The notes beneath the pieces are model-generated. The model was not told where the DNA came from. It was given only the letters and a program-made list of their open reading frames with translations, and did not search any database. A DNA stretch of 64,000 bases from NCBI RefSeq assembly GCF_014651915.1, contig NZ_BMXU01000001.1:1-64000 (forward strand), given 5' to 3'. This stretch comes from Parvularcula lutaonensis. GTDB lineage: Bacteria > Pseudomonadota > Alphaproteobacteria > Caulobacterales > Parvularculaceae. The translations under genes and the position numbers were made by a program. Shown piece after piece: positions 1 through 64,000 of this stretch (positions within the stretch are counted from its first letter, which is position 1; each line of letters begins with the position of its first letter).

Positions 1-41
1 CTGATCTGGCCTCCACCATGTGAAGGTTCCGGCCAGATCAG
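1..41. repeat. Perfect 11-bp inverted repeat
   Basis: CTGATCTGGCC at 1-11 is repeated in inverse orientation as GGCCAGATCAG at 31-41, leaving a 19-base loop. There is no T-run after it on either strand within the window, so it is not an obvious intrinsic terminator. It lies at the window edge inside the integrated element, so it could be the hairpin end of an upstream gene or a protein-binding site. Confidence 0.5.
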
Positions 42-203
42 CCTTCCATCGGGAGCAACGCCGTGGTTACATAAAGGGTGGCTGCGCCATCGGGGTCTCG
101 TCAGGTCTCGTGAGATAGCAGGCATTTCAGGACCTCTCCTGCTGACGCATTCCCAACGGGTAGAACATCCTCGTTGTGTCTCTGTGTGTTCCGCATGATC
201 GTC

Positions 204-425
204 TCACCGAACCTTCGCCGGGTCGAACCTGCCGAGCAGCTCGGCGGATACCCCTAGGGTCTTCGCGTAGTACCGTGCCTTACCCAGAGTGATCCTATTG
301 GGATCGTTGGTGTCGATCTCAGCGTGGAGGGCCGTCACGGCCTCACGGAGAGCGGTCAGTGCATTCTCGCAGTCAGCCAGCATACTGGCAGCTTGATGGG
401 CGTAGACGCGTTCTGCGTCGGTCAT
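204..425 (-). CDS. Small hypothetical protein
   Basis: The protein is 73 residues, beginning MTDAERVYAHQAASM. The start at 425 is chosen because an AAAGGA ribosome-binding site (complement of 433-438) sits 7 bases upstream; longer upstream readings have no such site. The sequence is mainly helical and hydrophilic (many Ala, Glu, Leu, Arg), ending AELLGRFDPAKVR, with no signal peptide or membrane segment. I recognise no family. It belongs to the integrated element and is divergent from the surface-protein gene at 710; the 284 bases between them show no feature beyond space for two promoters. Confidence 0.5.
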   Translation of the reverse strand: MTDAERVYAHQAASMLADCENALTALREAVTALHAEIDTNDPNRITLGKARYYAKTLGVSAELLGRFDPAKVR

Positions 426-709
426 TGTCATATCCTTTGTGTGGGTGGGTGAGGCCTCAGAGGGGCAATTGCCCGCATATATCTGTGCCCCATTCGGATG
501 CTTCCCCGTGCTTACCCTCAGGTTCAACACGAGGTGTTTCCTGGACTTCAGTGGGGACAAACGCGCGGTGCTTCCCAAGACCTACTCGGGGAATGCGCGG
601 AGCGTTCCTGCTTCGCTGTGGGGGGAAACACTGAGTCTACCGGTTGACCTCATAGCCGACTGTGATACGTCGGTATTCTCACCTGCTGTCTCAAGGAAAC
701 CCGTTAATT

Positions 710-1432
710 ATGTTGTTCCGTATAGTTCTCGCCACCGTCCTGTTCGCGAGTTCCACTGCGTCCGCTCGGGTTATCATCGTGGATGTCACCGGAGAGATTG
801 GACAGCTCCGAGAAGCGACCTTCACTGGCACCGATGACGATCGATCATGGGACAATAAGCAGGTGTCCTCATCGTCTTGGTACCCCGGCCAAACGTTTCA
901 CCTTGGCCAGCGCTTCCGGACGCGAATGAGAATAGACACTGAAGCTGGTCGCGGAGTGCTTTCGAAGGACGGTGTCCAGACGACTTACCTCGGCGGCGTA
1001 ACCAGAGCGTCAGTAGCGGCAGGGTCGTATCGCTTCGACCTTGATAAGGACACCAATCCGCGTGCTGACGGTACGTACAGCGTCAGGCAGACTAACTCCA
1101 CGGGTCTCCTAGTCTCTGATGGGTTTCACGACGCAGAAGGTGTCTTCAACTCCAGTAGCCTATTCTTCTTCGACCGCGATGGCTCGTCGTTCTCCGGGTT
1201 CGAGCTTCCTGGTGTCTCTAACGAAATTTTCTCGCTAATCTCTTCGATGACGCTGACGTTTGTTTTCGAGAACAGCGATCAGCTGTGGCTGCAAGGATCA
1301 AACCTGTCTGCCGTAGTGACAGAGCCAAACCTTCAACCAGTGCCTATTCCAGCCTCCGCGGGGCTCTTCGGTGTGGCCCTCGCGTTCATCCTGAGGAAAG
1401 CTTGGCGTAGCGCCAAGCCTGCCTCAGCGTGA
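710..1432 (+). CDS. Putative exported protein with a VPxPA-type C-terminal sorting tail
   Basis: The protein is 240 residues. The start at 710 (MLFRIVLATVLFASS) has AAGGA at 693-697 upstream and gives a clean signal peptide ending near TASA. The middle is a soluble, Ser/Thr/Asp-rich domain without a recognised family. The C-terminus has the three parts of a PEP-CTERM/VPLPA-type sorting tail: a VPIPAS motif, a short hydrophobic helix (GLFGVALAFIL) and a basic end (RKAWRSAKPASA). Such tails are cleaved by exosortases in EPS-producing bacteria. No exosortase is visible here. The gene ends 4 bases before the convergent recombinase gene and is probably element cargo. Confidence 0.65.
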   Translation: MLFRIVLATVLFASSTASARVIIVDVTGEIGQLREATFTGTDDDRSWDNKQVSSSSWYPGQTFHLGQRFRTRMRIDTEAGRGVLSKDGVQTTYLGGVTRASVAAGSYRFDLDKDTNPRADGTYSVRQTNSTGLLVSDGFHDAEGVFNSSSLFFFDRDGSSFSGFELPGVSNEIFSLISSMTLTFVFENSDQLWLQGSNLSAVVTEPNLQPVPIPASAGLFGVALAFILRKAWRSAKPASA

Positions 1433-1436
1433 AGCT

Positions 1437-2096
1437 TTAGGACACCCTATCCAGCACCCTCGACACGGCCTTAGCCGTCCAGCGTCCATCCCGTGAGGTC
1501 GGCTGACCAGCCTCGTTAAGTGCCTCCGCGATCTTCCCCAAGCTCATCCCTTGGTTCCGCATAGGGACAATCATCGGGCCAACCTTTCGGGCAAAAACAT
1601 CGGCAGACGCGCGGGCAGCTTCGTTCGCCTCTCTGAGCGACCCCCTGTCGCCCCCGAGCTTCACCCCGCGTGCCTTCGCCTCGGCCAATGCTGCCTTGGT
1701 CCGCTTCGATATGAACTCGCGCTCCTGCTCTGCGAGGGCTGAGTAGATGTGGAGCTGGAAGGTGTCAGCATACGGCATAGATGCCACTCGGAACCGCACC
1801 CGTTTATCCTCTATGAGAGACGCGATGAACGACACCTTGCGGCTCAGTCGGTCGAGCTTCGATACCAGCAGCTCGCTCCCCGGCGTGCGCCTCACGAGGT
1901 CCAGCGCCTTGGCTAGCTCAGGGCGGTCATCGTGCTTACCACTCTCGACATCCTGAAATTCTCCAATGATCTCCCAGGGTTCTTCCGAGTACGTCTCTAG
2001 GAACAAGCTGATGTCCCGCTCCTGAGCCGCTAGGCCATGGCCTGACTGCCCTTGGCGGTCGGTAGAGACGCGGGTGTAGATTACATAGCGCTGCAT
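1437..2096 (-). CDS. Serine recombinase (resolvase/invertase family)
   Basis: This is a 219-residue site-specific recombinase. The N-terminal catalytic domain opens [15 protein letters not shown], with the nucleophilic serine in RVSTDRQ, followed by the conserved [12 protein letters not shown] segment and the helix [20 protein letters not shown]. The C-terminal part ([15 protein letters not shown]...[10 protein letters not shown]) is a helix-turn-helix of the resolvase type. The ATG at 2096 is chosen because GAGGA lies 7 bases upstream. The length fits small resolvases/invertases rather than large serine integrases. It may resolve or invert DNA within the element; its target site was not found. 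Confidence 0.85.
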
Positions 2097-2187
2097 CACG
2101 GGGTCCTCTCGGTGAGGCACTGAGATGAGTCAGTATGCGTCTATTGTCAATCCACATGGAAGGTTGTGCGCGACAAGAAAGAGGCGG

Positions 2188-2451
2188 CTAGCTAGCCCGT
2201 CGCTCAAGTTCGCTAACGATGGCTGACCGGGAGTTCGCAGCGTTCAAGCTGGCTCTAACGCTTGCGATGAAGCATCCAGCGACTGCGAGGGACAGGGGTC
2301 CGTCCAGCCATCGCGTTCCGAAGAATGCTATGTGTCCGCCATTGAACAAAAGGATGCAGAGACTGGCAGTCGCCCCCGCTATGCCGATGCCTGAGGTGAC
2401 GTCCTTCTTGTGAAGTCGCTTCACCAGTGAGCCTACTGTTTCCTGTCCCAT
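2188..2451 (-). CDS. Small membrane protein, unknown function
   Basis: The protein is 87 residues with two predicted membrane helices: around residues 20-36 (SGIGIAGATASLCILLF) and 50-66 (LDGPLSLAVAGCFIASV). A basic N-terminus (KRLHKKD) and an Arg-rich tail (SELERRAS) would lie on the same side. A GGGGGA motif precedes the ATG by 5 bases. No family is recognised. It lies between two recombinase genes on the same strand and is likely element cargo. Confidence 0.5.
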   Translation of the reverse strand: MGQETVGSLVKRLHKKDVTSGIGIAGATASLCILLFNGGHIAFFGTRWLDGPLSLAVAGCFIASVRASLNAANSRSAIVSELERRAS

Positions 2452-2583
2452 CGCAATCCCCCAAAGACGAATTAATTATGGGGCTGGCTCACGAAACGGG
2501 AAGGGGTACGGGGGAATTTGCCCAATGGGTCCCATCCAATGATCAGGACCAAGCATACCTCCCGGATTTCAATGACCCCACTC

Positions 2584-4218
2584 TCACAGCTCCTCGTAGT
2601 TCTCTCCGAGAACCCGCCAGCGTTTGTCGTCCAGAAGCGCTGAAACCTTCTCCATCGATTCCGCTAGGCCGTCCTGCATGCTTTGGTCAGCATACACCCG
2701 AGCCCATACTTTCTGGACCTTGTCTCTCCGCAGTCGCTCGACATGTTGTCCGACCCCAGACTGAATAACAGCGGTGGTGAAGGTATGGCGCGTTGAATGG
2801 AAGACTACTCTTCGTCGTATTCCTTGGTTCAGCCGTTCAGTGTCCGGGTGATCCTTTAGGGCCCTTCGGACTACCGTATTAAGCCTTCTACTGATGTTCT
2901 GGGTAAGCTGGCGTTCGTACAGAGCAGGCTTATCGATGTCGTGAGCAAACAGCTCTGCGGGTGAAAACAGGCGGTCGTCCTGACACTTGCCTTCTGCTCT
3001 TCTTAGGAGAACTTCGCGTACCTGAGGGCAGATAACTGGCATCCAGTCGGCAGCTGCATCGGTCTTCGTTCCAGCTGCGATCACGCGGTCAAGCGTATTC
3101 CCTTCGAATCTGAGGTGGTTCACAGTTAGGTTGGCGGCCTCGCTCAGCCTGAAGCCAAGTCTTGAACCTAGAACGAATAGGTCCGCATACGTTTCACTGA
3201 TTTCGGCCATGTGCTGTTGGACAGCCTGATATTCGGAAACGCTGAACGGTCGGGTTTCGATCTCCGCCTTCTTGCTAAGGCCAATCTGCAATCCTTCCCA
3301 GATGTTCGGGAGGTCGCCTCCGTCAGCGGCTTTGACGCGTTCCTCATAGCGAGCCCACTTCCAGATACTCGAAAGGGCTGTGAGGTACTTCGCGATTGTC
3401 TTATCGGCAAGTGGTCGACCAGAGCGGCGTCCAGACGTCCGGGCTAGCTTCCTTTTAAAGGCGTGTGCGTCGTCCCCGGTCAATTCCCCGATCAACACAC
3501 CCGGTTGATGTCGGCGCTCTGCCCATTCGATGAACGCCCAGAGCTTCTTCAGTTTCTCTTCGAGCGTCCGCTTGGTGATAGCTTCCGGCTTGTGTGCTCG
3601 GTCTTGTTCCCATCGTTCGTACAGAGCAGGAATTTCGTTCAACCGAAGCTCTCCCCGGGACTTGGCCTTGACCGCAGCATAGAAGGCATTCGCGACGCCA
3701 TCCCCTGCCATGTGTTCGAGGGCTTCGCAGTACTCTGAGAGAAACGGGTGATCATCCGCCACGACATCAATGAATCGCTCCGGGTGACGCTTCCAGTCGC
3801 TCTCGGTGTTCGGATCAAAAAGAGCGGAGACGTCCACCTCGCCATCGGGAGTAGGCTGGCGTTCCCACCTGTTGATACGTTCGCTGCCACCCTCATACAC
3901 GACGGCGTCGGCCAAGGGGATTTCTCGGTGGACTGGCTCCAGCGCTTCCCGAAGGATCTGTTCGAGAACCACCAGTTTGACCCGCTCCGCCTTCTGCCGA
4001 TCAGACTCCCCGGTCGTCTTCACGATCTCGGTCTTGAGCTTCCCTGTCGTTGTACGCGGATGAAGCTTCTGAAGCCACTTTGGTAGCCTAACCCGAACAG
4101 ACCAGTTGCGGGTGTTCGGACGCCGTCGCAGTTCTGCCCTCAAACCAAAAACCCCCATGAAGAACTGTACCCAATTGGGAACAGATTCGATGGGTACAGC
4201 CGACACTTCTTCCTGCAT
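2584..4218 (-). CDS. Tyrosine site-specific integrase of the island
   Basis: The protein is 544 residues. It has an N-terminal arm/SAM-like region and a C-terminal catalytic domain with the tyrosine-recombinase signature: an Arg region in LGSRLGFRLSEAANL, the box-II stretch HSTRHTFTTAVIQSGV, and the terminal VYADQSM segment supplying the tyrosine. It is longer than lambda-type integrases, resembling large phage-like integrases with an extended N-terminus. The start is uncertain: the ATG at 4218 has no clear ribosome-binding site and is 22 bases from the tRNA end; 4158 is an alternative ATG. It presumably catalyses insertion and excision at the tRNA-Thr 3' end. Confidence 0.88.
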   Translation of the reverse strand: MQEEVSAVPIESVPNWVQFFMGVFGLRAELRRRPNTRNWSVRVRLPKWLQKLHPRTTTGKLKTEIVKTTGESDRQKAERVKLVVLEQILREALEPVHREIPLADAVVYEGGSERINRWERQPTPDGEVDVSALFDPNTESDWKRHPERFIDVVADDHPFLSEYCEALEHMAGDGVANAFYAAVKAKSRGELRLNEIPALYERWEQDRAHKPEAITKRTLEEKLKKLWAFIEWAERRHQPGVLIGELTGDDAHAFKRKLARTSGRRSGRPLADKTIAKYLTALSSIWKWARYEERVKAADGGDLPNIWEGLQIGLSKKAEIETRPFSVSEYQAVQQHMAEISETYADLFVLGSRLGFRLSEAANLTVNHLRFEGNTLDRVIAAGTKTDAAADWMPVICPQVREVLLRRAEGKCQDDRLFSPAELFAHDIDKPALYERQLTQNISRRLNTVVRRALKDHPDTERLNQGIRRRVVFHSTRHTFTTAVIQSGVGQHVERLRRDKVQKVWARVYADQSMQDGLAESMEKVSALLDDKRWRVLGENYEEL

Positions 4219-4239
4219 AATCAGAGACTTAAGGGATTA

Positions 4240-4315
4240 TGGTGCCGCATGCCGGACTCGAACCAGCGACCTCCTCATTACGAATGAGATGCTCTACCAA
4301 CTGAGCTAATGCGGC
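4240..4315 (-). tRNA. tRNA-Thr (anticodon CGT)
   Basis: On the minus strand the 76 bases fold as a complete tRNA. The acceptor arms GCCGCAT/ATGCGGC pair, the D-stem is GCTC/GAGC, and the anticodon stem TCTCA/TGAGG closes the loop TTCGTAA with anticodon CGT. The T-arm GCTGG-TTCGAGT-CCGGC follows. The discriminator A and an encoded CCA are present (4240-4242 complement). The CGT anticodon reads ACG threonine codons. It serves as the insertion site of the element on its 3' side. Confidence 0.95.
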
Positions 4316-4322
4316 CTAGGCG

Positions 4323-4350
4323 GGCGGAGCTAGCGCATGGCCGCTCCGCC
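4323..4350 (-). terminator. Hairpin between pheT and tRNA-Thr
   Basis: GGCGGAGC (4323-4330) pairs with GCTCCGCC (4343-4350), giving an 8-bp stem just downstream of the pheT stop. No U-run follows on the minus strand, so termination at this hairpin is only a suggestion; it could also be a processing signal before the tRNA. Confidence 0.4.
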
Positions 4351-4363
4351 TGCAAGCGGGGTT

Positions 4364-6745
4364 TTAGCCCCGCAAGGTTGCGCCGAGTTTTTCGGCGGCG
4401 GCGACGATCTTCGCGGAGACAGCTTCGATGTCCTTGTCCTTCAGCGTCTCGCTGCGGGGTTGCAGCACCACCTCGATGGCGAGGCTACGCTGGCCTTCCG
4501 GCACACCTTTGCCGCGGTAGACATCAAAGAGCCGGACGTCGTCGATGAGCTGCTTCTCCGAACCCTGGATCGCCTTGATGAGGTCGAGAGCGGGTTTGTC
4601 CTCGGGGTAGAGGAAGGCGAAATCACGCCTGACGGGCATCAGCTCGGGCAGGTCCAGCGCCGGCTTCGTCGCCGACTTGTTCTTCGGTGCCGGGACCTTG
4701 TCGAGCTCGACTTCGAAGACCGCAACCGGCCCCGTGAGGTCGTAGGCCTTGGTCACTGATGGGTGCAACTCGCCGAAGCGGGCGAGGGTGTTCTTCGGGC
4801 CCAGGCGCAGTTGCCCCGAGCGTCCCGGATGGTAGCCTTGGACCTCGTCGGAAAAGACCATCAGCTTGTCTGCTGGCGCGCCGATGGCCTCGAGAACGGC
4901 GATCGCCATTTCCTTTGCGTCGAAAACCGACGGCGCGGCATTGCTGCTGCGCCAGTCGCGCGGACCTGCGCCCCAAAGGAGGCCGGTGGCGACGGTCCGC
5001 TGGCCCTTCGGCGTGTTATCCGTATACGCACCGCCAACCTCGAACAGGCGGACGCTTTCCGCGCCGCGAGCGGCATTCTTCGATGCCGCGAGCAGGAGGT
5101 TGGGCAGCGGGGTGGGACGCATGACCGAGAGGTCGGCGCTGATCGGGTTGAGGAGATGGATCTCCTTCGGCTGGGCCGCGAAGTGCGCGGCACCCACTTC
5201 GTCCGTGAACGCCCAGGTGACGGCTTCGAGCAGCCCGAGAGAAGCCATTGCCTGCTTCGCTGCTGCGACGCGGGCTTCTGACAGCGAAGGGTTGCGCCGC
5301 GGGGCGTCGCCCAAGCGGGGGAGGACCTCCGTCGGCAGTTTGTCGAGACCGTGAATACGCGCGACTTCCTCGGCAATATCGGCCTTGCCCTCGACGTCCG
5401 GACGCCAAGTCGGCACGCGCACGGACCAGGACCCGCCGCGCGAAACCTCGAAGCCCAGGGCTGAGAGGATCTCCTCCTGGCGGCTTTCAGGGACATCCAT
5501 GCCGGTGAGCCGCCTTACCTCCGTCGGCGGATAGTCGATGACCTTTTCTTCGACAGGCGGCTTGCCGGCTACCGTGATGGTCGAAGCTTCGCCGCCGCAG
5601 GTGTCGAGAATCAGCTTGGCTGCGCGCTGCAGGCCGTCTTCGATCGACGCAGGATCGATGCCGCGCTCGAATCGGTAGCGTGCATCGGAGGTGAGACCCA
5701 GCTTGCGGCCGGTCTTGGCGATCGTGAGCGGGTCAAAATAGGCGCTCTCGACAAGAACGTCCGTCGTCGTCTCGTCACAGCCCGATGAAGTCCCGCCCAT
5801 GATGCCGCCAAGGCCGAGAACCTTCTCGTCATCAGCGATCACGCACATGGTTTCGTCGACACTGTATTCCTTGTCGTTGAGAGCCTCGAAGCGCTCGCCC
5901 TCTCGGCCCATGCGAGCGTGGACGCCGCCGTTCAGCTTCTTGATATCGTAGACGTGGAGCGGACGGGCGGCGTCATAGCTGAGGTAGTTCGTGACATCGA
6001 CGAGCATGTTGATCGGGCGAAGGCCGATGGCGGTCAGTCGCTTTTGGAGCCACTCTGGAGACGGACCGTTCTTGACGCCGCGGATAACGATGGCGCCGAA
6101 GGCCGGGCACGCCTCTGGAGCCTCCGTGGTGACGGCGACGGGTTGGTCGAACGTGCTGCCGACCTCGGGGATTTCCAGCGGCTTCAGCGTGCCGATGCCT
6201 GCTGCAGCGAGATCGCGCGCAATGGCGCGGACGCCATTTGTGTCCGGGCGGTTCGGCGTGACCTCGAAATCGATGACGGGGTCGAGCGGGCCCACGAGGT
6301 CCGCGAGTGGCGTTCCGACTTCGGCGTCCCCGTCCAGCTCCATGATCCCGTCATGGTCGTCGCCGAGCTCGAGCTCGCGGCTGGAGCACATCATGCCAAG
6401 GCTTTCGACACCCCGGATCTTGGCTTTTGTGAGCGTGGTGTCGATGCCGGGTATGTAGGCACCGACCGGCGCATAGGCGACCTTGATGCCTTCGCGAGCA
6501 TTAGGGGCACCGCAGACGATCTGCATCTCGCCATCCTTGGTGTCGACCTTGCAGACGCGCAGGCGATCAGCATCAGGATGCTTTTCCGCATGTTTGACGT
6601 AGCCCACGCTGATGGGGGCCAAGGCTTCGGCGGGATCGATGACCTCTTCTACCTCGAGGCCAATCTTGATCATGGTCTCGACGATTTCGTCGAGGCTCGC
6701 ATCGGTATCGAGGTGATCCTTCAGCCAGCTAAGTGTGAATTTCAT
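4364..6745 (-). CDS. pheT: Phenylalanyl-tRNA synthetase beta subunit
   Basis: The protein is 793 residues, the normal PheT length. It starts MKFTLSWLKDHLDTDASL at 6745 with GGAGAG about 8 bases upstream; the open frame continues further upstream but lacks family similarity. In order it shows the EMAP/OB-fold tRNA-binding domain (about 40-150), the B3/B4 editing domain, the B5 domain (PPTEVRRLTGMDVPE), the catalytic-like core, and the C-terminal ferredoxin-fold anticodon-binding domain (FPVRRDFAF-type segment LMPVRRDFAFLYPED). With PheS it forms the alpha2-beta2 enzyme that charges tRNA-Phe. It overlaps the thioesterase gene by 4 bases (ATGA), so it is in the pheS operon. Confidence 0.97.
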   Translation of the reverse strand: MKFTLSWLKDHLDTDASLDEIVETMIKIGLEVEEVIDPAEALAPISVGYVKHAEKHPDADRLRVCKVDTKDGEMQIVCGAPNAREGIKVAYAPVGAYIPGIDTTLTKAKIRGVESLGMMCSSRELELGDDHDGIMELDGDAEVGTPLADLVGPLDPVIDFEVTPNRPDTNGVRAIARDLAAAGIGTLKPLEIPEVGSTFDQPVAVTTEAPEACPAFGAIVIRGVKNGPSPEWLQKRLTAIGLRPINMLVDVTNYLSYDAARPLHVYDIKKLNGGVHARMGREGERFEALNDKEYSVDETMCVIADDEKVLGLGGIMGGTSSGCDETTTDVLVESAYFDPLTIAKTGRKLGLTSDARYRFERGIDPASIEDGLQRAAKLILDTCGGEASTITVAGKPPVEEKVIDYPPTEVRRLTGMDVPESRQEEILSALGFEVSRGGSWSVRVPTWRPDVEGKADIAEEVARIHGLDKLPTEVLPRLGDAPRRNPSLSEARVAAAKQAMASLGLLEAVTWAFTDEVGAAHFAAQPKEIHLLNPISADLSVMRPTPLPNLLLAASKNAARGAESVRLFEVGGAYTDNTPKGQRTVATGLLWGAGPRDWRSSNAAPSVFDAKEMAIAVLEAIGAPADKLMVFSDEVQGYHPGRSGQLRLGPKNTLARFGELHPSVTKAYDLTGPVAVFEVELDKVPAPKNKSATKPALDLPELMPVRRDFAFLYPEDKPALDLIKAIQGSEKQLIDDVRLFDVYRGKGVPEGQRSLAIEVVLQPRSETLKDKDIEAVSAKIVAAAEKLGATLRG

Positions 6746-7137
6746 TCCGGACTCTCCGTAGGGAGCGGTGTGGGTTGGCCCTCTTTGTCGAGGGCGACGA
6801 ATGTGAAGTCGGCCTGGGTGACCTTTTCGAGATCGAACGTACCCTGACGTTCGACCCAGGCCTCGACGCGGATGGTGACAGAGGTGCGGCCCTCGCGCAC
6901 GATCCTGCCATAGCAATTGAAGAGGTCTCCGACCCGGACGGGCCTGACGAAGTGCATGGCATCGACCGCGACTGTCGCGACGCGACCACCCTGGGCGCGG
7001 CGCACGGCCAGGACCGAGGAACCGAGGTCCATCTGGCTCATCACCCATCCGCCGAAAACGTCACCGGCAGAGTTGAGGTCAGCAGGCATCGGCTGCACAC
7101 GGACGACGAGCTCGCCTTCGGGTTGTTCGTCGCTCAT
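6742..7137 (-). CDS. Acyl-CoA thioesterase, YciA-like hotdog fold
   Basis: The protein is 131 residues, a single hotdog domain. The YciA signature is clear: MPADLNSAGDVFGGWVM followed by SQMD, then a strand pair (VDAMHFVRPVRVGD, TSVTIRVEAWVER) and the acidic C-terminal DFTFVALDKEG. These enzymes hydrolyse acyl-CoA esters in the cytoplasm. It overlaps both neighbours by ATGA junctions (7134-7137 and 6742-6745), so it is translationally coupled between a membrane protein and pheT. Its link with Phe-tRNA synthetase is probably only shared transcription. Confidence 0.88.
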   Translation of the reverse strand: MSDEQPEGELVVRVQPMPADLNSAGDVFGGWVMSQMDLGSSVLAVRRAQGGRVATVAVDAMHFVRPVRVGDLFNCYGRIVREGRTSVTIRVEAWVERQGTFDLEKVTQADFTFVALDKEGQPTPLPTESPE

Positions 7138-7748
7138 GTGGCCTCGCCATCGATGTCGCGTGTCTGCCAGTAAACCTCGCTGGGGTCGTCGCCTTCGGGG
7201 CAGGAGCGCACGCGCTTCGGCTGTGCACTACCGAGAGAGGCCTGCTGCCAGCATTCATCGAACACGGAGCAATAACATAGGACCAATGACGTTTTCTCGG
7301 TCCTATCCGCCAGCTTGGTGCTGAGAAGCTCGCTCAGTGCTTCGCGGTTCTCTTCCGTGTCCTCCCAACGGAAGGAGAGGACCGGCTTGCTTTCACCTGC
7401 GATGAGAAAGCCCTCCATGCTGTACCAGCTGAGATCCGCGCTCCGGCCGAGTTCTTCGGTCAGGACCTTGCGGGCAAAATCGGAATAGGTACGAAGCGGT
7501 TCGCCGTCATAGCGAAACTCCGCAAACTGAACGAAAGCGGTGCCGTGGCCGGAATTCCTGATCGTGAAGCCGAGGCGCAGGTCGTTCGTGCCAAGGCTGA
7601 AGGAGGGCTGCGTTTCAAGGATTGGCATGAAGGTGGCGGCCTGGTTCTGGCGCTGCAGGCGCGCCTCGTCCCAGGCTATGAAGACCGCCACGACACTGGT
7701 CACCAGTGCCGCGACAGCCACGATGGTGTTGGTGTTGGCCTTTTTCAC
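7134..7748 (-). CDS. Single-pass membrane protein, unknown function
   Basis: The protein is 204 residues if it starts at the GTG at 7748, one base after the pheS stop, with GAGG 6 bases upstream. An upstream ATG at 7814 would overlap pheS by 65 bases and is less likely. One N-terminal helix (TIVAVAALVTSVVAVFIAW, about residues 7-25) anchors it; the rest is a soluble beta-rich domain (LRLGFTIRNSGHGTAFVQF) seen in many uncharacterised anchored proteins. Three cysteines (CYCSV, CW) lie near the C-terminus. The family is not recognised. It is coupled to pheS and the thioesterase. Confidence 0.7.
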   Translation of the reverse strand: MKKANTNTIVAVAALVTSVVAVFIAWDEARLQRQNQAATFMPILETQPSFSLGTNDLRLGFTIRNSGHGTAFVQFAEFRYDGEPLRTYSDFARKVLTEELGRSADLSWYSMEGFLIAGESKPVLSFRWEDTEENREALSELLSTKLADRTEKTSLVLCYCSVFDECWQQASLGSAQPKRVRSCPEGDDPSEVYWQTRDIDGEAT

Positions 7749-7749
7749 G

Positions 7750-8808
7750 TCAGACCTCTTCGGGCGCGAAGCCGTAATGCTCGATCCAGCGCTGGTCGCC
7801 GGAGAAGAAACCACGCAGGTCGGGTATGCCGTATTTCAGCATGGCGAGGCGGTCGATACCCATGCCGAAGGCGAAGCCCTGATATTCGTCCGGGTCCAGA
7901 CCACATGCCTTCAGGACATTGGGGTGGACCATGCCCGAACCCAGGATTTCCATCCACTTGTCGCCTTGGCCGATCTTCACCACCGCGCCGTCGCGTTCGT
8001 AGCGGACATCCATTTCTGCGGAAGGCTCCGTAAACGGAAAGAAGTGGGGACGGAATCGGGTCTCGAGTTCCTTGACGCCGAAGAATTCGCGACAGAACGC
8101 CTCGAGGGTGCCCTTGAGGTGGCCCATATGGGTCGACTTGTCGATGACGAGGCCCTCGACCTGATGGAACATTGGCGTGTGTGTCTGGTCACTGTCGCAG
8201 CGGAAGGTGCGGCCCGGCGCGATGATGCGAATAGGCGGCTTTTCGGTCATCATGGTCCTGACCTGGACCGGGGAGGTATGGGTACGGAGGACCATCTTTT
8301 CGCCGTCTTCTCTCGGTGGGAAGAAGAAGGTGTCATGGATCTCGCGCGCGGGGTGCTCCGGCGGGAAGTTGAGCGCCGTGAAGTTGTGGAAGTCGTCCTC
8401 GATGTCCGGGCCTTCGCGCACCTCGAACCCCATGGCGGCAAAGATCTCAGCCACCTCATTGAAGACTTTCGTCAGTGGATGGAGGCGGCCGCGACCGGGG
8501 GCGCGCACCGGCAGGGTCACATCGACCCTTTCGGCTTCGAGCTGCCGGGCGAGGGCGGCTTCCTCGAGCACGTCCTTCCGCTTGGCGATCGCTTCGGCGA
8601 TGCGGTTCTTGAGGCCGTTGAGGGCCGGGCCCGCAATCTGGCGCTCCTCTGGCGACATCTTGCCGAGCGTCTTCATCTTCTCGGAGACGACGCCTTTCTT
8701 GCCCAGCGCGGCGATGCGGATGTCCTCCAGCGCACGCTCGTCAGGAGCGGCGGAAATCTTGGCATTGAGGTCGTTTTCGAGTTCTAGGATGTCGGCTTCG
8801 AGGGTCAT
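7750..8808 (-). CDS. pheS: Phenylalanyl-tRNA synthetase alpha subunit
   Basis: The protein is 352 residues, starting [15 protein letters not shown]. An N-terminal coiled coil (1-90) binds tRNA. The class II catalytic core has motif 1 around [12 protein letters not shown], motif 2 with the [10 protein letters not shown] and [17 protein letters not shown] segments, and motif 3 in [15 protein letters not shown]. The start lacks a strong ribosome-binding site, but the next in-frame Met is well inside the coiled coil. It catalyses Phe-AMP formation and transfer to tRNA-Phe together with PheT. It heads a coupled group of four genes on the minus strand. I found no Phe-rich leader peptide in the 276 bases upstream. 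Confidence 0.97.
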
Positions 8809-9024
8809 GGTCGCACTTGCGTTCAGAGCTGTCCGACGGCGTGTGCCAGCGCGCGCCGCCGCAATCAACCGAGCTTGCCTCTCAATCGGCCACCGTCATC
8901 GGACCTTCCGGAGAGGTCGCTCGGCACGCGGCATGATCGACCGACTTTGGCATCCGTGCGTCCATTCTTGGTTGTCGGGCACAATGGTTCATGCCCGCAA
9001 CCAGGCCAGTCTTCTTGGCGCACG

Positions 9025-9054
9025 AAAAAGCCCGCCTGGCGGGGCCAGACGGGC
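9025..9054 (-). terminator. Intrinsic terminator of rpmI-rplT
   Basis: On the minus strand GCCCGTCTGGC, a CCC loop and GCCAGGCGGGC form an 11-bp stem with one mismatch, followed by TTTTT (complement of 9025-9029). It lies about 30 bases beyond the rplT stop and separates the ribosomal-protein operon from pheS. Confidence 0.88.
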
Positions 9055-9084
9055 TTCGGTGTTCTTGAGCTTCGGAAGCAGCGC

Positions 9085-9444
9085 TCAGGCAGCGAGGGCC
9101 TTTTTCGCTTCTTCGGCAATCGCTTCGAAGGCCTGCGGCTCACGGGCGGCGATATCGGCGAGCATCTTGCGGTCGACTTCGATGCCAGCCTTGGTCAGGC
9201 CGTTGATGAACTGCGAATAGGTCAGGCCGTGAAGGCGGGCCGCAGCGTTGATGCGCTGGATCCACAGCTTGCGGAACTCACGCTTGCGGTTCTTGCGGTC
9301 GCGATAGGCGTACTGGCCGGCCTTCTCCACTGCCTGGTTGGCGATGCGGAAGGTGTTCTTGCGGCGACCGTAATAGCCTTTGGCGGCCTTGATGATCTTG
9401 CGGTGACGGGCGTGGGACGCGGGGCCCCCTTTGACGCGTGACAT
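9085..9444 (-). CDS. rplT: 50S ribosomal protein L20
   Basis: The protein is 119 residues, the family's standard length, beginning [16 protein letters not shown]. The very basic N-terminal extension ([29 protein letters not shown]) binds 23S rRNA, and the C-terminal globular domain includes [21 protein letters not shown]20 is needed for early 50S assembly and in many bacteria represses its own operon. It lies 14 bases after rpmI. infC, which often precedes these two genes, is not adjacent here. Confidence 0.98.
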
Positions 9445-9458
9445 GTCTCAGAGCCTCC

Positions 9459-9659
9459 TTAGCGTGCGTAGGGCATGTAGATCTTGACGATGCGCTGATC
9501 CGGCTTCGACAGAGGTTCCATGCCGCGCTTCTGGCGGATCTGCTTGTTGGTGCGCTTGATCATGCCGTGGCGCTTGCCGGTGTGGGCGGCCATGACCTTG
9601 CCCGTGCCGGTGATCTTGAAGCGCTTCTTGGCGCCCGATTTTGTCTTCATCTTGGGCAT
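9459..9659 (-). CDS. rpmI: 50S ribosomal protein L35
   Basis: The protein is 66 residues, starting [20 protein letters not shown] at 9659, with AAGGAGA about 8 bases upstream. The family hallmarks are the K-rich start, the TGKRHGMI-type segment and the KMEPL-like end ([22 protein letters not shown]). It is a structural component of the large subunit and is co-transcribed with rplT. Confidence 0.97.
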
Positions 9660-9763
9660 TTTCGTCTCCTTGTACTCAGGCGCGCCGAGGCAATGCCGTG
9701 GGCCAGGCACGCGCAGGAACGCGGCGTAAAGCAGAAGGTGGGAACTGAGTCTAGCCTGTTCGG

Positions 9764-11098
9764 CTAGCGCAGGACCGGGAACGCGAAGTTCAGGCCGAAG
9801 AGGGTCATCAGCATCACCACGGTGCCCATGGCGAAGTTGCGGCGCTTGTGCTCCGGGTGATCTTCCGGCTGCGAGAAGGCGAAGAGGAAGACCGGGATCA
9901 GCGCGATATTCGTCGCGATGACGAAGATCTTGAAACCGTCCGACGGGAAAGCGTCGGCGAGGCTCGAGCCATTGCCGGAAACGGTCTGGGCGAAGAGCGG
10001 CAAGCCGACGGCGAGATCGACCGAGACGACGATCCCTATGAACGCCTTCGCAAGGTCTTCCGCCGTGTCGATCACTGCACGGGTCAGGCGCACGGCCTCA
10101 CGGGTCAGGGCGAAGCCGTATTCCCGGCCGGCGATGAGGCCGAGGAACACCCAGGTCGTCGACATCGGGATATCCGACAGCTCCTTGAAGAAGAAGAGGA
10201 GCGAAGCGTAGGCGAAGTCGATCAGCGTCGCAGAGCGGATGTCGATGACATTGGTCTTGGTGCGCAGGATGCGCTGCACCGGGCCGCCCGCATTGGCGAA
10301 GGTGAGGGCAAGGAAGAAGACGATCACCGCCACCGCGCCGAAGCCCTGGATGACGGACAGCTCCCGCGGCAGGAAAACGAAGATGTTGGCAAAGTCCTGG
10401 ATCAGCCAGATCGACCAGAGATAGCCCGTGGTCGCCCACTGGGTGACGACCCAGTAAAGCCCGCGCCCCCTGTTGAACGCCAGCAGAAGGGCCACGGCCT
10501 CCACCGCAAGCGTGATGCCGATCCCGATCCACATGACGCTCGCGCGCTCGATCGTGCCGAAGAGATAGTATTGCGAGAGGAAGAAGGCCGTGCCGACCAC
10601 GCCGATGAGGCCCATCGGCACGTGGCTCGCGAGGTCATTCTCCTCGAACCATTTTTCGAGGGTCTGGCTGATGAGCAGCCAGATGCCAAGCCCGACTGCG
10701 AAGGCGAGGCCATAGCCGATCAGCGACTTCTCGATCATCGAGCCAAGCCCGCCCACCGAGGCGAAGATGGTCAGCACCATGAAGGAAGTCGAAACCGGGA
10801 TCCCGAGCCGGGTGATCAACACCAGCACCAGGGGCGGCAGGCAGTGATACCACTCGATCGCGATTGGCGGATATTTCGATGTGTTGGCGAGGCGGCCATA
10901 GGATGGGTCGCCACCATTGACGATCCAGCCATAGGTGAACGTCGCCACGAGGATCGCTGCGGCGAAGCCGAACAGCACGGTCCAGTGATGGCGACGGTTC
11001 GAATTGATGAACGTGCCGAGGGTTTGCAGCGCATCGTTCCCGACGACCGCATAGGCCGCGAGCGAAAATCCAACGATGGCCCAGATCCCGAGATCCAT
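9764..11098 (-). CDS. PiT-like (Pho4-family) membrane permease
   Basis: The protein is about 444 residues, starting [20 protein letters not shown] at 11098 with GAGAGG 10 bases upstream. It has about ten hydrophobic helices. The N-terminal [11 protein letters not shown] and the later [15 protein letters not shown] and [18 protein letters not shown] segments match the two inverted PiT repeats, in which GxND-type and ST-rich motifs bind phosphate and cation. The second repeat lacks a clear GND motif, so the substrate is uncertain; phosphate is a family-based guess. It is transcribed alone or from the smr operon 63 bases upstream. Confidence 0.65.
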
Positions 11099-11161
11099 GG
11101 CGCCAGCCTCTCTTTTTGCGGCCCGCATAGGCCGCGTCAGCGAAGCTTTTGTGACAGCGGA

Positions 11162-11713
11162 TCAGCTGCGGTGTTTCTCTTTCGGATTCTTGAGAAAAAC
11201 GTAGAAGGCGCCGCCCCCGCCATGGCGCTGGTGGGCGGGTCTGACCGAGGTGATAGCCCCGCCATAGAGACCCATCTCGATCCCCGAGAGGAAGTTCTTC
11301 CGCAAGACGCCGCGGCCCTCTTCGCCATCCTTCGAGCCCTTGCCGGTGATGACGAGGAGCACGCGGTGCTTCCTGCTGACGGCGCGGGAGATGAAGGCGG
11401 AGGTGGCGCGGTCAGCCTCGGACTGGCGCATCCCGTGAAGGTCGAGGACGGCGTCGATCTCGATCCGCCCGCGGGCCACACGGCGCTCGCGCCGCGGGTC
11501 TCCTGCCTGGAAGGGCGATTGCTTGGGCGGCGTGGGCTGCGGCGTGGCGTGGCGGCCATCGTCGGCTTTTCGCGGTGAAAGCGCGAGGGGTGTTTCCGGC
11601 TTCGGTTCGAGCTCGGGCAGCTTTTTGTCAGGCAGCGGGGCTACGGTCCGCGCCACTGTGTTCCAGAGCGTTCGCTCGGCATCGGTGAGCTGGCGGCTCT
11701 TCTTCCGGCTCAT
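11162..11713 (-). CDS. Smr-domain protein
   Basis: The protein is 183 residues. The first 90 are basic and Pro-rich; the C-terminal Smr domain shows the LDLHGM motif, the VLLVITGKG strand-loop, and HGGGGAFYVFLK at the end. Stand-alone Smr proteins are putative nucleases related to the MutS2 C-terminus. Its ATG overlaps the mltA stop (ATGA, 11710-11713), so the two are coupled. The order timA-mltA-smr divergent from fxsA-secB is a conserved alphaproteobacterial arrangement. Confidence 0.9.
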   Translation of the reverse strand: MSRKKSRQLTDAERTLWNTVARTVAPLPDKKLPELEPKPETPLALSPRKADDGRHATPQPTPPKQSPFQAGDPRRERRVARGRIEIDAVLDLHGMRQSEADRATSAFISRAVSRKHRVLLVITGKGSKDGEEGRGVLRKNFLSGIEMGLYGGAITSVRPAHQRHGGGGAFYVFLKNPKEKHRS

Positions 11714-12831
11714 GCCCCCGGTTCGGCGATCGGCAGGGCCGCTCCTTTGGGGATGAGGACCACGATGTCGGCGTCGAGCTTCAGCCGCCCCGCCGTCTCT
11801 CCTGCCTCGTCGCCGCGGCCGAGGAACAGATCGACCCGGTCCGGCCCACGGATCGCGCCGCCGGTATCCTGCGCGACGGTCAGCTTGCTGATCGAGAGGA
11901 CGTCGTCTTCGCCGGAAATGAAGACCGGCGCGCCAAGCGGGATCGCGAACCGGTCCACCGCCACCGAATAATCCGCCGTCAGCGGAACGCCTGCGGTGCC
12001 AAGGGGGCCTTCGTCACCTTCAGCAGGGCCGCGGTCGGTGAAGAACACATAGGAGGGGTTGCTTGCCCGGACGCGCGCGGCGTCCTCTTCCGGTGCAGTC
12101 GCCAGCCACTGCCGGATCGACTGCATGGTGACGTCTTCGAGGGCCATGTGCCCTTCCTCGACCAGCGTCTTGCCGATCGCCTTGTAGGGATGGCCGTTCT
12201 GGGCGGCGTAGCCGATCCGGCGCGCGCCCTCGGGAAATTCGAGCACACCCGAGCCCTGGATCTGCAGGAAAAAGAGGTCATCGGCGCGCATGTAGCCCAG
12301 GATTTCCGCCTCCGCAGGAGGGCTCAACTCGATCGCCTCACGGTCCGCATAGGGAACAAGCCTTCCGTCTTCGATCCGTCCGGCGATACGGCGACCCTTG
12401 AGGTCATCGCGAAAGGCCCCGAGATCGACGGCGACAAGATCCTCCGGCCGGGCGAGCACGGGCTGGTCAAAGGCTTCGGTCCGCGCCGCCGACGCCTCGA
12501 AGACAGGCTCGTAATAGCCGGTGACGAGGGCGTGCCCGCCATGCAGCTTCACCGCATCGAAGCGGCTCGTGAAAAAGACGCGGGCATCCCCTTCCGTCGC
12601 AATAAATTCCGCCTCCTGACAAACGGGCTGCCAGTCTTCCTCGCCTCCGAGAACAGGGTTCTTCTCCGTCAGCCAGTCACAGCTCTTCACGAATGTCCGG
12701 ACGGCCGGAAGAAGGGGGCTCTCGCCGAAGCCTTCGATCTCGGTCACGGCCATCCGCTCGAACGCCGGGGGCTCTTTCCCGAAGGGAGCGCAGGCCGTCA
12801 GCACAAGGAGGAAGGGGAGGATCTTGCGCAT
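11710..12831 (-). CDS. mltA: Membrane-bound lytic murein transglycosylase A (lipoprotein)
   Basis: The protein is 373 residues. It begins with a lipoprotein signal peptide, MRKILPFLLVLTAC, where Cys14 would be lipidated. The MltA domain covers about 80-270 (LVTGYYEPVFEAS, LFFLQIQGSGVLEFPEG, RIGYAAQNGHPYKAIG), followed by the 3D domain with the catalytic Asp region (VAQDTGGAIRGPDRVDLFLG). It cleaves peptidoglycan glycan strands, forming 1,6-anhydromuropeptides, and acts in the periplasm from the outer membrane. It lies between timA and smr in one operon. Confidence 0.95.
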   Translation of the reverse strand: MRKILPFLLVLTACAPFGKEPPAFERMAVTEIEGFGESPLLPAVRTFVKSCDWLTEKNPVLGGEEDWQPVCQEAEFIATEGDARVFFTSRFDAVKLHGGHALVTGYYEPVFEASAARTEAFDQPVLARPEDLVAVDLGAFRDDLKGRRIAGRIEDGRLVPYADREAIELSPPAEAEILGYMRADDLFFLQIQGSGVLEFPEGARRIGYAAQNGHPYKAIGKTLVEEGHMALEDVTMQSIRQWLATAPEEDAARVRASNPSYVFFTDRGPAEGDEGPLGTAGVPLTADYSVAVDRFAIPLGAPVFISGEDDVLSISKLTVAQDTGGAIRGPDRVDLFLGRGDEAGETAGRLKLDADIVVLIPKGAALPIAEPGA

Positions 12832-12855
12832 GGCGGGAGCCCTCTTCGCTGGAGT

Positions 12856-13512
12856 TTACTCCGTGTCGGTACCGTGGGTTGCCACGAGGGTCCAGTTCGG
12901 GTCGTTCGAGCGGACCGGACGGGAGAACGTCCATTCGTCGATCACGGTGATGACTTCTTCGGGATTGCCGTCGATCACCTCACCCTTCGCGTCGCGGACA
13001 GCGCGCACCTGCTCCGACTTGAAACGCAGCTCGGCACGCAGTTCGCCGCCATGCTCTTCCATCGACAGGACCTCCGGCGTCTCGACACCGACAAAGGTCA
13101 GGTCGACCGACTGGCCATGGGCCGTCCGCCCTTCGATTGCCACTTCGAAGCTCTTCAGGACCTCCGGATCGACGAAGCCGCGCACGGTGGAAAGGTCGCC
13201 ATCGGCATAGGCCTGGACGATCATCTCATAGGCAGCGGCCGCGCCTTCGAGAAAGCGCTTCGGCTCGAAGTCGGGAATGCTCTTCCGCGCCGTGACAGCC
13301 CATTCGGGCAGGTCTTCACTTGGCGTCGTCGGCTCGGCCTCGAGGCCAAAATCGTCCTCCTGCTCCTCGGACGGGTCACGAGACGGGACCGGCCGGAGCA
13401 CGGGCCGCTCATGCTCTTCAGGCTCATGTCCCCCGCGTGTGCCAAGGACATTGAACAGCCGGTAGGCCAGGAAAAGCGCCAGAGCGGCGAAGATGATCAG
13501 GGTCGGTTCCAT
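12856..13512 (-). CDS. timA: Tim44/TimA-family membrane-anchored protein
   Basis: The protein is 218 residues. One N-terminal membrane helix (IIFAALALFLAYRLFNVLG) is followed by an acidic, Pro-rich linker (about 27-70) and a C-terminal Tim44-like domain (about 85-218: FLEGAAAAYEMIVQAYADGD, LRAELRFKSEQVRAV, VIDEWTFSRPV). In alphaproteobacteria this family is the relative of mitochondrial Tim44 and is proposed to act at the inner membrane. It is the first gene of timA-mltA-smr, divergent from fxsA. The start at 13512 lacks a strong ribosome-binding site. Confidence 0.85.
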   Translation of the reverse strand: MEPTLIIFAALALFLAYRLFNVLGTRGGHEPEEHERPVLRPVPSRDPSEEQEDDFGLEAEPTTPSEDLPEWAVTARKSIPDFEPKRFLEGAAAAYEMIVQAYADGDLSTVRGFVDPEVLKSFEVAIEGRTAHGQSVDLTFVGVETPEVLSMEEHGGELRAELRFKSEQVRAVRDAKGEVIDGNPEEVITVIDEWTFSRPVRSNDPNWTLVATHGTDTE

Positions 13513-13679
13513 GGGGTGCTTTGTTGCAGCGCAGCGGGTGTGGTTCTAGTCCCTTAGCCATCAAACACATATGAATGAAAACCGGCACTGCCAGTTTTCT
13601 GCCTGCGTGGCGATGTCTCACCGCTTGGCACGAGGCCGGGTCGGCCCCACCTCTGGGCCAACGCTTTCTGGAGAACACC

Positions 13680-14072
13680 TTGGGACTGGTCCTTTTCATC
13701 CTGCTGATCGGGCTCCCGATCGTTGAAATCACCCTGCTTATCCAAGGGGCCATGATCATCGGCGTCCTTCCGGTCATCCTGCTCACCATCGGCACCGCCG
13801 CCCTCGGGACTTTTCTCATCAGGCAGCAGGGGCTGACCGCGATCCGGGCGCTCCAGCGCGACCTGAAGGAAGGCAGGCCGCCGGTGGCTTCCGTGGTCGA
13901 TGGCGCAGCCTTGCTGGTCGCAGCGCCTTTGATGATGACCCCCGGCTTCGTCACCGACGCCATCGGGTTCCTGCTTCTTATCCCGCCGCTGCGACACGCC
14001 GCGGCGCGCATGGCGCTGCGCCGGATCAGGCGGGCGCAGGAACGCGGCAACATCGTCATCATCAGGCGCTGA
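13680..14072 (+). CDS. fxsA: FxsA family membrane protein
   Basis: The protein is 130 residues if it starts at the TTG at 13680, which has TGGAGA 5 bases upstream and gives the usual short FxsA start (LGLVLFILLIGLPIVEI). An ATG at 13575 would add 35 residues that do not resemble the family. It has three to four membrane helices and the family signature around LLVAAPLMMTPGFVTDAIGF, then a basic tail. In E. coli FxsA affects exclusion of phage T7 by F plasmids; its cellular role is unclear. It lies upstream of secB in the conserved locus. Confidence 0.85.
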   Translation: MGLVLFILLIGLPIVEITLLIQGAMIIGVLPVILLTIGTAALGTFLIRQQGLTAIRALQRDLKEGRPPVASVVDGAALLVAAPLMMTPGFVTDAIGFLLLIPPLRHAAARMALRRIRRAQERGNIVIIRR

Positions 14073-14157
14073 GGGGCGGTTCTCGGGCTCGTCACTTGCC
14101 CCCGGAGCAAGCCGCGTGTAGCGGGCCCCTTTCACATGAATTCCCGACGGAGCCTCC

Positions 14158-14667
14158 ATGTCCGAGACCCCCGAAACCCCGCAAGACGGTAACGATCAAC
14201 AGCCGGCCCAGAACGGCGGCCAGCCGATGATGCGCCTTCTCACCCAATACCTCAAAGACCTGAGCTTCGAGAGCCCGGCCGCCCCGGCCAGCCTCTCGAC
14301 CCAGGCGGCGCCGCCGAACATGGAAGTTTCCGTGGACGTCAATGGCCGTGCGCTCGGAGAGAACCGCTTCGAAGTCGAGCTCAGCTGCTCGGCCACGGCC
14401 CGCCGCGACGGCAACATCGTCTATGTCTGCGAGGTGAACTACGCCGGGCTCTTCCATATTGAGAACGTGCCTCAAGACCGCATGGAGCCGATCCTCCTGG
14501 TCGATGCCCCGCATCTTCTCTTCCCGTTCGTGCGCCAGATCGTGGCACAGTCCACCCGAGACGGCGGATTCATGCCGCTGCTTCTCGAGCCGCTCGACTT
14601 CGTCGGGATGTACCAGCAGCAGCGCATGAAGGCGGCGCAGGCCGCTGCTCCGGAGGGCGTCGCCTAG
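14158..14667 (+). CDS. secB: Protein-export chaperone SecB
   Basis: The protein is 169 residues, starting MSETPETPQDG with GGAG upstream. After a polar N-terminus the SecB fold begins at MRLLTQYLKDLSFESPAAP; conserved parts are the hydrophobic client-binding strands and LLFPFVRQIVAQSTRDGGFMPL with LDPxDF-like LEPLDFVGMY near the end. SecB tetramers keep preproteins unfolded and deliver them to SecA. It ends 24 bases before the convergent kinase-like gene. Confidence 0.95.
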   Translation: MSETPETPQDGNDQQPAQNGGQPMMRLLTQYLKDLSFESPAAPASLSTQAAPPNMEVSVDVNGRALGENRFEVELSCSATARRDGNIVYVCEVNYAGLFHIENVPQDRMEPILLVDAPHLLFPFVRQIVAQSTRDGGFMPLLLEPLDFVGMYQQQRMKAAQAAAPEGVA

Positions 14668-14690
14668 GACGCCTCCCCAGGTTTTTCGCG

Positions 14691-15572
14691 TCAGTCGGCC
14701 GTGCGGGCGAGACTGACGCCTTTCGCCTTGTTGAGGATGGCGCTGAACCGCTTCTCTTGCGGGATCAGGTTCACCGCCTCCTGCACCTCCTCGAATTTCG
14801 ACTCGCCAGCCGCCGCGACGAGCACGACGCCGTCGAGCGACGGCATGATGGTCATCACGTCGTCCGAGCCGAGGATCGGCGGCAGGTTGAGAATGACCAC
14901 CGTGTTCGGCGCCACGTTCTTGAACGCGTTGAGGGCGTGGGTCAGTCGCTTTGACGCCAGAAGTTCCGCCGACTGTGCCGTGGCCCGGTCGGACAGGAAC
15001 AGCAGGAGGTTGCTGTCCGGAACCCGCGTCAGATAGTCTTCGGCACGGCCTTCGCCGCGGAAGAAACCGATCCCCGAGCGGAACTCCCGCGCATCGAGAT
15101 AGCCCGCCAGCAGCGGGCGCTGCAGGTTGAGATCGGCAAGGACCACCGTCTGCTCCGAACGACGGGCACAGGCGCGCGCGAGTTGGATCGAACAGACGGT
15201 CTTGCCATTGCGTGCCGTGGGCGAGGTGATGCCAATCACCTGGCCGTGGTGCTTCTCCAGGGTCTGGAGGACATTGGTCCGAACAATGCGAAAGGCGCTG
15301 TCAAAGGCCGTGCGCTGGCCTTGGTCGATGCCAAAGCGATCTTCGAAACGCTGGAAATCCGCATCGGAAAGCGCGAAGCGCGACAGGTCGCGGTTGCGGT
15401 CCGAGGCACGGCGGCGCGGTCGGTCTGAGAATTCGTCGGCCTGGATGACGACGCCCGAGCGGTCTTCCCACGGCTTCTCGTCAGGTTCCTGGTGGGGCTG
15501 GCCGAAATCGGGCCGCGCCACCTTGGCCATCGCTTCTTCGAGCGGGCTCTTAGAGACCGGGTTTTCACTCAT
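14691..15572 (-). CDS. Bacterial tyrosine-kinase-like P-loop protein of an EPS locus, degenerate motifs
   Basis: The protein is 293 residues counted from the Met at 15572. The C-terminal half is a MinD/BY-kinase-type ATPase domain. Walker A is present but atypical (SPTARNGKT, 117-125, instead of a GEGKS/T core). The A' motif reads VVLADLNLQRP with Asn in place of the second Asp, and the Walker B region reads ILNLPPIL with Asn where Asp is usual. There is no tyrosine cluster at the C-terminus. It follows the Wzz gene by 63 bases, so it is likely its cytoplasmic partner, but kinase activity is doubtful from the residues seen. Confidence 0.75.
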   Translation of the reverse strand: MSENPVSKSPLEEAMAKVARPDFGQPHQEPDEKPWEDRSGVVIQADEFSDRPRRRASDRNRDLSRFALSDADFQRFEDRFGIDQGQRTAFDSAFRIVRTNVLQTLEKHHGQVIGITSPTARNGKTVCSIQLARACARRSEQTVVLADLNLQRPLLAGYLDAREFRSGIGFFRGEGRAEDYLTRVPDSNLLLFLSDRATAQSAELLASKRLTHALNAFKNVAPNTVVILNLPPILGSDDVMTIMPSLDGVVLVAAAGESKFEEVQEAVNLIPQEKRFSAILNKAKGVSLARTAD

Positions 15573-15635
15573 AGGAACCATCCCGGGCCGCGATCGCGAC
15601 CCTGTTCAATACGCTTCTCACCGACACGGCCCGCA

Positions 15636-17273
15636 TCAGACGAGCACCTTGTAGGCAACAAAACTGGCGATCGCGGCAAGAACGATCGAGAGCGCCGTAA
15701 GCCCCAGGAACACGGCCCGGCGGAACTTGGCCTCTTCCTCGTCAACGATTTCCGGGACTTCGACGACGGCGACGCCGGGCAGGAGTTGTCCGAGCTGGCG
15801 GCCCGTGTCGACGCGCGGGAAGAGGAAGATCGGAGCGAGGCCGATGGCTGCGGCAAGACCGCCGGCGACACCGGTGAGCAGCAGCGCGGCGCGGGGCTTG
15901 TCCGGGGCACTCGGCACGTCGGGCAGGGCCGGCGGCTCGACGACGATGACCCGTTCGGCTTTTTGCTGGGTCTCGAGGGTTTCGCTCCGCTCGACGGTGG
16001 CACGGCCCGCTTGCGTGTTGGAGAGAAGGCCCAGAAGGCGTTGCTCTTCCGAAGCGAGGTCATTGAGGACAGCCGCGACGGCCGGGATTTCGGCAAGGCG
16101 CTGCTCGGCTTCCGCAAGTTGTGCGCGCATCTCTTCGAGGCGCTCCTCATCGGCTTCGATATTGGCGAGGATACGGCGCTCGTTCGCCTCGAACTGGAGC
16201 CGCGGCAGGCTCAGCTCGCCGCCTTCGCGACGGACGCGGGCGATGTCTTCCTGCAGGGTATCGCGGCGCTCGCGCAGCTCGGCGAGTTCTTTCTGGGAAA
16301 GCCCGTCGCGCTCGGCGATCTGGCGGTTGAGGTCGCTCAGGAGGCGTGCAGCGCGGCGCTCGAAAGCGGCCGGTTCGAGTCTCGCCTCGAGGTCGAGAAC
16401 TTCGTTCGTAACGAGGATCACCTCGGGGTAGTTGTCTGTGTATTGGGCCCGCAGGGCGGCAAGCTGGCGGCGTTTGTTGCGCAGCTCGATACGCTCGGCA
16501 TCGGCGCGCTCATTGGCGTCGATGATGATCGGTTGCTGCATGCGCAGCAGGCTGAGATCCTGGTTGGCCGCCTCGATCCGTTCCTCGGTCCGGGCGATGT
16601 CCGTGGTCAGCCGGGCAATCTGCGCCTGGATCAGCCCCTGGTCGCTCGGCGTGCGGCCGGGATTGGCTTCCCGGACATCGGCAATCTGCTTGCGGACATT
16701 CTCGATCTGGCGTCGGAGGTCGCGCTCTTCCTCCCGGAAGAACTCCGCCGTCCCCTCGACCGCCTCGATCCGCGATTCCACGTTCTCGGCGAGGAAGTCC
16801 GTCACCAGCTTGTTCGCGACACGGAAGGCGGTCTGCGGGTTCTCGTGCACGAAACCGATCTCGAAGGTGATGGTCGAAGGCTGCTGGTTGCGCCTGTTGC
16901 GCTGGGAATTGACGCTCTGGATCGAGATCCGGATGTCGTTCCGAATGTCATCCACCTGTTGGGAGAATGGCCTCGTGCTGTCGCGGTCGAAAAGCTGGAA
17001 CTCCTGGCCGAGCTCGACGATGTTGTTGCGCGCTCGCATCTCGGCGCGGATCGTCTGCAGCCGGTCTTGGGCGATGGAGCGGATGGCCGACGGCACGAGA
17101 GCCTGGGAGACCTGTTGGTCCTCGACCATCAGGACGGCGGTCGACTGGTAGCGGGCGGGCACCTCGTTGAGGACGATCAGCCCGATCGTCAGCAGCACGC
17201 AGAAGGGGATGAAGACCCAGAAAAAACGGCGCAAGCCGAGTTTGATCAGATCCCCGATGCTGTAGCGTTCCAT
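15636..17273 (-). CDS. Wzz/GNVR polysaccharide chain-length determinant
   Basis: The protein is 545 residues, starting MERYSIGDLIKLGLRRF at 17273 with GAGGA 5 bases upstream. A membrane helix (about 19-38) is followed by the Wzz domain, a long periplasmic coiled coil (about 170-420, rich in Glu/Arg/Leu with repeated ERR/REE), and two or three C-terminal helices (LLLTGVAGGLAAAIGLAPIF; LTALSIVLAAIASFVAYKVLV). Such PCP proteins control exopolysaccharide chain length and export. The kinase-like partner is encoded separately just downstream. No polymerase or flippase is in the window. Confidence 0.88.
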   Translation of the reverse strand: MERYSIGDLIKLGLRRFFWVFIPFCVLLTIGLIVLNEVPARYQSTAVLMVEDQQVSQALVPSAIRSIAQDRLQTIRAEMRARNNIVELGQEFQLFDRDSTRPFSQQVDDIRNDIRISIQSVNSQRNRRNQQPSTITFEIGFVHENPQTAFRVANKLVTDFLAENVESRIEAVEGTAEFFREEERDLRRQIENVRKQIADVREANPGRTPSDQGLIQAQIARLTTDIARTEERIEAANQDLSLLRMQQPIIIDANERADAERIELRNKRRQLAALRAQYTDNYPEVILVTNEVLDLEARLEPAAFERRAARLLSDLNRQIAERDGLSQKELAELRERRDTLQEDIARVRREGGELSLPRLQFEANERRILANIEADEERLEEMRAQLAEAEQRLAEIPAVAAVLNDLASEEQRLLGLLSNTQAGRATVERSETLETQQKAERVIVVEPPALPDVPSAPDKPRAALLLTGVAGGLAAAIGLAPIFLFPRVDTGRQLGQLLPGVAVVEVPEIVDEEEAKFRRAVFLGLTALSIVLAAIASFVAYKVLV

Positions 17274-17574
17274 GTCGGTCCTCGTCTCTCGGAAGCCTCT
17301 GGTGTCAGTCCTCGTGGAGAGGTGCAATCCTCATGCCGCGAAACGGCTGACCCGTTTACCCCCAACGGTTGGAAAGTATTCGCCAACCTGAAGACGACCA
17401 TACGCCTAAAATTGCTTACCGTCATTTGCGAAGCAGCAAAATGACTGCCTTTCCATTCATGAAGTTGGAGTGGCGAGGTTCACGTCCTCGTCCGGACACG
17501 CCGCTGGCGCGAGCAGGCCGCCCGCCTGACGGGAGCGGCATGTCTTGTCTACAGCGATCGGTTGCGGCGCTCGG
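17274..17574. other. Non-coding gap upstream of the EPS pair
   Basis: These 301 bases separate the wzz start from the end of the GIN-domain gene, both on the minus strand. No convincing ORF or terminator is seen. A moderately AT-rich patch near 17395-17465 is the likely promoter region for wzz. Confidence 0.4.
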
Positions 17575-18216
17575 TTAGTCCCGGAAGCGCACCGAGCCGC
17601 CGCTGGAAGCCTTGGTGTCGCGCCGTTCGGGCTTCCCGCGCACCGTGATGTCGGCGCCGCTCGAAGCGCGGGCCTTGATGCTGCGCGTTGCTGTCACCTC
17701 GATGTCGGAACCGCTCGACGCTTCGGCCCGCACGTCGGCACATTCGAGGTCGAACGCCATCAGGTCCGCCCCGGAGGATGCATCGGCATCGAGGCTGTCG
17801 CAGCTTCCCTCGGCTTCAAGGTCAGAGCCTGAACTCGAGGACAGTTCGATATCACCGCCATCGATACCCGAAATCCTGAGGTCCGAGCCTGCTGACGAGC
17901 CGGCATGGGTCAGCTCCGGCAGAGTCACCCGGTAGACGAAGCGGGCGGAGCGGCCGAAATTGAGGCGCATGCCCCGGCTCTCGCGACCGAGGATCAGGGT
18001 GTCGCCTTTGACCTCCACGCGGGCGGTATCGAAGTCTCCCTCGGTCTCGAGCTCGATCGAGTAGTCCGGTCCGACCTCGACGATGACATCAACGCCGGAG
18101 GTGGACTTCACCCCGTCAAAGCCTGTGAGGTCCCAGCTCTTGGTTTCGGCATAGGCCGTACTGGCAAGGATCGAAGCCGCCGAGGCGGCGCAAAGGGCAG
18201 TCCTGAAAGCGACCAT
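17575..18216 (-). CDS. Exported GIN-domain (DUF2807-like) protein
   Basis: The protein is 213 residues from the Met at 18216, which has GGAGGA about 8 bases upstream. The signal peptide MVAFRTALCAASAASILASTAYA is followed by the GIN/DUF2807 opening (WDLTGFDGVKSTSGVDVIVEVG). The C-terminal half contains about six turns with SSGSD or SSGAD motifs spaced roughly 19-20 residues, typical of a right-handed beta-helix. It should be periplasmic or surface-exposed. The function of the family is unknown; an adhesin-head role is only suggested by its name. A related, longer repeat protein lies at 47398. Confidence 0.8.
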   Translation of the reverse strand: MVAFRTALCAASAASILASTAYAETKSWDLTGFDGVKSTSGVDVIVEVGPDYSIELETEGDFDTARVEVKGDTLILGRESRGMRLNFGRSARFVYRVTLPELTHAGSSAGSDLRISGIDGGDIELSSSSGSDLEAEGSCDSLDADASSGADLMAFDLECADVRAEASSGSDIEVTATRSIKARASSGADITVRGKPERRDTKASSGGSVRFRD

Positions 18217-18326
18217 GGCAGCGCCTCCTCCCGTTCCGAGACTCAACAATGGGAAGCATGTGAACCGGCTGCAATGAAGCCAAAGATGGACTTTCTGTCA
18301 CATTGCAGCCGGCAGGTCGCCCAGGA

Positions 18327-19460
18327 TCAGTCGTAGCGCGTGATCGCGATCGGGCCGTCGGCCGTGTGCTCGCGGGTGAGGATGAGCCGTCCACCATGCC
18401 GGACCGTGTACGAAACCGCTTCCGAGCGGGTGGCGAATGCCTCGTCCGCGTCTTCGGGCAGGCTCAGGCGCTCGTCGTCGCCGGGTAGGAATCCGGCGTG
18501 ATCGGGGTGTAGCAGGATCGTGTCGATCCGGCCTTCAATGGCTGCCCGGCGAAGTTCGTCGCTGCCGCGAAGCGCGTTGCTGGTATCGAGTTCGCTGACC
18601 GTCTCGTGGTCAAGGGCCGCCTGACGCTCGTCCATCAGCGAAAAGGCCCGCTCGAGAAGCTCGTCTTGCTTGAGGGCCTCGCCCGCTGCCTGGATACCTT
18701 CGTCAAGAAGGTTCCGATGGCTGAAATGCTCCTTGAACGCGCCGATACGGGCAGGGTCCCCGGCAAGGATCAGAGGATCGTCTCCGCGAACGATGTCTGC
18801 GACCTGCTTACCGAAGGCTGTCAGCACCTGGCGAATTTCATCCTTGCGAAGATCATCTGCCGCGACGCCGAGGGCATGGTAAATCGGCTGCGCCCCGGAG
18901 CGGCGGACGGAGCTGGCGCTGTGCCAGACGATGTCGTCCATCGGCTCGCACTGCTTCAACGCATCGCTCAGTGTCATGACTTCTCGGGGCGTCTTGTCCT
19001 TCACGATGCCATCGACCACGTGGAGAAGCATCGGCTGCTCGACATCAAGCACGGCAATCCAGAACCGGTGGCTGGTGGCGGCGTCGGCAAGGACGGGTAG
19101 GGCCAGGGCGGATGTCCCCAACTGAAGCCGCGGCTGGGGACGCTTGGACAGTTCGACGAATGTCGTCTCCTCCCCCGTGGTGAAGATCGCAAAGCCGCCG
19201 GGGGGCAGGTCCGCCTGGCCAAGGCTCGCAACGATCTCGCGGATCGCGCCGCGCATGACTTCCGGCCCCGCATCCGCGTCTTCGAGGCGCGAGAGCAGGT
19301 TCCTCTTCACGATCTCGAACTTCTCGTGATCTCCATCGAAATCCGGCGTCGGGTAAAGGAGTGAAAGCACGCGGTCCTTGGCGAGTTTTCCCTCAGAGTC
19401 GGGTTCCGGCAGGAATCCTTTGATCTTTTCGAGGAGCTCTGTGGTTTTGGATGATTTCAT
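18327..19460 (-). CDS. Bacterial eRF1-like (baeRF) family protein
   Basis: The protein is 377 residues, starting MKSSKTTELLEKIKGFLPE at 19460 with AGGAGA 7 bases upstream. The layout matches bacterial relatives of archaeo-eukaryotic release factors: an N-terminal domain with a FAIFTTGEE...VELSKRPQPRLQLG segment, a central alpha/beta domain (PLILAGDPARIGAFKEHF), and a C-terminal L7Ae-like domain (DELRRAAIEGRIDTILLHPD). No GGQ peptide-release motif is visible. The role of baeRFs is poorly known; some are linked to ribosome stress. It is divergent from the bkd operon. Confidence 0.7.
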   Translation of the reverse strand: MKSSKTTELLEKIKGFLPEPDSEGKLAKDRVLSLLYPTPDFDGDHEKFEIVKRNLLSRLEDADAGPEVMRGAIREIVASLGQADLPPGGFAIFTTGEETTFVELSKRPQPRLQLGTSALALPVLADAATSHRFWIAVLDVEQPMLLHVVDGIVKDKTPREVMTLSDALKQCEPMDDIVWHSASSVRRSGAQPIYHALGVAADDLRKDEIRQVLTAFGKQVADIVRGDDPLILAGDPARIGAFKEHFSHRNLLDEGIQAAGEALKQDELLERAFSLMDERQAALDHETVSELDTSNALRGSDELRRAAIEGRIDTILLHPDHAGFLPGDDERLSLPEDADEAFATRSEAVSYTVRHGGRLILTREHTADGPIAITRYD

Positions 19461-19683
19461 GGTCAATCTCCTGCTGATTGGACGGATCATTTCTCGCGCG
19501 TAACACCCGTACCGCCCCTAAGGTTCGTGCTGCGGTGCGGAACAGTTCTATGCTTCCTCAAGGCTTTGCATCGGACGAAAGTCGCGCAGGTCGCGTGGAT
19601 TTCACACGCTCTACCGGCTGACGAAACAGCAACGATCTGGCAAACCGGCACCATAAAAAATCCTCTTGAGGGAGGCCCTTGGT

Positions 19684-20949
19684 ATGGACGGCTTTGCGAG
19701 AACGGACACTGTGACAGATCAAAGAGACCAAGGCCGCGGTTTTCGTGTTCCCAAGCCACCGGCGCGTCCGGGCGAGACGCCTGATTTCTCCGGAATCAAT
19801 CTTGGCGAGCCCGGCAAGCTCCCGTTGCTCGATGCGGAAGCACCCGTGGAGGCCTTCGAGCCTTTCCATCACGACCTGCTTCGGGTCCTCGACATGGATG
19901 GCAAGGCGCATGGCGACTGGGCTGGCCTCGTCACTGATGACGACAAGAAAACAGCCCTCAAGGCGATGATCCGTACCCGTGCTTTTGACGCGCGGATGAT
20001 GCGCGCGCAGCGCCAGGGCAAAACCAGCTTCTACATGCAGTGCCTGGGCGAGGAAGCGATCGCCGTCGGGGCAACCCTTGCAACCAGGGACGGGGACATG
20101 CAGTTCCCGACCTATCGTCAGCAGGGGATCCTTTTCGCCAAGGGTGTCGACCCCGAAGTGATGATGAACCAGATCTATTCGAACAGGAAGGATCCGCTCC
20201 AGGGCAAGCAGCTCCCGGTCCTTTATTCGTTCAAGGAGTATGGTTTTTTCACGATTTCCGGGAACCTCGGCACGCAGTGGCCCCAGGCGGTGGGCTGGGC
20301 CATGGCCTCGGCCATCAAGAACGACGACAAGATTGCGGTCGCCTATATCGGAGACGGCGCCACCGCCGAGGGCGACTGGCACCAAGGCAACCTCTTCGCA
20401 TCCGTGTACAGAGCGCCGGTTCTCCTTTGCGTGGTGAACAACCAGTGGGCGATCTCGACGACGGCGGCCTTCGCTGGCGCTGACAAGAATACCTTTGCTG
20501 CCCGGATGGCGAGTTACGGTCTCCCCGCGCTCCGTGTGGACGGCAATGACCTGCTCGCCGTTCTCGCAGCCTGCCGCCTTTCGGCGCAGCGTGCGCGGGC
20601 AGGGCTCGGCGCGGTGGGGATCGAATTCCTGACCTACCGGCGCGGCGCGCACTCGACGTCGGACGATCCGACCAAGTACCGCGCCAAGGAGGAGGTCGAG
20701 GGCTGGCCTCTCGGTGATCCTATCGACCGCCTGAAGCAGCACATGATCGTCACGGGTCTGATGACCGCCGACGAGATCGACACCCTTGAGAAGGATGCCG
20801 AAACCGAAATGCGCGAGGCAGAGAACCGTGCCGAGGAAAACGGCCTCGTCCACGCCGGTCAGGGCGCCGAACCCGCCGCGATGTTCGAAGGCGTCTATGC
20901 CGAGATGCCCGGTCGCCTCCGTGAACAGATGAAAGAGGCAGGTTTCTGA
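19684..20949 (+). CDS. bkdA1: Branched-chain 2-oxoacid dehydrogenase E1 alpha
   Basis: The protein is 421 residues from the ATG at 19684, with GAGGGAGG 8 bases upstream. It has the long N-terminal extension typical of the bacterial BkdA1 type. The thiamine diphosphate motif is clear: GDGATAEGDWHQ followed about 30 residues later by VVNNQWAIS. SFYMQCLGEEAIAVG and FPTYRQQGILF are also family-specific. With E1 beta it decarboxylates the 2-oxoacids of Val, Leu and Ile and transfers the acyl group to E2 lipoate. First gene of the operon with bkdA2 and bkdB. Confidence 0.95.
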   Translation: MDGFARTDTVTDQRDQGRGFRVPKPPARPGETPDFSGINLGEPGKLPLLDAEAPVEAFEPFHHDLLRVLDMDGKAHGDWAGLVTDDDKKTALKAMIRTRAFDARMMRAQRQGKTSFYMQCLGEEAIAVGATLATRDGDMQFPTYRQQGILFAKGVDPEVMMNQIYSNRKDPLQGKQLPVLYSFKEYGFFTISGNLGTQWPQAVGWAMASAIKNDDKIAVAYIGDGATAEGDWHQGNLFASVYRAPVLLCVVNNQWAISTTAAFAGADKNTFAARMASYGLPALRVDGNDLLAVLAACRLSAQRARAGLGAVGIEFLTYRRGAHSTSDDPTKYRAKEEVEGWPLGDPIDRLKQHMIVTGLMTADEIDTLEKDAETEMREAENRAEENGLVHAGQGAEPAAMFEGVYAEMPGRLREQMKEAGF

Positions 20950-20951
20950 TC

Positions 20952-21989
20952 ATGTCCGAGACGCTCTCCAACACCAAGACCATGAATATGATCGAAGCCA
21001 TCCGCGACGCCCACGACGTCGCGATGGAGCGGGATGATGATGTCGTCGTCTTCGGTGAGGATGCGGGCTATTTCGGTGGCGTCTTCCGCTGCACGGCGGG
21101 ACTCCAGGAGAAATACGGCACCTCGCGCTGCTTCGATGCTCCGATCGCGGAAAGCGGCATTGTTGGCGCCGGTATCGGCATGGCGGCCTACGGCCTGAAG
21201 CCTGTGATAGAAATTCAGTTTGCGGACTACATAACTCCGGCCTACGACCAGATCAGCCAGGAAGCAGCCCGCATCCGCTACCGGTCGAACGGCCAGTTCA
21301 CCTGCCCGATCGTCATCCGTACACCCACCGGCGGCGGCATCTATGGCGGCCAGACACACAGCCAGTCGCCCGAGGCGATCTTCACCCATGTCACGGGCCT
21401 CAAGGTCTTGATCCCGTCCAACCCCTACGACGCCAAGGGCCTCCTCATTGCCGCGATCGAGGACCCGGACCCGGTCATCATTCTTGAGCCGAAGCGCCTC
21501 TATAATGGCCCGTTCGAGGGCTATCACGACCGCGCGCTCAAGGGCTGGAAAGACCATGAAGACGGCCAGGTGCCCGAAGGCTACTACACCGTCGAGATCG
21601 GCAAGGCGAAGACCGTCCGTGCAGGGAACGCCGTCACGGTCCTCTGCTACGGCAACATGGTCCATGTCTGCCAGGCGGCGCAGGAGGAGGCCGGCGTCGA
21701 TGCCGAGATCATCGATCTCCGCTCGCTCCTGCCCCTCGACCTTGAAGCCATCGAAACCTCGGTGAAGAAAACCGGCCGCTGCGTCATCGTCCATGAGGCG
21801 ACCAAGACCTGCGGCTATGGCGCCGAGCTGATGGCCCTCGTGCAGGAGCGCTGCTTCTACCACCTCGAAGCGCCGATCACCCGCGTCACCGGCTGGGATA
21901 CGCCGTACCCCCACGCCCAGGAATGGACCTACTTCCCAGGCCCGACGAGGGTCGCGGCGGCGCTGAAGAAGGTTGTTGAAGCGAAGTGA
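20952..21989 (+). CDS. bkdA2: Branched-chain 2-oxoacid dehydrogenase E1 beta
   Basis: The protein is 345 residues and starts 2 bases after bkdA1 ends. It shows the transketolase pyrimidine-binding domain (VVVFGEDAGYFGGVFR, IAESGIVGAGIGMAAYG, EIQFADYITPAYDQI) and the C-terminal domain (GRCVIVHEATKTCGYGAEL). It pairs with E1 alpha as an alpha2-beta2 tetramer. Its stop overlaps the next small ORF by a GTGA junction. Confidence 0.96.
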   Translation: MSETLSNTKTMNMIEAIRDAHDVAMERDDDVVVFGEDAGYFGGVFRCTAGLQEKYGTSRCFDAPIAESGIVGAGIGMAAYGLKPVIEIQFADYITPAYDQISQEAARIRYRSNGQFTCPIVIRTPTGGGIYGGQTHSQSPEAIFTHVTGLKVLIPSNPYDAKGLLIAAIEDPDPVIILEPKRLYNGPFEGYHDRALKGWKDHEDGQVPEGYYTVEIGKAKTVRAGNAVTVLCYGNMVHVCQAAQEEAGVDAEIIDLRSLLPLDLEAIETSVKKTGRCVIVHEATKTCGYGAELMALVQERCFYHLEAPITRVTGWDTPYPHAQEWTYFPGPTRVAAALKKVVEAK

Positions 21990-22318
21990 CAGTGGCGGAG
22001 CGTTCCCCATTTGGACAGCTCATGCGTAGGCTCTGTCCGGATCTTGGCCTCTGCGGAACGGTACGTAGAGGCAAGCCACTTCACGTCAGTATGCTGATTC
22101 CTCGCGAGGGCCGGATCTCAGCGGATGAGTTTGCCTGCTTGGCAATCCTCGCTGACGGTGGGAACCCATTCGACTCCAGAGCTAAGTCATCCAGACATCG
22201 CAGCCGGATAGCCCAGTACTTCGTTGAATGCTTCGATGCAGAATGGGCGCATGTCTCCGAGCTAACCTATTCCGACGCTGATCTGGCACGCCCAGATGAG
22301 GAAGAGACCACAGAATGA
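21986..22318 (+). CDS. Orphan small protein between E1 beta and E2
   Basis: The protein is 110 residues, starting at a GTG that overlaps the bkdA2 stop (GTGA, 21986-21989) and ending in an ATGA overlap with bkdB (22315-22318). It has no membrane segment. The middle is basic (SRAKSSRHRSRIAQYF), the end acidic (DADLARPDEEETTE). Base composition and codon choice look less GC-biased than in the neighbouring bkd genes. I recognise no family; BCKDH operons normally lack an ORF here. Tight coupling on both sides argues it is translated. Confidence 0.6.
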   Translation: MTVAERSPFGQLMRRLCPDLGLCGTVRRGKPLHVSMLIPREGRISADEFACLAILADGGNPFDSRAKSSRHRSRIAQYFVECFDAEWAHVSELTYSDADLARPDEEETTE

Positions 22319-23922
22319 GCATCCACACCATCAAACTGCCCGATGTCGGCGAAGGCGTGACGGAAGCGGAGTTTGTCGAGCTCCATGTGAAGGTCGGCGA
22401 TATGGTCGAGCCTGACCAGAACCTCGTCGACGTGATGACCGACAAGGCCACCGTCGAGGTGCCGAGCCCCCGCGCGGGCAAGGTCGTGTGGATCGGCGCG
22501 GAGCCGGGCGACACCGTCGCCGTCGGTGCCGAGATCATCAAGATCGAAATGGATGACCAGGCGGCCGAAGAGGCTCCGACTACTGAGTCTGCCCCTGCTC
22601 CCAAGCAAGAAACGAAAGCGGAGCCCGCTCCGGCGCCTGCGCCGTCCGGCGGAACCTCCGAATACGTCATCAAGCTTCCCGATGTGGGCGAGGGCGTGAC
22701 CGAGGCCGAAATCGTCGAGTTCCACGTCAAGGAAGGCGACACGGTCGAGCCTGACCAGAATCTTGCCGACGTGATGACCGACAAGGCCACCGTCGAGATC
22801 CCGAGCCCCCGCAAGGGCACCGTCTCCTGGATCGGCGCGGCTCCGGGCGACACGGTCGCTGTGGGCGCGGAGATCATCAAGCTCGCCGTTGAGGGCAAGG
22901 GCGGCGAGGCGAAGCCCGCTGCTGCCGATGTCGCGCCAGTCGTCGATCAGCCTGCGGAGATTGCGCAGTCCGGCGCGGTCAAGGGCGCGGATCCTGTCCC
23001 CGCCGCCGTCTCGACCGCGCCGAAGCGCTCCGGCGGCAAGGTGCTCGCCGCGCCTGCCGTCCGTGCACGGGCGATGACCAAGGGGATCGATCTTGCCGAG
23101 GTGCAGGGCACCGGCCCCGAAGGCCGCGTCACCCATGAAGACCTCGACGCCTTCGTCAAAAGCGGCGGCCAGGCCAGACCTTCGCACGCTCGCCCCGTTG
23201 GCGGCACGGGCTCGGGACCCAACACGTCTACGGAAGAAATCAAGGTCATCGGCCTCCGCCGCAAGATCGCGGAGAAGATGCAGGCCGCCAAGCGCCACAT
23301 CCCGCACATCACCTATGTCGACGAGGTCGACATGACGGCGGTGGAAGAGCTGCGCCAGCACATGAACAAGACGAAGCGGGACGACCAGCCCAAGCTGACG
23401 GTCCTGCCCTTCATCGCGAAAGCCATCGTCCGTGCGCTGGAAGACTTCCCGCAGATGAGCGCCCATTACGATGACGAAGCGGGCATCGTCACCCGCTACG
23501 GCGCGGCCCATATCGGCATCGCAACGCAGACGGACAATGGCCTCATGGTTCCTGTCCTGCGCCATGCCGAGGCGATGGACCTCCACGAGATGGCGAACGA
23601 GATCGCACGGCTGTCGAAAGCCGCCCGCGACGGTTCCGCCAAACGGGAAGAGCTTTCGGGCTCATCGATCACCATCACCTCGCTGGGTCCGATCGGCGGC
23701 ATCACTACCACGCCGATCATCAACCGCCCTGAGGTCGCCATCGTCGGCCCGAACAAGATCCAGACCCTGCCACGCTTCAACGCGTCGGGTCAGGTCGAGG
23801 CGCGCAAGATCATGAACCTTTCCTCGAGCTTCGATCATCGCATCATCGACGGCTACGAAGCGGCGGAGTTCGTCCAGCGGATCAAGGGTTATCTCGAATT
23901 CCCGGCGACGCTCTTCATCTAG
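22315..23922 (+). CDS. bkdB: Branched-chain 2-oxoacid dehydrogenase E2 with two lipoyl domains
   Basis: The protein is 535 residues. Two near-identical lipoyl domains come first (lysines 44 and 157, both in DVMTDKATVE), separated by an Ala/Pro-rich linker. A peripheral subunit-binding domain follows (about 242-280, LAAPAVRARAMTKGIDL), then the catalytic acyltransferase domain ending with SSFDHRIIDGYEAAEF, which contains the HxxxDG active site. E2 forms the core that passes acyl groups from lipoate to CoA. Most Bkd E2 proteins have one lipoyl domain, so the duplication is notable. No E3 (lpd) gene is in the window. Confidence 0.95.
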   Translation: MSIHTIKLPDVGEGVTEAEFVELHVKVGDMVEPDQNLVDVMTDKATVEVPSPRAGKVVWIGAEPGDTVAVGAEIIKIEMDDQAAEEAPTTESAPAPKQETKAEPAPAPAPSGGTSEYVIKLPDVGEGVTEAEIVEFHVKEGDTVEPDQNLADVMTDKATVEIPSPRKGTVSWIGAAPGDTVAVGAEIIKLAVEGKGGEAKPAAADVAPVVDQPAEIAQSGAVKGADPVPAAVSTAPKRSGGKVLAAPAVRARAMTKGIDLAEVQGTGPEGRVTHEDLDAFVKSGGQARPSHARPVGGTGSGPNTSTEEIKVIGLRRKIAEKMQAAKRHIPHITYVDEVDMTAVEELRQHMNKTKRDDQPKLTVLPFIAKAIVRALEDFPQMSAHYDDEAGIVTRYGAAHIGIATQTDNGLMVPVLRHAEAMDLHEMANEIARLSKAARDGSAKREELSGSSITITSLGPIGGITTTPIINRPEVAIVGPNKIQTLPRFNASGQVEARKIMNLSSSFDHRIIDGYEAAEFVQRIKGYLEFPATLFI

Positions 23923-24458
23923 CGAAGTGCGCGCAGCACCGTCCCGTAATCGGTGTTGTCCTGCTCCATGAAGCCGAGCTTGCTCGCGATCTCGGAGCAT
24001 TCCTCGTAGCTCGGCGACTCGAGCGCCAGCGTGTCGAGGCGCTTGCCTGCGACCATGACGGAAGTCGCCTCCACCTCGGACGTGCCGCACTGGAACAGCC
24101 GGCGGTGCTTGCGCACGTCGACGATAGCGATCGACCCGATCGCGGCCTCGAGCAATGCCTTGCCAAGCTCCGTCTCCTTCGCCTCGCCAAGGAGGCCATC
24201 GAGGGTGCGAGAGCCTGATACCGGCTGTTCCACGGCCTTCACCCAACGTTCGCAACCGCCGCGGTTCTCGAGCAGCTCCTTGACCTCGAACAGCTTGCCG
24301 CCGCGGATCTTGGCGCTGATATGTTCAGCCGGGGTCAGGAAATAGACGTCGGACCGGTATTCGGATTTCAGCTCCTGGCCAAGCAGGCTCGTGATCCGGG
24401 CCACCTTCTCGGCGCCGGATTCAGGCCAGATCCTGTATTCCCAACGATCGTCTCTCAT
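23919..24458 (-). CDS. Hypothetical protein, possibly CYTH-like
   Basis: The protein is 179 residues from the ATG at 24458 (a TTG at 24467 overlapping the sulfotransferase stop is an alternative). Charged strands such as HISAKIRGGKLFEVKELL and EVEATSVMVAGKRLDTLALES, with alternating charged residues, are reminiscent of CYTH/triphosphate tunnel domains, and YEECSEIASKLGF is a typical end helix. A full ExExK signature is not present, so the assignment is tentative. Its stop overlaps the bkdB stop on the other strand within a CTAG palindrome (23919-23922). It is last in an ivd-sulfotransferase-CYTH-like series. Confidence 0.65.
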   Translation of the reverse strand: MRDDRWEYRIWPESGAEKVARITSLLGQELKSEYRSDVYFLTPAEHISAKIRGGKLFEVKELLENRGGCERWVKAVEQPVSGSRTLDGLLGEAKETELGKALLEAAIGSIAIVDVRKHRRLFQCGTSEVEATSVMVAGKRLDTLALESPSYEECSEIASKLGFMEQDNTDYGTVLRALR

Positions 24459-24463
24459 GGCTC

Positions 24464-25357
24464 TCAAGCGGGTGGTTTGTAACCGTACCGCTCGTAGTCT
24501 TCACCATAAGCCTTAAAAAAATGAGCGATGACCGCAGCGTCTTCTGCAAGAACCTTCCGGTCGAGGGCAGGAGCCTTGCCGCGCCGGGGCAGGGCGATGC
24601 CCTCGTAGAGCACGCGCCGGAAGCCTTCCGGGTCGGCCGCCTTCGGCACATAGTGACCTGAAGCGCCGAGCGCTTCGAGCGCGCTCTTCGGCGTGCGCGG
24701 CAGGCCGAACCGCTCTTCGATCGCCGGCAGGGCCTCGGCGGTCTCCTCGAGCCGGATCAGTTGAGGCGCGCCTTGGGGTAGCTCTTTTTCGTAGAGGTTG
24801 AACTGCCGCGCCTCGTGCCCGTCGAGGCGGCGATGGTCCTCGCCCGCCACCCACGCGAGGAACGCCGCAAAAGGCATCTGCGCCTCCGGGCCCGCAAGCC
24901 CCTGCGACTTGGCGATCCTCCGCCTGATCCCGTGCCGGTGATCGCCGGGTGAGAGGGCATCTATACCCTGCAGGGCCATATAGCTGGAAAAGGCCCGGTC
25001 TGCGGGGTCACGGACAAGCTTCAAAACCGGCCGTTCCCGGATCGCCCGTTCAAGGTCGGCCATGTAGCCAGGGCGCATCAGGAACACTTCCTGCTCGTAG
25101 CGGTGGACGAACTCGTGATGCGCTTTCGCCTCGCTCAGAAGGCCAGCGTGCTGGAAGAACCAGGCAACCCCCAGCGTCGATCCTGCCTTCTGCGACGTGA
25201 TAAGGATGAAGGGTACGTCGGGGTGGTAGAGAGGAACCCGCTGATGCTCGCGCAGCCCGTCATGGGGAAACAGCGCCCGCCAGCGCACTGACCAGCGGGC
25301 CAGCGCTTTCTCGTCGAGGCCGAGAAGGCGCGCCGTTTTCCCTGGAAGGCTCGGCAA
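24464..25357 (-). CDS. Sulfotransferase family protein
   Basis: The protein is 297 residues, starting at a TTG at 25357, four bases after ivd. The 5'-phosphosulfate-binding loop is FILITSQKAGSTLG (about 50-63), and the 3'-phosphate-binding segment is VLKLVRDPADRAFSSYM, both diagnostic for PAPS-dependent sulfotransferases. The acceptor is unknown; many bacterial members modify sugars or small molecules. No PAPS synthesis genes are in the window. Its stop overlaps the next gene's possible TTG start. Confidence 0.85.
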   Translation of the reverse strand: MPSLPGKTARLLGLDEKALARWSVRWRALFPHDGLREHQRVPLYHPDVPFILITSQKAGSTLGVAWFFQHAGLLSEAKAHHEFVHRYEQEVFLMRPGYMADLERAIRERPVLKLVRDPADRAFSSYMALQGIDALSPGDHRHGIRRRIAKSQGLAGPEAQMPFAAFLAWVAGEDHRRLDGHEARQFNLYEKELPQGAPQLIRLEETAEALPAIEERFGLPRTPKSALEALGASGHYVPKAADPEGFRRVLYEGIALPRRGKAPALDRKVLAEDAAVIAHFFKAYGEDYERYGYKPPA

Positions 25358-25361
25358 GTCT

Positions 25362-26534
25362 TCAGGCCGTCAGCTTGAAGAGTTCACGACCGATCAGCAT
25401 GCGGCGGATCTCCGACGTGCCGGCGCCGATTTCGTACAGCTTCGCATCACGCAGGAGGCGACCGGTCGGGTACTCGTTGATATAACCGTTGCCACCAAGG
25501 AGCTGGATCGCATCGAGAGCGACCTGTGTTGCTTTTTCTGCTGCATACAGAATGGCTCCGGCTGCATCCTGCCGGGTCGTCTCGCCGCGGTCGCAAGCGG
25601 CGTTGACGGCGTAGACATAGGCGCGGCAGGCATTCATCGTCGAATACATGTCGGCAATCTTGCCCTGGACGAGCTGGAATTCGCCGATCGGTTTGCCGAA
25701 CTGTTCGCGCTCATGGATGTAGCCGAGGGAGACATCGAGCGCGGCGCGCATGATGCCCAGCGGGCCTGCGGCGAGAACCGCGCGTTCGTAATCGAGGCCG
25801 GACATCAGCACACGGACGCCCTCACCGACGCCGCCCATGACCTGTTCCTCGGGCACTTCGCAGTCCTCGAAAACCAGTTCGCAGGTATTCGAGCCGCGCA
25901 TGCCCAGCTTGTCGAGCTTCTGAGCTGTCGAGAAACCCTTGAAGCCCTTCTCGATCAGGAAGGCGGTGATGCCCCGAGCGCCAGCTTCGGGATCGGTCTT
26001 GGCATAGACCACCAGTGTATCGGCATCTGGGCCGTTGGTGATCCACATCTTGTTGCCGTTGAGGATGTACCTGTCGCCCTTCTTCTCTGCACGGAGCTTC
26101 ATGGAGACGACGTCGGAGCCCGCGCCCGGCTCGGACATGGCCAGCGCACCGACATGTTCACCGGAGATAAGCTTGGGCAGGTACTTGGCCCGCTGTGCGT
26201 CGCTGCCATTGAGGGCGATCTGGTTGACGCAGAGGTTCGAGTGGGCGCCGTAGGAAAGGCCGATCGAGGCCGAGCCGCGGCTGATCTCTTCCATCACCAC
26301 CGCATGGGCGAGATAGCCCATTCCCGCGCCCCCATATTCTTCGGGTACCGTGATGCCGAGCACGCCAATATCACCGAGTTCTTTCCAGAGATGGGCTGGA
26401 AACTCGTTTTTCCGATCCGTCTCGGCGGCGATCGGCGCGATGCGGTCGTCGACGAAACGCGCGACCACGGTCCGGACCTCTTCGATCTCCTCAGGCAGGC
26501 CGAAATTCATGCCTTGGAAGCTGTTGGCAAGCAT
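25362..26534 (-). CDS. ivd: Isovaleryl-CoA dehydrogenase
   Basis: The protein is 390 residues, starting [19 protein letters not shown] at 26534 with GGAGGA 6 bases upstream; upstream in-frame codons are antisense to other sequence and not part of it. Acyl-CoA dehydrogenase features are [32 protein letters not shown], and [22 protein letters not shown]. The segment [16 protein letters not shown] carries the Glu used as catalytic base in isovaleryl-CoA dehydrogenases rather than the usual C-terminal position. It is an FAD enzyme converting isovaleryl-CoA to 3-methylcrotonyl-CoA, divergent from the mcc genes that take the next step. Confidence 0.94.
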
Positions 26535-26813
26535 GGCGGGTCCTCCAGAATATTCGTCATTTCTTGCGCCGCTTGTGGCGCTTTGGAGCAGGCGTGGCAA
26601 CTGTTCGAGGCGTGGCTTCGCGCCGCCGCATGGCGCGGCAGGAAGCTGCGCATTGCGCATGAACCGCGCCGGTTCAGGCCATCGAAACGGCCTCCTGAGG
26701 CTGCATTCTCCTATAGGCAAACCTGACCCGCAATGGCGGCCTGTCTCGCTGGCATTTCGCGCTGAATGCTTTAGTTCAGCCCGGAAAAAGCAAGACAAGA
26801 AGAGGGAGCGCCG
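26535..26813. promoter_or_regulatory. Divergent promoter region of ivd and mcc
   Basis: These 279 bases lie between the divergent starts of ivd and mccB and must hold both promoters. The ribosome-binding sites are evident (complement of 26541-26546 for ivd; AGAGGGAG near 26801-26808 for mccB). I could not assign -35/-10 boxes or an operator with confidence. Confidence 0.5.
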
Positions 26814-28415
26814 GTGCCGATCATCGAGACGCAGCTCGACACCGCGAGCGAGGAGTTCCGCCGCCGCCTGGGCGAGATGGAACCCCTGATCGAGGAACTG
26901 AAGGCCAAGGTCGCCGAGGCGCGCGAGGGCGGTGGCCCCGAGCGCAACGCCCGGCACAAGAAGCGCGGAAAGATGCTGGCACGGGAGCGGATCAACGCGC
27001 TCATCGATCCGGGATCTGATTTTCTTGAGATCGGCCAACTCGCTGCGAACGGCATGTATTCTGGCGATATCCACTGCGCCGGGATCATCTCCGGCGTCGG
27101 CCAGGTCGAGGGGCGTCAGTGCCTGATCGCCGCCAATGACCCGACGGTGAAGGGCGGCACCTATCACCCGATGACGGTGAAGAAGCACCTCCGCGCCCAG
27201 GAAATTGCCGACGAGAATCGGCTGCCCTGTCTCTACCTCGTCGAATCGGGCGGGGCTTTCCTGCCGATGCAGGACGAGGTCTTTCCGGACAAGGACGATT
27301 TCGGCCGCATCTTCTACAACCAGGCGCGGATGAGCGCCAAAAGCATCCCGCAGATCTCCGTCGTCCACGGATCATCCACGGCGGGCGGTGCCTATGTCCC
27401 GGCCATGTCTGACGAGACAGTCATCGTTAAGGAGCAGGGGACCATCTTCCTCGCGGGCCCGCCCCTCGTGAAGGCCGCTACCTCCGAAGTGGTGAGTGCC
27501 GAGGAACTGGGCGGCGGCGATGTCCATACCCGCATCTCCGGCGTCTCGGACCACCTTGCCGACAACGACCGTCACGCCCTAGCGATCGCACGGGAGATCG
27601 TCGCGACCCTGCCGATGGGACCGAGCTTCGAACATTTCGAGTTCGACGATCCGCTCTACCCGGCCCACGAGCTTCGCGGCACGGCGGAGACGGACCTGCG
27701 CCGCCCGTTTGATATCAAGGAGATCATTGCGCGGATCGTCGACGGCTCGCGCTTCCACGAGTTCAAGGCCCGCTACGGCGAAACCCTTGTCTGCGGCTTT
27801 GCAGAGATCGAGGGCATGCCGGTCGCGATTCTCGGCAATAACGGCGTGCTCTTCGCGGAAAGTGCGCAGAAGGGCGCCCACTTCATCGAACTGGCCTGCG
27901 CCCGGAAGATCCCGCTTCTCTTCCTTCAGAACATTACCGGCTTCATGGTCGGCAAGGAGGCCGAACACGGCGGCATTGCCAAGCATGGCGCGAAGCTCGT
28001 CACTGCCGTCTCCTGCGCCAATGTGCCGAAGATCACCGTCATCGTCGGCGGCTCCTACGGCGCGGGCAATTACGGCATGTGCGGCAGGGCCTACGGCCCG
28101 CGCTTCCTCTATATGTGGCCCAATGCCCGCATCTCCGTTATGGGCGGCAGCGCGGCGGCGAACGTTCTCGCCACCGTCCGCGAGGATGCCATGGCCGCGA
28201 GAGGCCAGACGTGGACGGAGGAAGAGCGCAACGCCTTCAAACGTCCGATCGAGGAGCAGTTCGAGGAGCAGGGCTCGCCCTACTACTCCACCGCTCGCCT
28301 CTGGGACGACGGTATTATCGACCCGGCGGACACCCGCCACGTCGTCGGCATGTCTCTCCGCGCAGCGCTCAACGCCCCGATCGAGGAAACGCGCTTCGGC
28401 GTGTTCCGGATGTAG
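26814..28415 (+). CDS. mccB: Methylcrotonyl-CoA carboxylase, carboxyltransferase (beta) subunit
   Basis: The protein is 533 residues, starting at a GTG preceded by AGAGGGAG. It is a two-domain crotonase-fold carboxyltransferase: [21 protein letters not shown] and [18 protein letters not shown] in the N-domain, [21 protein letters not shown] and [20 protein letters not shown] in the C-domain. These segments match MCC beta more closely than propionyl-CoA carboxylase. It transfers carboxyl from biotin to 3-methylcrotonyl-CoA in leucine degradation. The alpha subunit starts 11 bases downstream. Confidence 0.94.
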
Positions 28416-28426
28416 GAGGTCCACGG

Positions 28427-30385
28427 ATGTTCAAGAAACTCCTTATCGCCAACAGGGGCGAGATCGCCTGCCGGGTCATCAAGACGGCGCGCCGCCTCGG
28501 CGTAAAGACCGTGGCCGTTTATTCAGACGCGGACAAACACGCCCTTCACGTGCGGATGGCGGACGAAGCTTACCACCTCGGCCCGCCCGCAGCTTCGGAG
28601 AGCTATCTCCTCTCAGGCAAGATCATCGAGGTCGCCAAGTCCTGCGGGGCAGAGGCGATCCACCCCGGCTACGGCTTCCTGTCAGAGAATGCAGGCTTCA
28701 GCCGCGCCTGTGAGGAAGCGGGCATCGCCTTCGTCGGCCCCAAGCCGCACACGATCGAAGCCATGGGATCGAAGGCGAAAGCCAAGGAGCTCATGGGCAA
28801 GGCCGGCGTGCCGATGCTCCAGGGCTATCAGGGTGAGGATCAATCCCTCGCCACCTTCAAGGCCGAGGCCGAGCGTATCGGCTACCCCGTCCTTCTGAAG
28901 GCGGCTGCCGGCGGCGGCGGCAAGGGTATGCGGATCGTCGAGCGGCCCGAGGACCTTGAAGGCGAACTTGAAAGCGCCAAGCGCGAGGCAAAATCAGCCT
29001 TCGGCGATGACCGCTTTATCGTCGAGAAATTCCTGGCAGCGCCGCGGCATGTGGAGGTGCAGGTCTTCGGGGACAGCCATGGCAATGTCGTCCACCTGTT
29101 CGAACGTGATTGCTCCGTCCAGCGACGTTACCAGAAAGTGATCGAGGAGGCTCCTGCTCCCAACATCCCTGATGCCACGCGCGCCGCGTTGCACAAGGCT
29201 GCCGTCGATGCCGCGAGGGCCGTTGACTATGTCGGCGCGGGTACCGTCGAGTTCCTTTATGACGGCAAGGACGGCGTCTACTTCATGGAGATGAACACCC
29301 GACTGCAGGTCGAACATCCGGTAACGGAGGAAATTACCGGCATCGACCTCGTCGAATGGCAGCTTCGCGCCGCCGCTGGTGAGCCGGTCCCCCTCAGGCA
29401 GGACGAGATCCAGCAGCGCGGCCACGCTGTCGAAGCGCGTCTTTATGCCGAGGATCCCGAAGAGAACTACCTGCCGCAAATCGGCCGCCTGACGCGCTTC
29501 GATTTCGGCGAACTTTCCGGTGAGAGCGGCGCACCCCTGCGGCTCGACACGGGCGTCGCGCCCGGCGATGCGATCACCCCCTTCTACGACCCGATGATCG
29601 CAAAGGTTATCACCTATGCCGAAACCCGTGAGGACGCCGTGGCAAGCCTCGCCAATGCCCTCGCAACGGCGGATATCGGCGGGCTCGTCACCAACCGCGA
29701 CTTCCTCGTCCGTATCCTGCGGCACCCTGAGTTCCGTGAAGCTCCGCCTACGACAAAGTTTCTGTCCGAGCACGACCTCGCCACGGGAGAGAACGACATC
29801 TCGGACGCGGCGCTCATCGCTGCCGCTATCGTCGCGGCGTCCGACGGGGGCGATCCCGAAGACGCGCTCGGCTTCCGCCTCAACGCGGCCAAGGCACTAG
29901 CGATGACGCTCGTACGCAACCGCAAGCCGGTGGATGTCACCGTGCGCAAGGACGGCCGCGACTGGACCGCAAGCTTTGACGGCGAGGATGTGCCTGTCGA
30001 GGTCGCCATGGCCGGCGAAAGCTTCACCGTCATTTCCGGCGAAAGCTCGAAGGATGTCGAGTGGGGGTGGTCCGATGGCCATGCCGTCTTCCTGACGGCG
30101 GGCGGCGAAACCCTCCGTGTGCCGCTCTTTGATCCCTTTGTCGAGGCAGGCGCGGCGGATGCCGAGGCGGCAGCCCTTTCCTCGCCCATGCCTGCCACGG
30201 TGACAGGCGTCATGGTCAGGGAAGGCGACACTGTCTCCGCGGGCCAGCCGCTTGTCACCCTCGAGGCGATGAAGATGGAGACCGTCATCAAGGCACCCCA
30301 TGACGGGACCATTTCGGCGGTGCACTTCGCAAAGGGTGAGAGTGCACCGAAGGGCGCGCAGCTCGCGGAGATGGCCACAGGGTAG
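28427..30385 (+). CDS. mccA: Methylcrotonyl-CoA carboxylase, biotin carboxylase/carrier (alpha) subunit
   Basis: The protein is 652 residues, starting MFKKLLIANRGEIACRVIK at 28427 with TAGGAGG about 7 bases upstream. The biotin carboxylase domain (1-450) has the ATP-grasp glycine loop AAAGGGGKGM, the EAMGSKAKAK segment and the catalytic EMNTRLQVEHPVTE. The C-terminal biotinyl domain carries LEAMKMET with the biotinylated lysine near residue 616. With mccB it forms the holoenzyme making 3-methylglutaconyl-CoA. The hydratase and HMG-CoA lyase that finish the pathway are not in the window. Confidence 0.95.
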   Translation: MFKKLLIANRGEIACRVIKTARRLGVKTVAVYSDADKHALHVRMADEAYHLGPPAASESYLLSGKIIEVAKSCGAEAIHPGYGFLSENAGFSRACEEAGIAFVGPKPHTIEAMGSKAKAKELMGKAGVPMLQGYQGEDQSLATFKAEAERIGYPVLLKAAAGGGGKGMRIVERPEDLEGELESAKREAKSAFGDDRFIVEKFLAAPRHVEVQVFGDSHGNVVHLFERDCSVQRRYQKVIEEAPAPNIPDATRAALHKAAVDAARAVDYVGAGTVEFLYDGKDGVYFMEMNTRLQVEHPVTEEITGIDLVEWQLRAAAGEPVPLRQDEIQQRGHAVEARLYAEDPEENYLPQIGRLTRFDFGELSGESGAPLRLDTGVAPGDAITPFYDPMIAKVITYAETREDAVASLANALATADIGGLVTNRDFLVRILRHPEFREAPPTTKFLSEHDLATGENDISDAALIAAAIVAASDGGDPEDALGFRLNAAKALAMTLVRNRKPVDVTVRKDGRDWTASFDGEDVPVEVAMAGESFTVISGESSKDVEWGWSDGHAVFLTAGGETLRVPLFDPFVEAGAADAEAAALSSPMPATVTGVMVREGDTVSAGQPLVTLEAMKMETVIKAPHDGTISAVHFAKGESAPKGAQLAEMATG

Positions 30386-30398
30386 GACGCGCTGCGTC

Positions 30399-31574
30399 CT
30401 ATTCCAGCCTGTTCCGGTCACGGAAGGTGATGATCTGGAGCTTGTCTTCCCCGACATGCTCCGCCACCGCGCGGTCGAGCTCGAGGCGGCTGAACCGGAA
30501 CCACTCATTGTCCTCGAGCACGCGCCGCGTTTCGCCCGCAACTCCGCCCATGGCACCGATATAGCCCGAGATCGCGAAGACAAGGCCCGAGCCGGCGGCA
30601 AGGAGGAATTCCTCGCTCGCGCGCTCCGGGAACAGCCGCGCGGAGACCAGCGCGCCGACCACGATGACAGCAATCGTCAGGACAAATCCGCCTGCGGAAT
30701 AAAGGGTTGCGTTTCGGTTCGCCTGGTACATCTGGTTCCGCACAAGGCGCTCGGAAAGCAGGAGCCTTTGGGCCAGCCAGTGATAGGCCAGGGTCCAGAT
30801 CGCCGCCTCTTCCTTCAGCTCCTCGACCTGGTTCATCCGCTTGTTGCGCTCGACATTGAGTGCCTGGCGCTTGGCCACCTGGAAGTTCTGGTTGAGCTGC
30901 GAGAACCGGCTGGTGATCGTGTTGTCAAAGCCCAGCAGGTTCCTCTGCTGGGCGAACTTGTAAGGCCACTGATAGATCAGCGTCAGCACGAAGACGCCAA
31001 GCAGGGCCGCCATCGGCCAGGCCAGCACCTGCGCCGAACGCGGGCCAATCATCGGGATCTCGATTGTCTCGCTCGGCATCAGGTCGTGGATACCGAGGGC
31101 GACCATCGCCGACAGAAGGGCGATCAACGGCGTGTACCAGAGAAGCAGGCGGCGTGCATTGTCATTGAGGACCCGTCGGAAGTCCGATGACCATTTGACG
31201 AAGCCCGCATCCTCGCTGCCCACATGGACGCCGAGGGAGGCTTCGAGTTCCTGCAGCTCGACTTCCTCGTAGAACAACGAACCCGGCGGGAAGAGCGAGA
31301 AGGGGTGGCGGAAATAGGTCTCGGAGTGCCCGACCATCTCGCGCGCCTTGTCGAGATTGAACTCCGATGCCGACACCACCGGTAGCTTCGGCCGCCCGAT
31401 CTCGCGAAACAGGAAGGTGTAGGGCCTTGCCGGGGTCAGCTCGACCTTGGCAGCTTCGGCGTCACGCCCAGCCTCCGCGACAAGGCTGCCCGACGCTTTG
31501 CGCGCTGCGGTTCCGCCGAAAAGGCGGGCAACGAGGCGTGGGAAGAAGAGTAAAATTCGAATAAGCGCTGCCAT
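30399..31574 (-). CDS. Multi-pass membrane protein, unknown function
   Basis: The protein is 391 residues, convergent with mccA. It has an N-terminal amphipathic basic start, then hydrophobic helices near residues 145-162 (LLLWYTPLIALLSAMVALG), 185-205 (VLAWPMAALLGVFVLTLIY), 300-320 (AGGFVLTIAVIVVGALVSA) and 330-350 (FLLAAGSGLVFAISGYIGAM). A central soluble segment (about 210-270) is helical and charged. I recognise no family. The arrangement suggests an inner-membrane protein with a cytosolic coiled region. Confidence 0.7.
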   Translation of the reverse strand: MAALIRILLFFPRLVARLFGGTAARKASGSLVAEAGRDAEAAKVELTPARPYTFLFREIGRPKLPVVSASEFNLDKAREMVGHSETYFRHPFSLFPPGSLFYEEVELQELEASLGVHVGSEDAGFVKWSSDFRRVLNDNARRLLLWYTPLIALLSAMVALGIHDLMPSETIEIPMIGPRSAQVLAWPMAALLGVFVLTLIYQWPYKFAQQRNLLGFDNTITSRFSQLNQNFQVAKRQALNVERNKRMNQVEELKEEAAIWTLAYHWLAQRLLLSERLVRNQMYQANRNATLYSAGGFVLTIAVIVVGALVSARLFPERASEEFLLAAGSGLVFAISGYIGAMGGVAGETRRVLEDNEWFRFSRLELDRAVAEHVGEDKLQIITFRDRNRLE

Positions 31575-31631
31575 GCTTAACAGATTGACATCTTGCGGGC
31601 ATGAAACAAGGCAGAGCGTCGGAGAAAACGC

Positions 31632-32390
31632 ATGACGGATACCATGAATGGCAGGCTCGCGCTGGTCACCGGCGCTACCTCCGGCATCGGCAAGGCCACG
31701 GCCGAGCGGCTGGTTTCACTGGGTGCCGAAGTGATCGGCACGGGCAGGCGGCTCGAAAGGCTCGAAGCGCTGAAGGACGAACTCGGTGAGCGCTTCCGCT
31801 ACGCCCGGCTCGATATGACCGATGTGGATGCGGTGAAGACCTTCGTGGGCGATCTGAGCCGTACGCCGGATATTCTCGTCAACAATGCTGGCCTCGCGCT
31901 CGGGCTTTCAGGGGCCGATGAAGCGAGCCTCGAGGACTGGGACAGGATGATCGACACCAACATCCGCGGACTCGTCCACATCACCCGCGCACTCCTGCCG
32001 AAGATGAAGCCGATGGAGCGCTCGGACATCATCAACATTTCCTCCGTAGCCGGAAGTTACCCTTATCCCGGCGGCAATGCCTATGGCGCGACCAAGGCCT
32101 TCGTGACGCAGTTCTCGCTGAACCTCCGCGCTGATCTGATCGGCTCGAAGGTGCGGGTGACGTCGGTGGAGCCGGGGCTGACGGAGACGGAGTTCTCTGA
32201 AGTGCGCTTTGCCGGGGACAAGGAGAAGGCTGCCAAGGTTTATGAGAACACGGAGCACCTGACCGGCGAGGATATCGCACGGGTGATCTGCGACGTTCTT
32301 GCCCTGCCTGCGCATATCAACATCAACCGGGTCGAGGTCATGCCGGTCTGCCAAGCCTTCGGCGCTTTCAACATCGCGCGGGGGTGCTAG
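31632..32390 (+). CDS. Short-chain dehydrogenase, YdfG-like
   Basis: The protein is 252 residues with GGAGA 6 bases before the ATG. It is a classical SDR: the cofactor loop TGATSGIGKA, the NNAG motif (LVNNAGLALG), the catalytic Ser in INISSVAGSYPYPGG and YGATK with the Tyr/Lys pair. The arginines after the second strand (GTGRRLERLE) favour NADP(H). It resembles YdfG-type 3-hydroxy acid/serine dehydrogenases (PGLTETEFSEVRFAGD). It precedes a small membrane-protein gene by 2 bases. Confidence 0.9.
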   Translation: MTDTMNGRLALVTGATSGIGKATAERLVSLGAEVIGTGRRLERLEALKDELGERFRYARLDMTDVDAVKTFVGDLSRTPDILVNNAGLALGLSGADEASLEDWDRMIDTNIRGLVHITRALLPKMKPMERSDIINISSVAGSYPYPGGNAYGATKAFVTQFSLNLRADLIGSKVRVTSVEPGLTETEFSEVRFAGDKEKAAKVYENTEHLTGEDIARVICDVLALPAHININRVEVMPVCQAFGAFNIARGC

Positions 32391-32392
32391 GG

Positions 32393-32812
32393 ATGGAGCT
32401 GACTCAGGAAGTCATCCGGAACCTGCTGACCGCCTGCGTTTTCGGCAGCATTATCTTCTTCCCAACTGTTGTCGCGCCAGTGGTGTTCCGCGTCCTCGAT
32501 GGCGACCAGGCAAGCGACGTCCTGCGCCAGCTTTTCCCGCGCTACTACCTGTTCCTGATCATCACCTCGGGCCTCGGGGCACTCGCCTCTTGGGGCGAGC
32601 CGATGCAGGCGGCGGGTCTCGCGTTCATCAGCCTGACGACGGTCTTTGTGCGGCAGGTCCTCACCCCGAAGATCAACGAATGGCGCGATGCCGAGATGGA
32701 CGGCGACGCAGCTGCAGGCGCGAAGTTCAAGCGCGGCCACCGGATCTCGGTGGTGCTGAACCTCGTCCAGCTCCTGATCGCGGGTGCCGTTCTCGCGAGG
32801 GTGGCGGGTTAG
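32393..32812 (+). CDS. DUF4149-like small membrane protein
   Basis: The protein is 139 residues from the ATG at 32393, or 142 from a GTG at 32384. It has four hydrophobic helices: LTACVFGSIIFFPTVVAPVVF, YLFLIITSGLGALASW, ALAFISLTTVF-like AGLAFISLTTVFV, and LVQLLIAGAVLARV. PTVVAPVVFRVL followed by a TPKINEWRD loop matches the DUF4149 pattern. The function is unknown. It is co-transcribed with the SDR. Confidence 0.7.
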   Translation: MELTQEVIRNLLTACVFGSIIFFPTVVAPVVFRVLDGDQASDVLRQLFPRYYLFLIITSGLGALASWGEPMQAAGLAFISLTTVFVRQVLTPKINEWRDAEMDGDAAAGAKFKRGHRISVVLNLVQLLIAGAVLARVAG

Positions 32813-32815
32813 TCA

Positions 32816-33182
32816 GTGCACGTCATCTAGATCGTCACGGCGATTGCAGTGCTCGCCCTCATTGCGGCCTGGCCGTTGCGTCTCGTTTTCGGCGACGGCG
32901 GTGAGCAAATCGTATTGTACTTCGGCGCTGGCATGGCAGTGACTTATCGAGTTATCGCCTTTTGGCGTGGGGAGGGGAGAGTATATCTCTGCCCTCCTCT
33001 CGATCCTTTACACGGCAGTCGTTTGCGTAGCCTTGCATTCGCTGAATATCCGAATGTCGTACGAGATCTTCGGCTCCCGCAGTCCTGACTTTCAATCCAA
33101 GGGAGAAATGGTCGTCCTGTGAGTATCAGTGGCCGCAGCGATCGTTGGGGTCACTGCGGTGCTGATAATCGTCATTACTTAG
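32816..33182 (+). pseudogene. Decayed small membrane-protein gene with three lesions
   Basis: Reading from a GTG at 32816, the fifth codon is TAG (32828-32830). The same frame then encodes a membrane-protein-like stretch (IVTAIAVLALIAAW, then YFGAGMAVTYRVIAFW). At the G-run near 32971-32977 the sensible reading moves to another frame (consistent with one extra base), giving EYISALLSILYTAVVCVAL and SYEIFGSRSPDFQSKGEMVVL. A TGA at 33120-33122 interrupts it, and another hydrophobic helix (VAAAIVGVTAVLIIVIT) follows to a TAG at 33180. Two stops, each one base from a Trp codon, plus a frameshift mark a broken gene. Confidence 0.65.
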
Positions 33183-33218
33183 ACTAATGTTGTTTGGTTT
33201 TTGTCTCGCAGGGATTGA

Positions 33219-34040
33219 CTACTCCGACTTCATCACTTCCTCATCGGGAAAGCCCACAATATGGAACCCGGCATCCACATGAAGCACTTCGCCTGTGATC
33301 GACTTTCCGAGGGCTGACAAAAGATAGAGCGCGCAGCCCGCAACGCCTGCCGGGTCCGTGTCCTCGCGCAGGGGAGCCCACTTACGGCCTTCGGACAGCA
33401 GCGACCGCCCGCCCGAGATACCGCCCAGCGAAAGCGTCTTGATCGCACCAGCCGAAATCGCGTTGCAGCGGATGCCTTTCGGTCCGAGATCCCGCGCGAT
33501 ATAGCGGGTGGAGGCTTCAAGCGCCGCTTTCGCCACACCCATCACATTGTAGCTCGGGATCACGCGCTCGGAACCGAGATAGGTCAGCGTCACCAAGGAG
33601 CCACCGGGCGCCATCATCGGCGCGGCGCGGCGCGCGGCATCGACAAAGCTAAACGCGGAGATGTCCATCGAGCGGGCGAAGTTCGCGCGGGTCGTGTTCT
33701 CGACAAAGGAGCCCTTGAGCTCATCCTTGTCCGAGAAGGCGATGGCGTGGACGAGGCCGTGCATCTCGCCCCATTCGTCCTTGATGGTGCTGAACACCTT
33801 CTCCATCGACTCGTCGGAGGTGACGTCGCAGTGCAGCATCAGCTTGACGCCCAGCTCTTCGGCCAGCGGGCGCACGCGCTTCTCCATCGCCTCGATGTAG
33901 GTGAAGCCCAGCTCGGCCCCCTGCGCCGCCAGCTGCTGGGCGATGGCCCAGGCGATCGAGTTCTTGTTCGCGACCCCCATGACAAGGACCTTGTTGCCCT
34001 TCATCAGGTCACCGGTCGGGTAGGTGGTCTCGTCGCTCAT
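33219..34040 (-). CDS. fabI: Enoyl-[acyl-carrier-protein] reductase (NADH)
   Basis: The protein is 273 residues, starting MSDETTYPTGDLMKGNKVL at 34040 with GGAGAG about 6 bases upstream. The FabI features are VMGVANKNSIAWAIAQQLA, the catalytic Tyr/Lys region TLTYLGSERVIPSYNVMGVAKAALEA split over the active site, and RCNAISAGAIKTLSLGGISG. It reduces enoyl-ACP in the final step of fatty-acid elongation and is the type of enzyme inhibited by triclosan. It is near fabB and fabA but separated by three unrelated genes. Confidence 0.96.
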   Translation of the reverse strand: MSDETTYPTGDLMKGNKVLVMGVANKNSIAWAIAQQLAAQGAELGFTYIEAMEKRVRPLAEELGVKLMLHCDVTSDESMEKVFSTIKDEWGEMHGLVHAIAFSDKDELKGSFVENTTRANFARSMDISAFSFVDAARRAAPMMAPGGSLVTLTYLGSERVIPSYNVMGVAKAALEASTRYIARDLGPKGIRCNAISAGAIKTLSLGGISGGRSLLSEGRKWAPLREDTDPAGVAGCALYLLSALGKSITGEVLHVDAGFHIVGFPDEEVMKSE

Positions 34041-34273
34041 CGGGTCTCTCCAAAGTCCTGTCCGCTGGGCAATACCGGAGTGCGCGGGTGAGGCCAAGTC
34101 GCGCCGGCGGTTCACTTGGACGCCAAGTTTCGGGACCCGATGTTCGCCGCGCTGGCGACCAATGTCATGCGCTGCATCTCCACCGCCTGCGCGAAGCGAG
34201 TGTCCAGGTCGCGTTCGGCGTGACGAAGCTCGAAGCCATTCCCGTAACTCCGGAAATGGACTTCGTCGCCTGA

Positions 34274-35155
34274 TTAGGGACCTGAAGGGTCTGGGTTGAG
34301 GGCTGTTGCCCGCGCCTGGGCGATGACATCCGCAGCATCCTGGCCAGTTCGGTTGCGTCCGGACTGGTCGAAGGTGGCCGCGCCTTGCTCGACCATGTCG
34401 TAGAAGTCGCGCAGGCCTTGCGCGCTCAAATCATCCGACAGCGCCACATAGAGCTGGTCTAGTTGGCTCGTTGCGCCCGAGAACGCCGCAAGCACGAGTC
34501 CGAAGAAAACCTCGTCTGCCGCCGCATTGGCCGAGCTGTCGAGGGTCGCAATCGCTGGCACTGTGGTCATCGGGTCGAACTGCCCGCCCGCGGAAAACGC
34601 ATCCGCCACCAGCCGGTAGCCAGACTCGACACCGCGGGAAGATATGTTCTGGACGACACCGCCCGCGCGGGCGAGGGCGACATTGAACGCCATTTCCGAA
34701 AGCGGGGTGACCGAAACGGTCATCTGGCCGCCGGTCTGCGGAATATCGATCGGTGCACGGAGGAGGGGCACGTCGTAGCGGTCGCCTGTGGTCTCGTCCT
34801 CGTAGGAGCAGTTGCTCGCTTCGATGATCGCCGGGCCGACATAGTCGTTAACGGTCAGGGTGAAGCGAACGTCTGCGGCGGTTGGCTGGGGGACGGGGTT
34901 GCCGTTGGTGCTGAAGTTCTGGCCCACCACGACACCCGCAGGACGGTAGGAGATATCTGTCAGGGCCGTGCCCACCGGCTCGCGGATGACCACGTCGCAA
35001 TAGGCAAAGCCCTTGGCAACGACACCCGTCACCGTGGTCGAGACGCCCGGAATGTACTCGCCGCCGGGCTCGTCATCGAGAAGGTCTTCGTAGCAGCCGG
35101 TCAGGCCCAGCAACGCGACGGCCGCGATGCCAGTATTGCGAAACGTGCCGAACAT
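34274..35155 (-). CDS. Putative lipoprotein, unknown function
   Basis: The protein is 293 residues. The signal peptide MFGTFRNTGIAAVALLGLTGC ends in a lipobox with lipidated Cys21, followed by an acidic stretch (YEDLLDDEPGG). The rest is beta-rich with repeats of carboxy-terminal helices, and includes a CDV and a NCS cysteine pair. No family is recognised. It is probably anchored in the outer membrane. The 233 bases between it and fabI contain no convincing gene. Confidence 0.7.
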   Translation of the reverse strand: MFGTFRNTGIAAVALLGLTGCYEDLLDDEPGGEYIPGVSTTVTGVVAKGFAYCDVVIREPVGTALTDISYRPAGVVVGQNFSTNGNPVPQPTAADVRFTLTVNDYVGPAIIEASNCSYEDETTGDRYDVPLLRAPIDIPQTGGQMTVSVTPLSEMAFNVALARAGGVVQNISSRGVESGYRLVADAFSAGGQFDPMTTVPAIATLDSSANAAADEVFFGLVLAAFSGATSQLDQLYVALSDDLSAQGLRDFYDMVEQGAATFDQSGRNRTGQDAADVIAQARATALNPDPSGP

Positions 35156-35234
35156 TCTCTCTTCCTTTTCTGCCCCGTGCCCGGACTATCAAGAAAGTCT
35201 GAACCGCTGGCATCGCCGGAGAGAAGAAGTCGCA

Positions 35235-35699
35235 TCACCTTGGTAAGGTTAAATTCGGTCTTGCTGCGTGGCCACCGAACCAGCCCCGGCGCCTTTTCAG
35301 GAAGAGCGCTACACTGACGATCAGGCCGGCGGCATAGGAGGCGATGCAGGCATCGACCACATAGGTCATCCAGCTTGCATGGACCCCGTAAAGGTCTGGC
35401 GCCCAGACATCGGGCGGCACCTGCCAGAGCGCCTGCGCCAAGTCCTGTACGACGCAGCGATTGCCTGCGACAAGGCGCTGCGCCTCGACCCCCAGGGGCA
35501 GGCTCGCGATGCCCCAATAGATCCAGTCCGCCCGGTCCTTCCATGCCCGCCACGCCATCACTGGCCCGCTGGCGAAGACCAGCGCTGTAAGAGCCGTATG
35601 GAGGCTGAGGAGGAGGTGGATCGCCCAAGCGTTCTCCGCCGGCATTTCGGGCGGCGTCATGAAGGGCCAGATGGTCGGCAGCGCCTCCGCCCCGGTCAT
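35235..35699 (-). CDS. Small multi-pass membrane protein
   Basis: The protein is 154 residues from the ATG at 35699 (a GTG at 35714 is possible). Helices are seen at NAWAIHLLLSLHTALTALVFA, a segment around DRADWIYWGIASLPL, and the C-terminal SWMTYVVDACIASYAAGLIVSVALF. A short basic tail (LKRRRGWFGGHAARP) follows. No family is recognised. It lies downstream of the ankyrin-repeat gene by about 45 bases and may share its transcript. Confidence 0.55.
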   Translation of the reverse strand: MTGAEALPTIWPFMTPPEMPAENAWAIHLLLSLHTALTALVFASGPVMAWRAWKDRADWIYWGIASLPLGVEAQRLVAGNRCVVQDLAQALWQVPPDVWAPDLYGVHASWMTYVVDACIASYAAGLIVSVALFLKRRRGWFGGHAARPNLTLPR

Positions 35700-35744
35700 G
35701 CCTGTGTCCCGCACCGATCGCGCAGCCCGTTCCGCATGGCCATG

Positions 35745-36488
35745 TCAGTCCTCGGTACTCGACAGCGGACGGTAGCCGCCCATCAGGTTGCGCTCCATGC
35801 CATTGCCCCAGCCCGCGCCGTGGTCGGAGGTCAGCTCCGACACTTGCTTTTGCGAAATTCGGTGGTCGCCATAGGCGAGAAGTGCCAGAACCGAGCCTGG
35901 CCTGAGATGCATGCTGGCCCAGCCGAGCGGGGTGTCGCCATGGGCGTCACGGCGCTCCTTGTCCGCTCCCCGGTCCAGCAGCAGGCGAATGATCTCCGGG
36001 TCGGCATAGGCGGCGGCACGGTGGAGTGGCGTCTCGCCCCGTGTCCGCACGTCCCGCATGAAGGCATCGGTGGGCATGTTGTCCGCCGTCTGCGCATTGG
36101 GGTTTGCCCCATGGTCAAGCAGCACGCGCACCGTATAGATGAAATGCGGCCTGTTGGCCTTGCAGAGCGCCGAATGAAGCGCCGTCTCCCGAGAGCGCGG
36201 AAGCTGGTGGTTGGGGTCTGCGCCAAGGCCGAGCAGGAAGTCGCAGACCTTCCAGTGTCCGAAGAACGCCGCGCTGTTGAGCCGCGCGCCGAGCGTCTCG
36301 AAAGGGATGGCGCCGCCCCGGTCATGGACCAGGCGCAGCGCCGTTGTGTCATTGTAATAGATGAACCAATCGATCGGGTTCGGAAACGGCGCTGCCAGGC
36401 TCTCCCGCCAGCCATCCTGTTTCATCAGTTCCGTGACGAGATCGGTCCGGCCATCAATGATCAGCCTCAGGATCTCGTCACGGGTCAA
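35745..36488 (-). CDS. Ankyrin-repeat protein
   Basis: The protein is 247 residues, starting at a TTG with GAGGG 9 bases upstream, six bases after the fabB stop. Three to four ankyrin repeats are visible: SRETALHSALCKAN...VRVLLDHGANPNAQ, RGETPLHRAAAYADPEIIRLLLDRGADKERR, and HGDTPLGWASMHL. There is no signal peptide, so it is probably cytosolic and binds a protein partner. Position behind fabA-fabB suggests shared transcription but no functional link can be read from it. Confidence 0.85.
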   Translation of the reverse strand: MTRDEILRLIIDGRTDLVTELMKQDGWRESLAAPFPNPIDWFIYYNDTTALRLVHDRGGAIPFETLGARLNSAAFFGHWKVCDFLLGLGADPNHQLPRSRETALHSALCKANRPHFIYTVRVLLDHGANPNAQTADNMPTDAFMRDVRTRGETPLHRAAAYADPEIIRLLLDRGADKERRDAHGDTPLGWASMHLRPGSVLALLAYGDHRISQKQVSELTSDHGAGWGNGMERNLMGGYRPLSSTED

Positions 36489-36493
36489 GGCCG

Positions 36494-37714
36494 TCAGCCC
36501 TCGTATTTCGCCACGGCGAGGGAGGCATTGGTGCCGCCGAAGCCAAAGCTGTTGGTCAGCGCTGCCTGAAGGTCGACACCTTCTTTCAGCTCCCGGATAA
36601 TTGGCAGCCCGACAAATTCTTCGCCCAGCTTTTCAATGTTGGCGGAGGCGGCAAGAAAGCGCTCTTTCATCTGAAGAAGCGTGAACACCAGCTCCTGAGC
36701 GCCGACGGCGCCAAGCGAGTGCCCTGTGAGCGACTTGGTCGAGGCGAAGGGCGGGACATCGTCGCCGAAGACTTCCTTGATCGCGGCCGCTTCGCGGGTG
36801 TCGCCAATCGGCGTCGAGGTGCCGTGGGTGTTGATATAGCCGATCTTCTGCCGGACGGTTTCGAGCGCCTTTTTCATGCAACGCACGGCGCCTTCACCCG
36901 ACGGCGCAACCATGTCGTAGCCGTCCGAGTTGGCCGCATAGCCGACGATCTCGCCCCAGATCTTCGCGCCGCGGGCGACTGCACGTTCGAGCGACTCGAC
37001 CACGACGGTCGCCGCGCCACCCGCGATGACGAAGCCGTCTCGTGCGGCATCGTATGCACGCGAAGCAAGCGTCGGGGTGTCATTGTAGTCGGAGGACATC
37101 GCACCCATGGCGTCGAACATGTTGCACAGGGTCCAGTCGAGATCTTCGCCGCCGCCGGCAAAGATCACGTCCTGCTTGCCCATGGCCACCTGCTCATAGG
37201 CGTGGCCGATGCAGTGCACGGACGTCGCACAGGCCGAGCTGATCGAATAGTTGAGCCCCTTGATCTTGAATGGCACGGCAAGGCAGGCGGAGTTGGTCGA
37301 ACTCATCGCCTTCGGAACGGCTGTCGGGCCGATCCTGCGCGGGCTGCCGGTCTCGCGTGTCTTGTCAGCGGCCATGACGATCGTCTCCGTGGACGGACCG
37401 CCCGAGCCCATGACGATGCCCGTCATCTCGTGGCTAACCTCGTCTTCAGTCAGGCCAGCGTCCTCGATCGCATCGCGCATGGCAATGTAGTTCCAGGCGG
37501 CACCCTCGCCCATGAAGCGGCGGGTCTTCTTGTCGAGCACTTCCTCGACATCGACATTCGGCTTGCCCCAAACGCGGGACTTGAATCCGTGCTCGGCCAT
37601 CTCATCGGAAAAGCTGATGCCGGAGATGCCCTCACGGAGGCTCTTTGTCACTTCTTCGAGAGTGCTGCCAATCGATGAGACGATTCCCATCCCGGTGATC
37701 ACGACGCGGCGCAT
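36494..37714 (-). CDS. fabB: 3-oxoacyl-ACP synthase I (KAS I)
   Basis: The protein is 406 residues, starting MRRVVITGMGIVSSIGS with AAGGAG upstream. The thiolase-fold catalytic triad is present: the Cys in YSISSACATSVHCIG, His in YINTHGTSTPIGD, and His in KSLTGHSLGAVG, which is the FabB-type pattern. LTNSFGFGGTNASL is conserved at the end. It condenses malonyl-ACP with acyl-ACP, including unsaturated chains made through FabA. The pair fabA-fabB is the anaerobic unsaturated fatty-acid route. Confidence 0.96.
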   Translation of the reverse strand: MRRVVITGMGIVSSIGSTLEEVTKSLREGISGISFSDEMAEHGFKSRVWGKPNVDVEEVLDKKTRRFMGEGAAWNYIAMRDAIEDAGLTEDEVSHEMTGIVMGSGGPSTETIVMAADKTRETGSPRRIGPTAVPKAMSSTNSACLAVPFKIKGLNYSISSACATSVHCIGHAYEQVAMGKQDVIFAGGGEDLDWTLCNMFDAMGAMSSDYNDTPTLASRAYDAARDGFVIAGGAATVVVESLERAVARGAKIWGEIVGYAANSDGYDMVAPSGEGAVRCMKKALETVRQKIGYINTHGTSTPIGDTREAAAIKEVFGDDVPPFASTKSLTGHSLGAVGAQELVFTLLQMKERFLAASANIEKLGEEFVGLPIIRELKEGVDLQAALTNSFGFGGTNASLAVAKYEG

Positions 37715-37809
37715 AGGTTTCTCCTTACAATAGCCGGAGAGGGCGCCCGCAACATGCCGGCGCCGGCCTCCCTCGGGGTACGGCCCTCACCGGGCCTTTC
37801 ATCAATGCC

Positions 37810-38343
37810 TCAGCCGAGGACTGAGCCTTCGAGCTGTTCCATCGGGAACAGGCCGACCCGCAGGTCCTTGGCCTCGTAGATCTGGTGGCCATCGACAAAC
37901 ATTTTACCGTCCGCGATCGCCAACACCAATTTGCCGCGCATGGCGCGGCGGATATCGATTTCGTAGCGCACGAGCTTGTTGTCCGGGCGGACCTGGCCAG
38001 AGAATTTCACTTGCCCGGCGCCCAGCGCCCGGCCGTGCCCCGGGCTGCCGCCCCAGGTCAGGAAGAAGCCCGTCAGCTGCCACAACGCATCGAGTCCGAG
38101 GCAGCCCGGCATGACCGGGTCGCCGGGGAAGTGGCACTCGAAAAACCACAGGTCCGGCTTGATATCGAGTTCGGCGATGACCTGGCCTTTGCCATAGCTA
38201 CCGCCTTCATCGGAAATATGGGTGATCCGGTCCGCCATCAGCATCGGCGGAACGGGAAGCTGCGCCGTGCCCGGACCCCGAAGCCCGTTGCGGCCGCACT
38301 CAAGAAGCTCTTCGTAAGTGAAGGAGGATTTGCGCTCGGTCAT
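37810..38343 (-). CDS. fabA: 3-hydroxydecanoyl-ACP dehydratase/isomerase
   Basis: The protein is 177 residues, starting [20 protein letters not shown]. It is a hotdog-fold enzyme with [12 protein letters not shown], the catalytic His in [21 protein letters not shown], and the Asp in the same segment, all characteristic of FabA rather than FabZ. It dehydrates 3-hydroxydecanoyl-ACP and isomerises the product to the cis-3 isomer, starting unsaturated fatty-acid synthesis. It precedes fabB by 95 bases. Confidence 0.96.
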
Positions 38344-38437
38344 AGCCCGCGGCGTAGCGGCGCTGCGGGGCAGGGGTCAATCGGGGAAGCGGGGAAGGCG
38401 GGTCTCCTCGCGCGGAATCGGCTAGAGCGGCATCACC

Positions 38438-39022
38438 ATGTCCAAGCTCTACTTCACCTACAGCGCCATGAATGCCGGCAAGTCGGCGATCCTCCTGCAG
38501 GCGGCGCACAACTACCGCGAGCGCGGGATGCAAGTCATGCTGTGGACCTCGGGGCACCATGCCGTGGACGAAGCTGCGACGATGGGGAAGATCGAGTCGC
38601 GCATCGGGCTTCACGCTGAGGCCCACATCTTCCGTCCGGAGACGGATCTCTTCGCCGCTATCGGCAAAGAGATCCGGGCCAATGGCATCGACGCTGCCTT
38701 CCTCGACGAGGCACAGTTCCTGTCCGAGGCGCAGGTGTGGCAGCTTGCGAAAGTCGCCGACGAGCTGCGCATCCCGGTCCTCTGCTATGGTCTGCGCACG
38801 GACTTCCAGGGTCAGCTCTTCGAGGGTGCGGCGACCCTCCTCGCCATTGCCGATGATTTGCGCGAGGCGCGCACGATCTGCCATTGCGGCAAGAAGGCGA
38901 CGATGAACCTGCGCCGGGACGATCACGGTGACGCCGTGCGTGAAGGCCAGCAGGTCGAGGTCGACAAGTCGGAGTACGTCTCCCTCTGCCGCAAGCACTG
39001 GCTCGAGAGCATGGGCCGGTAG
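38438..39022 (+). CDS. tdk: Thymidine kinase (type II)
   Basis: The protein is 194 residues, starting MSKLYFTYSAMNAGKSAIL with the Walker A loop YSAMNAGKS. The DEAQF motif (Walker B), a zinc-binding set including CHCG and a later Cys near the C-terminus, and the lasso segment GLRTDFQGQLFEGA are typical of type II thymidine kinases. It phosphorylates thymidine in pyrimidine salvage. It is divergent from fabA with a 94-base intergenic region. Confidence 0.95.
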   Translation: MSKLYFTYSAMNAGKSAILLQAAHNYRERGMQVMLWTSGHHAVDEAATMGKIESRIGLHAEAHIFRPETDLFAAIGKEIRANGIDAAFLDEAQFLSEAQVWQLAKVADELRIPVLCYGLRTDFQGQLFEGAATLLAIADDLREARTICHCGKKATMNLRRDDHGDAVREGQQVEVDKSEYVSLCRKHWLESMGR

Positions 39023-39341
39023 CTGTCCGGAACTTGCCTCGGAATGCGCTGGATCGTCTAACATCAGCTTTCAGCAGGAGAAGGGCGACTGGTGCCGTTT
39101 CCACGCCGCCTGCTGGTCTTCGGAAGTCCGGCCGAGGGAGTGCGCTCCTGAGGCTGATGGTCCCTTACGGGCGTGAGCTGATGTTCGGCCGTTCGCAGGA
39201 GAGAGGCGCCGGAGGCGCCGCGCGGTGATCCCTTCACGGACGGTCGCCCCTGGGGAGCGCCGCGGATGACCTATGTCCGCTCTGCAGTCCCCGCTATCCC
39301 TCGCGCATGAGGCTGCTACACCTCTGCCAAAGGGAGGTCCC
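39023..39341. other. Gap between tdk and the GST gene
   Basis: These 319 bases have no convincing gene; short readings have no family similarity or good start. GGCGCCGGAGGCGCC (about 39206-39220) is a small palindrome, and AGGGAGG near 39333-39339 is the ribosome-binding site of the GST gene. Confidence 0.4.
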
Positions 39342-39959
39342 ATGACCATCAAACTCCACCACCTGCGCGTCGGGCGCAGTGTTTTCACGGCCTGGCTGCT
39401 CGAAGAGCTTGGCCTCGACTACGATCTTGAGATCTACATCCGTAACGAGATGGGCCGTGCGCCGCCCGAGTTGAAAGACGTCCACCCCCTCGGCAAGTCT
39501 CCGGTCATCGAGGTCGACGGCTTCACCCTCGCCGAGAACGCCGCCATTGCCACCTATCTCGTGGAGAGCCACAACCCGGACGGCAAGTTTCTTCCGCCCA
39601 AGGAAGGCAAGGCGCGGGGGCAGTGGCTCCAGTGGCTCCACTACCCCGAAGGCTCGGCTTTCGCTCCTCTCCTCATCCAACTCCTCCTGTCGCGTACGGA
39701 GGACCCCAAGCCGATGCTGATCTCGATGTTTGCAGCCGGGGAGACGGCTCTGCACCTTGGCTACATCCGCGACCAGCTCGGCGATAACGACTTCATCCTC
39801 GGCGATGAGATGACGCTGCCGGACTTCGGCGTCACTTATATCTGTCACATGGCCGACCGTCTCGGTCTGCTGGCGGACTATCCGACGCTCAAAGCCTATG
39901 CAGAGCGCAACACCGCGCGCCCTGCCTTCCAGAAGGCAATGGAAAAGACCGGAGGCTGA
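39342..39959 (+). CDS. Glutathione S-transferase family protein
   Basis: The protein is 205 residues from the ATG at 39342, preceded by AGGGAGG 4 bases upstream. The N-terminal thioredoxin-like domain (IKLHHLRVGRSVFTAWLLEE) ends with the cis-Pro motif GKSPVIEVDG and TLAENAAIATYLVE, typical of GST-fold proteins. The C-terminal helical domain follows (MTLPDFGVTYICHMADRLG). The N-terminal Ser/Thr region could supply the glutathione-activating residue. The substrate is unknown. Confidence 0.88.
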   Translation: MTIKLHHLRVGRSVFTAWLLEELGLDYDLEIYIRNEMGRAPPELKDVHPLGKSPVIEVDGFTLAENAAIATYLVESHNPDGKFLPPKEGKARGQWLQWLHYPEGSAFAPLLIQLLLSRTEDPKPMLISMFAAGETALHLGYIRDQLGDNDFILGDEMTLPDFGVTYICHMADRLGLLADYPTLKAYAERNTARPAFQKAMEKTGG

Positions 39960-39971
39960 GGCCCAGGCCGC

Positions 39972-40008
39972 ACCTCCGGCACCTTAACGCATGAAATGGT
40001 GCGGAGGT
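39972..40008. terminator. Hairpin between convergent GST gene and galU
   Basis: ACCTCCGGCACC (39972-39983) pairs with GGTGCGGAGGT (39998-40008) with one bulged base. It sits between the convergent stops of the GST gene and galU and could terminate either, but no T-run follows on either side. Confidence 0.45.
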
Positions 40009-40028
40009 TCGGATGGGACCGGTGCGTC

Positions 40029-40892
40029 CTAGTTCTGGACGTAGTCCTTGATGGCTGCGCCGATCTCCGGATTGTCCATGCCAAAGGCGATGTTCGCCTT
40101 CACGAAGCCCTCGATCGAGCCGCAGTCATGGCTTTCGCCCGTGAAGGTGGCGGCGATGAACTTCTGCTTGCCGAGCAGCTTGGCCATGGAGTCGGTAAGT
40201 TGGATTTCGTTTCCTGCCCCCGGCTTCTGGTCTTCGAGAAGGTCGAAGATCTCCGGCTGCAGGATGTAGCGACCGGTGATCGAGTAGTTCGACGGCGCCT
40301 CGGCGGGGTCGGGTTTCTCGACCATTCCGGTCATCTCGACCGCGCCGTTCGACCATTCACCCTTGGGCGCAATGATGCCGTATTTGTTGACCTGGTCCCG
40401 AGGCACCTCCTCGACGGCGATGACGTTGGAGCCGTCCTCATAGCGGTCCATCATCTCCTTGAGGGCCTTGGGCGCGCCCTTGATGATGACGTCAGGCAGG
40501 ATCACGGCGAACGGCTCGCGGCCCACGATGTCCCGTGCGCACCACACGGCGTGGCCGAGGCCGAGGGCCTTCTGTTGCCGGGTGAAGGAGGTGCGGCCAG
40601 GTTCAAGGACGCTTTCGAGGGTCGCTTCGAGGATCTTGGTCTTGTTCTTCTTCTCGAGGGCCTGTTCCAGCTCGACCTGGTGATCGAAATAGTCCTCGAT
40701 GGCGCCCTTGCCGCGACCGGTTACGAAGCAGAGATGTTCGAACCCGGCCTCCAGCGCTTCCTCCATGATGTAGTGGATCAGCGGACGGTCCACGACGGTC
40801 AGGAGTTCTTTCGGGATCGCCTTGGAAGCGGGGAGGACCCGCGTTCCGAAACCGGCGACGGGAATGACGGCTTTTCTCGGTCGAATGCTCAT
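40029..40892 (-). CDS. galU: UTP-glucose-1-phosphate uridylyltransferase
   Basis: The protein is 287 residues, starting MSIRPRKAVIPVAGFGTRV at 40892. The nucleotidyltransferase signature GFGTRVLPASKAIPKELL, the VDRPLIHYIMEEAL segment, LGLGHAVWCA and ILPDVIIKG, and the lysine in GMVEKPDP identify GalU. It makes UDP-glucose from glucose-1-phosphate and UTP for envelope polysaccharides. A GalE-like gene lies about 15 kb away (55817). The gene is divergent from the 24-codon ORF at 41004. Confidence 0.96.
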   Translation of the reverse strand: MSIRPRKAVIPVAGFGTRVLPASKAIPKELLTVVDRPLIHYIMEEALEAGFEHLCFVTGRGKGAIEDYFDHQVELEQALEKKNKTKILEATLESVLEPGRTSFTRQQKALGLGHAVWCARDIVGREPFAVILPDVIIKGAPKALKEMMDRYEDGSNVIAVEEVPRDQVNKYGIIAPKGEWSNGAVEMTGMVEKPDPAEAPSNYSITGRYILQPEIFDLLEDQKPGAGNEIQLTDSMAKLLGKQKFIAATFTGESHDCGSIEGFVKANIAFGMDNPEIGAAIKDYVQN

Positions 40893-40988
40893 GGCTGCGT
40901 TGTAACGGCGCAAGCGCCCCTGCCAACCGCTTTTCCGCTTGCGATGCAGTTCTTCCGACCTCACGTTCTGATCAACGGAAGCAATTGT

Positions 40989-41001
40989 AAAGGAGGTGAT
41001 C
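40989..41001 (+). promoter_or_regulatory. Perfect 13-base Shine-Dalgarno sequence
   Basis: AAAGGAGGTGATC is the exact complement of the 3' end of bacterial 16S rRNA (GATCACCTCCTTT). Its GGAGG core ends 7 bases before the ATG at 41004. A match of this length is much longer than in the other genes of the window, where 4-8 bases are typical, so it points to very strong initiation or ribosome recruitment at this short ORF. Confidence 0.75.
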
Positions 41002-41003
41002 GG

Positions 41004-41078
41004 ATGTCGAGTCAGATGATCCGTCGTTCGTGTGGGGTTCGTGGTCTTGGCGAGGGCTTTGAGCAGCCTCGGGCCTGA
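41004..41078 (+). CDS. 24-residue peptide with extreme ribosome-binding site
   Basis: The peptide MSSQMIRRSCGVRGLGEGFEQPRA begins 2 bases after a perfect 13-base anti-Shine-Dalgarno match (40989-41001). It contains one Cys and several Arg and Gly residues and has no signal or membrane segment. An intrinsic terminator follows 57 bases after its stop (41135-41161), so a separate short transcript of perhaps 200 bases is likely. The methyltransferase gene starts 160 bases after the terminator, so an attenuator leader is also conceivable. I do not recognise the peptide. Confidence 0.5.
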   Translation: MSSQMIRRSCGVRGLGEGFEQPRA

Positions 41079-41134
41079 TCCGTTCCACCTTCTGACATTT
41101 TGTCCGATGCCCGCGTGGGCGACGACACTGACGA

Positions 41135-41161
41135 AGCCGCGGGCAGCCCCCGCGGCTTTTT
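41135..41161 (+). terminator. Intrinsic terminator after the 24-codon ORF
   Basis: AGCCGCGGG (41135-41143) pairs with CCCGCGGCT (41149-41157), a perfect 9-bp stem with a 5-base loop, followed by TTTT. It lies on the plus strand between the short ORF and the methyltransferase gene. Confidence 0.85.
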
Positions 41162-41321
41162 CCGTGCCCGCCGCTAGAAGCGGGGCAAAAATGGATCTCA
41201 GGTTACGGTGGGGATAACAGATTTATCCGTTTACCGATCTTAAACCCTTATCTTAGCGGGTCTTTTACCGTGGTTTGGCAGCTTGCGTCCCGTATTCGAG
41301 TATTCTGCCGGGAACGAGACC

Positions 41322-42629
41322 ATGGGAATAGCAGCGGCCATCAGTTACTGCCGGGCCTGCCACGGAACAACGCTGACCCATGCGTTCGAGATCGGCGATG
41401 GTGTCGAGTGGGTCTATTGCGGCGATCATGACGGGCGATCGGGATGCGGTCTTCTTCAGCGTGCCGAAGTCTATGAAGAACGCCCCGCGCCTCTCGCCCT
41501 CGACACATCGTGGACGGATGAGTTCCGCCTGAAGGCGGCCGCCCATCAGACTCTCGAGATGCTGTCGACCCGCGAGGGGACGGCCCTGGACATTGGCTGC
41601 GGCTCGGGCACGCTGGCCCGCGCCTATCCCCGCTGGATCGTGCCGATCGGTCTTGACCCTTCGCTGCCGGAAACGGGTCCCCAGGACTGGGGTGTCGGTA
41701 TCAAGGAAGACTTCCTTTCCGCTGACGGCCAGAACGCCCTCAAGAAGATCGGCGTCAAGAAGTTCGATATCATCACCGCGATCTCCGTACTCGGAGAGAT
41801 GGACGACCCGCTTGCCTTCTTCCTTCGTGCCAAGACCTGGCTCGCCAAGGACGGCGTCATGGTGCTCGAGACGCCCTATGCGGCCCTCGCTCTCACCCGG
41901 ACTCTTGCCGGTACGTTCCATCAGCGTGCGGAGGCTGTATACACCCTCGCCGTTCTCCAGCGCATCGCGCAGGCCACAGGTTTCTCGATCGTCCGCGGGT
42001 GCATGACCGAGACCCAAGGCGGCTCGCTCCGCCTGTTTCTCACCCATGACGATTATTCCGGTCACGATTACGCGCCTTGGCGCGAACAGCTTGCTCGCCT
42101 CTGGGATGAGGAAAGCGCCCTGTCACTGGTGGGGCCGTCCGCGTACCGTGCGTTCGAGATGCGCGTTAATCAGCGCACAGCAGAAGTCTATGGCTTCTCC
42201 GAGGCTCTCGCGCGCCATGGCCTCCATGCCTACCTTCTCGGCACCGGTCCGCGCATGGACATGATCCTCGATGCTTCGGGGTTCGACACCGAGGTCATCG
42301 CCGCCGCCATCGGCCTGCCTCAGGTAGCGACGCCCTTTGAGGTGATCTCCGAAGAAGAAGGCCGGGCCTGCCCGCCGGATGTTCTGATCGCCGATGGCGC
42401 CTACAAGCGCGAGGTCCTCGAGAACTGGCACCAGTTCGTCATGGATGGCGGCCGCATCGCCTTCCTCGAGCCAGAGCTTCTGATCGTCGACGGCACCAAC
42501 TACCCCCGAGAGCTTGGCCGCACCCTTGCCGTCACCGACGGTCCGGGCAGCGTCGACACACTGCGCGCAGCCCTCTCGGCCATGCGCAAGCCCGCACAGC
42601 TGGTGGTGGTGTCGAAGAACCGCGCCTGA
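41322..42629 (+). CDS. Class I SAM methyltransferase, sugar C-methyltransferase-like
   Basis: The protein is 435 residues from the ATG at 41322. The N-terminus has Cys residues in CRACHG (about 10-15) and in YCGDHDGRSGCG (about 35-46), a possible zinc-binding module. The SAM-binding core opens with ALDIGCGSGTLARAYP. After residue 250 a third domain follows (ALARHGLHAYLLGTG, LGRTLAVTDGPG). This three-part layout matches the TDP-sugar C-methyltransferase-type family. The sugar substrate is unknown; proximity to galU fits a role in glycan synthesis but is only suggestive. Confidence 0.75.
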   Translation: MGIAAAISYCRACHGTTLTHAFEIGDGVEWVYCGDHDGRSGCGLLQRAEVYEERPAPLALDTSWTDEFRLKAAAHQTLEMLSTREGTALDIGCGSGTLARAYPRWIVPIGLDPSLPETGPQDWGVGIKEDFLSADGQNALKKIGVKKFDIITAISVLGEMDDPLAFFLRAKTWLAKDGVMVLETPYAALALTRTLAGTFHQRAEAVYTLAVLQRIAQATGFSIVRGCMTETQGGSLRLFLTHDDYSGHDYAPWREQLARLWDEESALSLVGPSAYRAFEMRVNQRTAEVYGFSEALARHGLHAYLLGTGPRMDMILDASGFDTEVIAAAIGLPQVATPFEVISEEEGRACPPDVLIADGAYKREVLENWHQFVMDGGRIAFLEPELLIVDGTNYPRELGRTLAVTDGPGSVDTLRAALSAMRKPAQLVVVSKNRA

Positions 42630-42716
42630 CCGGCTCGCCATCCACTGCGGCCTTCGGGGCCCGTGCTTTCCGGTCGCGCCTCTGCTAGGGCGCGCCCGCT
42701 GTAGGAGAGCTTTGGC

Positions 42717-43532
42717 GTGCGGTTTCTGTATCTTGGCGACATCATGGGCCGATCCGGCAGAACGGCCGTGGTCGAGCGCCTTCCTTCCTTGAGGGTTGAG
42801 CTGAAGCTCGATTTCGTCGTCGCCAATGCGGAGAACGCCGCGGGCGGTTTCGGGCTGACCGAGCAGATCGCCGGCGACCTCTTCCGGGCAGGCGTCGACT
42901 GCATCACCACCGGCAACCACGCCTACGACCAGCGCGAGGAGATCCACCTCTACGAGAACGACCACCGGGTCCTGCGGCCAGCCAACTTCCCGCGCTCGAA
43001 TCCGGGCAGGGGGGCAGGCCTCTACCAGAGCGAGGCTGGCCACCAGGTCCTTGTCATCCAGGTCCACGGTCAGCGCTTCATGAACCCGATGGACGACATC
43101 CCCCCTGCGATCGAGCGCGAGATGGAGGGCATCAAGATGGGCCGCGAGGTCGACGCCATCATCGTCGATGTGCACGCCGAGGCGACGTCCGAGAAGTATT
43201 CCGTCGGCCATTGGCTCGACGGTCAGGTGAGCCTCGTGGTGGGCACCCATACCCACGTCCCGACATCAGATACGCAGATCTTCCCCGGCGGCACGGCATT
43301 CCAGTGCGACGCAGGGATGTGCGGCGACTATGATTCAGTCATTGGCATGGAGAAGTCGGGCCCGGTGAACAGCTTCCTGACCAAGATGCGGGGGCCGCGC
43401 ATGCAGCCGGCTGCCGGCCCTGCCACGATCTGTGGTATTATGGTCGAGACAGACCGCCGCAGCGGTTTGGCAGTGAAGGCCGAACCTCTCCGTATCGGCG
43501 GGCGTTTGTCCGAGGCCATCCCGACGATCTGA
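42717..43532 (+). CDS. ymdB: YmdB-family metallophosphoesterase
   Basis: The protein is 271 residues, starting at a GTG (VRFLYLGDIMGRSGR). It has the calcineurin-like phosphoesterase metal ligands in the YmdB order: GDIMGR, VANAENAAGG, TGNHAYDQRE, DVHAEATSEK and VVGTHTHVPTSD. YmdB enzymes hydrolyse 2',3'-cyclic nucleotides. Length and motif order fit this family closely. It is transcribed in the direction of the DUF2147 pair downstream. Confidence 0.92.
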   Translation: MRFLYLGDIMGRSGRTAVVERLPSLRVELKLDFVVANAENAAGGFGLTEQIAGDLFRAGVDCITTGNHAYDQREEIHLYENDHRVLRPANFPRSNPGRGAGLYQSEAGHQVLVIQVHGQRFMNPMDDIPPAIEREMEGIKMGREVDAIIVDVHAEATSEKYSVGHWLDGQVSLVVGTHTHVPTSDTQIFPGGTAFQCDAGMCGDYDSVIGMEKSGPVNSFLTKMRGPRMQPAAGPATICGIMVETDRRSGLAVKAEPLRIGGRLSEAIPTI

Positions 43533-43554
43533 ACCCCTTTCGCGAGAGAAACCC

Positions 43555-44007
43555 ATGCTTCTTTCCATCCTCCTGCTCGCCCAAGCTGCCACCAACCCTC
43601 TCGACGTGACGGGCATCTGGTACACCGACGGGCAAGAGAGCCAGGTCGAGATCAGCGAGACCGAGACGGGCAGCGTCCGCGGCGAGATCATCTGGTATCT
43701 CGGTCACGAGGATGACGTGGTCTTCGATGAAAAGAACCCCGATCCCGATGCACGCGACGAGGAGATCCTGGGCCTTCCTATCCTCGAAGGGTTCCAGCGC
43801 GGCGATGATAAATGGCGCAAGGGTGAGATCTACGATCCGACCTCCGGCAAGACCTACCGTTCGGCGATCTACCGCATCGATGCCGAGACGCTCGGCGTGC
43901 AGGGGTGCGTCGGCTTCATCTGCCGCGAGTTGAAATGGCAGCGCGTGCCCAGTTCAGAGGTCATGAGGATCGACCGGGCTCCTATCACGGCGACCGCTGA
44001 GCGCTAG
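43555..44007 (+). CDS. DUF2147 exported protein (first copy)
   Basis: The protein is 150 residues. A short signal peptide (MLLSILLLAQAATN) precedes the DUF2147 domain: DVTGIWYTDGQESQVEISET, GSVRGEIIWYL, and the C-terminal LGVQGCVGFICRELKWQRV with a Cys pair that may form a disulfide in the periplasm. GAGAGA lies about 7 bases before the start. The function is unknown. A second copy follows at 44127. Confidence 0.85.
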   Translation: MLLSILLLAQAATNPLDVTGIWYTDGQESQVEISETETGSVRGEIIWYLGHEDDVVFDEKNPDPDARDEEILGLPILEGFQRGDDKWRKGEIYDPTSGKTYRSAIYRIDAETLGVQGCVGFICRELKWQRVPSSEVMRIDRAPITATAER

Positions 44008-44126
44008 AGCTGTTGCTTTAGGGGCGCATCTCTCGTCCTTCTCGTCCCACCCGCTTGCGCTTTTCCGCAACGCACGCACATTCGCGGGACGCCTTTCGCA
44101 GCGCAAAATCCGAGGATCTGTTCCAA

Positions 44127-44546
44127 GTGTTGTTTCTTCTTCTGATGCTGCAACTCAGCCCGCTGGACGTTGATGGGGTCTGGGCGACCGAGAACGGGCG
44201 AGCCCATGTCGAAATCGTCGAGACGGAAGACGGAAGCATCCGCGGCCAGATCATCTGGTATGCGAGCTTTGAGGAGGATCAGGCCGAAGGTGAAACCGGG
44301 ATCCTCGGCGTGACCCTGCTCGAGGATTATGAGCGCCGGGACGACGGCTGGCGCAACGGGACGATCTACAACCTGAAGAACGGAAGGGCGTTTCGCTCAG
44401 CGATTTTCCGCACCGGCGAGGACACCCTGAACGTTCAGGGTTGTCTTGGGCCTTTCTGCCGGGATCAGCACTGGACCCGGGTTCCCGAGGACCAGATCGT
44501 TCGGCTGCAGCGAAAACCGGTGGCCGATACCGCTGGGAAGGAATAA
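44127..44546 (+). CDS. DUF2147 exported protein (second copy)
   Basis: The protein is 139 residues from a GTG at 44127, with GAGGA about 10 bases upstream; a TTG further upstream at 44055 would add unlike sequence. It aligns with the first copy throughout: LDVDGVWATENGRAHVEIVET, GSIRGQIIWYA, and LNVQGCLGPFCRDQHWTRV with the same Cys pair. The two are clearly paralogues, roughly half identical by eye. The start gives a very short signal peptide (VLFLLLMLQLS). Confidence 0.8.
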   Translation: MLFLLLMLQLSPLDVDGVWATENGRAHVEIVETEDGSIRGQIIWYASFEEDQAEGETGILGVTLLEDYERRDDGWRNGTIYNLKNGRAFRSAIFRTGEDTLNVQGCLGPFCRDQHWTRVPEDQIVRLQRKPVADTAGKE

Positions 44547-44555
44547 GTTCCCGGC

Positions 44556-45437
44556 ATGGATGCTGCCCGCGACATGGCGACGTTCCAGGTGCTTGCCCGC
44601 ACCGGGACAATTTCTGCCGCTGCCCACGAACTCGGTGTCGCCCCTTCAGCCGTTTCGCGCCGCCTGAAAGCGTTGGAGGCGAGGCTCGGAATAGAGCTGG
44701 TGCGCCGGTCGACCCGCGCCATGGTGCTGACCCCGGCCGGAGAGGCCTATCTCGCCCGATCGAAGGACCTCCTTCAGAGCATCGATGCCCTTGAGGAGGA
44801 GATGCGTAAAGAAAGCCTCGGTGTTGCTGGTCCGATCAGGCTCGCGGCGCCGCTCAGCTTCGGCCTGTGCGCCCTGCCGAAGCGGATCGACGGGTTCCTG
44901 CGCCAGAACCCGGACGTGACCATGGAGATCGATCTCCGGGACGACCAGGTCGATCTCGTACGCGAAGGCTTCGACCTGGCTCTCAGGATCGGGGACCTCC
45001 CTCCCTCGACGTTGATCGCCAAGAAACTGACGCCGATCGAGATGACCGTCGCGGCCTCGCCTGAATTCGTCGAGAAGCACGGGCCGTTCAGAAAGCCAGC
45101 GGATCTCGAGGGACTGCCCGGCCTCATTTACGCCAATGCGCCTCGGAGCGATGTCCTGAACTGGACTGAAGATGACGGGAGCGAGGGCCGGGTGCAGCTC
45201 TCGCGCGGCATTGTCGCCAACAATGGTGACATCCTTGCCGCCCTCGCCGCGAAGGGGCACGGCATCTACGGTGCGCCTCGTTTCATCATGCAGGAGTATC
45301 TCGACGCCGGGACGTTGGTGGAGATCCTGCCCGAGGTCGACTGGCCGACAAACACGCTGCACGCGATCTGGCCACCGACGGCGCATCTCCCTGCGCGAGT
45401 CCGGGCTCTCATCGACTATCTCGGCGAGGCATTTTGA
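44556..45437 (+). CDS. LysR-family transcriptional regulator
   Basis: The protein is 293 residues. The N-terminal winged helix-turn-helix (1-60) has FQVLARTGTISAAAHELGV and PSAVSRRLKALEARLGIELV with RRSTRAMVLTPAGEAYL, the family signature. The remainder is the periplasmic-binding-fold effector domain. It starts 9 bases after the second DUF2147 gene and has no divergent partner here, so its target cannot be inferred from position. Confidence 0.92.
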   Translation: MDAARDMATFQVLARTGTISAAAHELGVAPSAVSRRLKALEARLGIELVRRSTRAMVLTPAGEAYLARSKDLLQSIDALEEEMRKESLGVAGPIRLAAPLSFGLCALPKRIDGFLRQNPDVTMEIDLRDDQVDLVREGFDLALRIGDLPPSTLIAKKLTPIEMTVAASPEFVEKHGPFRKPADLEGLPGLIYANAPRSDVLNWTEDDGSEGRVQLSRGIVANNGDILAALAAKGHGIYGAPRFIMQEYLDAGTLVEILPEVDWPTNTLHAIWPPTAHLPARVRALIDYLGEAF

Positions 45438-45503
45438 GGGTCGTCAGGGACTTAACAAACAGTTAAGCTCCGTCCCATGGGGCAGTAAACTTGGGACACT
45501 TCC

Positions 45504-45860
45504 ATGAACGACATCCTTTCCGACCTGTCGGAGGCCTTCGGCTATGCGCTGAACGCCGATCCGCTGACGGTTCTTCTTCCTCTCGCCATCGTCGCCATTG
45601 CGCAGGGGCTCCGCGCCGACGGTATCGGCGCGGTTTTCTCGAACACCACGCGGGGGCTCGTCTGGTTCTCGCTGCTCGTCGTTCTCGTGGGCGGGCTGAT
45701 GGCCGATGACCGTTTCGAGGTCGCCGGCTGGCAAGCGCGGGCCGAAGACGCCTGGAACGAGTTGATGGGCATCCGCTTCATGGAGGTGATGGGCTTCTGG
45801 CTCCTCCTCTTCGCAGGGATCGTCGTCGTGTCGATCGTGCGATCGATTGTCCGCCGCTAG
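45504..45860 (+). CDS. Small membrane protein, unknown function
   Basis: The protein is 118 residues with three hydrophobic helices: PLTVLLPLAIVAIAQGL, LVWFSLLVVLVGGLM, and FWLLLFAGIVVVSIVRSIV. Its end is basic (SIVRR). A short inverted repeat, CTTAAC/GTTAAG, lies at 45450-45466 upstream. It is followed by an intrinsic terminator. I recognise no family. Confidence 0.6.
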   Translation: MNDILSDLSEAFGYALNADPLTVLLPLAIVAIAQGLRADGIGAVFSNTTRGLVWFSLLVVLVGGLMADDRFEVAGWQARAEDAWNELMGIRFMEVMGFWLLLFAGIVVVSIVRSIVRR

Positions 45861-45888
45861 CTCTGGCGCGATAGCCACTTAACAGAAG

Positions 45889-45920
45889 GCCCCGGGCGTC
45901 TTAGAGGCTCGGGGCTTTTT
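45889..45920 (+). terminator. Intrinsic terminator before yebC
   Basis: GCCCCGGGC (45889-45897) pairs with GCTCGGGGC (45907-45915) with one G-U pair, followed by TTTTT (45916-45920). It separates the small membrane-protein gene from the YebC gene. Confidence 0.88.
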
Positions 45921-45940
45921 CTATTTCTACCGGAGGTATC

Positions 45941-46687
45941 ATGGCCGGCCACTCCAAATGGGCCAACATCCAGCACCGCAAGGGTCGTCAGGACGCCAAG
46001 CGTTCGAAGCTGTTCTCGCGCCTGTCCAAGGAGATCACCGTCGCCGCCAAGATGGGCGCGCCTGACCCGGCTTTTAACCCGCGCCTCCGCCTGGCTATCG
46101 CGAACGCCAAGGGCCAGTCGATGCCCAAGGACAATATCGAGCGGGCCATCAAGAAGGGTTCTTCGGGCGAAGGCGATGACTACGAAGAGATTCGCTACGA
46201 GGGCTTCGGCCCCGAAGGCGTCGGCATCATCATCGAAGCGCTGACCGACAACCGGAACCGCACCGCTTCGGAGGTCCGTTCGACCTTCACGAAGAACGGC
46301 GGCAATCTTGGTGAGACGGGATCGGTCAGCTTCGGCTTCGACCGGGTCGGGCTGATCGAATACAAGGCCGAGATCGGTTCTGAAGACGATGTTCTCGAAG
46401 CCGCTATCGAAGCGGGTGCCGAGGATGTCGTGTCCAATGACGAGACGCACACGATCTACACGGCAGCCGATGATTTCGCCGAAGTCCAGAAAGCGCTTGA
46501 AGAGCGCTATGGCGAGCCGGACACGGCACGGCTGTCATGGCGGCCCCAGAACATGATCGAGGTCAGCTCGGAGAAAGCCGAAACGGTCGTGAAGCTCGTC
46601 GACGCCCTCGACGATCTCGACGATGTCCAGATGGTCTACGCCAATTTCGAACTCTCCGAAGAGGATGCCCAACGCCTCGCTGGCTGA
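45941..46687 (+). CDS. yebC: YebC/PmpR family regulatory protein
   Basis: The protein is 248 residues, starting [22 protein letters not shown], the universal family start. Also conserved are [22 protein letters not shown] and [24 protein letters not shown] lies 7 bases before the ATG. YebC proteins act as DNA-binding regulators or ribosome-associated translation factors easing polyproline stalls. An EF-P gene lies 2 kb downstream. Confidence 0.96.
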
Positions 46688-46807
46688 ACCAGCACCCGGC
46701 AACAAAAAGCCGCAGACGGGCAAGGGTGGATCAAGAGAAATGCCGCGACCCCTTGCGTGGGCGCGCCGCATCATCAAGTGTCCGGCCACGCGAGAGAAAG
46801 AATTTCT

Positions 46808-47245
46808 ATGAGCCAGGCCAAAAACGGCGACACCGTAAGCATCAATTACACCGGGAAGCTGGCTGACGGCACGCTGTTTGACAGCTCCGAAGGCCGCGAG
46901 CCGCTGCAGTTCCAGCTCGGTGCGCACCAGATCATCCCGGGCCTCGAGCGCGCGATCGACGGCATGTCGGTCGGCGAAAAGAAGACCGTGACGATCAGCC
47001 CCGAAGATGCCTATGGCGAACGCGACGAAAGCCGCATGCAGGCGGTACCGCGCGCGCAGCTGCCCGCTGACCTTCCGACCGAACCCGGAACCCAGCTTGC
47101 CATGCAGACCCAGGATGGCCAGACCCTACCCGTGACGGTGGCGGAATCGAACGAAGAGACCGTTGTTCTCGATGCCAACCATCCCCTGGCTGGTCGCGAG
47201 CTGACCTTCGACGTGGAACTGGTGGATATTAAGGCTGCGGCCTGA
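46808..47245 (+). CDS. FKBP-type peptidyl-prolyl isomerase, SlyD-like
   Basis: The protein is 145 residues from the ATG at 46808. The isomerase domain (VSINYTGKLADGTLFDSSEG, HQIIPGLERAIDGMSVGE) is followed by the IF-like chaperone insert (YGERDESRMQAVPRAQLP to the LDANHPLAGRELTFDVEL segment). It lacks the His-rich tail of E. coli SlyD, so it is closer to SlpA-like cytoplasmic FKBPs. It catalyses proline isomerisation and chaperones folding. A terminator follows at 47270. Confidence 0.9.
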   Translation: MSQAKNGDTVSINYTGKLADGTLFDSSEGREPLQFQLGAHQIIPGLERAIDGMSVGEKKTVTISPEDAYGERDESRMQAVPRAQLPADLPTEPGTQLAMQTQDGQTLPVTVAESNEETVVLDANHPLAGRELTFDVELVDIKAAA

Positions 47246-47269
47246 GCCCGACAGGCGAAAGCGCATGAG

Positions 47270-47297
47270 AAGGCGGAGCATCCCTCCGCCTTTTTTT
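47270..47297 (+). terminator. Intrinsic terminator after the FKBP gene
   Basis: AGGCGGA (47271-47277) pairs with TCCGCCT (47285-47291), and a run of seven T follows. Confidence 0.9.
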
Positions 47298-47397
47298 GTG
47301 CCTGGCCCAGCCCGGCGCCTTTTTCCTGCTGACTACGGTTGTAATCGAAGCGCCTCGTCCTTATCTCGTTTTTCGATAAGGGAGGAGGACACCTGTC

Positions 47398-48468
47398 ATG
47401 CGCATGATTTCGACCGGAATTCTTGCATCCATCGCCTTCACGGGCTTCGCCCACGCCCAGAGCTTTTCGGGCGCGGACACCATCGTCATCGAGGACTTTT
47501 TCGGCACCGTCGAACTCGAGCTTTCAGGCGGGGGTGCCATCACCGTGGCCAGGTCGGGGGCGAATGCCGACGAGCTGACGATCAGCGGCGGCGACACTGC
47601 CGTCATCCGCGGCGATCGCGAAATCGACCACCAGCGCTGGTGGCGTGCGTACCGCAAGGAGCGCGGCGACTGGCGAGGCCGACGCGCGCGGGACGAAGAC
47701 CCTGCCTTCGACAAACTGCTCGAGGACCGTCCGAAGCTGATCATCTCAGCCCCGGCAGGCACCGATATCGAGATCCGCGATAGCGCCATCAAGCTGATAG
47801 CCGAAGGTGACGCTGGTGATGTGGAGATCAATGAGAACGTCCACCTGCTGGTCAAGCTCGGCGACATCGAAAGCGGCCATCTCGGCGTTCATGGCAGCGG
47901 CTACATGGAAGTCGGGAACGTCGCTGGCGAGCTCGATGCCGGTGTGCATGGCTCGGGCGACCTGATCGCAGGAAATATCGGCTCGGGCGAAGTGAATGTT
48001 CATGGCTCAGGCGATCTCGAGGTGAAGAATGTCGCCGGTGATCTCGACGCTTCGGTGCACGGCTCGGGCGACATCGAGGTCGAGCGCGTCGCCGGCGCGG
48101 TTGACGCCAGCGTCCACGGCTCGGGCGACCTCGTGATCGGGCGCGTTGGCCGCGGTCTTGAAGCCAGCGTCCACGGTTCGGGAGATCTTGAAGTCGGCCA
48201 GGTGACCGGAGGCGACATCGAGGTCTCGATTCACGGCTCCGGCGATCTCGAAATTGATGGCGGTTCGGTCCGCCAGCTCCGTGCCGCCGTGCGCGGTTCG
48301 GGCGAGTTCGAGTTCGACGGCACGGCTGAGTCCGCGCGCCTGCGCTCGATGGGCTCGGGCGGCATCCGCGTCGCCAAGGTTTCCGGCGAGATCGACGCCG
48401 ACGGCAAGAACATCCGCGTGGCGGGCAAGAAGGTTGGGGACCGCGATCGCGATCGCTGGGACGACTGA
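47398..48468 (+). CDS. Exported GIN-like beta-repeat protein
   Basis: The protein is 356 residues, with GGGAGGAGG about 10 bases upstream. The signal peptide [20 protein letters not shown] precedes a beta-rich start ([19 protein letters not shown]), a basic insert ([21 protein letters not shown]) and then nine repeats of about 19 residues built on HGSGDL (first His at residue 165; later ones RGSG and MGSG). The repeats suggest a right-handed beta-helix exported to the periplasm or surface. It is related in design to the GIN-domain protein at 17575. The last residues (RDRDRWDD) are charged. Confidence 0.8.
47890..48360 (+). repeat. Nine tandem HGSGD-type protein-coding repeats
   Basis: The tandem units encode residues 165-321, with His/Arg/Met-GSG turns at about 165, 184, 202, 221, 240, 259, 279, 299 and 318, i.e. 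periods of 18-20 residues (54-60 bases). Nucleotide identity between units is high around CATGGCTCGGGCGA-like cores, so internal recombination could change copy number. Confidence 0.75.
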
Positions 48469-48480
48469 TCGCGTCTCGCG

Positions 48481-48507
48481 CGCCGGGGTGCTTGAAGCTC
48501 CCCGGCG
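48481..48507 (+). terminator. Hairpin upstream of efp
   Basis: CGCCGGGG (48481-48488) pairs with CCCCGGCG (48500-48507), a perfect 8-bp stem after the beta-repeat gene. No T-run follows, so the terminator assignment is weak. Confidence 0.4.
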
Positions 48508-48571
48508 TTGGTGCCACACGCTCGGCTCAGACGAACACTGGCCGCAAGGCCCCCGAGCGAAGGCACCTCCG

Positions 48572-49135
48572 ATGAAGATCAACGGCAATGAAATCCGCCC
48601 CGGCAACACCATCAAGCACCAGGACACGCTCTGGCGGGCGGTGAAGGTGGAAGCCGTGAAGCCGGGCAAGGGGCCGGCCTACGCCCAGGTCGAGCTCAAG
48701 AACCTGATCGACAGGCGCAAGCTCAACGAGCGCTTCCGCAGCTCCGAAACCGTGGAGAGAGTGCGCCTTGAGCAGAAGGAACACACCTTCCTCTACGCCG
48801 AGGGCGACATGCTGACCTTCATGGATTCCGAGAGCTACGAGCAGGTGCAGATCCCCGAAGACCTGGTCGGCGAGCAGCGCGCCTTCCTTCAGGACGGCAT
48901 GGCTGTCGAGGTCGAGATGTATGAGGGGCGCGCTATCGGTGTCGCGCTTCCAGAGCACGTGACGCTGACCATCACCGAGACCGAACCGACGGTGAAAGGG
49001 CAGACGGCGTCCAGCTCCTACAAGCCGGCAATCCTCGAGAACGGCCTGCGGGTGATGGTGCCGCCGCACATTTCAGGCGACACGGCGATCGTCGTGAACA
49101 CCCAGACGATGGAGTACGTCAAAAGGGCCGATTAA
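48572..49135 (+). CDS. efp: Translation elongation factor P
   Basis: The protein is 187 residues, starting [19 protein letters not shown]. The three OB-like domains are present. The tip loop of domain I reads KPGKGPAY with Lys33, the residue modified by beta-lysylation in EpmA-type systems (a bacterium using EarP would have Arg). The C-terminal domain has [14 protein letters not shown] and the family end YVKRAD. It relieves ribosome stalling at polyproline. No modification genes are in the window. Confidence 0.95.
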
Positions 49136-49218
49136 CCCTTCTCTGCCCTTCCCGCTCCCTTCACTGCCGAAAAGTGTTAAACTCGCGCTCAGGGAACATT
49201 GCGAGGGAGGGCAGCCCG

Positions 49219-49749
49219 ATGAGTCTGGGGTTGCTAGGCATGGCCGCAGCGCTGGCCTTGGCCGCGCAGGACACGGCCGCGCCTGAAGAGCCTCCTGAAG
49301 AGGAGGCCGCCGAAGAGGGCGGGACGCCTGTCGGTAACGACGGCGAAGAGGAGCCTGTCGGCCAGGTTCCGATGGAGGTCGAGACCGTCGAGGTCGAGGA
49401 GGAGAGCCTCCCCACCGTGGAAGAGCTCGCCTTTCCCGAATTGAGCGGTGATTTTGACGGCGATGGCAGCGAGGACACGGCCACGGCCCGCGAAAGCGAT
49501 GCCGGGGTGCAAATCGCCCTCGAGCTTTCGAGCCAGAAGGACACTTTCGTCGAGGCGCTGGGCGCGGATAGCCTGCGCAGTGTCGAATGGGACGTGCTCA
49601 GGGCGGAAGAGCTCTGCGAAGAGGCTGGCGACTGTCCAGATACGGAAGAAGCCGCGCGGGACGCGATCATCGTGACCTTGGACGGCAACGACACCTTCGT
49701 CCTGCGCTGGGACGGTGATGCGCTGGAGACAGTGTTCCTCGACGCGTGA
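49219..49749 (+). CDS. Acidic exported protein, unknown function
   Basis: The protein is 176 residues from the ATG at 49219, with GAGGGAGGG upstream. The first 17 residues (MSLGLLGMAAALALAAQ) look like a signal peptide. The next 60 are strongly acidic (EEPPEEEAAEEGG, EVEEESLP). The C-terminal part has DFDGDGSED, a calcium-loop-like sequence, and two Cys (LCEEAGDC). No family is recognised. It is convergent with the GT39 gene, sharing its end by one base. Confidence 0.6.
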   Translation: MSLGLLGMAAALALAAQDTAAPEEPPEEEAAEEGGTPVGNDGEEEPVGQVPMEVETVEVEEESLPTVEELAFPELSGDFDGDGSEDTATARESDAGVQIALELSSQKDTFVEALGADSLRSVEWDVLRAEELCEEAGDCPDTEEAARDAIIVTLDGNDTFVLRWDGDALETVFLDA

Positions 49750-51222
49750 TCAGCGACGGACTTCGTAAAGGTCAAGAGTCCGGGCGGGCCTTCCCCTTGT
49801 TGTGGCACGCAGGTCGATGAAGATCGATCCTACCGGAACAGCCTCTCCGAGTGCGGAATAGTCCTGTCCGGGGTCGCCATAGCGTTCCGTGACGAGGAGG
49901 CGGCGCGCACCTTCTCTCGGTGCGAAGGGCATCACGTATTCATAGGTGTTGTCGCTGCGCCCATCGCGGTCGAAGACTTCGAAGGTGACGCCTGCATTCC
50001 TCAGCTCCCAGACGAGATGTGCGGCGATCTCCCGGTCATCGACGATGAACCCGTCATAGCCTTCGCTCCGCACAAGGATCGCTTGTGCCGTTTCGGGCCA
50101 GGCGCGCGTGCGCTTGTAGGCGTTGGAGAAGCCGAGCGCATCGGCGCGGTCGAAATCGCTGGAGACGACCGCCATCAAGATCCAGACAGCGCCGTGAATG
50201 ATGATCGACGGGATCAGCACCCAGCGCGTGAGGCCGAGGCGCGAAAGCCACACGGGCAGCAGGATGCAGGCTGCCGGATAGGCAGCCATGGCCCAGTTCG
50301 CATGGGCCCTTGAGAGGAGCGCCTGCACCGAGATCACCACGAGGGGCGGAAGCACAAAGCTCAGAAGGAAGGCTTCCTTGCCTCTGTCCCGGAAGCCAAA
50401 ACGGACCATAGCGAAGATCAGCACAGGGAAAAGGATAGGTCCCAGAACGCCAAGCTGGTTCACAAGGAATTCCACCATTTCTCCAGGATGGATGAGGGAG
50501 CCGTTCCAATTCGCATTATCTGCGGTGTGCTTCACTGTCTGGAGGCCATTGGCGAGATTCCAGAGGACATTCGGCGCCGCGACGATGACTGCGCCGAGGA
50601 GCCAGAGGACTCGTTCTCGCCAACCGAATCCGTCCCTGAACCACGTCGATGCGAGGAGCGCGATACCAGTGCCCATGAAGAGATAGAGCGCTGCGTATTT
50701 CGACAGGAATGTCGCTCCTGCTGCTGCTCCGGCAGCGAGCGCGAGAAGGGCCTTCTTCCCCGTGGTCTGTGCGGTCAGGGCAAGGAGTAACAGGCTGGCC
50801 GACAGGAAGAAGGTCATCGGGATGTCGGTCGCCATGACCGTCCCGCCATAAATGACGGCGGGCATGATCGACCAGATCAGGAGTGCCTGAAGCCCGGCGC
50901 GATCTCCGAAAAGGCGGCGCCCCGTCTCAAAGAGAAGGAGGCCCGTTCCGCCGAGGAGGATCGGGGATAGCGCCCGGACCCCGAACTCGGTCTCGCCGAA
51001 CAGGCTCGTGGAAAGCCGGATCATCCAGGCAACCATTGGCGGCTTTGAATAGTAGCCCCAGTCGAGATCCCGGCTCCAGAACCAGTACTGGGCTTCGTCG
51101 GCCCCGAGATTGGTGTCGATGACCGCGAGGTGCAGCAGCCGCGCGATGACGAAGACCGAGGTCAACATCACAGCGGTCGCGGCCGGGCGCTGGTCAATCA
51201 TCGAGAGTGCTCGGCGAAACAT
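49750..51222 (-). CDS. GT39/ArnT-like membrane glycosyltransferase
   Basis: The protein is 490 residues with about ten membrane helices. The first loop carries the conserved acidic motif NLGADEAQYWFWSRDLDWGYYSKPP (shown in parts: GADEAQYW, YYSKPPMVAW), which contains the catalytic Asp/Glu of the GT39/GT83 family. Other features are ATDIPMTFFLSASLLLLAL and a C-terminal soluble domain of about 130 residues. It transfers a sugar from a polyprenyl-phosphate donor to an envelope acceptor. It is divergent from a GT2 gene that could make that donor. Confidence 0.85.
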   Translation of the reverse strand: MFRRALSMIDQRPAATAVMLTSVFVIARLLHLAVIDTNLGADEAQYWFWSRDLDWGYYSKPPMVAWMIRLSTSLFGETEFGVRALSPILLGGTGLLLFETGRRLFGDRAGLQALLIWSIMPAVIYGGTVMATDIPMTFFLSASLLLLALTAQTTGKKALLALAAGAAAGATFLSKYAALYLFMGTGIALLASTWFRDGFGWRERVLWLLGAVIVAAPNVLWNLANGLQTVKHTADNANWNGSLIHPGEMVEFLVNQLGVLGPILFPVLIFAMVRFGFRDRGKEAFLLSFVLPPLVVISVQALLSRAHANWAMAAYPAACILLPVWLSRLGLTRWVLIPSIIIHGAVWILMAVVSSDFDRADALGFSNAYKRTRAWPETAQAILVRSEGYDGFIVDDREIAAHLVWELRNAGVTFEVFDRDGRSDNTYEYVMPFAPREGARRLLVTERYGDPGQDYSALGEAVPVGSIFIDLRATTRGRPARTLDLYEVRR

Positions 51223-51388
51223 GAGTGATCCTGGGTGTTGAGAAGCAGATATGGCCCGTCAGGGTTGAAAACACTCGGCAGTGCTCGACCTCAAGGCGAC
51301 GCAAAGCCGTTTTTTTGCAGCGCAGGCCTAAGAAAATCCTTTCGCAATCGCTAACTCATTCCGAACCGGAAAACCAAGGAAGCTGAAC

Positions 51389-52141
51389 GTGCCATCCCAA
51401 CGCCCCCGCATGACGAGCAAGCCGTCGATCAGCGTCGTCGTGCCGTTCATGAACGAGGCCGGCAATATTGCTCCGCTGATAGCCGAGATCGACGAGGCGC
51501 TGGCCGACCTGCCTGCCGAGATCCTCGCCGTGGACGATGGCTCGACTGACCAGAGCCTCGAGGAGCTCGACGCCGCCAGGGCCGAGCACCCGCGGCTGCG
51601 TGTTCTCAGGCATGTGAACAATGCCGGCCAAAGCCGCGCGATACGGACGGGGGTCCTTGCGGCGCGGGCGGACGTGGTCGCGACGCTTGACGGGGACGGC
51701 CAGAATGTTCCCGCCGACATTCCCGCGCTCTACCGTCAGTTGACCCGCAATGACGCTGACAGCAACCTCGCCATGGTGGCCGGCCAGCGTGAAGGACGTC
51801 AGGACCGGCGCTCCAGGGTCTTGGCCTCACGGCTGGCAACGGCCTTTCGGCACTTCGTGTTCGGCGATGACAGCACAGACACCGGCTGCGGATTGAAGGT
51901 TTTCCGCCGCGACGCCTTTCTCATGCTGCCCTTCTTCGATCACATGCACCGTTATCTACCAATTTTGATGCGCCGCGAGGGGTTTGTGGTAGAGTATGCC
52001 CCGGTGCAACACAGGGCGCGCCGGACAGGGGCGTCGAAATACACCAATTTGGGGAGAGCGGGGGTGGCGATCCGTGATGTCCTGGGCGTTTTGTGGCTCC
52101 AATCCCGCGCGCGCGCGACGGGCGGAGTCGAAGAATGGTGA
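51389..52141 (+). CDS. GT2 polyprenyl-phosphate glycosyltransferase
   Basis: The protein is 250 residues, starting at a GTG with AAGGA about 10 bases upstream. GT-A features: SVVVPFMNEAGNI at the nucleotide-binding strand, VDDGSTD, the DxD metal motif in ATLDGDGQN, and the later CGLKVFRRDAF and RRTGASKYTNLGRAG. These match dolichol/undecaprenyl-phosphate mannosyl- or glucosyltransferases. It has no C-terminal membrane helices, so it is probably cytosolic or peripheral. It probably supplies the lipid-linked sugar for the divergent GT39 protein. Confidence 0.88.
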   Translation: MPSQRPRMTSKPSISVVVPFMNEAGNIAPLIAEIDEALADLPAEILAVDDGSTDQSLEELDAARAEHPRLRVLRHVNNAGQSRAIRTGVLAARADVVATLDGDGQNVPADIPALYRQLTRNDADSNLAMVAGQREGRQDRRSRVLASRLATAFRHFVFGDDSTDTGCGLKVFRRDAFLMLPFFDHMHRYLPILMRREGFVVEYAPVQHRARRTGASKYTNLGRAGVAIRDVLGVLWLQSRARATGGVEEW

Positions 52142-52145
52142 GTGA

Positions 52146-52646
52146 GTGGGCAAGAACGACGTACCTCTGGCACCGGTAGCGGCGTTGGCCTACGCTCATT
52201 CAAAAGGGGAGGGGCGTGAGCCCTCAAGGCTGTCTATGTTCACGATGTTTCCGCTGCTGACGCTGAGCCTCCTGGTGTACGGCATCATGTCACTCGCCCT
52301 TGGCGGATCGGAGTGGACCGGCGAAGCGGTCTTCACCGTATCCATGATCTCGGGCGACCAGTGGCGTGTCTCCGGCGGCGACCTTTTCTTGATGTTCTCG
52401 CTGTTCCTCCTGTTCATTGAAATTTTGCGGGCGACAAAGACGGGGACGGATTCCATTCTCAACCACGCCTTTTCGGCGGTCCTTTTCGTCGCTTGCTTCG
52501 CCTGTTTCCTGATCGTTCCGAACTTTGGCTCCTCGACCTTTTTCCTCGTGACCTTGATGACTTTCATGGACTTCATGGCCGGGTTCATCGTCACCACCCT
52601 GGCTGCACGGCGCGATCTCGGGGTGAGCGGCGGCATCGGCGCCTGA
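52146..52646 (+). CDS. Small membrane protein, unknown function
   Basis: The protein is 166 residues from a GTG at 52146, five bases after the GT2 stop; an ATG at 52236 is an alternative. Four hydrophobic helices are visible: MFPLLTLSLLVYGIMSLAL, LFLMFSLFLLFIEIL, AFSAVLFVACFACFLIV, and FFLVTLMTFMDFMAGFIVTTL. It is probably co-transcribed with the GT2 gene. The family is not recognised. Confidence 0.6.
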   Translation: MGKNDVPLAPVAALAYAHSKGEGREPSRLSMFTMFPLLTLSLLVYGIMSLALGGSEWTGEAVFTVSMISGDQWRVSGGDLFLMFSLFLLFIEILRATKTGTDSILNHAFSAVLFVACFACFLIVPNFGSSTFFLVTLMTFMDFMAGFIVTTLAARRDLGVSGGIGA

Positions 52647-52753
52647 GGTTTCGCCGCTTAAAACTCAGCGAAACCGACACTTCAGCGTTTTTTCATTCCG
52701 ACCGACTACGAGGGTTATCCGGTGCGCAGCCGGGCATCTCGCAGGAAGTAGTC

Positions 52754-54463
52754 ATGTCGTCTGAGAAATCGCTCTTTGCCGTTGGTCCCGATACGGTCCG
52801 TTTTGCCTTGGAGGCGGCCGGGCAGGCGATGTTCGAGTTCGATCCGGACACGGGCGCCGTCGCTTGGGCGGATCCTCGGCAGGCCGGCGAGCTGCTCGGC
52901 ATGGAAGGCCCCGCAAGCGATACCTGCTACGAGCGCCTGATCGGCTCCGTCAGCCCCGAACAGGCTGCCGCGCGCGAGGCGGAGGTCCTCGCCGCGCGTG
53001 AAGCTCGCCGCTCCTATTGCGTCGAGTTCTGCGCCGGCACCGGCAGCGAGCAGCGTTGGTACGAAGAGCGCGGAACATGGATGCGCTTGGGCGGACGTGA
53101 GCGCATGGTCGGCGTCATCCGCCGCATCGATGCCCAGAAGAAACGCGAAGCCCAGCTTTCCTATCTTGCAGCCCATGACGAGATGACCGGCCAGCTCAAC
53201 CGTGGCCGGACGAAAGAGGCGCTGCAGCGAGCGATCGACAATTCAGTCGACAGTTCTTTCTTCCTCGTCGCAATCGACAATGTCGGCGGGATCAATGTGA
53301 GCTTCGGCTTCGATGCGGCCGACCAGGTAATTTCAACGATTGCGGAGCGTCTTTGCGAAGGCGTCGGCGAAGGCTGCACGGTAGGCCGGGTTGCTGGCAC
53401 CAAGTTCGGCATCATCGCGCCGGGCCGTTCGCCCGAGGAGATGCGCGAGCGTGCCATTTCGATCCTGAACCTTGTCCGCTCAGACATCATCAAAACGCGA
53501 TCTGGCTCGATCGCAGCTTCAGTATGCCTCGGTGTTGCTCCGCTCACGGCGGAAATGGGTTCGGCGGACATCGCGCTCGCCCGTGCCGAGGCTGCGCTTG
53601 ACCAGGCACGTCAGGCTGGCCCTTCGAGCTGGTCCGTCTTCAGCGAGATGACCGATCCCGTGTCCATGCGCCACCGCGATACGGAGATGTCGGACACGAT
53701 CCTCACGGCACTGAACGACCGGCGGGTGACGGTGGCCTTCCAGCCCATCGTCACTGACGTCGATGCACCGTGGAACAAGTATGAATGCCTGATCCGCCTC
53801 GACAGTACCGACGGCGAAGAGATCAGTGCCCCGAACTTCATCGCTTCCGCCGAACGCCTCGGCCTCGTCCACCTTCTCGACCGTCGCGTGCTCGAGCTTG
53901 CGACGACAGCGTTGGCGCGGGAGCCGGACATCGAGCTTGCTGTCAACGTTTCCTGGGAGACCGTGAAGGATCCAGTGTGGGCTGACGGTTATGTCGGCCA
54001 TCTGCGTGCCAATGCCCACGTCGCTGACCGTCTGACGGTCGAGCTGACCGAGACGCGGATCGTCGATGCCATCGAAGCCTCCGAAGAGTTCGTGGCGCGG
54101 ATCAAGGCACTGGGCGCGAAGTTCGCGCTGGACGATTTCGGCGCGGGCTACACGTCGTTCCGGAACCTCAAGGCGTTGGACATCGATATCCTGAAGATCG
54201 ACGGATCGTTCATCACGGGCTTGGCCCAGAGCAAGGAAAACCAGCTCTTCGTGCGGACGCTGATCGATCTGGCCCGGAACTTCAGCATGAAGACCGTGGC
54301 CGAATGGGTCGACAACGAGAACGACGCCCGCATCCTGAAAGCGCTCGGTGTAGACTACTTGCAGGGCTTCTTCATCTCGAAGCCGGTGCGCCGTCCCGAC
54401 TGGATCATGCGCGAACGCCGTGACGATCAACCCGCCCTGCGTAGCCAGTCCGAAGCTTCCTGA
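52754..54463 (+). CDS. PAS-GGDEF-EAL protein with degenerate GGDEF
   Basis: The protein is 569 residues from the ATG at 52754, with AGGAA 6 bases upstream. It has a PAS-like N-domain (about 12-125), a GGDEF domain (about 140-290) and an EAL domain (about 315-555). The GGDEF loop reads AGTKF (214-218), so the cyclase site is lost. The EAL domain keeps its catalytic set: ECL in place of EAL (Glu344), Asn398, Glu430 and Glu433, Asp460-Asp461, Lys481, Glu517. Expected activity is c-di-GMP hydrolysis, perhaps regulated by the PAS and GGDEF domains. No membrane helices are evident. Confidence 0.88.
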   Translation: MSSEKSLFAVGPDTVRFALEAAGQAMFEFDPDTGAVAWADPRQAGELLGMEGPASDTCYERLIGSVSPEQAAAREAEVLAAREARRSYCVEFCAGTGSEQRWYEERGTWMRLGGRERMVGVIRRIDAQKKREAQLSYLAAHDEMTGQLNRGRTKEALQRAIDNSVDSSFFLVAIDNVGGINVSFGFDAADQVISTIAERLCEGVGEGCTVGRVAGTKFGIIAPGRSPEEMRERAISILNLVRSDIIKTRSGSIAASVCLGVAPLTAEMGSADIALARAEAALDQARQAGPSSWSVFSEMTDPVSMRHRDTEMSDTILTALNDRRVTVAFQPIVTDVDAPWNKYECLIRLDSTDGEEISAPNFIASAERLGLVHLLDRRVLELATTALAREPDIELAVNVSWETVKDPVWADGYVGHLRANAHVADRLTVELTETRIVDAIEASEEFVARIKALGAKFALDDFGAGYTSFRNLKALDIDILKIDGSFITGLAQSKENQLFVRTLIDLARNFSMKTVAEWVDNENDARILKALGVDYLQGFFISKPVRRPDWIMRERRDDQPALRSQSEAS

Positions 54464-54474
54464 ATGCGCCGATA

Positions 54475-54684
54475 TCAAGGCGTGGGGACAGTGGAGGGCG
54501 GCATCCTCCCGTGAAGGTCGGTGTGCGTGTCATGAATCGCGAACGTCGAGATTTCGACTGATTCTCCGAAGGCTGTAGTCACGCGGACTAATCCCGTCAG
54601 TTTACGGACGGCTATGCGCGCCTCCTCGGGCGAACCTTCGACGGGGTTCGCCTCGATGGGCGTCTCGAGTTCCTTACGATCCAC
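54475..54684 (-). CDS. Small hypothetical protein overlapping kdsB
   Basis: A GTG at 54684 would open a 69-residue protein (MDRKELETPIEANPVEG-like) that overlaps the last 11 bases of kdsB. An AGCAGG motif lies about 7 bases upstream. The sequence is mixed alpha/beta (RKLTGLVRVTTAFGESVEISTF) with no signal or membrane helix. Tight coupling to kdsB favours it being real, but there is no family match. Confidence 0.45.
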   Translation of the reverse strand: MDRKELETPIEANPVEGSPEEARIAVRKLTGLVRVTTAFGESVEISTFAIHDTHTDLHGRMPPSTVPTP

Positions 54685-55423
54685 TCTTCTGCCTGCTGAC
54701 GAAAGCGGCATAGTCCTCGGCGGTGTCGATGCCGGGGGAGGCGCGCTCGACCATGATGACGGCAACGCGTTCCCCGGCCTCAAGGGCGGTGAGCTGCTCC
54801 AGGCTTTCCGTTACGGCAAGGCTGGACGGCTCCATGTTCGCGAACCGCGCGAGGCAGTCGGGGTGGAAGGCATAGAGGCCGATATGCATTTTCGGGCGAT
54901 GCTCCCGCGTGCGCGGGAAGGGCATGATCGAGCGGGAGAAGTAGAGCGCGTCTTCCGCCGCGCCGCCGCGGTTGGTCGTGACTACTTTCACCGTATTCGG
55001 ATTGGTAGCGTCGATGTCGTCTGGCCACGGACAGGCGAGAGTGGAGATAAAGGCCTGCCGCGGCTCGCGCATCGCGGCGTCGTGGCCTTCGATCAGCTTG
55101 CGGATGTTATCCGGCTCGACCTCAGGCTCGTCGCCCTGGCAGTTGATGACCATTGTCGCATCGCGGCCTTTGGCGGCTTCGGCGACACGGGCGGTGCCGG
55201 ATGGGTGCGCGGGGTCGGTCATCACCACTTCGGCGCCGAAACCCTCGGCCGCGGCGACGATGTCGGTATGGTCGGTGGCGATGAGGACGTCGACGCCATC
55301 GACGCTCTTGCAAGCCTCCCATGTGTGCTGGACCAGCGGCTTGCCGGTCTCGGCGAGCAGCATCTTGCCCTTGAGGCGCTCCGATCCGAAGCGGGCGGGT
55401 ATGACGATCAGAGGACGGCTCAT
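54674..55423 (-). CDS. kdsB: CMP-Kdo synthetase
   Basis: The protein is 249 residues, starting MSRPLIVIPARFGSERLKGK at 55423. The cytidylyltransferase features are PARFGSERLKGKML, LIATDHTDI, GTARVAEAA and the metal-binding INCQGDEP, with the later FSRSIMPFPR segment. It activates Kdo for lipopolysaccharide core synthesis in the cytoplasm. Its ATG overlaps the VanZ-like stop (ATGA, 55420-55423). Confidence 0.95.
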   Translation of the reverse strand: MSRPLIVIPARFGSERLKGKMLLAETGKPLVQHTWEACKSVDGVDVLIATDHTDIVAAAEGFGAEVVMTDPAHPSGTARVAEAAKGRDATMVINCQGDEPEVEPDNIRKLIEGHDAAMREPRQAFISTLACPWPDDIDATNPNTVKVVTTNRGGAAEDALYFSRSIMPFPRTREHRPKMHIGLYAFHPDCLARFANMEPSSLAVTESLEQLTALEAGERVAVIMVERASPGIDTAEDYAAFVSRQKSGS

Positions 55424-55836
55424 CGGCTGGCTCCTAGAGGTGTGCGCGCGAGGATACTGGCGAGACCCCACCCGGCAAGGACGCCGAGAGTGTTGGCGAA
55501 AAGGTCCGCAAGGGAGGAGTCGCGACCGGGGACAAAAGACTGAAGTATTTCGAAAAGGCTGCCATACCCAACCGCTACCCCTGCAAGCAGAAGGGCCGGA
55601 ATGCGGGCAAAGCCAAAAACACCCGCACCAGCCAGCGCGGTGTAGGCGACGAAATGGCCGACCTTGTCCTGCGCCTGCGGATCGCCCAGCAAAAGGCCGG
55701 CGATCCAGCGCAGGAAGAGCAGTCCTCCTTCCGGGTTCGGCTCGGTCGGTGTCAGGGAAAGGAAAGCGATCGCAAGGGCGAGCACGGGAACGGACCAGCG
55801 TGCAACGCGGCGCAGGTCAGGAAGCATCGTCACCAT
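55420..55836 (-). CDS. VanZ-like membrane protein
   Basis: The protein is 138 residues if it starts at the ATG at 55836, with 55827 or 55863 as alternatives; all overlap the galE-like end. It has four helices and the VanZ-type segments AFLSLTPTEPNP, DKVGHFVAYTALAGAGV and FEILQSFVPGRDSSLADLFANTLG. VanZ proteins are of uncertain function, sometimes tied to teicoplanin resistance. It is coupled to kdsB and to the GalE-like gene. Confidence 0.75.
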   Translation of the reverse strand: MVTMLPDLRRVARWSVPVLALAIAFLSLTPTEPNPEGGLLFLRWIAGLLLGDPQAQDKVGHFVAYTALAGAGVFGFARIPALLLAGVAVGYGSLFEILQSFVPGRDSSLADLFANTLGVLAGWGLASILARTPLGASR

Positions 55837-56797
55837 GGGTGCCGTGCTTCTTTTCCCAGTCAATTGCGGTACGGATTATTAGGTCGAGATCATTGTAGCG
55901 CGGACGCCAGCCAAGGATCGAGCGGATGGAGGCCGTGTCGGCGATAAGCTGGGCGGGATCGCCTTCGCGCCGCCCCTCGACCCGCACCTCGAGAGGCTTG
56001 CCGGTGACGCGTTCGACCGATTGGATGACGTCCTGCACCGAAGCGCCTTCGCCATAGCCGCAATTGAGCACCACGGAGGAACCGCCGCCGCGGAGATACT
56101 CGACTGCGTCGATATGGGCGTCGGCGACGTCCGCGACATGCACGTAATCCCGGATGGGCGTGCCGTCGGGGGTGTTGTAGTCGTTGCCGTAGATGATGAG
56201 CGGCCCCTTGCGCCTGCCTATGGCGATGCGGACCGCAGCCGTGATGAGGTGTTTCGGCGCGTCAGCCTCGCCCGCACGGCCATCGGGGTCGGCGCCCGCC
56301 GCATTGAAATAGCGCAGGATGGCCGAAGGCATGTTCTGTCCGCGGCAGACTTCGCCAACCATGCGCTCTGCGGCGGCGGTGGCTGCGCCGAGCGGGGAGA
56401 TCGGCCTGAGGGCAGCCGTTTCGGGAACGGGAATGTTCTCAGGCGTTCCGTAGACAGATGCTGTCGAGGAGAAGACGAAGCGCTCCGGGGTTCCTTCCGC
56501 CGCGGCGCGGAGACAGGCCATGAGCGGGCAGAGCGTCCGCTCGAACGCGTCCAGGGGATCTTTGAGCGATTTTGCCACTGTGCCGCGCTCGGGCAGGTGG
56601 ATGACGTCAGTCACGTCGCGACGGTCAAAAGCAGCGCGGAGCGCCTTCGCATCGGTGAGGTCGACGTGCTCGATCTTCGCGTCCACGTCGCTTCCGTGGT
56701 CCGCGAAACCGACATAGGGCAAGCCTCGATCGGAAAGGGACAGCAGCATCTGCCGGCCCTCGTAGCTTGCAGCTCCGACGACAGCGATCATCGCCAT
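55817..56797 (-). CDS. GalE-like protein with missing catalytic residues
   Basis: The protein is 326 residues from the ATG at 56797. It is GalE-like along its length: RFVFSSTASVYG, ILRYFNAAGADPDG, GNDYNTPDGTPIRDYVHVAD and the LGWRPRYNDLD end. However, the NAD loop is GAASYEG (8-14) in place of GxxGxxG. The YxxxK catalytic pair is replaced by LGAAT (Leu136, Thr140) in SPLGAATAAAER, while Ser112-type FSSTAS is retained. It may bind NAD or a UDP-sugar but is unlikely to be a normal epimerase. It may act in regulation or be decaying. Confidence 0.8.
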   Translation of the reverse strand: MAMIAVVGAASYEGRQMLLSLSDRGLPYVGFADHGSDVDAKIEHVDLTDAKALRAAFDRRDVTDVIHLPERGTVAKSLKDPLDAFERTLCPLMACLRAAAEGTPERFVFSSTASVYGTPENIPVPETAALRPISPLGAATAAAERMVGEVCRGQNMPSAILRYFNAAGADPDGRAGEADAPKHLITAAVRIAIGRRKGPLIIYGNDYNTPDGTPIRDYVHVADVADAHIDAVEYLRGGGSSVVLNCGYGEGASVQDVIQSVERVTGKPLEVRVEGRREGDPAQLIADTASIRSILGWRPRYNDLDLIIRTAIDWEKKHGTHGDDAS

Positions 56798-56886
56798 GGC
56801 GATCCACCCGGAAATTAACGGAGCTCCACCTCTGCCCCGATTATCCGGCGCTGGGAAGGGCAAAGCGGCTTTCAAAGGCCCGATTT

Positions 56887-59229
56887 TTACAGCGGCTGGC
56901 GGCGCCAGGCGTCGAGACGGGCGCGAACCGCGGCAAGTTCCGTCGGGCTGAGGCGTCCTTCGATCTCTGCTGCCTGTTCCGCAGCTCGGGTGTCACCCTG
57001 CCTCGCGGCAAGGCGGTACCAGTAGAGTGCCTCTGCTGCATCCCGCCTGTCCTCGGGGAGGTAGGGATTTCTCGGGTCATAGATCGACCCGAGATTGTAC
57101 ATGGATGCTGCAAGCCCTGCATTCGCCGAGCGCGTGAAGCCGAGGATCGCGCGGTTGGTGTCCACGGGTCCGCCTATGCCCTGAATGTCGAGATAAGCGA
57201 CCCGATGCACGGCGCGGATATGCCCGCGGCGTGCGGCCTCTTCGAACCAGTCACGGGCGAGAACGCCGTTCTGGGGCACCCCGTCACCCGCGAGATAGAG
57301 TTCACCGAGTTCGTGCATCGCGACGACAGAGCCTGCTTCCGCGGCCTCGGTCATCAGGGCGATGGCGGCCGACGTTTCCTCGGGAGTCGCGGCGGTGGCA
57401 AGAAGCTTCTTAGCCTCCGCAAAGAGCGCGTCAGGATCCTCTTCGGCGGGTGCCGGCTCCGTCGCAGGTAGCGCGCGCGCTTCTGCGGGCAGTGGATCGA
57501 CAATCACCGGGGTGTTGTCCGACGGGGTGCTGAGCCGGATGGCCGTGATGCCGATAGCCACCATGCACACCGCAATCAGGATCCATCCGAGTGCCGAATT
57601 GTTTTCGACCGGTTCGGCCACCATCCGGCGAAGGAAGGCAGAGAGGCGTTCGGTCCATGTCTCCGGTTCTGAGAAGTAATTATCGTCGGCAAAGGCGGTT
57701 GTTTGCCGCTGGCTTTCCTCAGTGAACGGATTGTCAAGCGAGGACGGGACATGCCACTCGTCAGGCGCGTCGTAGGTGGGACGGTGATAGGCTTCACGCC
57801 CTACCTCCGGCTCGGTCGGGGCAGGTTCGACCGGATCGGGCTGTGCTTGCGCCGGTTCGTCACGAAGCGAGAAACCCTCCGTGAACGCAGGGGTCGCGGG
57901 AGCTGTCGCAACGGGGGCGGGTTCGTCGCCGGGTGACGTGTTCGGATAGCCGGGGACCCCGAGGTCGAGCGGATCGCGCAGCCCGTCGTCTGGAGCGGGC
58001 TCGGGCACGACCGTGACCGCTTCCGGGGACCGCGGCTTGGCCGTGAAATTCAGCGGATCGTCGAAGACGCGGTCGAACTCATCCTCCGGGTCCGGCGTGT
58101 CGTTCCCCTTGGTGAAGTCATCGACATAAGCCTCTTGAGGCAAGGGGGGTGCAGCGAAGGGAACGCTGGCCGTGGTCTCGGTGGACCGACCCTCGAGGCG
58201 GTCGACCACGGCATCGAAAGCGCCCTTGAGTTGGCCAAAGCGGCAGTCTGCTTCTTCGGCGGCGGTCTTGATACGCTTGACCGGTGCATCCTCGCCGGAG
58301 ACGAGGCTGTGGTCTTCCATCTCCCTGCGGAGGGTTTCGAGGGACTGCGCCACGCGGCTGATACCCTCAGCGCTGCGCTCCTCGCCAGCCTCGATTTTCT
58401 TGGAAAGCTGGCTCACCGAACTTTCCAGGGTGCGGATCTGGTCCGATGTGCGCTTGATCTCGCTGCCAAGGAGCTGGAGGCGCTGGCTCGTGCGTTCGAT
58501 GAAGCTCTCGTCGCGGGACTCGGCAGCCTCGCGGGCGGCATCGAGGGCCGCCTGGACCTGGGCGTCGGTTTCCGTGAGCCGGTCGGTGGTCCGATCGATG
58601 GCTTCGAGCAACTGGTTGATCTCGCCGCGCAGAGCTTCATCTTCAGCCGAGAGACGGGACTGGAGTTCCTCGATCAGTCCTTCATTGCGAGCAAGACGCT
58701 TTTCCGTATCCTCGCGGGAGCTTTCGACCTGCTCGACGAGGGTCGAGAGAGCCTTTTCGAGGGCGACGAGACTTTTGACCCAGGAGTTTTTCTCCGCCGC
58801 GCCTTCAAGACGATCGAGACGTTCGGCTATCCCCTCAGCGTCCGACAGGCCTTTTGCTTCTTTCTCAAGGCGCTTCACGCGCTCGAAGACGGTCTCGAGG
58901 CCCTTGTTCAGGCCGCCCATCGCCTCACGGGAAGTAACCTCGCTGGTGCGGAGAGATTTTTCCGCAGCCTTCAGCCGCTCATTGAGACGGTTGAGCGTAT
59001 CGACGACGGCACGCAGCTGGTCCGTGGTGACTCCCGAGACTACTTTTTCTGAGCCGGCGTGACCGGCATCCGATTCCGTGCCCGTGGCGTCGATGCCCTT
59101 TTCACGGATCATCTCGGTGATGAACTCGCCCAGGGTCTGGCCACGCTTGCGCGCCAGCTCCTTCGCCACCGAGCGGGCATCGGGGTCGATGCCTTTGACG
59201 CTCCAGGGGACATTGGACTTCGCGCTCAT
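56887..59229 (-). CDS. PodJ-like polarity protein with coiled coil and Sel1 repeats
   Basis: The protein is 780 residues from the Met at 59229. The first 45 residues (PWSVKGIDPDARSVAKELAR then RGQTLGEFITEMI) match the N-terminal motif of PodJ/polar organiser proteins. A long coiled coil follows (about 70-345), then a Pro/Asp-rich linker (350-540), one membrane helix (546-567, LGWILIAVCMVAIG) and three to four Sel1 repeats (about 600-755). The C-terminal peptidoglycan-binding domain of Caulobacter PodJ is absent. It is likely to be a pole-localised scaffold with the repeats in the periplasm. Confidence 0.75.
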   Translation of the reverse strand: MSAKSNVPWSVKGIDPDARSVAKELARKRGQTLGEFITEMIREKGIDATGTESDAGHAGSEKVVSGVTTDQLRAVVDTLNRLNERLKAAEKSLRTSEVTSREAMGGLNKGLETVFERVKRLEKEAKGLSDAEGIAERLDRLEGAAEKNSWVKSLVALEKALSTLVEQVESSREDTEKRLARNEGLIEELQSRLSAEDEALRGEINQLLEAIDRTTDRLTETDAQVQAALDAAREAAESRDESFIERTSQRLQLLGSEIKRTSDQIRTLESSVSQLSKKIEAGEERSAEGISRVAQSLETLRREMEDHSLVSGEDAPVKRIKTAAEEADCRFGQLKGAFDAVVDRLEGRSTETTASVPFAAPPLPQEAYVDDFTKGNDTPDPEDEFDRVFDDPLNFTAKPRSPEAVTVVPEPAPDDGLRDPLDLGVPGYPNTSPGDEPAPVATAPATPAFTEGFSLRDEPAQAQPDPVEPAPTEPEVGREAYHRPTYDAPDEWHVPSSLDNPFTEESQRQTTAFADDNYFSEPETWTERLSAFLRRMVAEPVENNSALGWILIAVCMVAIGITAIRLSTPSDNTPVIVDPLPAEARALPATEPAPAEEDPDALFAEAKKLLATAATPEETSAAIALMTEAAEAGSVVAMHELGELYLAGDGVPQNGVLARDWFEEAARRGHIRAVHRVAYLDIQGIGGPVDTNRAILGFTRSANAGLAASMYNLGSIYDPRNPYLPEDRRDAAEALYWYRLAARQGDTRAAEQAAEIEGRLSPTELAAVRARLDAWRRQPL

Positions 59230-59521
59230 GCGACCCTTTTCGGTTTGCGGGGGCGAAACAGCCAACGCCCTGCCACGGCTAGATAAGTTTCCCGATGTTT
59301 ACGGCGTTAAGCTGATTTCAACCCTTGGTGAAGATGCCTGCTTAACAAACTCCTAAGAAGATGTAGCCGATTCAACCAAGGCGTGCGCAGCATGCAGCAC
59401 GCTCCTGCAATATTTTGCGACGCTAAGCGTCTTTGCCTTCCGGCCTCAGGCGGGATAGGAGCAGGGCAACTTGTGAAAACGGCGCCAAGCTTAGCACTGC
59501 GGCGCCCATTGGAGGACCGAT

Positions 59522-61309
59522 ATGCCCGTCTACGAGGCACCTATCCGCGACATGCAGTTCCTGCTGCACGACGTGCTCAAACTGCAGAACTATTCGAACC
59601 TCCCCGGCTTCGCCGATGCGGACAGGGACACCATCGACGCCATCCTGGAAGAGGCCGGCAAATGGCACCGCGACGTGCTCGCGCCGCTCAACCGTGTGGG
59701 CGACATCGAAGGCGCGCGGCGCAATGATGATGGCTCCGTGACGACGCCGACGGGCTTCAAGGAAGCCTATGAACAGTTCCGTGAAGCAGGCTTCGGCGCG
59801 CTTGCCATGGATCCCGAATATGGCGGCTCTGGCCTGCCGGTGACGCTGGCCTATGCGGTCAACGAGATGAGCTCTTCGGCCAACCAGGCGTGGGCGATGT
59901 ATCCGGGACTCTCCGCCGGTGCATGGCGTGCCATCCACGCCGCCGCATCGGATGAGCAAAAACAGAAATACCTGCCGAAGCTGACCTCCGGCGAGTGGAC
60001 CGGGACGATGAACCTGACCGAGCCGCAATGTGGCACGGATCTCGGCCTCATCCGCACCAAGGCGGTCCCGCAAGAGGACGGCACCTACAAGATCAGTGGC
60101 CAGAAGATCTGGATCTCGGCCGGTGAGCACGACATGTCGGAGAACATCATCCACCTCGTGCTTGCGCGTATCGAAGGCGCGCCGGAGGGCATCAAGGGGA
60201 TCTCGCTCTTCATCGTGCCGAAGTTCATGGTCAACGATGACGGATCGCTCGGTGAACGGAACAATGTGAGCTGCGGTGGCCTGGAAGAGAAGATGGGCAT
60301 CCACGGCAACGCCACCTGCGTCATGAATTATGACGAAGCGACCGGTTTCCTCGTCGGAGAGGAAAACAAAGGCATGCGCGCGATGTTCATCATGATGAAC
60401 GAGGCACGTCTTGGCGTCGGCATGCAGGGCTATGCGGCTGCGGAGGTCGCCATGCAGAATGCTGCGAACTTTGCCCGTGAACGGCTCCAGTCGCGCTCGG
60501 TCTCCGGGGTCAAGGCACCCGACAAGCCTGCGGACCCGATCATCGTCCACCCAGACGTTCGCCGCATGCTGATGGACACACGCGCTTTCGTCGAAGGTGC
60601 TCGTGCCCTGACCTTCTGGGCCGCGCTCCATGAGGACCTGAGCCACAAGTCCCCGAACGACGAGGAACGTCAGCGTGCGAAGGACTACATGGCGCTGCTG
60701 ACGCCGGTCATCAAAGCTTACCTGACGGAAAAAGGGTTCAAGGGTACGAACGACTCCCTGCAGGTCTTCGGTGGCTCTGGCTATTGCGAAGAGTGGGGCA
60801 TGTCCCAGTTTGTTCGTGATGTCCGTATCGCTCTCATCTATGAAGGCACCAACGGCATTCAGGCCCTTGACCTCGTCGGTCGGAAGCTGATGGCCGAAGG
60901 CGGCCGCTACTGGCAGACCTTCTTCAAGGAAATTGATGATTGGTGTGCTGAGAACAAAGGCCAGAACGACGAGCTCGACGCCTATATCGAGAAGCTCCTT
61001 ACCGCGAAGGGCGAGCTGACCGAGGCGACACAGTGGCTCGGAATGAATGCCATGCAGGACTTCGAGCAAGCCGCCGCTGCGTCCACGGACTACCTGCACC
61101 TCTTCGGTATTGTCGCTCTCGGCTACATGTGGGTGATGATGACGAAGGAAGCGCTGGCGCACGCCGAAGACAGCGACCCGTTCTACAAGAACAAGCTGAT
61201 CACAGCGAAGTACTTCTTCGATCGGGTCATCGTCGAAGGTGCAATGCATCTTGCCAAGGTCAAGACCGGCACAAGTTCGATGATGGATCTTGACGCCGAA
61301 GCGTTCTGA
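59522..61309 (+). CDS. Acyl-CoA dehydrogenase, DmdC/AcdA-like
   Basis: The protein is 595 residues, the long acyl-CoA dehydrogenase type with an N-terminal extension. It shows YEAPIRDMQFLLHDVLKLQ at the start, NLTEPQCGTDLGLIRTKA, the AGEHDMSENIIHLVLAR segment, and QVFGGSGYCEEWGMSQFVRDVRI with the catalytic Glu in LIYEGTNGIQALDL. This matches the 3-methylmercaptopropionyl-CoA dehydrogenase/AcdA family, which also includes aromatic acid or long-chain acyl-CoA enzymes. The substrate is not certain. It is divergent from the PodJ-like gene and ends at a strong terminator. Confidence 0.88.
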   Translation: MPVYEAPIRDMQFLLHDVLKLQNYSNLPGFADADRDTIDAILEEAGKWHRDVLAPLNRVGDIEGARRNDDGSVTTPTGFKEAYEQFREAGFGALAMDPEYGGSGLPVTLAYAVNEMSSSANQAWAMYPGLSAGAWRAIHAAASDEQKQKYLPKLTSGEWTGTMNLTEPQCGTDLGLIRTKAVPQEDGTYKISGQKIWISAGEHDMSENIIHLVLARIEGAPEGIKGISLFIVPKFMVNDDGSLGERNNVSCGGLEEKMGIHGNATCVMNYDEATGFLVGEENKGMRAMFIMMNEARLGVGMQGYAAAEVAMQNAANFARERLQSRSVSGVKAPDKPADPIIVHPDVRRMLMDTRAFVEGARALTFWAALHEDLSHKSPNDEERQRAKDYMALLTPVIKAYLTEKGFKGTNDSLQVFGGSGYCEEWGMSQFVRDVRIALIYEGTNGIQALDLVGRKLMAEGGRYWQTFFKEIDDWCAENKGQNDELDAYIEKLLTAKGELTEATQWLGMNAMQDFEQAAAASTDYLHLFGIVALGYMWVMMTKEALAHAEDSDPFYKNKLITAKYFFDRVIVEGAMHLAKVKTGTSSMMDLDAEAF

Positions 61310-61333
61310 TCACGGACCAAGCGAAAAAACGAG

Positions 61334-61362
61334 AAAGCCCGGGCCGAAGCCCGGGCTTTTTC
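61334..61362 (+). terminator. Strong intrinsic terminator (possibly bidirectional)
   Basis: AAAGCCCGGG (61334-61343) pairs with CCCGGGCTTT (61350-61359), a perfect 10-bp stem with a 6-base loop, followed by T-rich sequence on the plus strand and by TTTCTCGTTTTTT on the minus strand. It could end both the acyl-CoA dehydrogenase and the flagellin-like gene. Confidence 0.9.
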
Positions 61363-61440
61363 TTTGTGCGCTCCACTTGCACTTCGTGCGGGAGAGAGTG
61401 GACGGAGCAAGGGGGAAAGCGAAAGGCTTTCCCTGGTGCG

Positions 61441-63039
61441 TTATTCGTCGTCAGCCTCTTCGGCTTCGGTCGCCACGGGCTCTTGAACGGGTGCGCTCTT
61501 CTTGCCGTTGAAGAGCTCGAGAATGCCCGGGCGAGCTTCCTCGCCGGAAAAGACGCGGTTGATCTTTTCAATCCGCGACAGGGCCAGCGCAGCGGCGCGG
61601 GCGGCGGAATCGTCGTCAAGATTTTCGTCGATCTTGGTACGGATTGAGCTGTCAAGACGCTCGGTCAGGTCATCGAAAAAGTTACCGCGACGAGCGAGGG
61701 TGGCGCTGAAGTTGTCAAGCTGGGTGTTGACCCGGTCGATCCGTGCACGGGCCTCGTTGGTCAGGGCTTTCGCAGTCTCTGTGTCACCCTGGGCAAGGGC
61801 AATGCCAACCTTTTCGAGAAGGTCGGTGAAACCACCGCTCTTGAGCTTGGCTTCTTCGGAGACGACTTCGACATCGACAACGCGTTCCAAGGTCTCCGTG
61901 GTGTAGCCCACGACGGCGTTGAGCTGCTCTTCGGTCAGCGTCTCAAGGCGCTCAGTGATTTTTTCGATCCGCTCACCGATTACCTCCTGGCGTTCTTGAA
62001 CAAGTTCAAGACGTTCGGTCAGGAAGGTTTCGCGTTCCTGGATACGTTCCAAGCGGCTCGTGATCCGCTGCTCGCGGACCTCGACGCGGTCCAGGCGCTT
62101 CTCGAGACGTTCGAGTTTGTCGAGCGAGATGGTGAGGCCAGCTTTCTGGGCCTCCTTCTCGGCACGATCAAAAGCCTTCTGAGCAGCTTTGGTGTTGCCC
62201 TTCGCAGCAAGTTCCTTGGCCTTGCTACGAGTGTCCAGGGCTTTCGCCAGCTCTTTCTGGTCTTTGGCATCGGTCGGGCGAGCGCCGCTATCCACAAGGC
62301 GGTCGGTGATCCGCTCCTCGATCCGGTCGAGGCGCTCGAGCCGGCTCGTCAGGCGCTCCTCGCGAGCCGTGAGCTTTTCGAGGCGCGAGGAGATCCGCTC
62401 TTCGCGGTTCTCCAAACGAACCTGGCGTTCGACCAGCTTCTCGATCCGCGCGGTGAGACGCTCCTCACGGGTGATCGGTGTAGAGACGACTTCAGTGATT
62501 GTCTGAGAAACCGTCTCGGTTTTCGTTGCAGCCTCGGTCGGGGACAGACCAACGGCTTCGAAATTCAGCTGGCGGAAGTCGAACTTGCCACCATTTGCAT
62601 CAAAGCCGAGCGTTACCGTCAGGGTCTCGCCTTCTTTGAGAAGGTTCGTGCCACCGAAGCCCGCTGCTGCGACGATCTTGGCGGTGTCGCGCTCGAGGCT
62701 GTCGAGCTGGCCGGAGAAGGCCGTGCCCGGAGCACCGGCTTCGACGGCACCGATTACGCTGTCGACGCGATCAAGGACGCTGCCGAGGGAGTCCGTGCCC
62801 ACTTTGGCGGCGGCGATCGAAGCGTTAGCCTTGCCAAGGCTTTCGCCCAGCGTGCGGAAGATCATGCTTTCGCTCTTCACCGCACTCGAGATCGAGAAGA
62901 AGCTCGACGAGGCCGAGATGCTGTTGTTCTTGAACGAGCCACCGACCACAGCCCCGAAAGGCTGGATATCCTGACCCTTGGAGCGGCGGAGCGCAAAGAG
63001 CGCGGACTTCGCCGAGATATCACTGACAAGCGCTGACAT
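61441..63039 (-). CDS. Flagellin-like protein with a large coiled-coil insert
   Basis: The protein is 532 residues from the Met at 63039, which has AAGGGA 8 bases upstream. Residues 1-100 resemble a flagellin N-terminus: SALVSDISAKSALFALRR, then FSISSAVKSES, TLGESLGKANASIAAAKVGTDSLGSVLDRV. The C-terminus (about 426-510) resembles the flagellin D1/D0 end: RIDRVNTQLDNFSATL, NFFDDLTERLDSSI, LDDDSAARAAALALSRIEKI and GILELF. Between them, instead of D2/D3, lie coiled coils (190-248, 303-369) with 14-residue periods such as REERLTARIEKLVE. The tail is acidic. No other flagellar gene is in the window. Filament formation is untested; the homology itself is inferred by eye. Confidence 0.65.
   Translation of the reverse strand: MSALVSDISAKSALFALRRSKGQDIQPFGAVVGGSFKNNSISASSSFFSISSAVKSESMIFRTLGESLGKANASIAAAKVGTDSLGSVLDRVDSVIGAVEAGAPGTAFSGQLDSLERDTAKIVAAAGFGGTNLLKEGETLTVTLGFDANGGKFDFRQLNFEAVGLSPTEAATKTETVSQTITEVVSTPITREERLTARIEKLVERQVRLENREERISSRLEKLTAREERLTSRLERLDRIEERITDRLVDSGARPTDAKDQKELAKALDTRSKAKELAAKGNTKAAQKAFDRAEKEAQKAGLTISLDKLERLEKRLDRVEVREQRITSRLERIQERETFLTERLELVQERQEVIGERIEKITERLETLTEEQLNAVVGYTTETLERVVDVEVVSEEAKLKSGGFTDLLEKVGIALAQGDTETAKALTNEARARIDRVNTQLDNFSATLARRGNFFDDLTERLDSSIRTKIDENLDDDSAARAAALALSRIEKINRVFSGEEARPGILELFNGKKSAPVQEPVATEAEEADDE
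61933..62472 (-). repeat. 14-residue-period coiled-coil coding repeats
   Basis: This stretch encodes residues 190-369 of the flagellin-like protein. Within it, REERLTARIEKLVE, REERISSRLEKLTA and REERLTSRLERLDR recur at 14-residue steps, and REQRITSRLERIQE, RETFLTERLELVQE and RQEVIGERIEKITE do so in the second block. A basic/acidic linker (DSGARPTDAKDQKELAKA) separates the two blocks. The units imply tandem duplication. Confidence 0.7.
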
Positions 63040-63045
63040 ACCCAT

Positions 63046-63290
63046 ATTCCCTTACCTATGCGCCTCAGCGCACTGTCGAACATCAGTCAAAAATCCTAAT
63101 AGATCGTATCTTATGAAAAGGCGGATCAAAAAAAGTGCGGCAAGTATGGGAACAGTTCGTTATGCTTAAATAAACTTTACCATATAAAATGATATATGGT
63201 GGGACTTTTCCTTATGGTTACTTGCTGAGAAACCATGTCGCGCGATCGCGCGCTGGCAGCTAGGAATCTTGAAAAGTCTGGAGACACGCC
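63046..63290. promoter_or_regulatory. AT-rich divergent promoter region with an 8-bp inverted repeat
   Basis: These 245 bases lie between the divergent starts of the flagellin-like gene and the Tat-signal SDR. They are much more AT-rich than the rest of the window. ACCATATA (63179-63186) and TATATGGT (63193-63200) form a perfect 8-bp inverted repeat with a 6-base loop, a plausible operator. No sigma-54 TGGCAC-N5-TTGC element was found by eye. Confidence 0.6.
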
Positions 63291-64000
63291 ATGTCCATGC
63301 CCCTCGATCGCCGCCAGATGCTGGCTGGAACCGCCCTTGCTGCCGGTTTGGCCGGGACCGGTGCCTTCGCTTCCCAGTCGACGCAGACGGGTCCCGACCT
63401 CTCCGGCAAGTCGATCCTCATCACCGGGACCTCGTCGGGCTTTGGCCGCCTGGGGGCGGAGCACTACGCCCGGCTGGGAGCGAAGGTCTTTGCAACCATG
63501 CGCAACATCCCTCGGCCAGAGGCGGAAGAGCTGCGCCAGCTAGCCTCTGACGAGGGGTACGACCTTCACGTGATCGAGATTGATGTCACCGATGACGCGC
63601 AGGTCGACGCAGGGGTCAAGAAAGCCCTCGGGATGAACGAAGGCAGGCTCGACGTCCTCGTCAACAACGCGGGCATCTCGAACGCCGGGGCGATCGAGAT
63701 GCAGGACATGGAGCAGACGACTCTGCTCTTCGACACGAATGTCTATGGTCCCCACCGCATGGCGCGGGCGGTGCTGCCGGCGATGCGGGCGCAGGGTAGC
63801 GGGCAGATCTTTCAGGTCTCATCCCAGCTTGGCCGGGTGATCGCGCCTGCCTACGGGCAATACTCGCCCACGAAGTTCGCTCTCGAAGCCATGAGCGAGC
63901 AGATGGCCTATGAACTTGTGCCCCACGGTATCGAGGTGACGATCATCGAGCCGGGCGGGTATCCCACGAAGATCTGGGAGAATGCGAGCCGCCAGACTGA
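63291..64000 (+). CDS. SDR oxidoreductase with a twin-arginine signal (partial)
   Basis: The gene runs off the right edge; 236 codons are visible. The ATG at 63291 has GGAGA 6 bases upstream. The N-terminus MSMPLDRRQMLAGTALAAGLAG resembles a Tat signal peptide, with two Arg before a short hydrophobic helix (GTALAAGLAGTGAFA). The SDR core follows: SILITGTSSGFGRLGAEHY, LVNNAGISNAG, the catalytic Ser in QVSSQLGRV, and Tyr-Lys in YSPTK. Export of a cofactor-dependent SDR would require folding before transport, which the Tat route allows. The substrate is unknown. Confidence 0.8.
   Translation, partial: MSMPLDRRQMLAGTALAAGLAGTGAFASQSTQTGPDLSGKSILITGTSSGFGRLGAEHYARLGAKVFATMRNIPRPEAEELRQLASDEGYDLHVIEIDVTDDAQVDAGVKKALGMNEGRLDVLVNNAGISNAGAIEMQDMEQTTLLFDTNVYGPHRMARAVLPAMRAQGSGQIFQVSSQLGRVIAPAYGQYSPTKFALEAMSEQMAYELVPHGIEVTIIEPGGYPTKIWENASRQT

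What the first reader, a model, noticed from the sequence alone, without database searches (positions are those of the whole stretch)
61441..63039. Flagellin-like protein whose central domains are replaced by 14-residue-period coiled coils
The ends resemble flagellin D0/D1 (start motif, then the conserved helix; a C-terminus with the LDDDSAA and GILELF pattern), but the hypervariable middle is an Arg/Glu-rich coiled coil with two-heptad units. The protein is about 530 residues against roughly 270-500 for most flagellins, with an acidic tail. It lies away from other flagellar genes in the window. It could be a non-motility filament, an adhesive or stalk-like fibre, or a flagellin with altered surface. 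A strong 10-bp terminator and AT-rich promoter frame it.
Basis: partly seen in the sequence, partly recalled or inferred. Interest (0 to 1): 0.78.

Follow-up and report, generated by a model that had tools for sequence, protein, structure and literature searches.

The report
Flagellin relative with coiled-coil arm
In a few marine Parvularcula bacteria, a relative of the protein that builds the flagellum carries a long coiled-coil arm of fixed length and a rebuilt inner end, so it may decorate the flagellum or act at a special spot instead of building its shaft.

Summary
The gene is window 61441-63045, minus strand, 534 aa. Its ends are homologous to flagellin, although no Pfam flagellin model reaches its cut-off. 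A profile of four orthologues finds solved flagellins (E 8e-9). HMMs of ten flagellins from the carrier genomes hit both ends well above controls. The middle is a predicted antiparallel coiled-coil hairpin on a strand base. It has no gap column over 177 residues in four orthologues at 33-40% identity. The "14-residue" period is mainly the heptad.

D0, the most conserved part of the neighbouring flagellins, is remodelled here and followed by an acidic tail. The gene belongs to a flagellin-SDR-coiled-coil cassette in 4 of 10 Parvularcula genomes. Those four have 7-11 Flagellin_N matches, FlgL included, against 1-3 in the others. The next flagellin starts just past the window edge.

Best reading: an exported, minor, flagellin-derived protein with a roughly 9-nm arm, working with domain-bearing "decorated" flagellins. 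Export, assembly and function are inferred. Rivals: secreted FlaC-like protein, FljJ-like regulator, tip or junction part.

The parts
61441..63045 (-). coiled-coil flagellin-family gene, 534 aa (alternative start Met3 at 63039)
   Evidence: full-length orthologues in 3 of 9 congeners
62914..63039 (-). D0 N-terminal segment (residues 3-44), remodelled
   Evidence: alignment, identity and motif counts; pLDDT below 50
62557..62913 (-). D1 N-terminal part (residues 45-163): helices 45-102 and 107-127, beta hairpin 141-163
   Evidence: flagellin N HMM match; PDB flagellin match; models, low confidence before about residue 57
62470..62514 (-). base strand 1 of the insert (residues 178-192)
   Evidence: DSSP of the models
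62290..62469 (-). coiled-coil arm 1 (residues 193-252)
   Evidence: pLDDT block means 84-97; heptad test
62125..62289 (-). helical tip of the arm (residues 253-307; helices 260-281 and 285-301)
   Evidence: models; no gap column in 4 orthologues
61939..62124 (-). coiled-coil arm 2 (residues 308-369)
   Evidence: models; heptad test
61867..61914 (-). base strand 2 of the insert (residues 378-393)
   Evidence: DSSP of the models
61594..61830 (-). D1 C-terminal part (residues 406-484)
   Evidence: flagellin C HMM match over residues 422-485; model confidence falls to about 50 after residue 460
61507..61593 (-). D0 C-terminal segment (residues 485-513) ending in PGILELF
   Evidence: conserved within the four orthologues; not aligned with the flagellin HMM in this protein, though it is in the G009 orthologue
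61444..61506 (-). acidic tail beyond the usual flagellin end
   Evidence: 22-37 residues after GILxLF, net charge -5 to -10 in the four orthologues
61334..61359 (-). intrinsic terminator between the convergent acyl-CoA dehydrogenase and this gene
63091..63112 (-). upstream element conserved in 3 of 4 orthologues, possible promoter or operator
63291..64000 (+). SDR oxidoreductase with a twin-arginine-like leader (read by eye), divergent neighbour in the same cassette (runs past the window)

Best explanation
It is a diverged paralogue of the genus's 'decorated' flagellins. D1 is kept. The outer domain is replaced by an antiparallel coiled-coil hairpin of about 60 residues per arm (about 9 nm, inferred from helix length) with a small helical tip on a two-strand base. 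D0 is remodelled and followed by an acidic tail. Most likely it leaves the cell through one of the two flagellar export systems and occupies few, special sites on the flagellum, not the bulk of the shaft. There the arm projects outward and acts together with flagellins carrying carbohydrate-binding-like or calcium-binding inserts in surface contact. Shown here: homology, conserved arm length, altered D0, cassette, co-occurrence. Inferred: export, placement, outward projection, adhesion role.
For: Homology of both ends with controls, and the PDB flagellin match. Profiles of 12 'decorated' flagellins score best at both ends (38.9-63.0 bits N, 23.5-27.3 C), above main-filament (15.8-29.3 N, at most 14.4 C), lateral-type (23.0-42.3 N, at most 6.0 C) and FlgL (at most 1.4) profiles; the one exception is G001, whose N score is 38.9 against 32.1 lateral-type. 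In the tree a starred branch (100/98) sets these four and 15 other flagellins, the decorated ones among them, apart from 22 main-filament and lateral-type ones (long-branch caveat). Models show D1-like helices plus a hairpin with pLDDT block means 84-97. No gap column in 177 residues of arms and tip in four orthologues. D0 N-segment identity is 0.32 among the four, against 0.66 among four neighbouring flagellins, while the D1 N-part is similar (0.52 against 0.57). 35 of 36 flagellins end one residue after the last LF/LY, against a 22-37 residue tail here. The flagellin-SDR-coiled-coil cassette stands next to the acyl-CoA dehydrogenase in all four carriers. Co-occurrence with many Flagellin_N matches, 4 of 4 carriers with 7-11, 6 of 6 others with 1-3, and with one FlhA type, 86-91% identical to the own copy.
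Against: No Pfam flagellin match above cut-off. D0 is not modelled with confidence, the end of D1 is weak, and pTM is 0.37-0.38. Foldseek's flagellin matches are weak (E 0.056 and worse) among generic coiled coils, and the only match with E below 0.001 is a chemoreceptor model. The upstream element is not shared with the flagellins, so co-regulation is not shown. The exact sister in the tree is unsupported (87/44) and the stem is very long. The four carriers may reflect one event. Nothing here shows export or assembly.
Confidence: 0.45

Rival explanations
1. A secreted flagellin-like protein that leaves through the flagellar export gate and is not part of the filament, as described for Campylobacter FlaC.
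For: D0 is remodelled and an acidic tail follows the usual end, which should disturb packing of the core (inference). A precedent for a secreted, non-motility flagellin-like protein exists (passages of PMC4863622).
Against: D0 is not simply decayed: A12, S14, A15, L16 and P506, G507, I508, L509, L511, F512 are invariant in four orthologues. The arm of fixed length looks like a structural device (inference).
Confidence: 0.2
2. A regulatory flagellin that controls synthesis of other flagellins until it is exported, as FljJ does through FlbT in Caulobacter.
For: FlbT is found in 10 of 10 Parvularcula genomes. FljJ cannot form a filament alone (passages of PMC7591256). The gene has its own upstream element in 3 of 4 orthologues.
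Against: FljJ is described as 49% identical to the other flagellins; here identity to four neighbouring flagellins is 18-19%. A long coiled coil is not needed for such a role (inference). FlbT is also present in the six genomes without the gene.
Confidence: 0.15
3. A structural part of the filament end: a tip or cap in a lineage without a recognised FliD, or a hook-filament junction adaptor.
For: FliD_C is not found in 10 of 10 Parvularcula genomes (FliD_N was not searched). An altered D0 with a tail in the lumen would fit an end position (inference).
Against: Six Parvularcula genomes with flagellar genes show no full-length copy. A family member with the same FlhA type at 74% identity (G065, 97% complete) shows none either. 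FlgL profiles do not match it. The one FliD_C match (G001 orthologue, E 0.00099, below cut-off) lies in the coiled coil, residues 313-348.
Confidence: 0.12
4. A non-flagellar fibre or stalk protein that borrowed flagellin termini.
For: The insert (residues 178-393) makes up about 40% of the chain.
Against: It co-occurs with flagellins and stands in a flagellin cassette.
Confidence: 0.05

Closest known systems
Flagellin (FliC/Flj; e.g. S. meliloti flagellin A 7sn9, Caulobacter FljL 9cem)
   Same: homologous N-terminus and D1 C-terminus; insert at the place of the outer domains
   Different: D0 remodelled, acidic tail, outer domain is a coiled-coil hairpin, no Pfam match above cut-off
Flagellinolysin (flagellin with a metallopeptidase insert; PMC5595980, abstract start and passages seen)
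   Same: a foreign domain replaces the hypervariable middle
   Different: the insert here is a coiled coil, not an enzyme; flagellinolysins are reported to assemble, which is unknown here
Campylobacter FlaC (PMC4863622, passages seen)
   Same: flagellin-like protein that may not serve motility
   Different: no coiled-coil arm is mentioned in the passages seen
Caulobacter FljJ (PMC7591256, passages seen)
   Same: divergent flagellin paralogue in the same class that does not form filaments alone
   Different: FljJ is much closer to its paralogues (49% identity stated) and lies next to the hook in the filament
Decorated flagellins of the carrier genomes (RTX, LamG-like, GH115_C-like inserts)
   Same: nearest by profile score; some stand in the same cassette
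   Different: the eight scanned pass Pfam; they keep the usual D0 motif and end

Membership tests
Flagellin | N-terminal D0/D1 sequence homology | tested here: met
   42-64 bits against control best 9.2; PDB flagellins E 8e-9
Flagellin | C-terminal D1 homology | tested here: met
   24-33 bits against control best 11.2
Flagellin | Pfam Flagellin_N / Flagellin_C above cut-off | tested here: not met
   one orthologue of four has a sub-threshold Flagellin_N match, E 0.015
Flagellin | usual D0: (I/V/L)xTG motif and end one residue after the last LF/LY | tested here: not met
   motif in 35 of 36 flagellins and 1 of 4 orthologues; end rule 35 of 36 flagellins, 0 of 4 orthologues
Flagellin | D0/D1 helical bundle fold | tested here: inconclusive
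   helices modelled; pLDDT block means 68-89 for residues 61-140 and 83-87 for 411-450, about 50-60 after 460 and mostly below 50 in D0; weak Foldseek flagellin matches
Flagellin | export by the flagellar system and polymerisation | not testable with these tools
   needs experiment
FlgL (HAP3) | FlgL N and C profile match | tested here: not met
   at most 1.4 bits with profiles of 4 FlgL
FliD cap | FliD_C domain | tested here: not met
   0 of 10 genomes; one of four orthologues matches below cut-off (E 0.00099) in its coiled coil
FljJ regulatory flagellin | specific binding to FlbT | not testable with these tools
   FlbT genes present

The most novel reading that the evidence does not exclude
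A flagellin has been converted into a new kind of axial part: a fixed-length coiled-coil spoke whose rebuilt D0 and acidic tail sit in the export channel at one end of the filament, and so cap, plug or mark the filament in a lineage in which no FliD was found.
Probability: 0.1. Interest if true: 0.8.

Novelty: new variant of a known kind. Interest (0 to 1): 0.45.

Why it matters
In flagellins D0 is the conserved core and the outer domain varies. Here D1 and the arm length are kept while D0 changes, the reverse of the usual pattern. That makes it a natural test of which parts of a flagellin are needed for export, for assembly and for contact with surfaces. If exported, it would add a rigid coiled-coil arm to the known functional flagellin inserts.

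Tried and rejected
Rejected: FlgL or FliD membership; ordinary flagellin with only a changed outer domain (D0 differs); a chance coiled coil with flagellin-like ends (controls); a true 14-residue repeat as opposed to heptads; a gene required by every flagellum with this FlhA type (G065 has that type at 74% and no full-length copy).

Led nowhere: single-sequence PDB search; the search for related loci with one sequence; sigma-54 scan upstream, no orthologue better than p about 0.11; sigma-70 scan, none. The upstream element was built from three of the four orthologues, so their own matches are circular; the fourth (G001) does not show it. Foldseek on the whole models gives mostly generic coiled coils. 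The listings of the paper searches on coiled-coil or unusual flagellins and on Parvularcula flagellins showed no matching report (in some only 8 of 38 and 8 of 43 papers were listed).

Limits: searches scored at most three candidates per genome. In one search only 25 of 48 families were shown, so the two orthologues not covered elsewhere were scanned again, which brought out the weak Flagellin_N match. Flagellin_N matches include FlgL genes, at least one in each carrier. The four profile sets compared used 8 main-filament, 12 lateral-type, 12 decorated and 4 FlgL sequences; 4 of the 36 flagellins were in no set. One search left out 4 of 45 rows, and one search left out 5 of 41 flagellins, as incomplete or holding unread letters. 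The tree's bootstrap had not settled. G001 is in 320 contigs and some of its flagellins are fragments.

Full report
What is there. The minus-strand ORF 61441-63045 encodes 534 residues. Orthologues with 49, 48 and 43% identity occur in 3 of 9 other genomes of the same genus. Named records identify them as Parvularcula maris, P. mediterranea and a Parvularculaceae MAG; the link to handles G003, G009 and G001 rests on equal contig lengths. That G005 is P. bermudensis is recalled from its contig length, not from a call. A profile of the four finds a full-length copy in 4 of 62 family genomes, 4 of 398 order genomes and 1 of 385 class genomes, the window's own. The last two calls scored at most three candidates per genome, at E up to 1e-20.

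Flagellin ancestry. No Pfam flagellin model reaches its cut-off in the four proteins; one orthologue, G003, has a sub-threshold Flagellin_N match at E 0.015. Closer models do match. An HMM of the first 150 residues of 10 flagellins from the carrier genomes, six of them from the cassettes, scores 64.4, 53.8, 52.7 and 42.2 bits on the four proteins; an HMM of the last 100 residues scores 32.6, 25.1, 24.7 and 23.9. In 400 copies with shuffled termini and 116 other window ORFs the best scores were 9.2 and 11.2. In reverse, the profile of the four finds flagellins of its own genome and family at E 2e-19 to 1e-10, and 7 flagellin sequences among 16 matches in the PDB, led by S. meliloti flagellin A at 8.1e-9 and including Caulobacter FljL, FljN, FljK and FljM. 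Unrelated chains (reovirus sigma-1, Cas13a and others) also match there, mostly over the coiled-coil part. The C-terminal match stops at residues 485 (window protein) and 481 (G003), at about the start of D0, but reaches 490 in G001 and 504, the profile's end, in G009.

Which flagellins it is nearest to. The window's genome has eight Flagellin_N matches, one of which is FlgL, two FlhA genes and two FlbT genes. Profiles of 'decorated' flagellins score highest at both ends, ahead of the main-filament, lateral-type and FlgL profiles. The tree makes the four one group (100/100) with a very long stem. A starred branch (100/98) sets them and 15 other flagellins, the decorated ones among them, apart from 22 others; the exact sister is unsupported.

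The arm. Both models (4 and 8 sequences) show D1-like helices 45-102, 107-127 and 422-475, and between them strand 178/179-192, helix 193-252, two short helices 260-301, helix 308-369 and strand 378-392/393. Arm and tip pLDDT block means are 84-97. pTM is only 0.37-0.38, D0 is mostly below 50 and residues after 460 are near 50-60. Hydrophobic residues follow a 3.5 period in both arms of all four proteins (at most 1 of 5000 shuffles). The 177 residues of arms and tip hold no gap column in the four proteins, at 33-40% mean identity. Constant length with free sequence suggests that length matters (inference).

D0. In four neighbouring flagellins with a carbohydrate-binding-like insert, D0 is the most conserved part (0.66 and 0.71). 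In this family the D0 N-segment is 0.32 with six gap columns, while D1 stays at 0.52 and 0.48. The (I/V/L)xTG motif is in 35 of 36 flagellins and 1 of 4 of these proteins; 35 of 36 flagellins end one residue after the last LF/LY, whereas these carry 22-37 further residues with net charge -5 to -10. The D0 C-segment is conserved inside the family (0.53; P, G, I, L, L and F of PGILxLF invariant), so D0 is rebuilt and still under constraint. From general knowledge of filament structure the flagellin C-terminus lines the central channel, so a tail there should limit bulk assembly (inference).

Surroundings. In the carriers the order is OmpA-like lipoprotein, one or two flagellins, SDR, this gene, acyl-CoA dehydrogenase (in G001 the contig ends before the lipoprotein). 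In five of the six non-carriers the lipoprotein, dehydrogenase and Sel1 gene lie within one stretch of about 15 kb with no match above 60 bits to the flagellin, the SDR or this gene; in the sixth (G008) the lipoprotein is not in the stretch. Carriers have 8, 11, 7 and 9 Flagellin_N matches (G000, G001, G003, G009), non-carriers 1-3; FlgL genes are counted in these. Carriers share one FlhA type, 86-91% identical to the own copy; a family member outside the genus (G065) has it at 74% without a full-length copy of this gene. Four carriers in one genus may be one evolutionary event, so these correlations are not independent evidence.

Control region. A 22-bp element begins 68, 72 and 80 bases before the chosen ATG in three of four orthologues (30.6-35.7 bits); the best score before any of the other 41 flagellins is 10.8, and G001's own is 6.3 (the model was built from those three). 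It suggests regulation of its own (inference).

How it may work. The evidence fits a protein exported by a flagellar system that keeps the D1 docking surface, projects a rigid arm and occupies few sites. A secreted FlaC-like role, a FljJ-like regulatory role and an end-part role remain open. Passages of PMC4863622, PMC7591256, PMC5595980 and PMC8306008 were seen; PMC7018530 gave no passage; other papers were seen only in search listings. The listings showed no report of a coiled-coil flagellin insert; they cover open-licence PMC papers only and two of them were cut to eight rows.

Noticed in passing
L026:4258-6000 (+), G009: A flagellin whose middle carries RTX calcium-binding repeats (HemolysinCabind E 5e-15) between Pfam flagellin N and C domains.
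   Followed up: partly
L002:1498-3036 and L006:1510-3051, own genome: Flagellins of about 512 aa with similar enlarged middles; one has a weak concanavalin/LamG-like match (Laminin_G_3 E 0.005, below cut-off).
   Followed up: partly
L029:9295-10713 (contig 64294-65712) and L027:8739-10226: Flagellins next to the coiled-coil gene with a carbohydrate-binding-like insert (GH115_C E 1.2e-5 in the second only).
   Followed up: partly
window 56887-59265 (-): Coiled-coil-rich protein with Sel1 repeats; the layout recalls PodJ polarity proteins (recalled, not tested).
   Followed up: no
window 63291-64000 (+): SDR with a twin-arginine-like leader, present in all four cassettes; role unknown.
   Followed up: partly
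G000 C2:329547-331610 and C1:1129462-1131438: Two FlhA genes, so two flagellar export systems; one type is limited in the genus to the four carriers.
   Followed up: partly
10 Parvularcula genomes: No FliD_C match in 10 of 10 (FliD_N not searched), so the filament cap of this genus is not recognised.
   Followed up: partly
L077:1074-2456 (-), G009: A very diverged flagellin that lacks the ISTG-like motif and the LF end.
   Followed up: no
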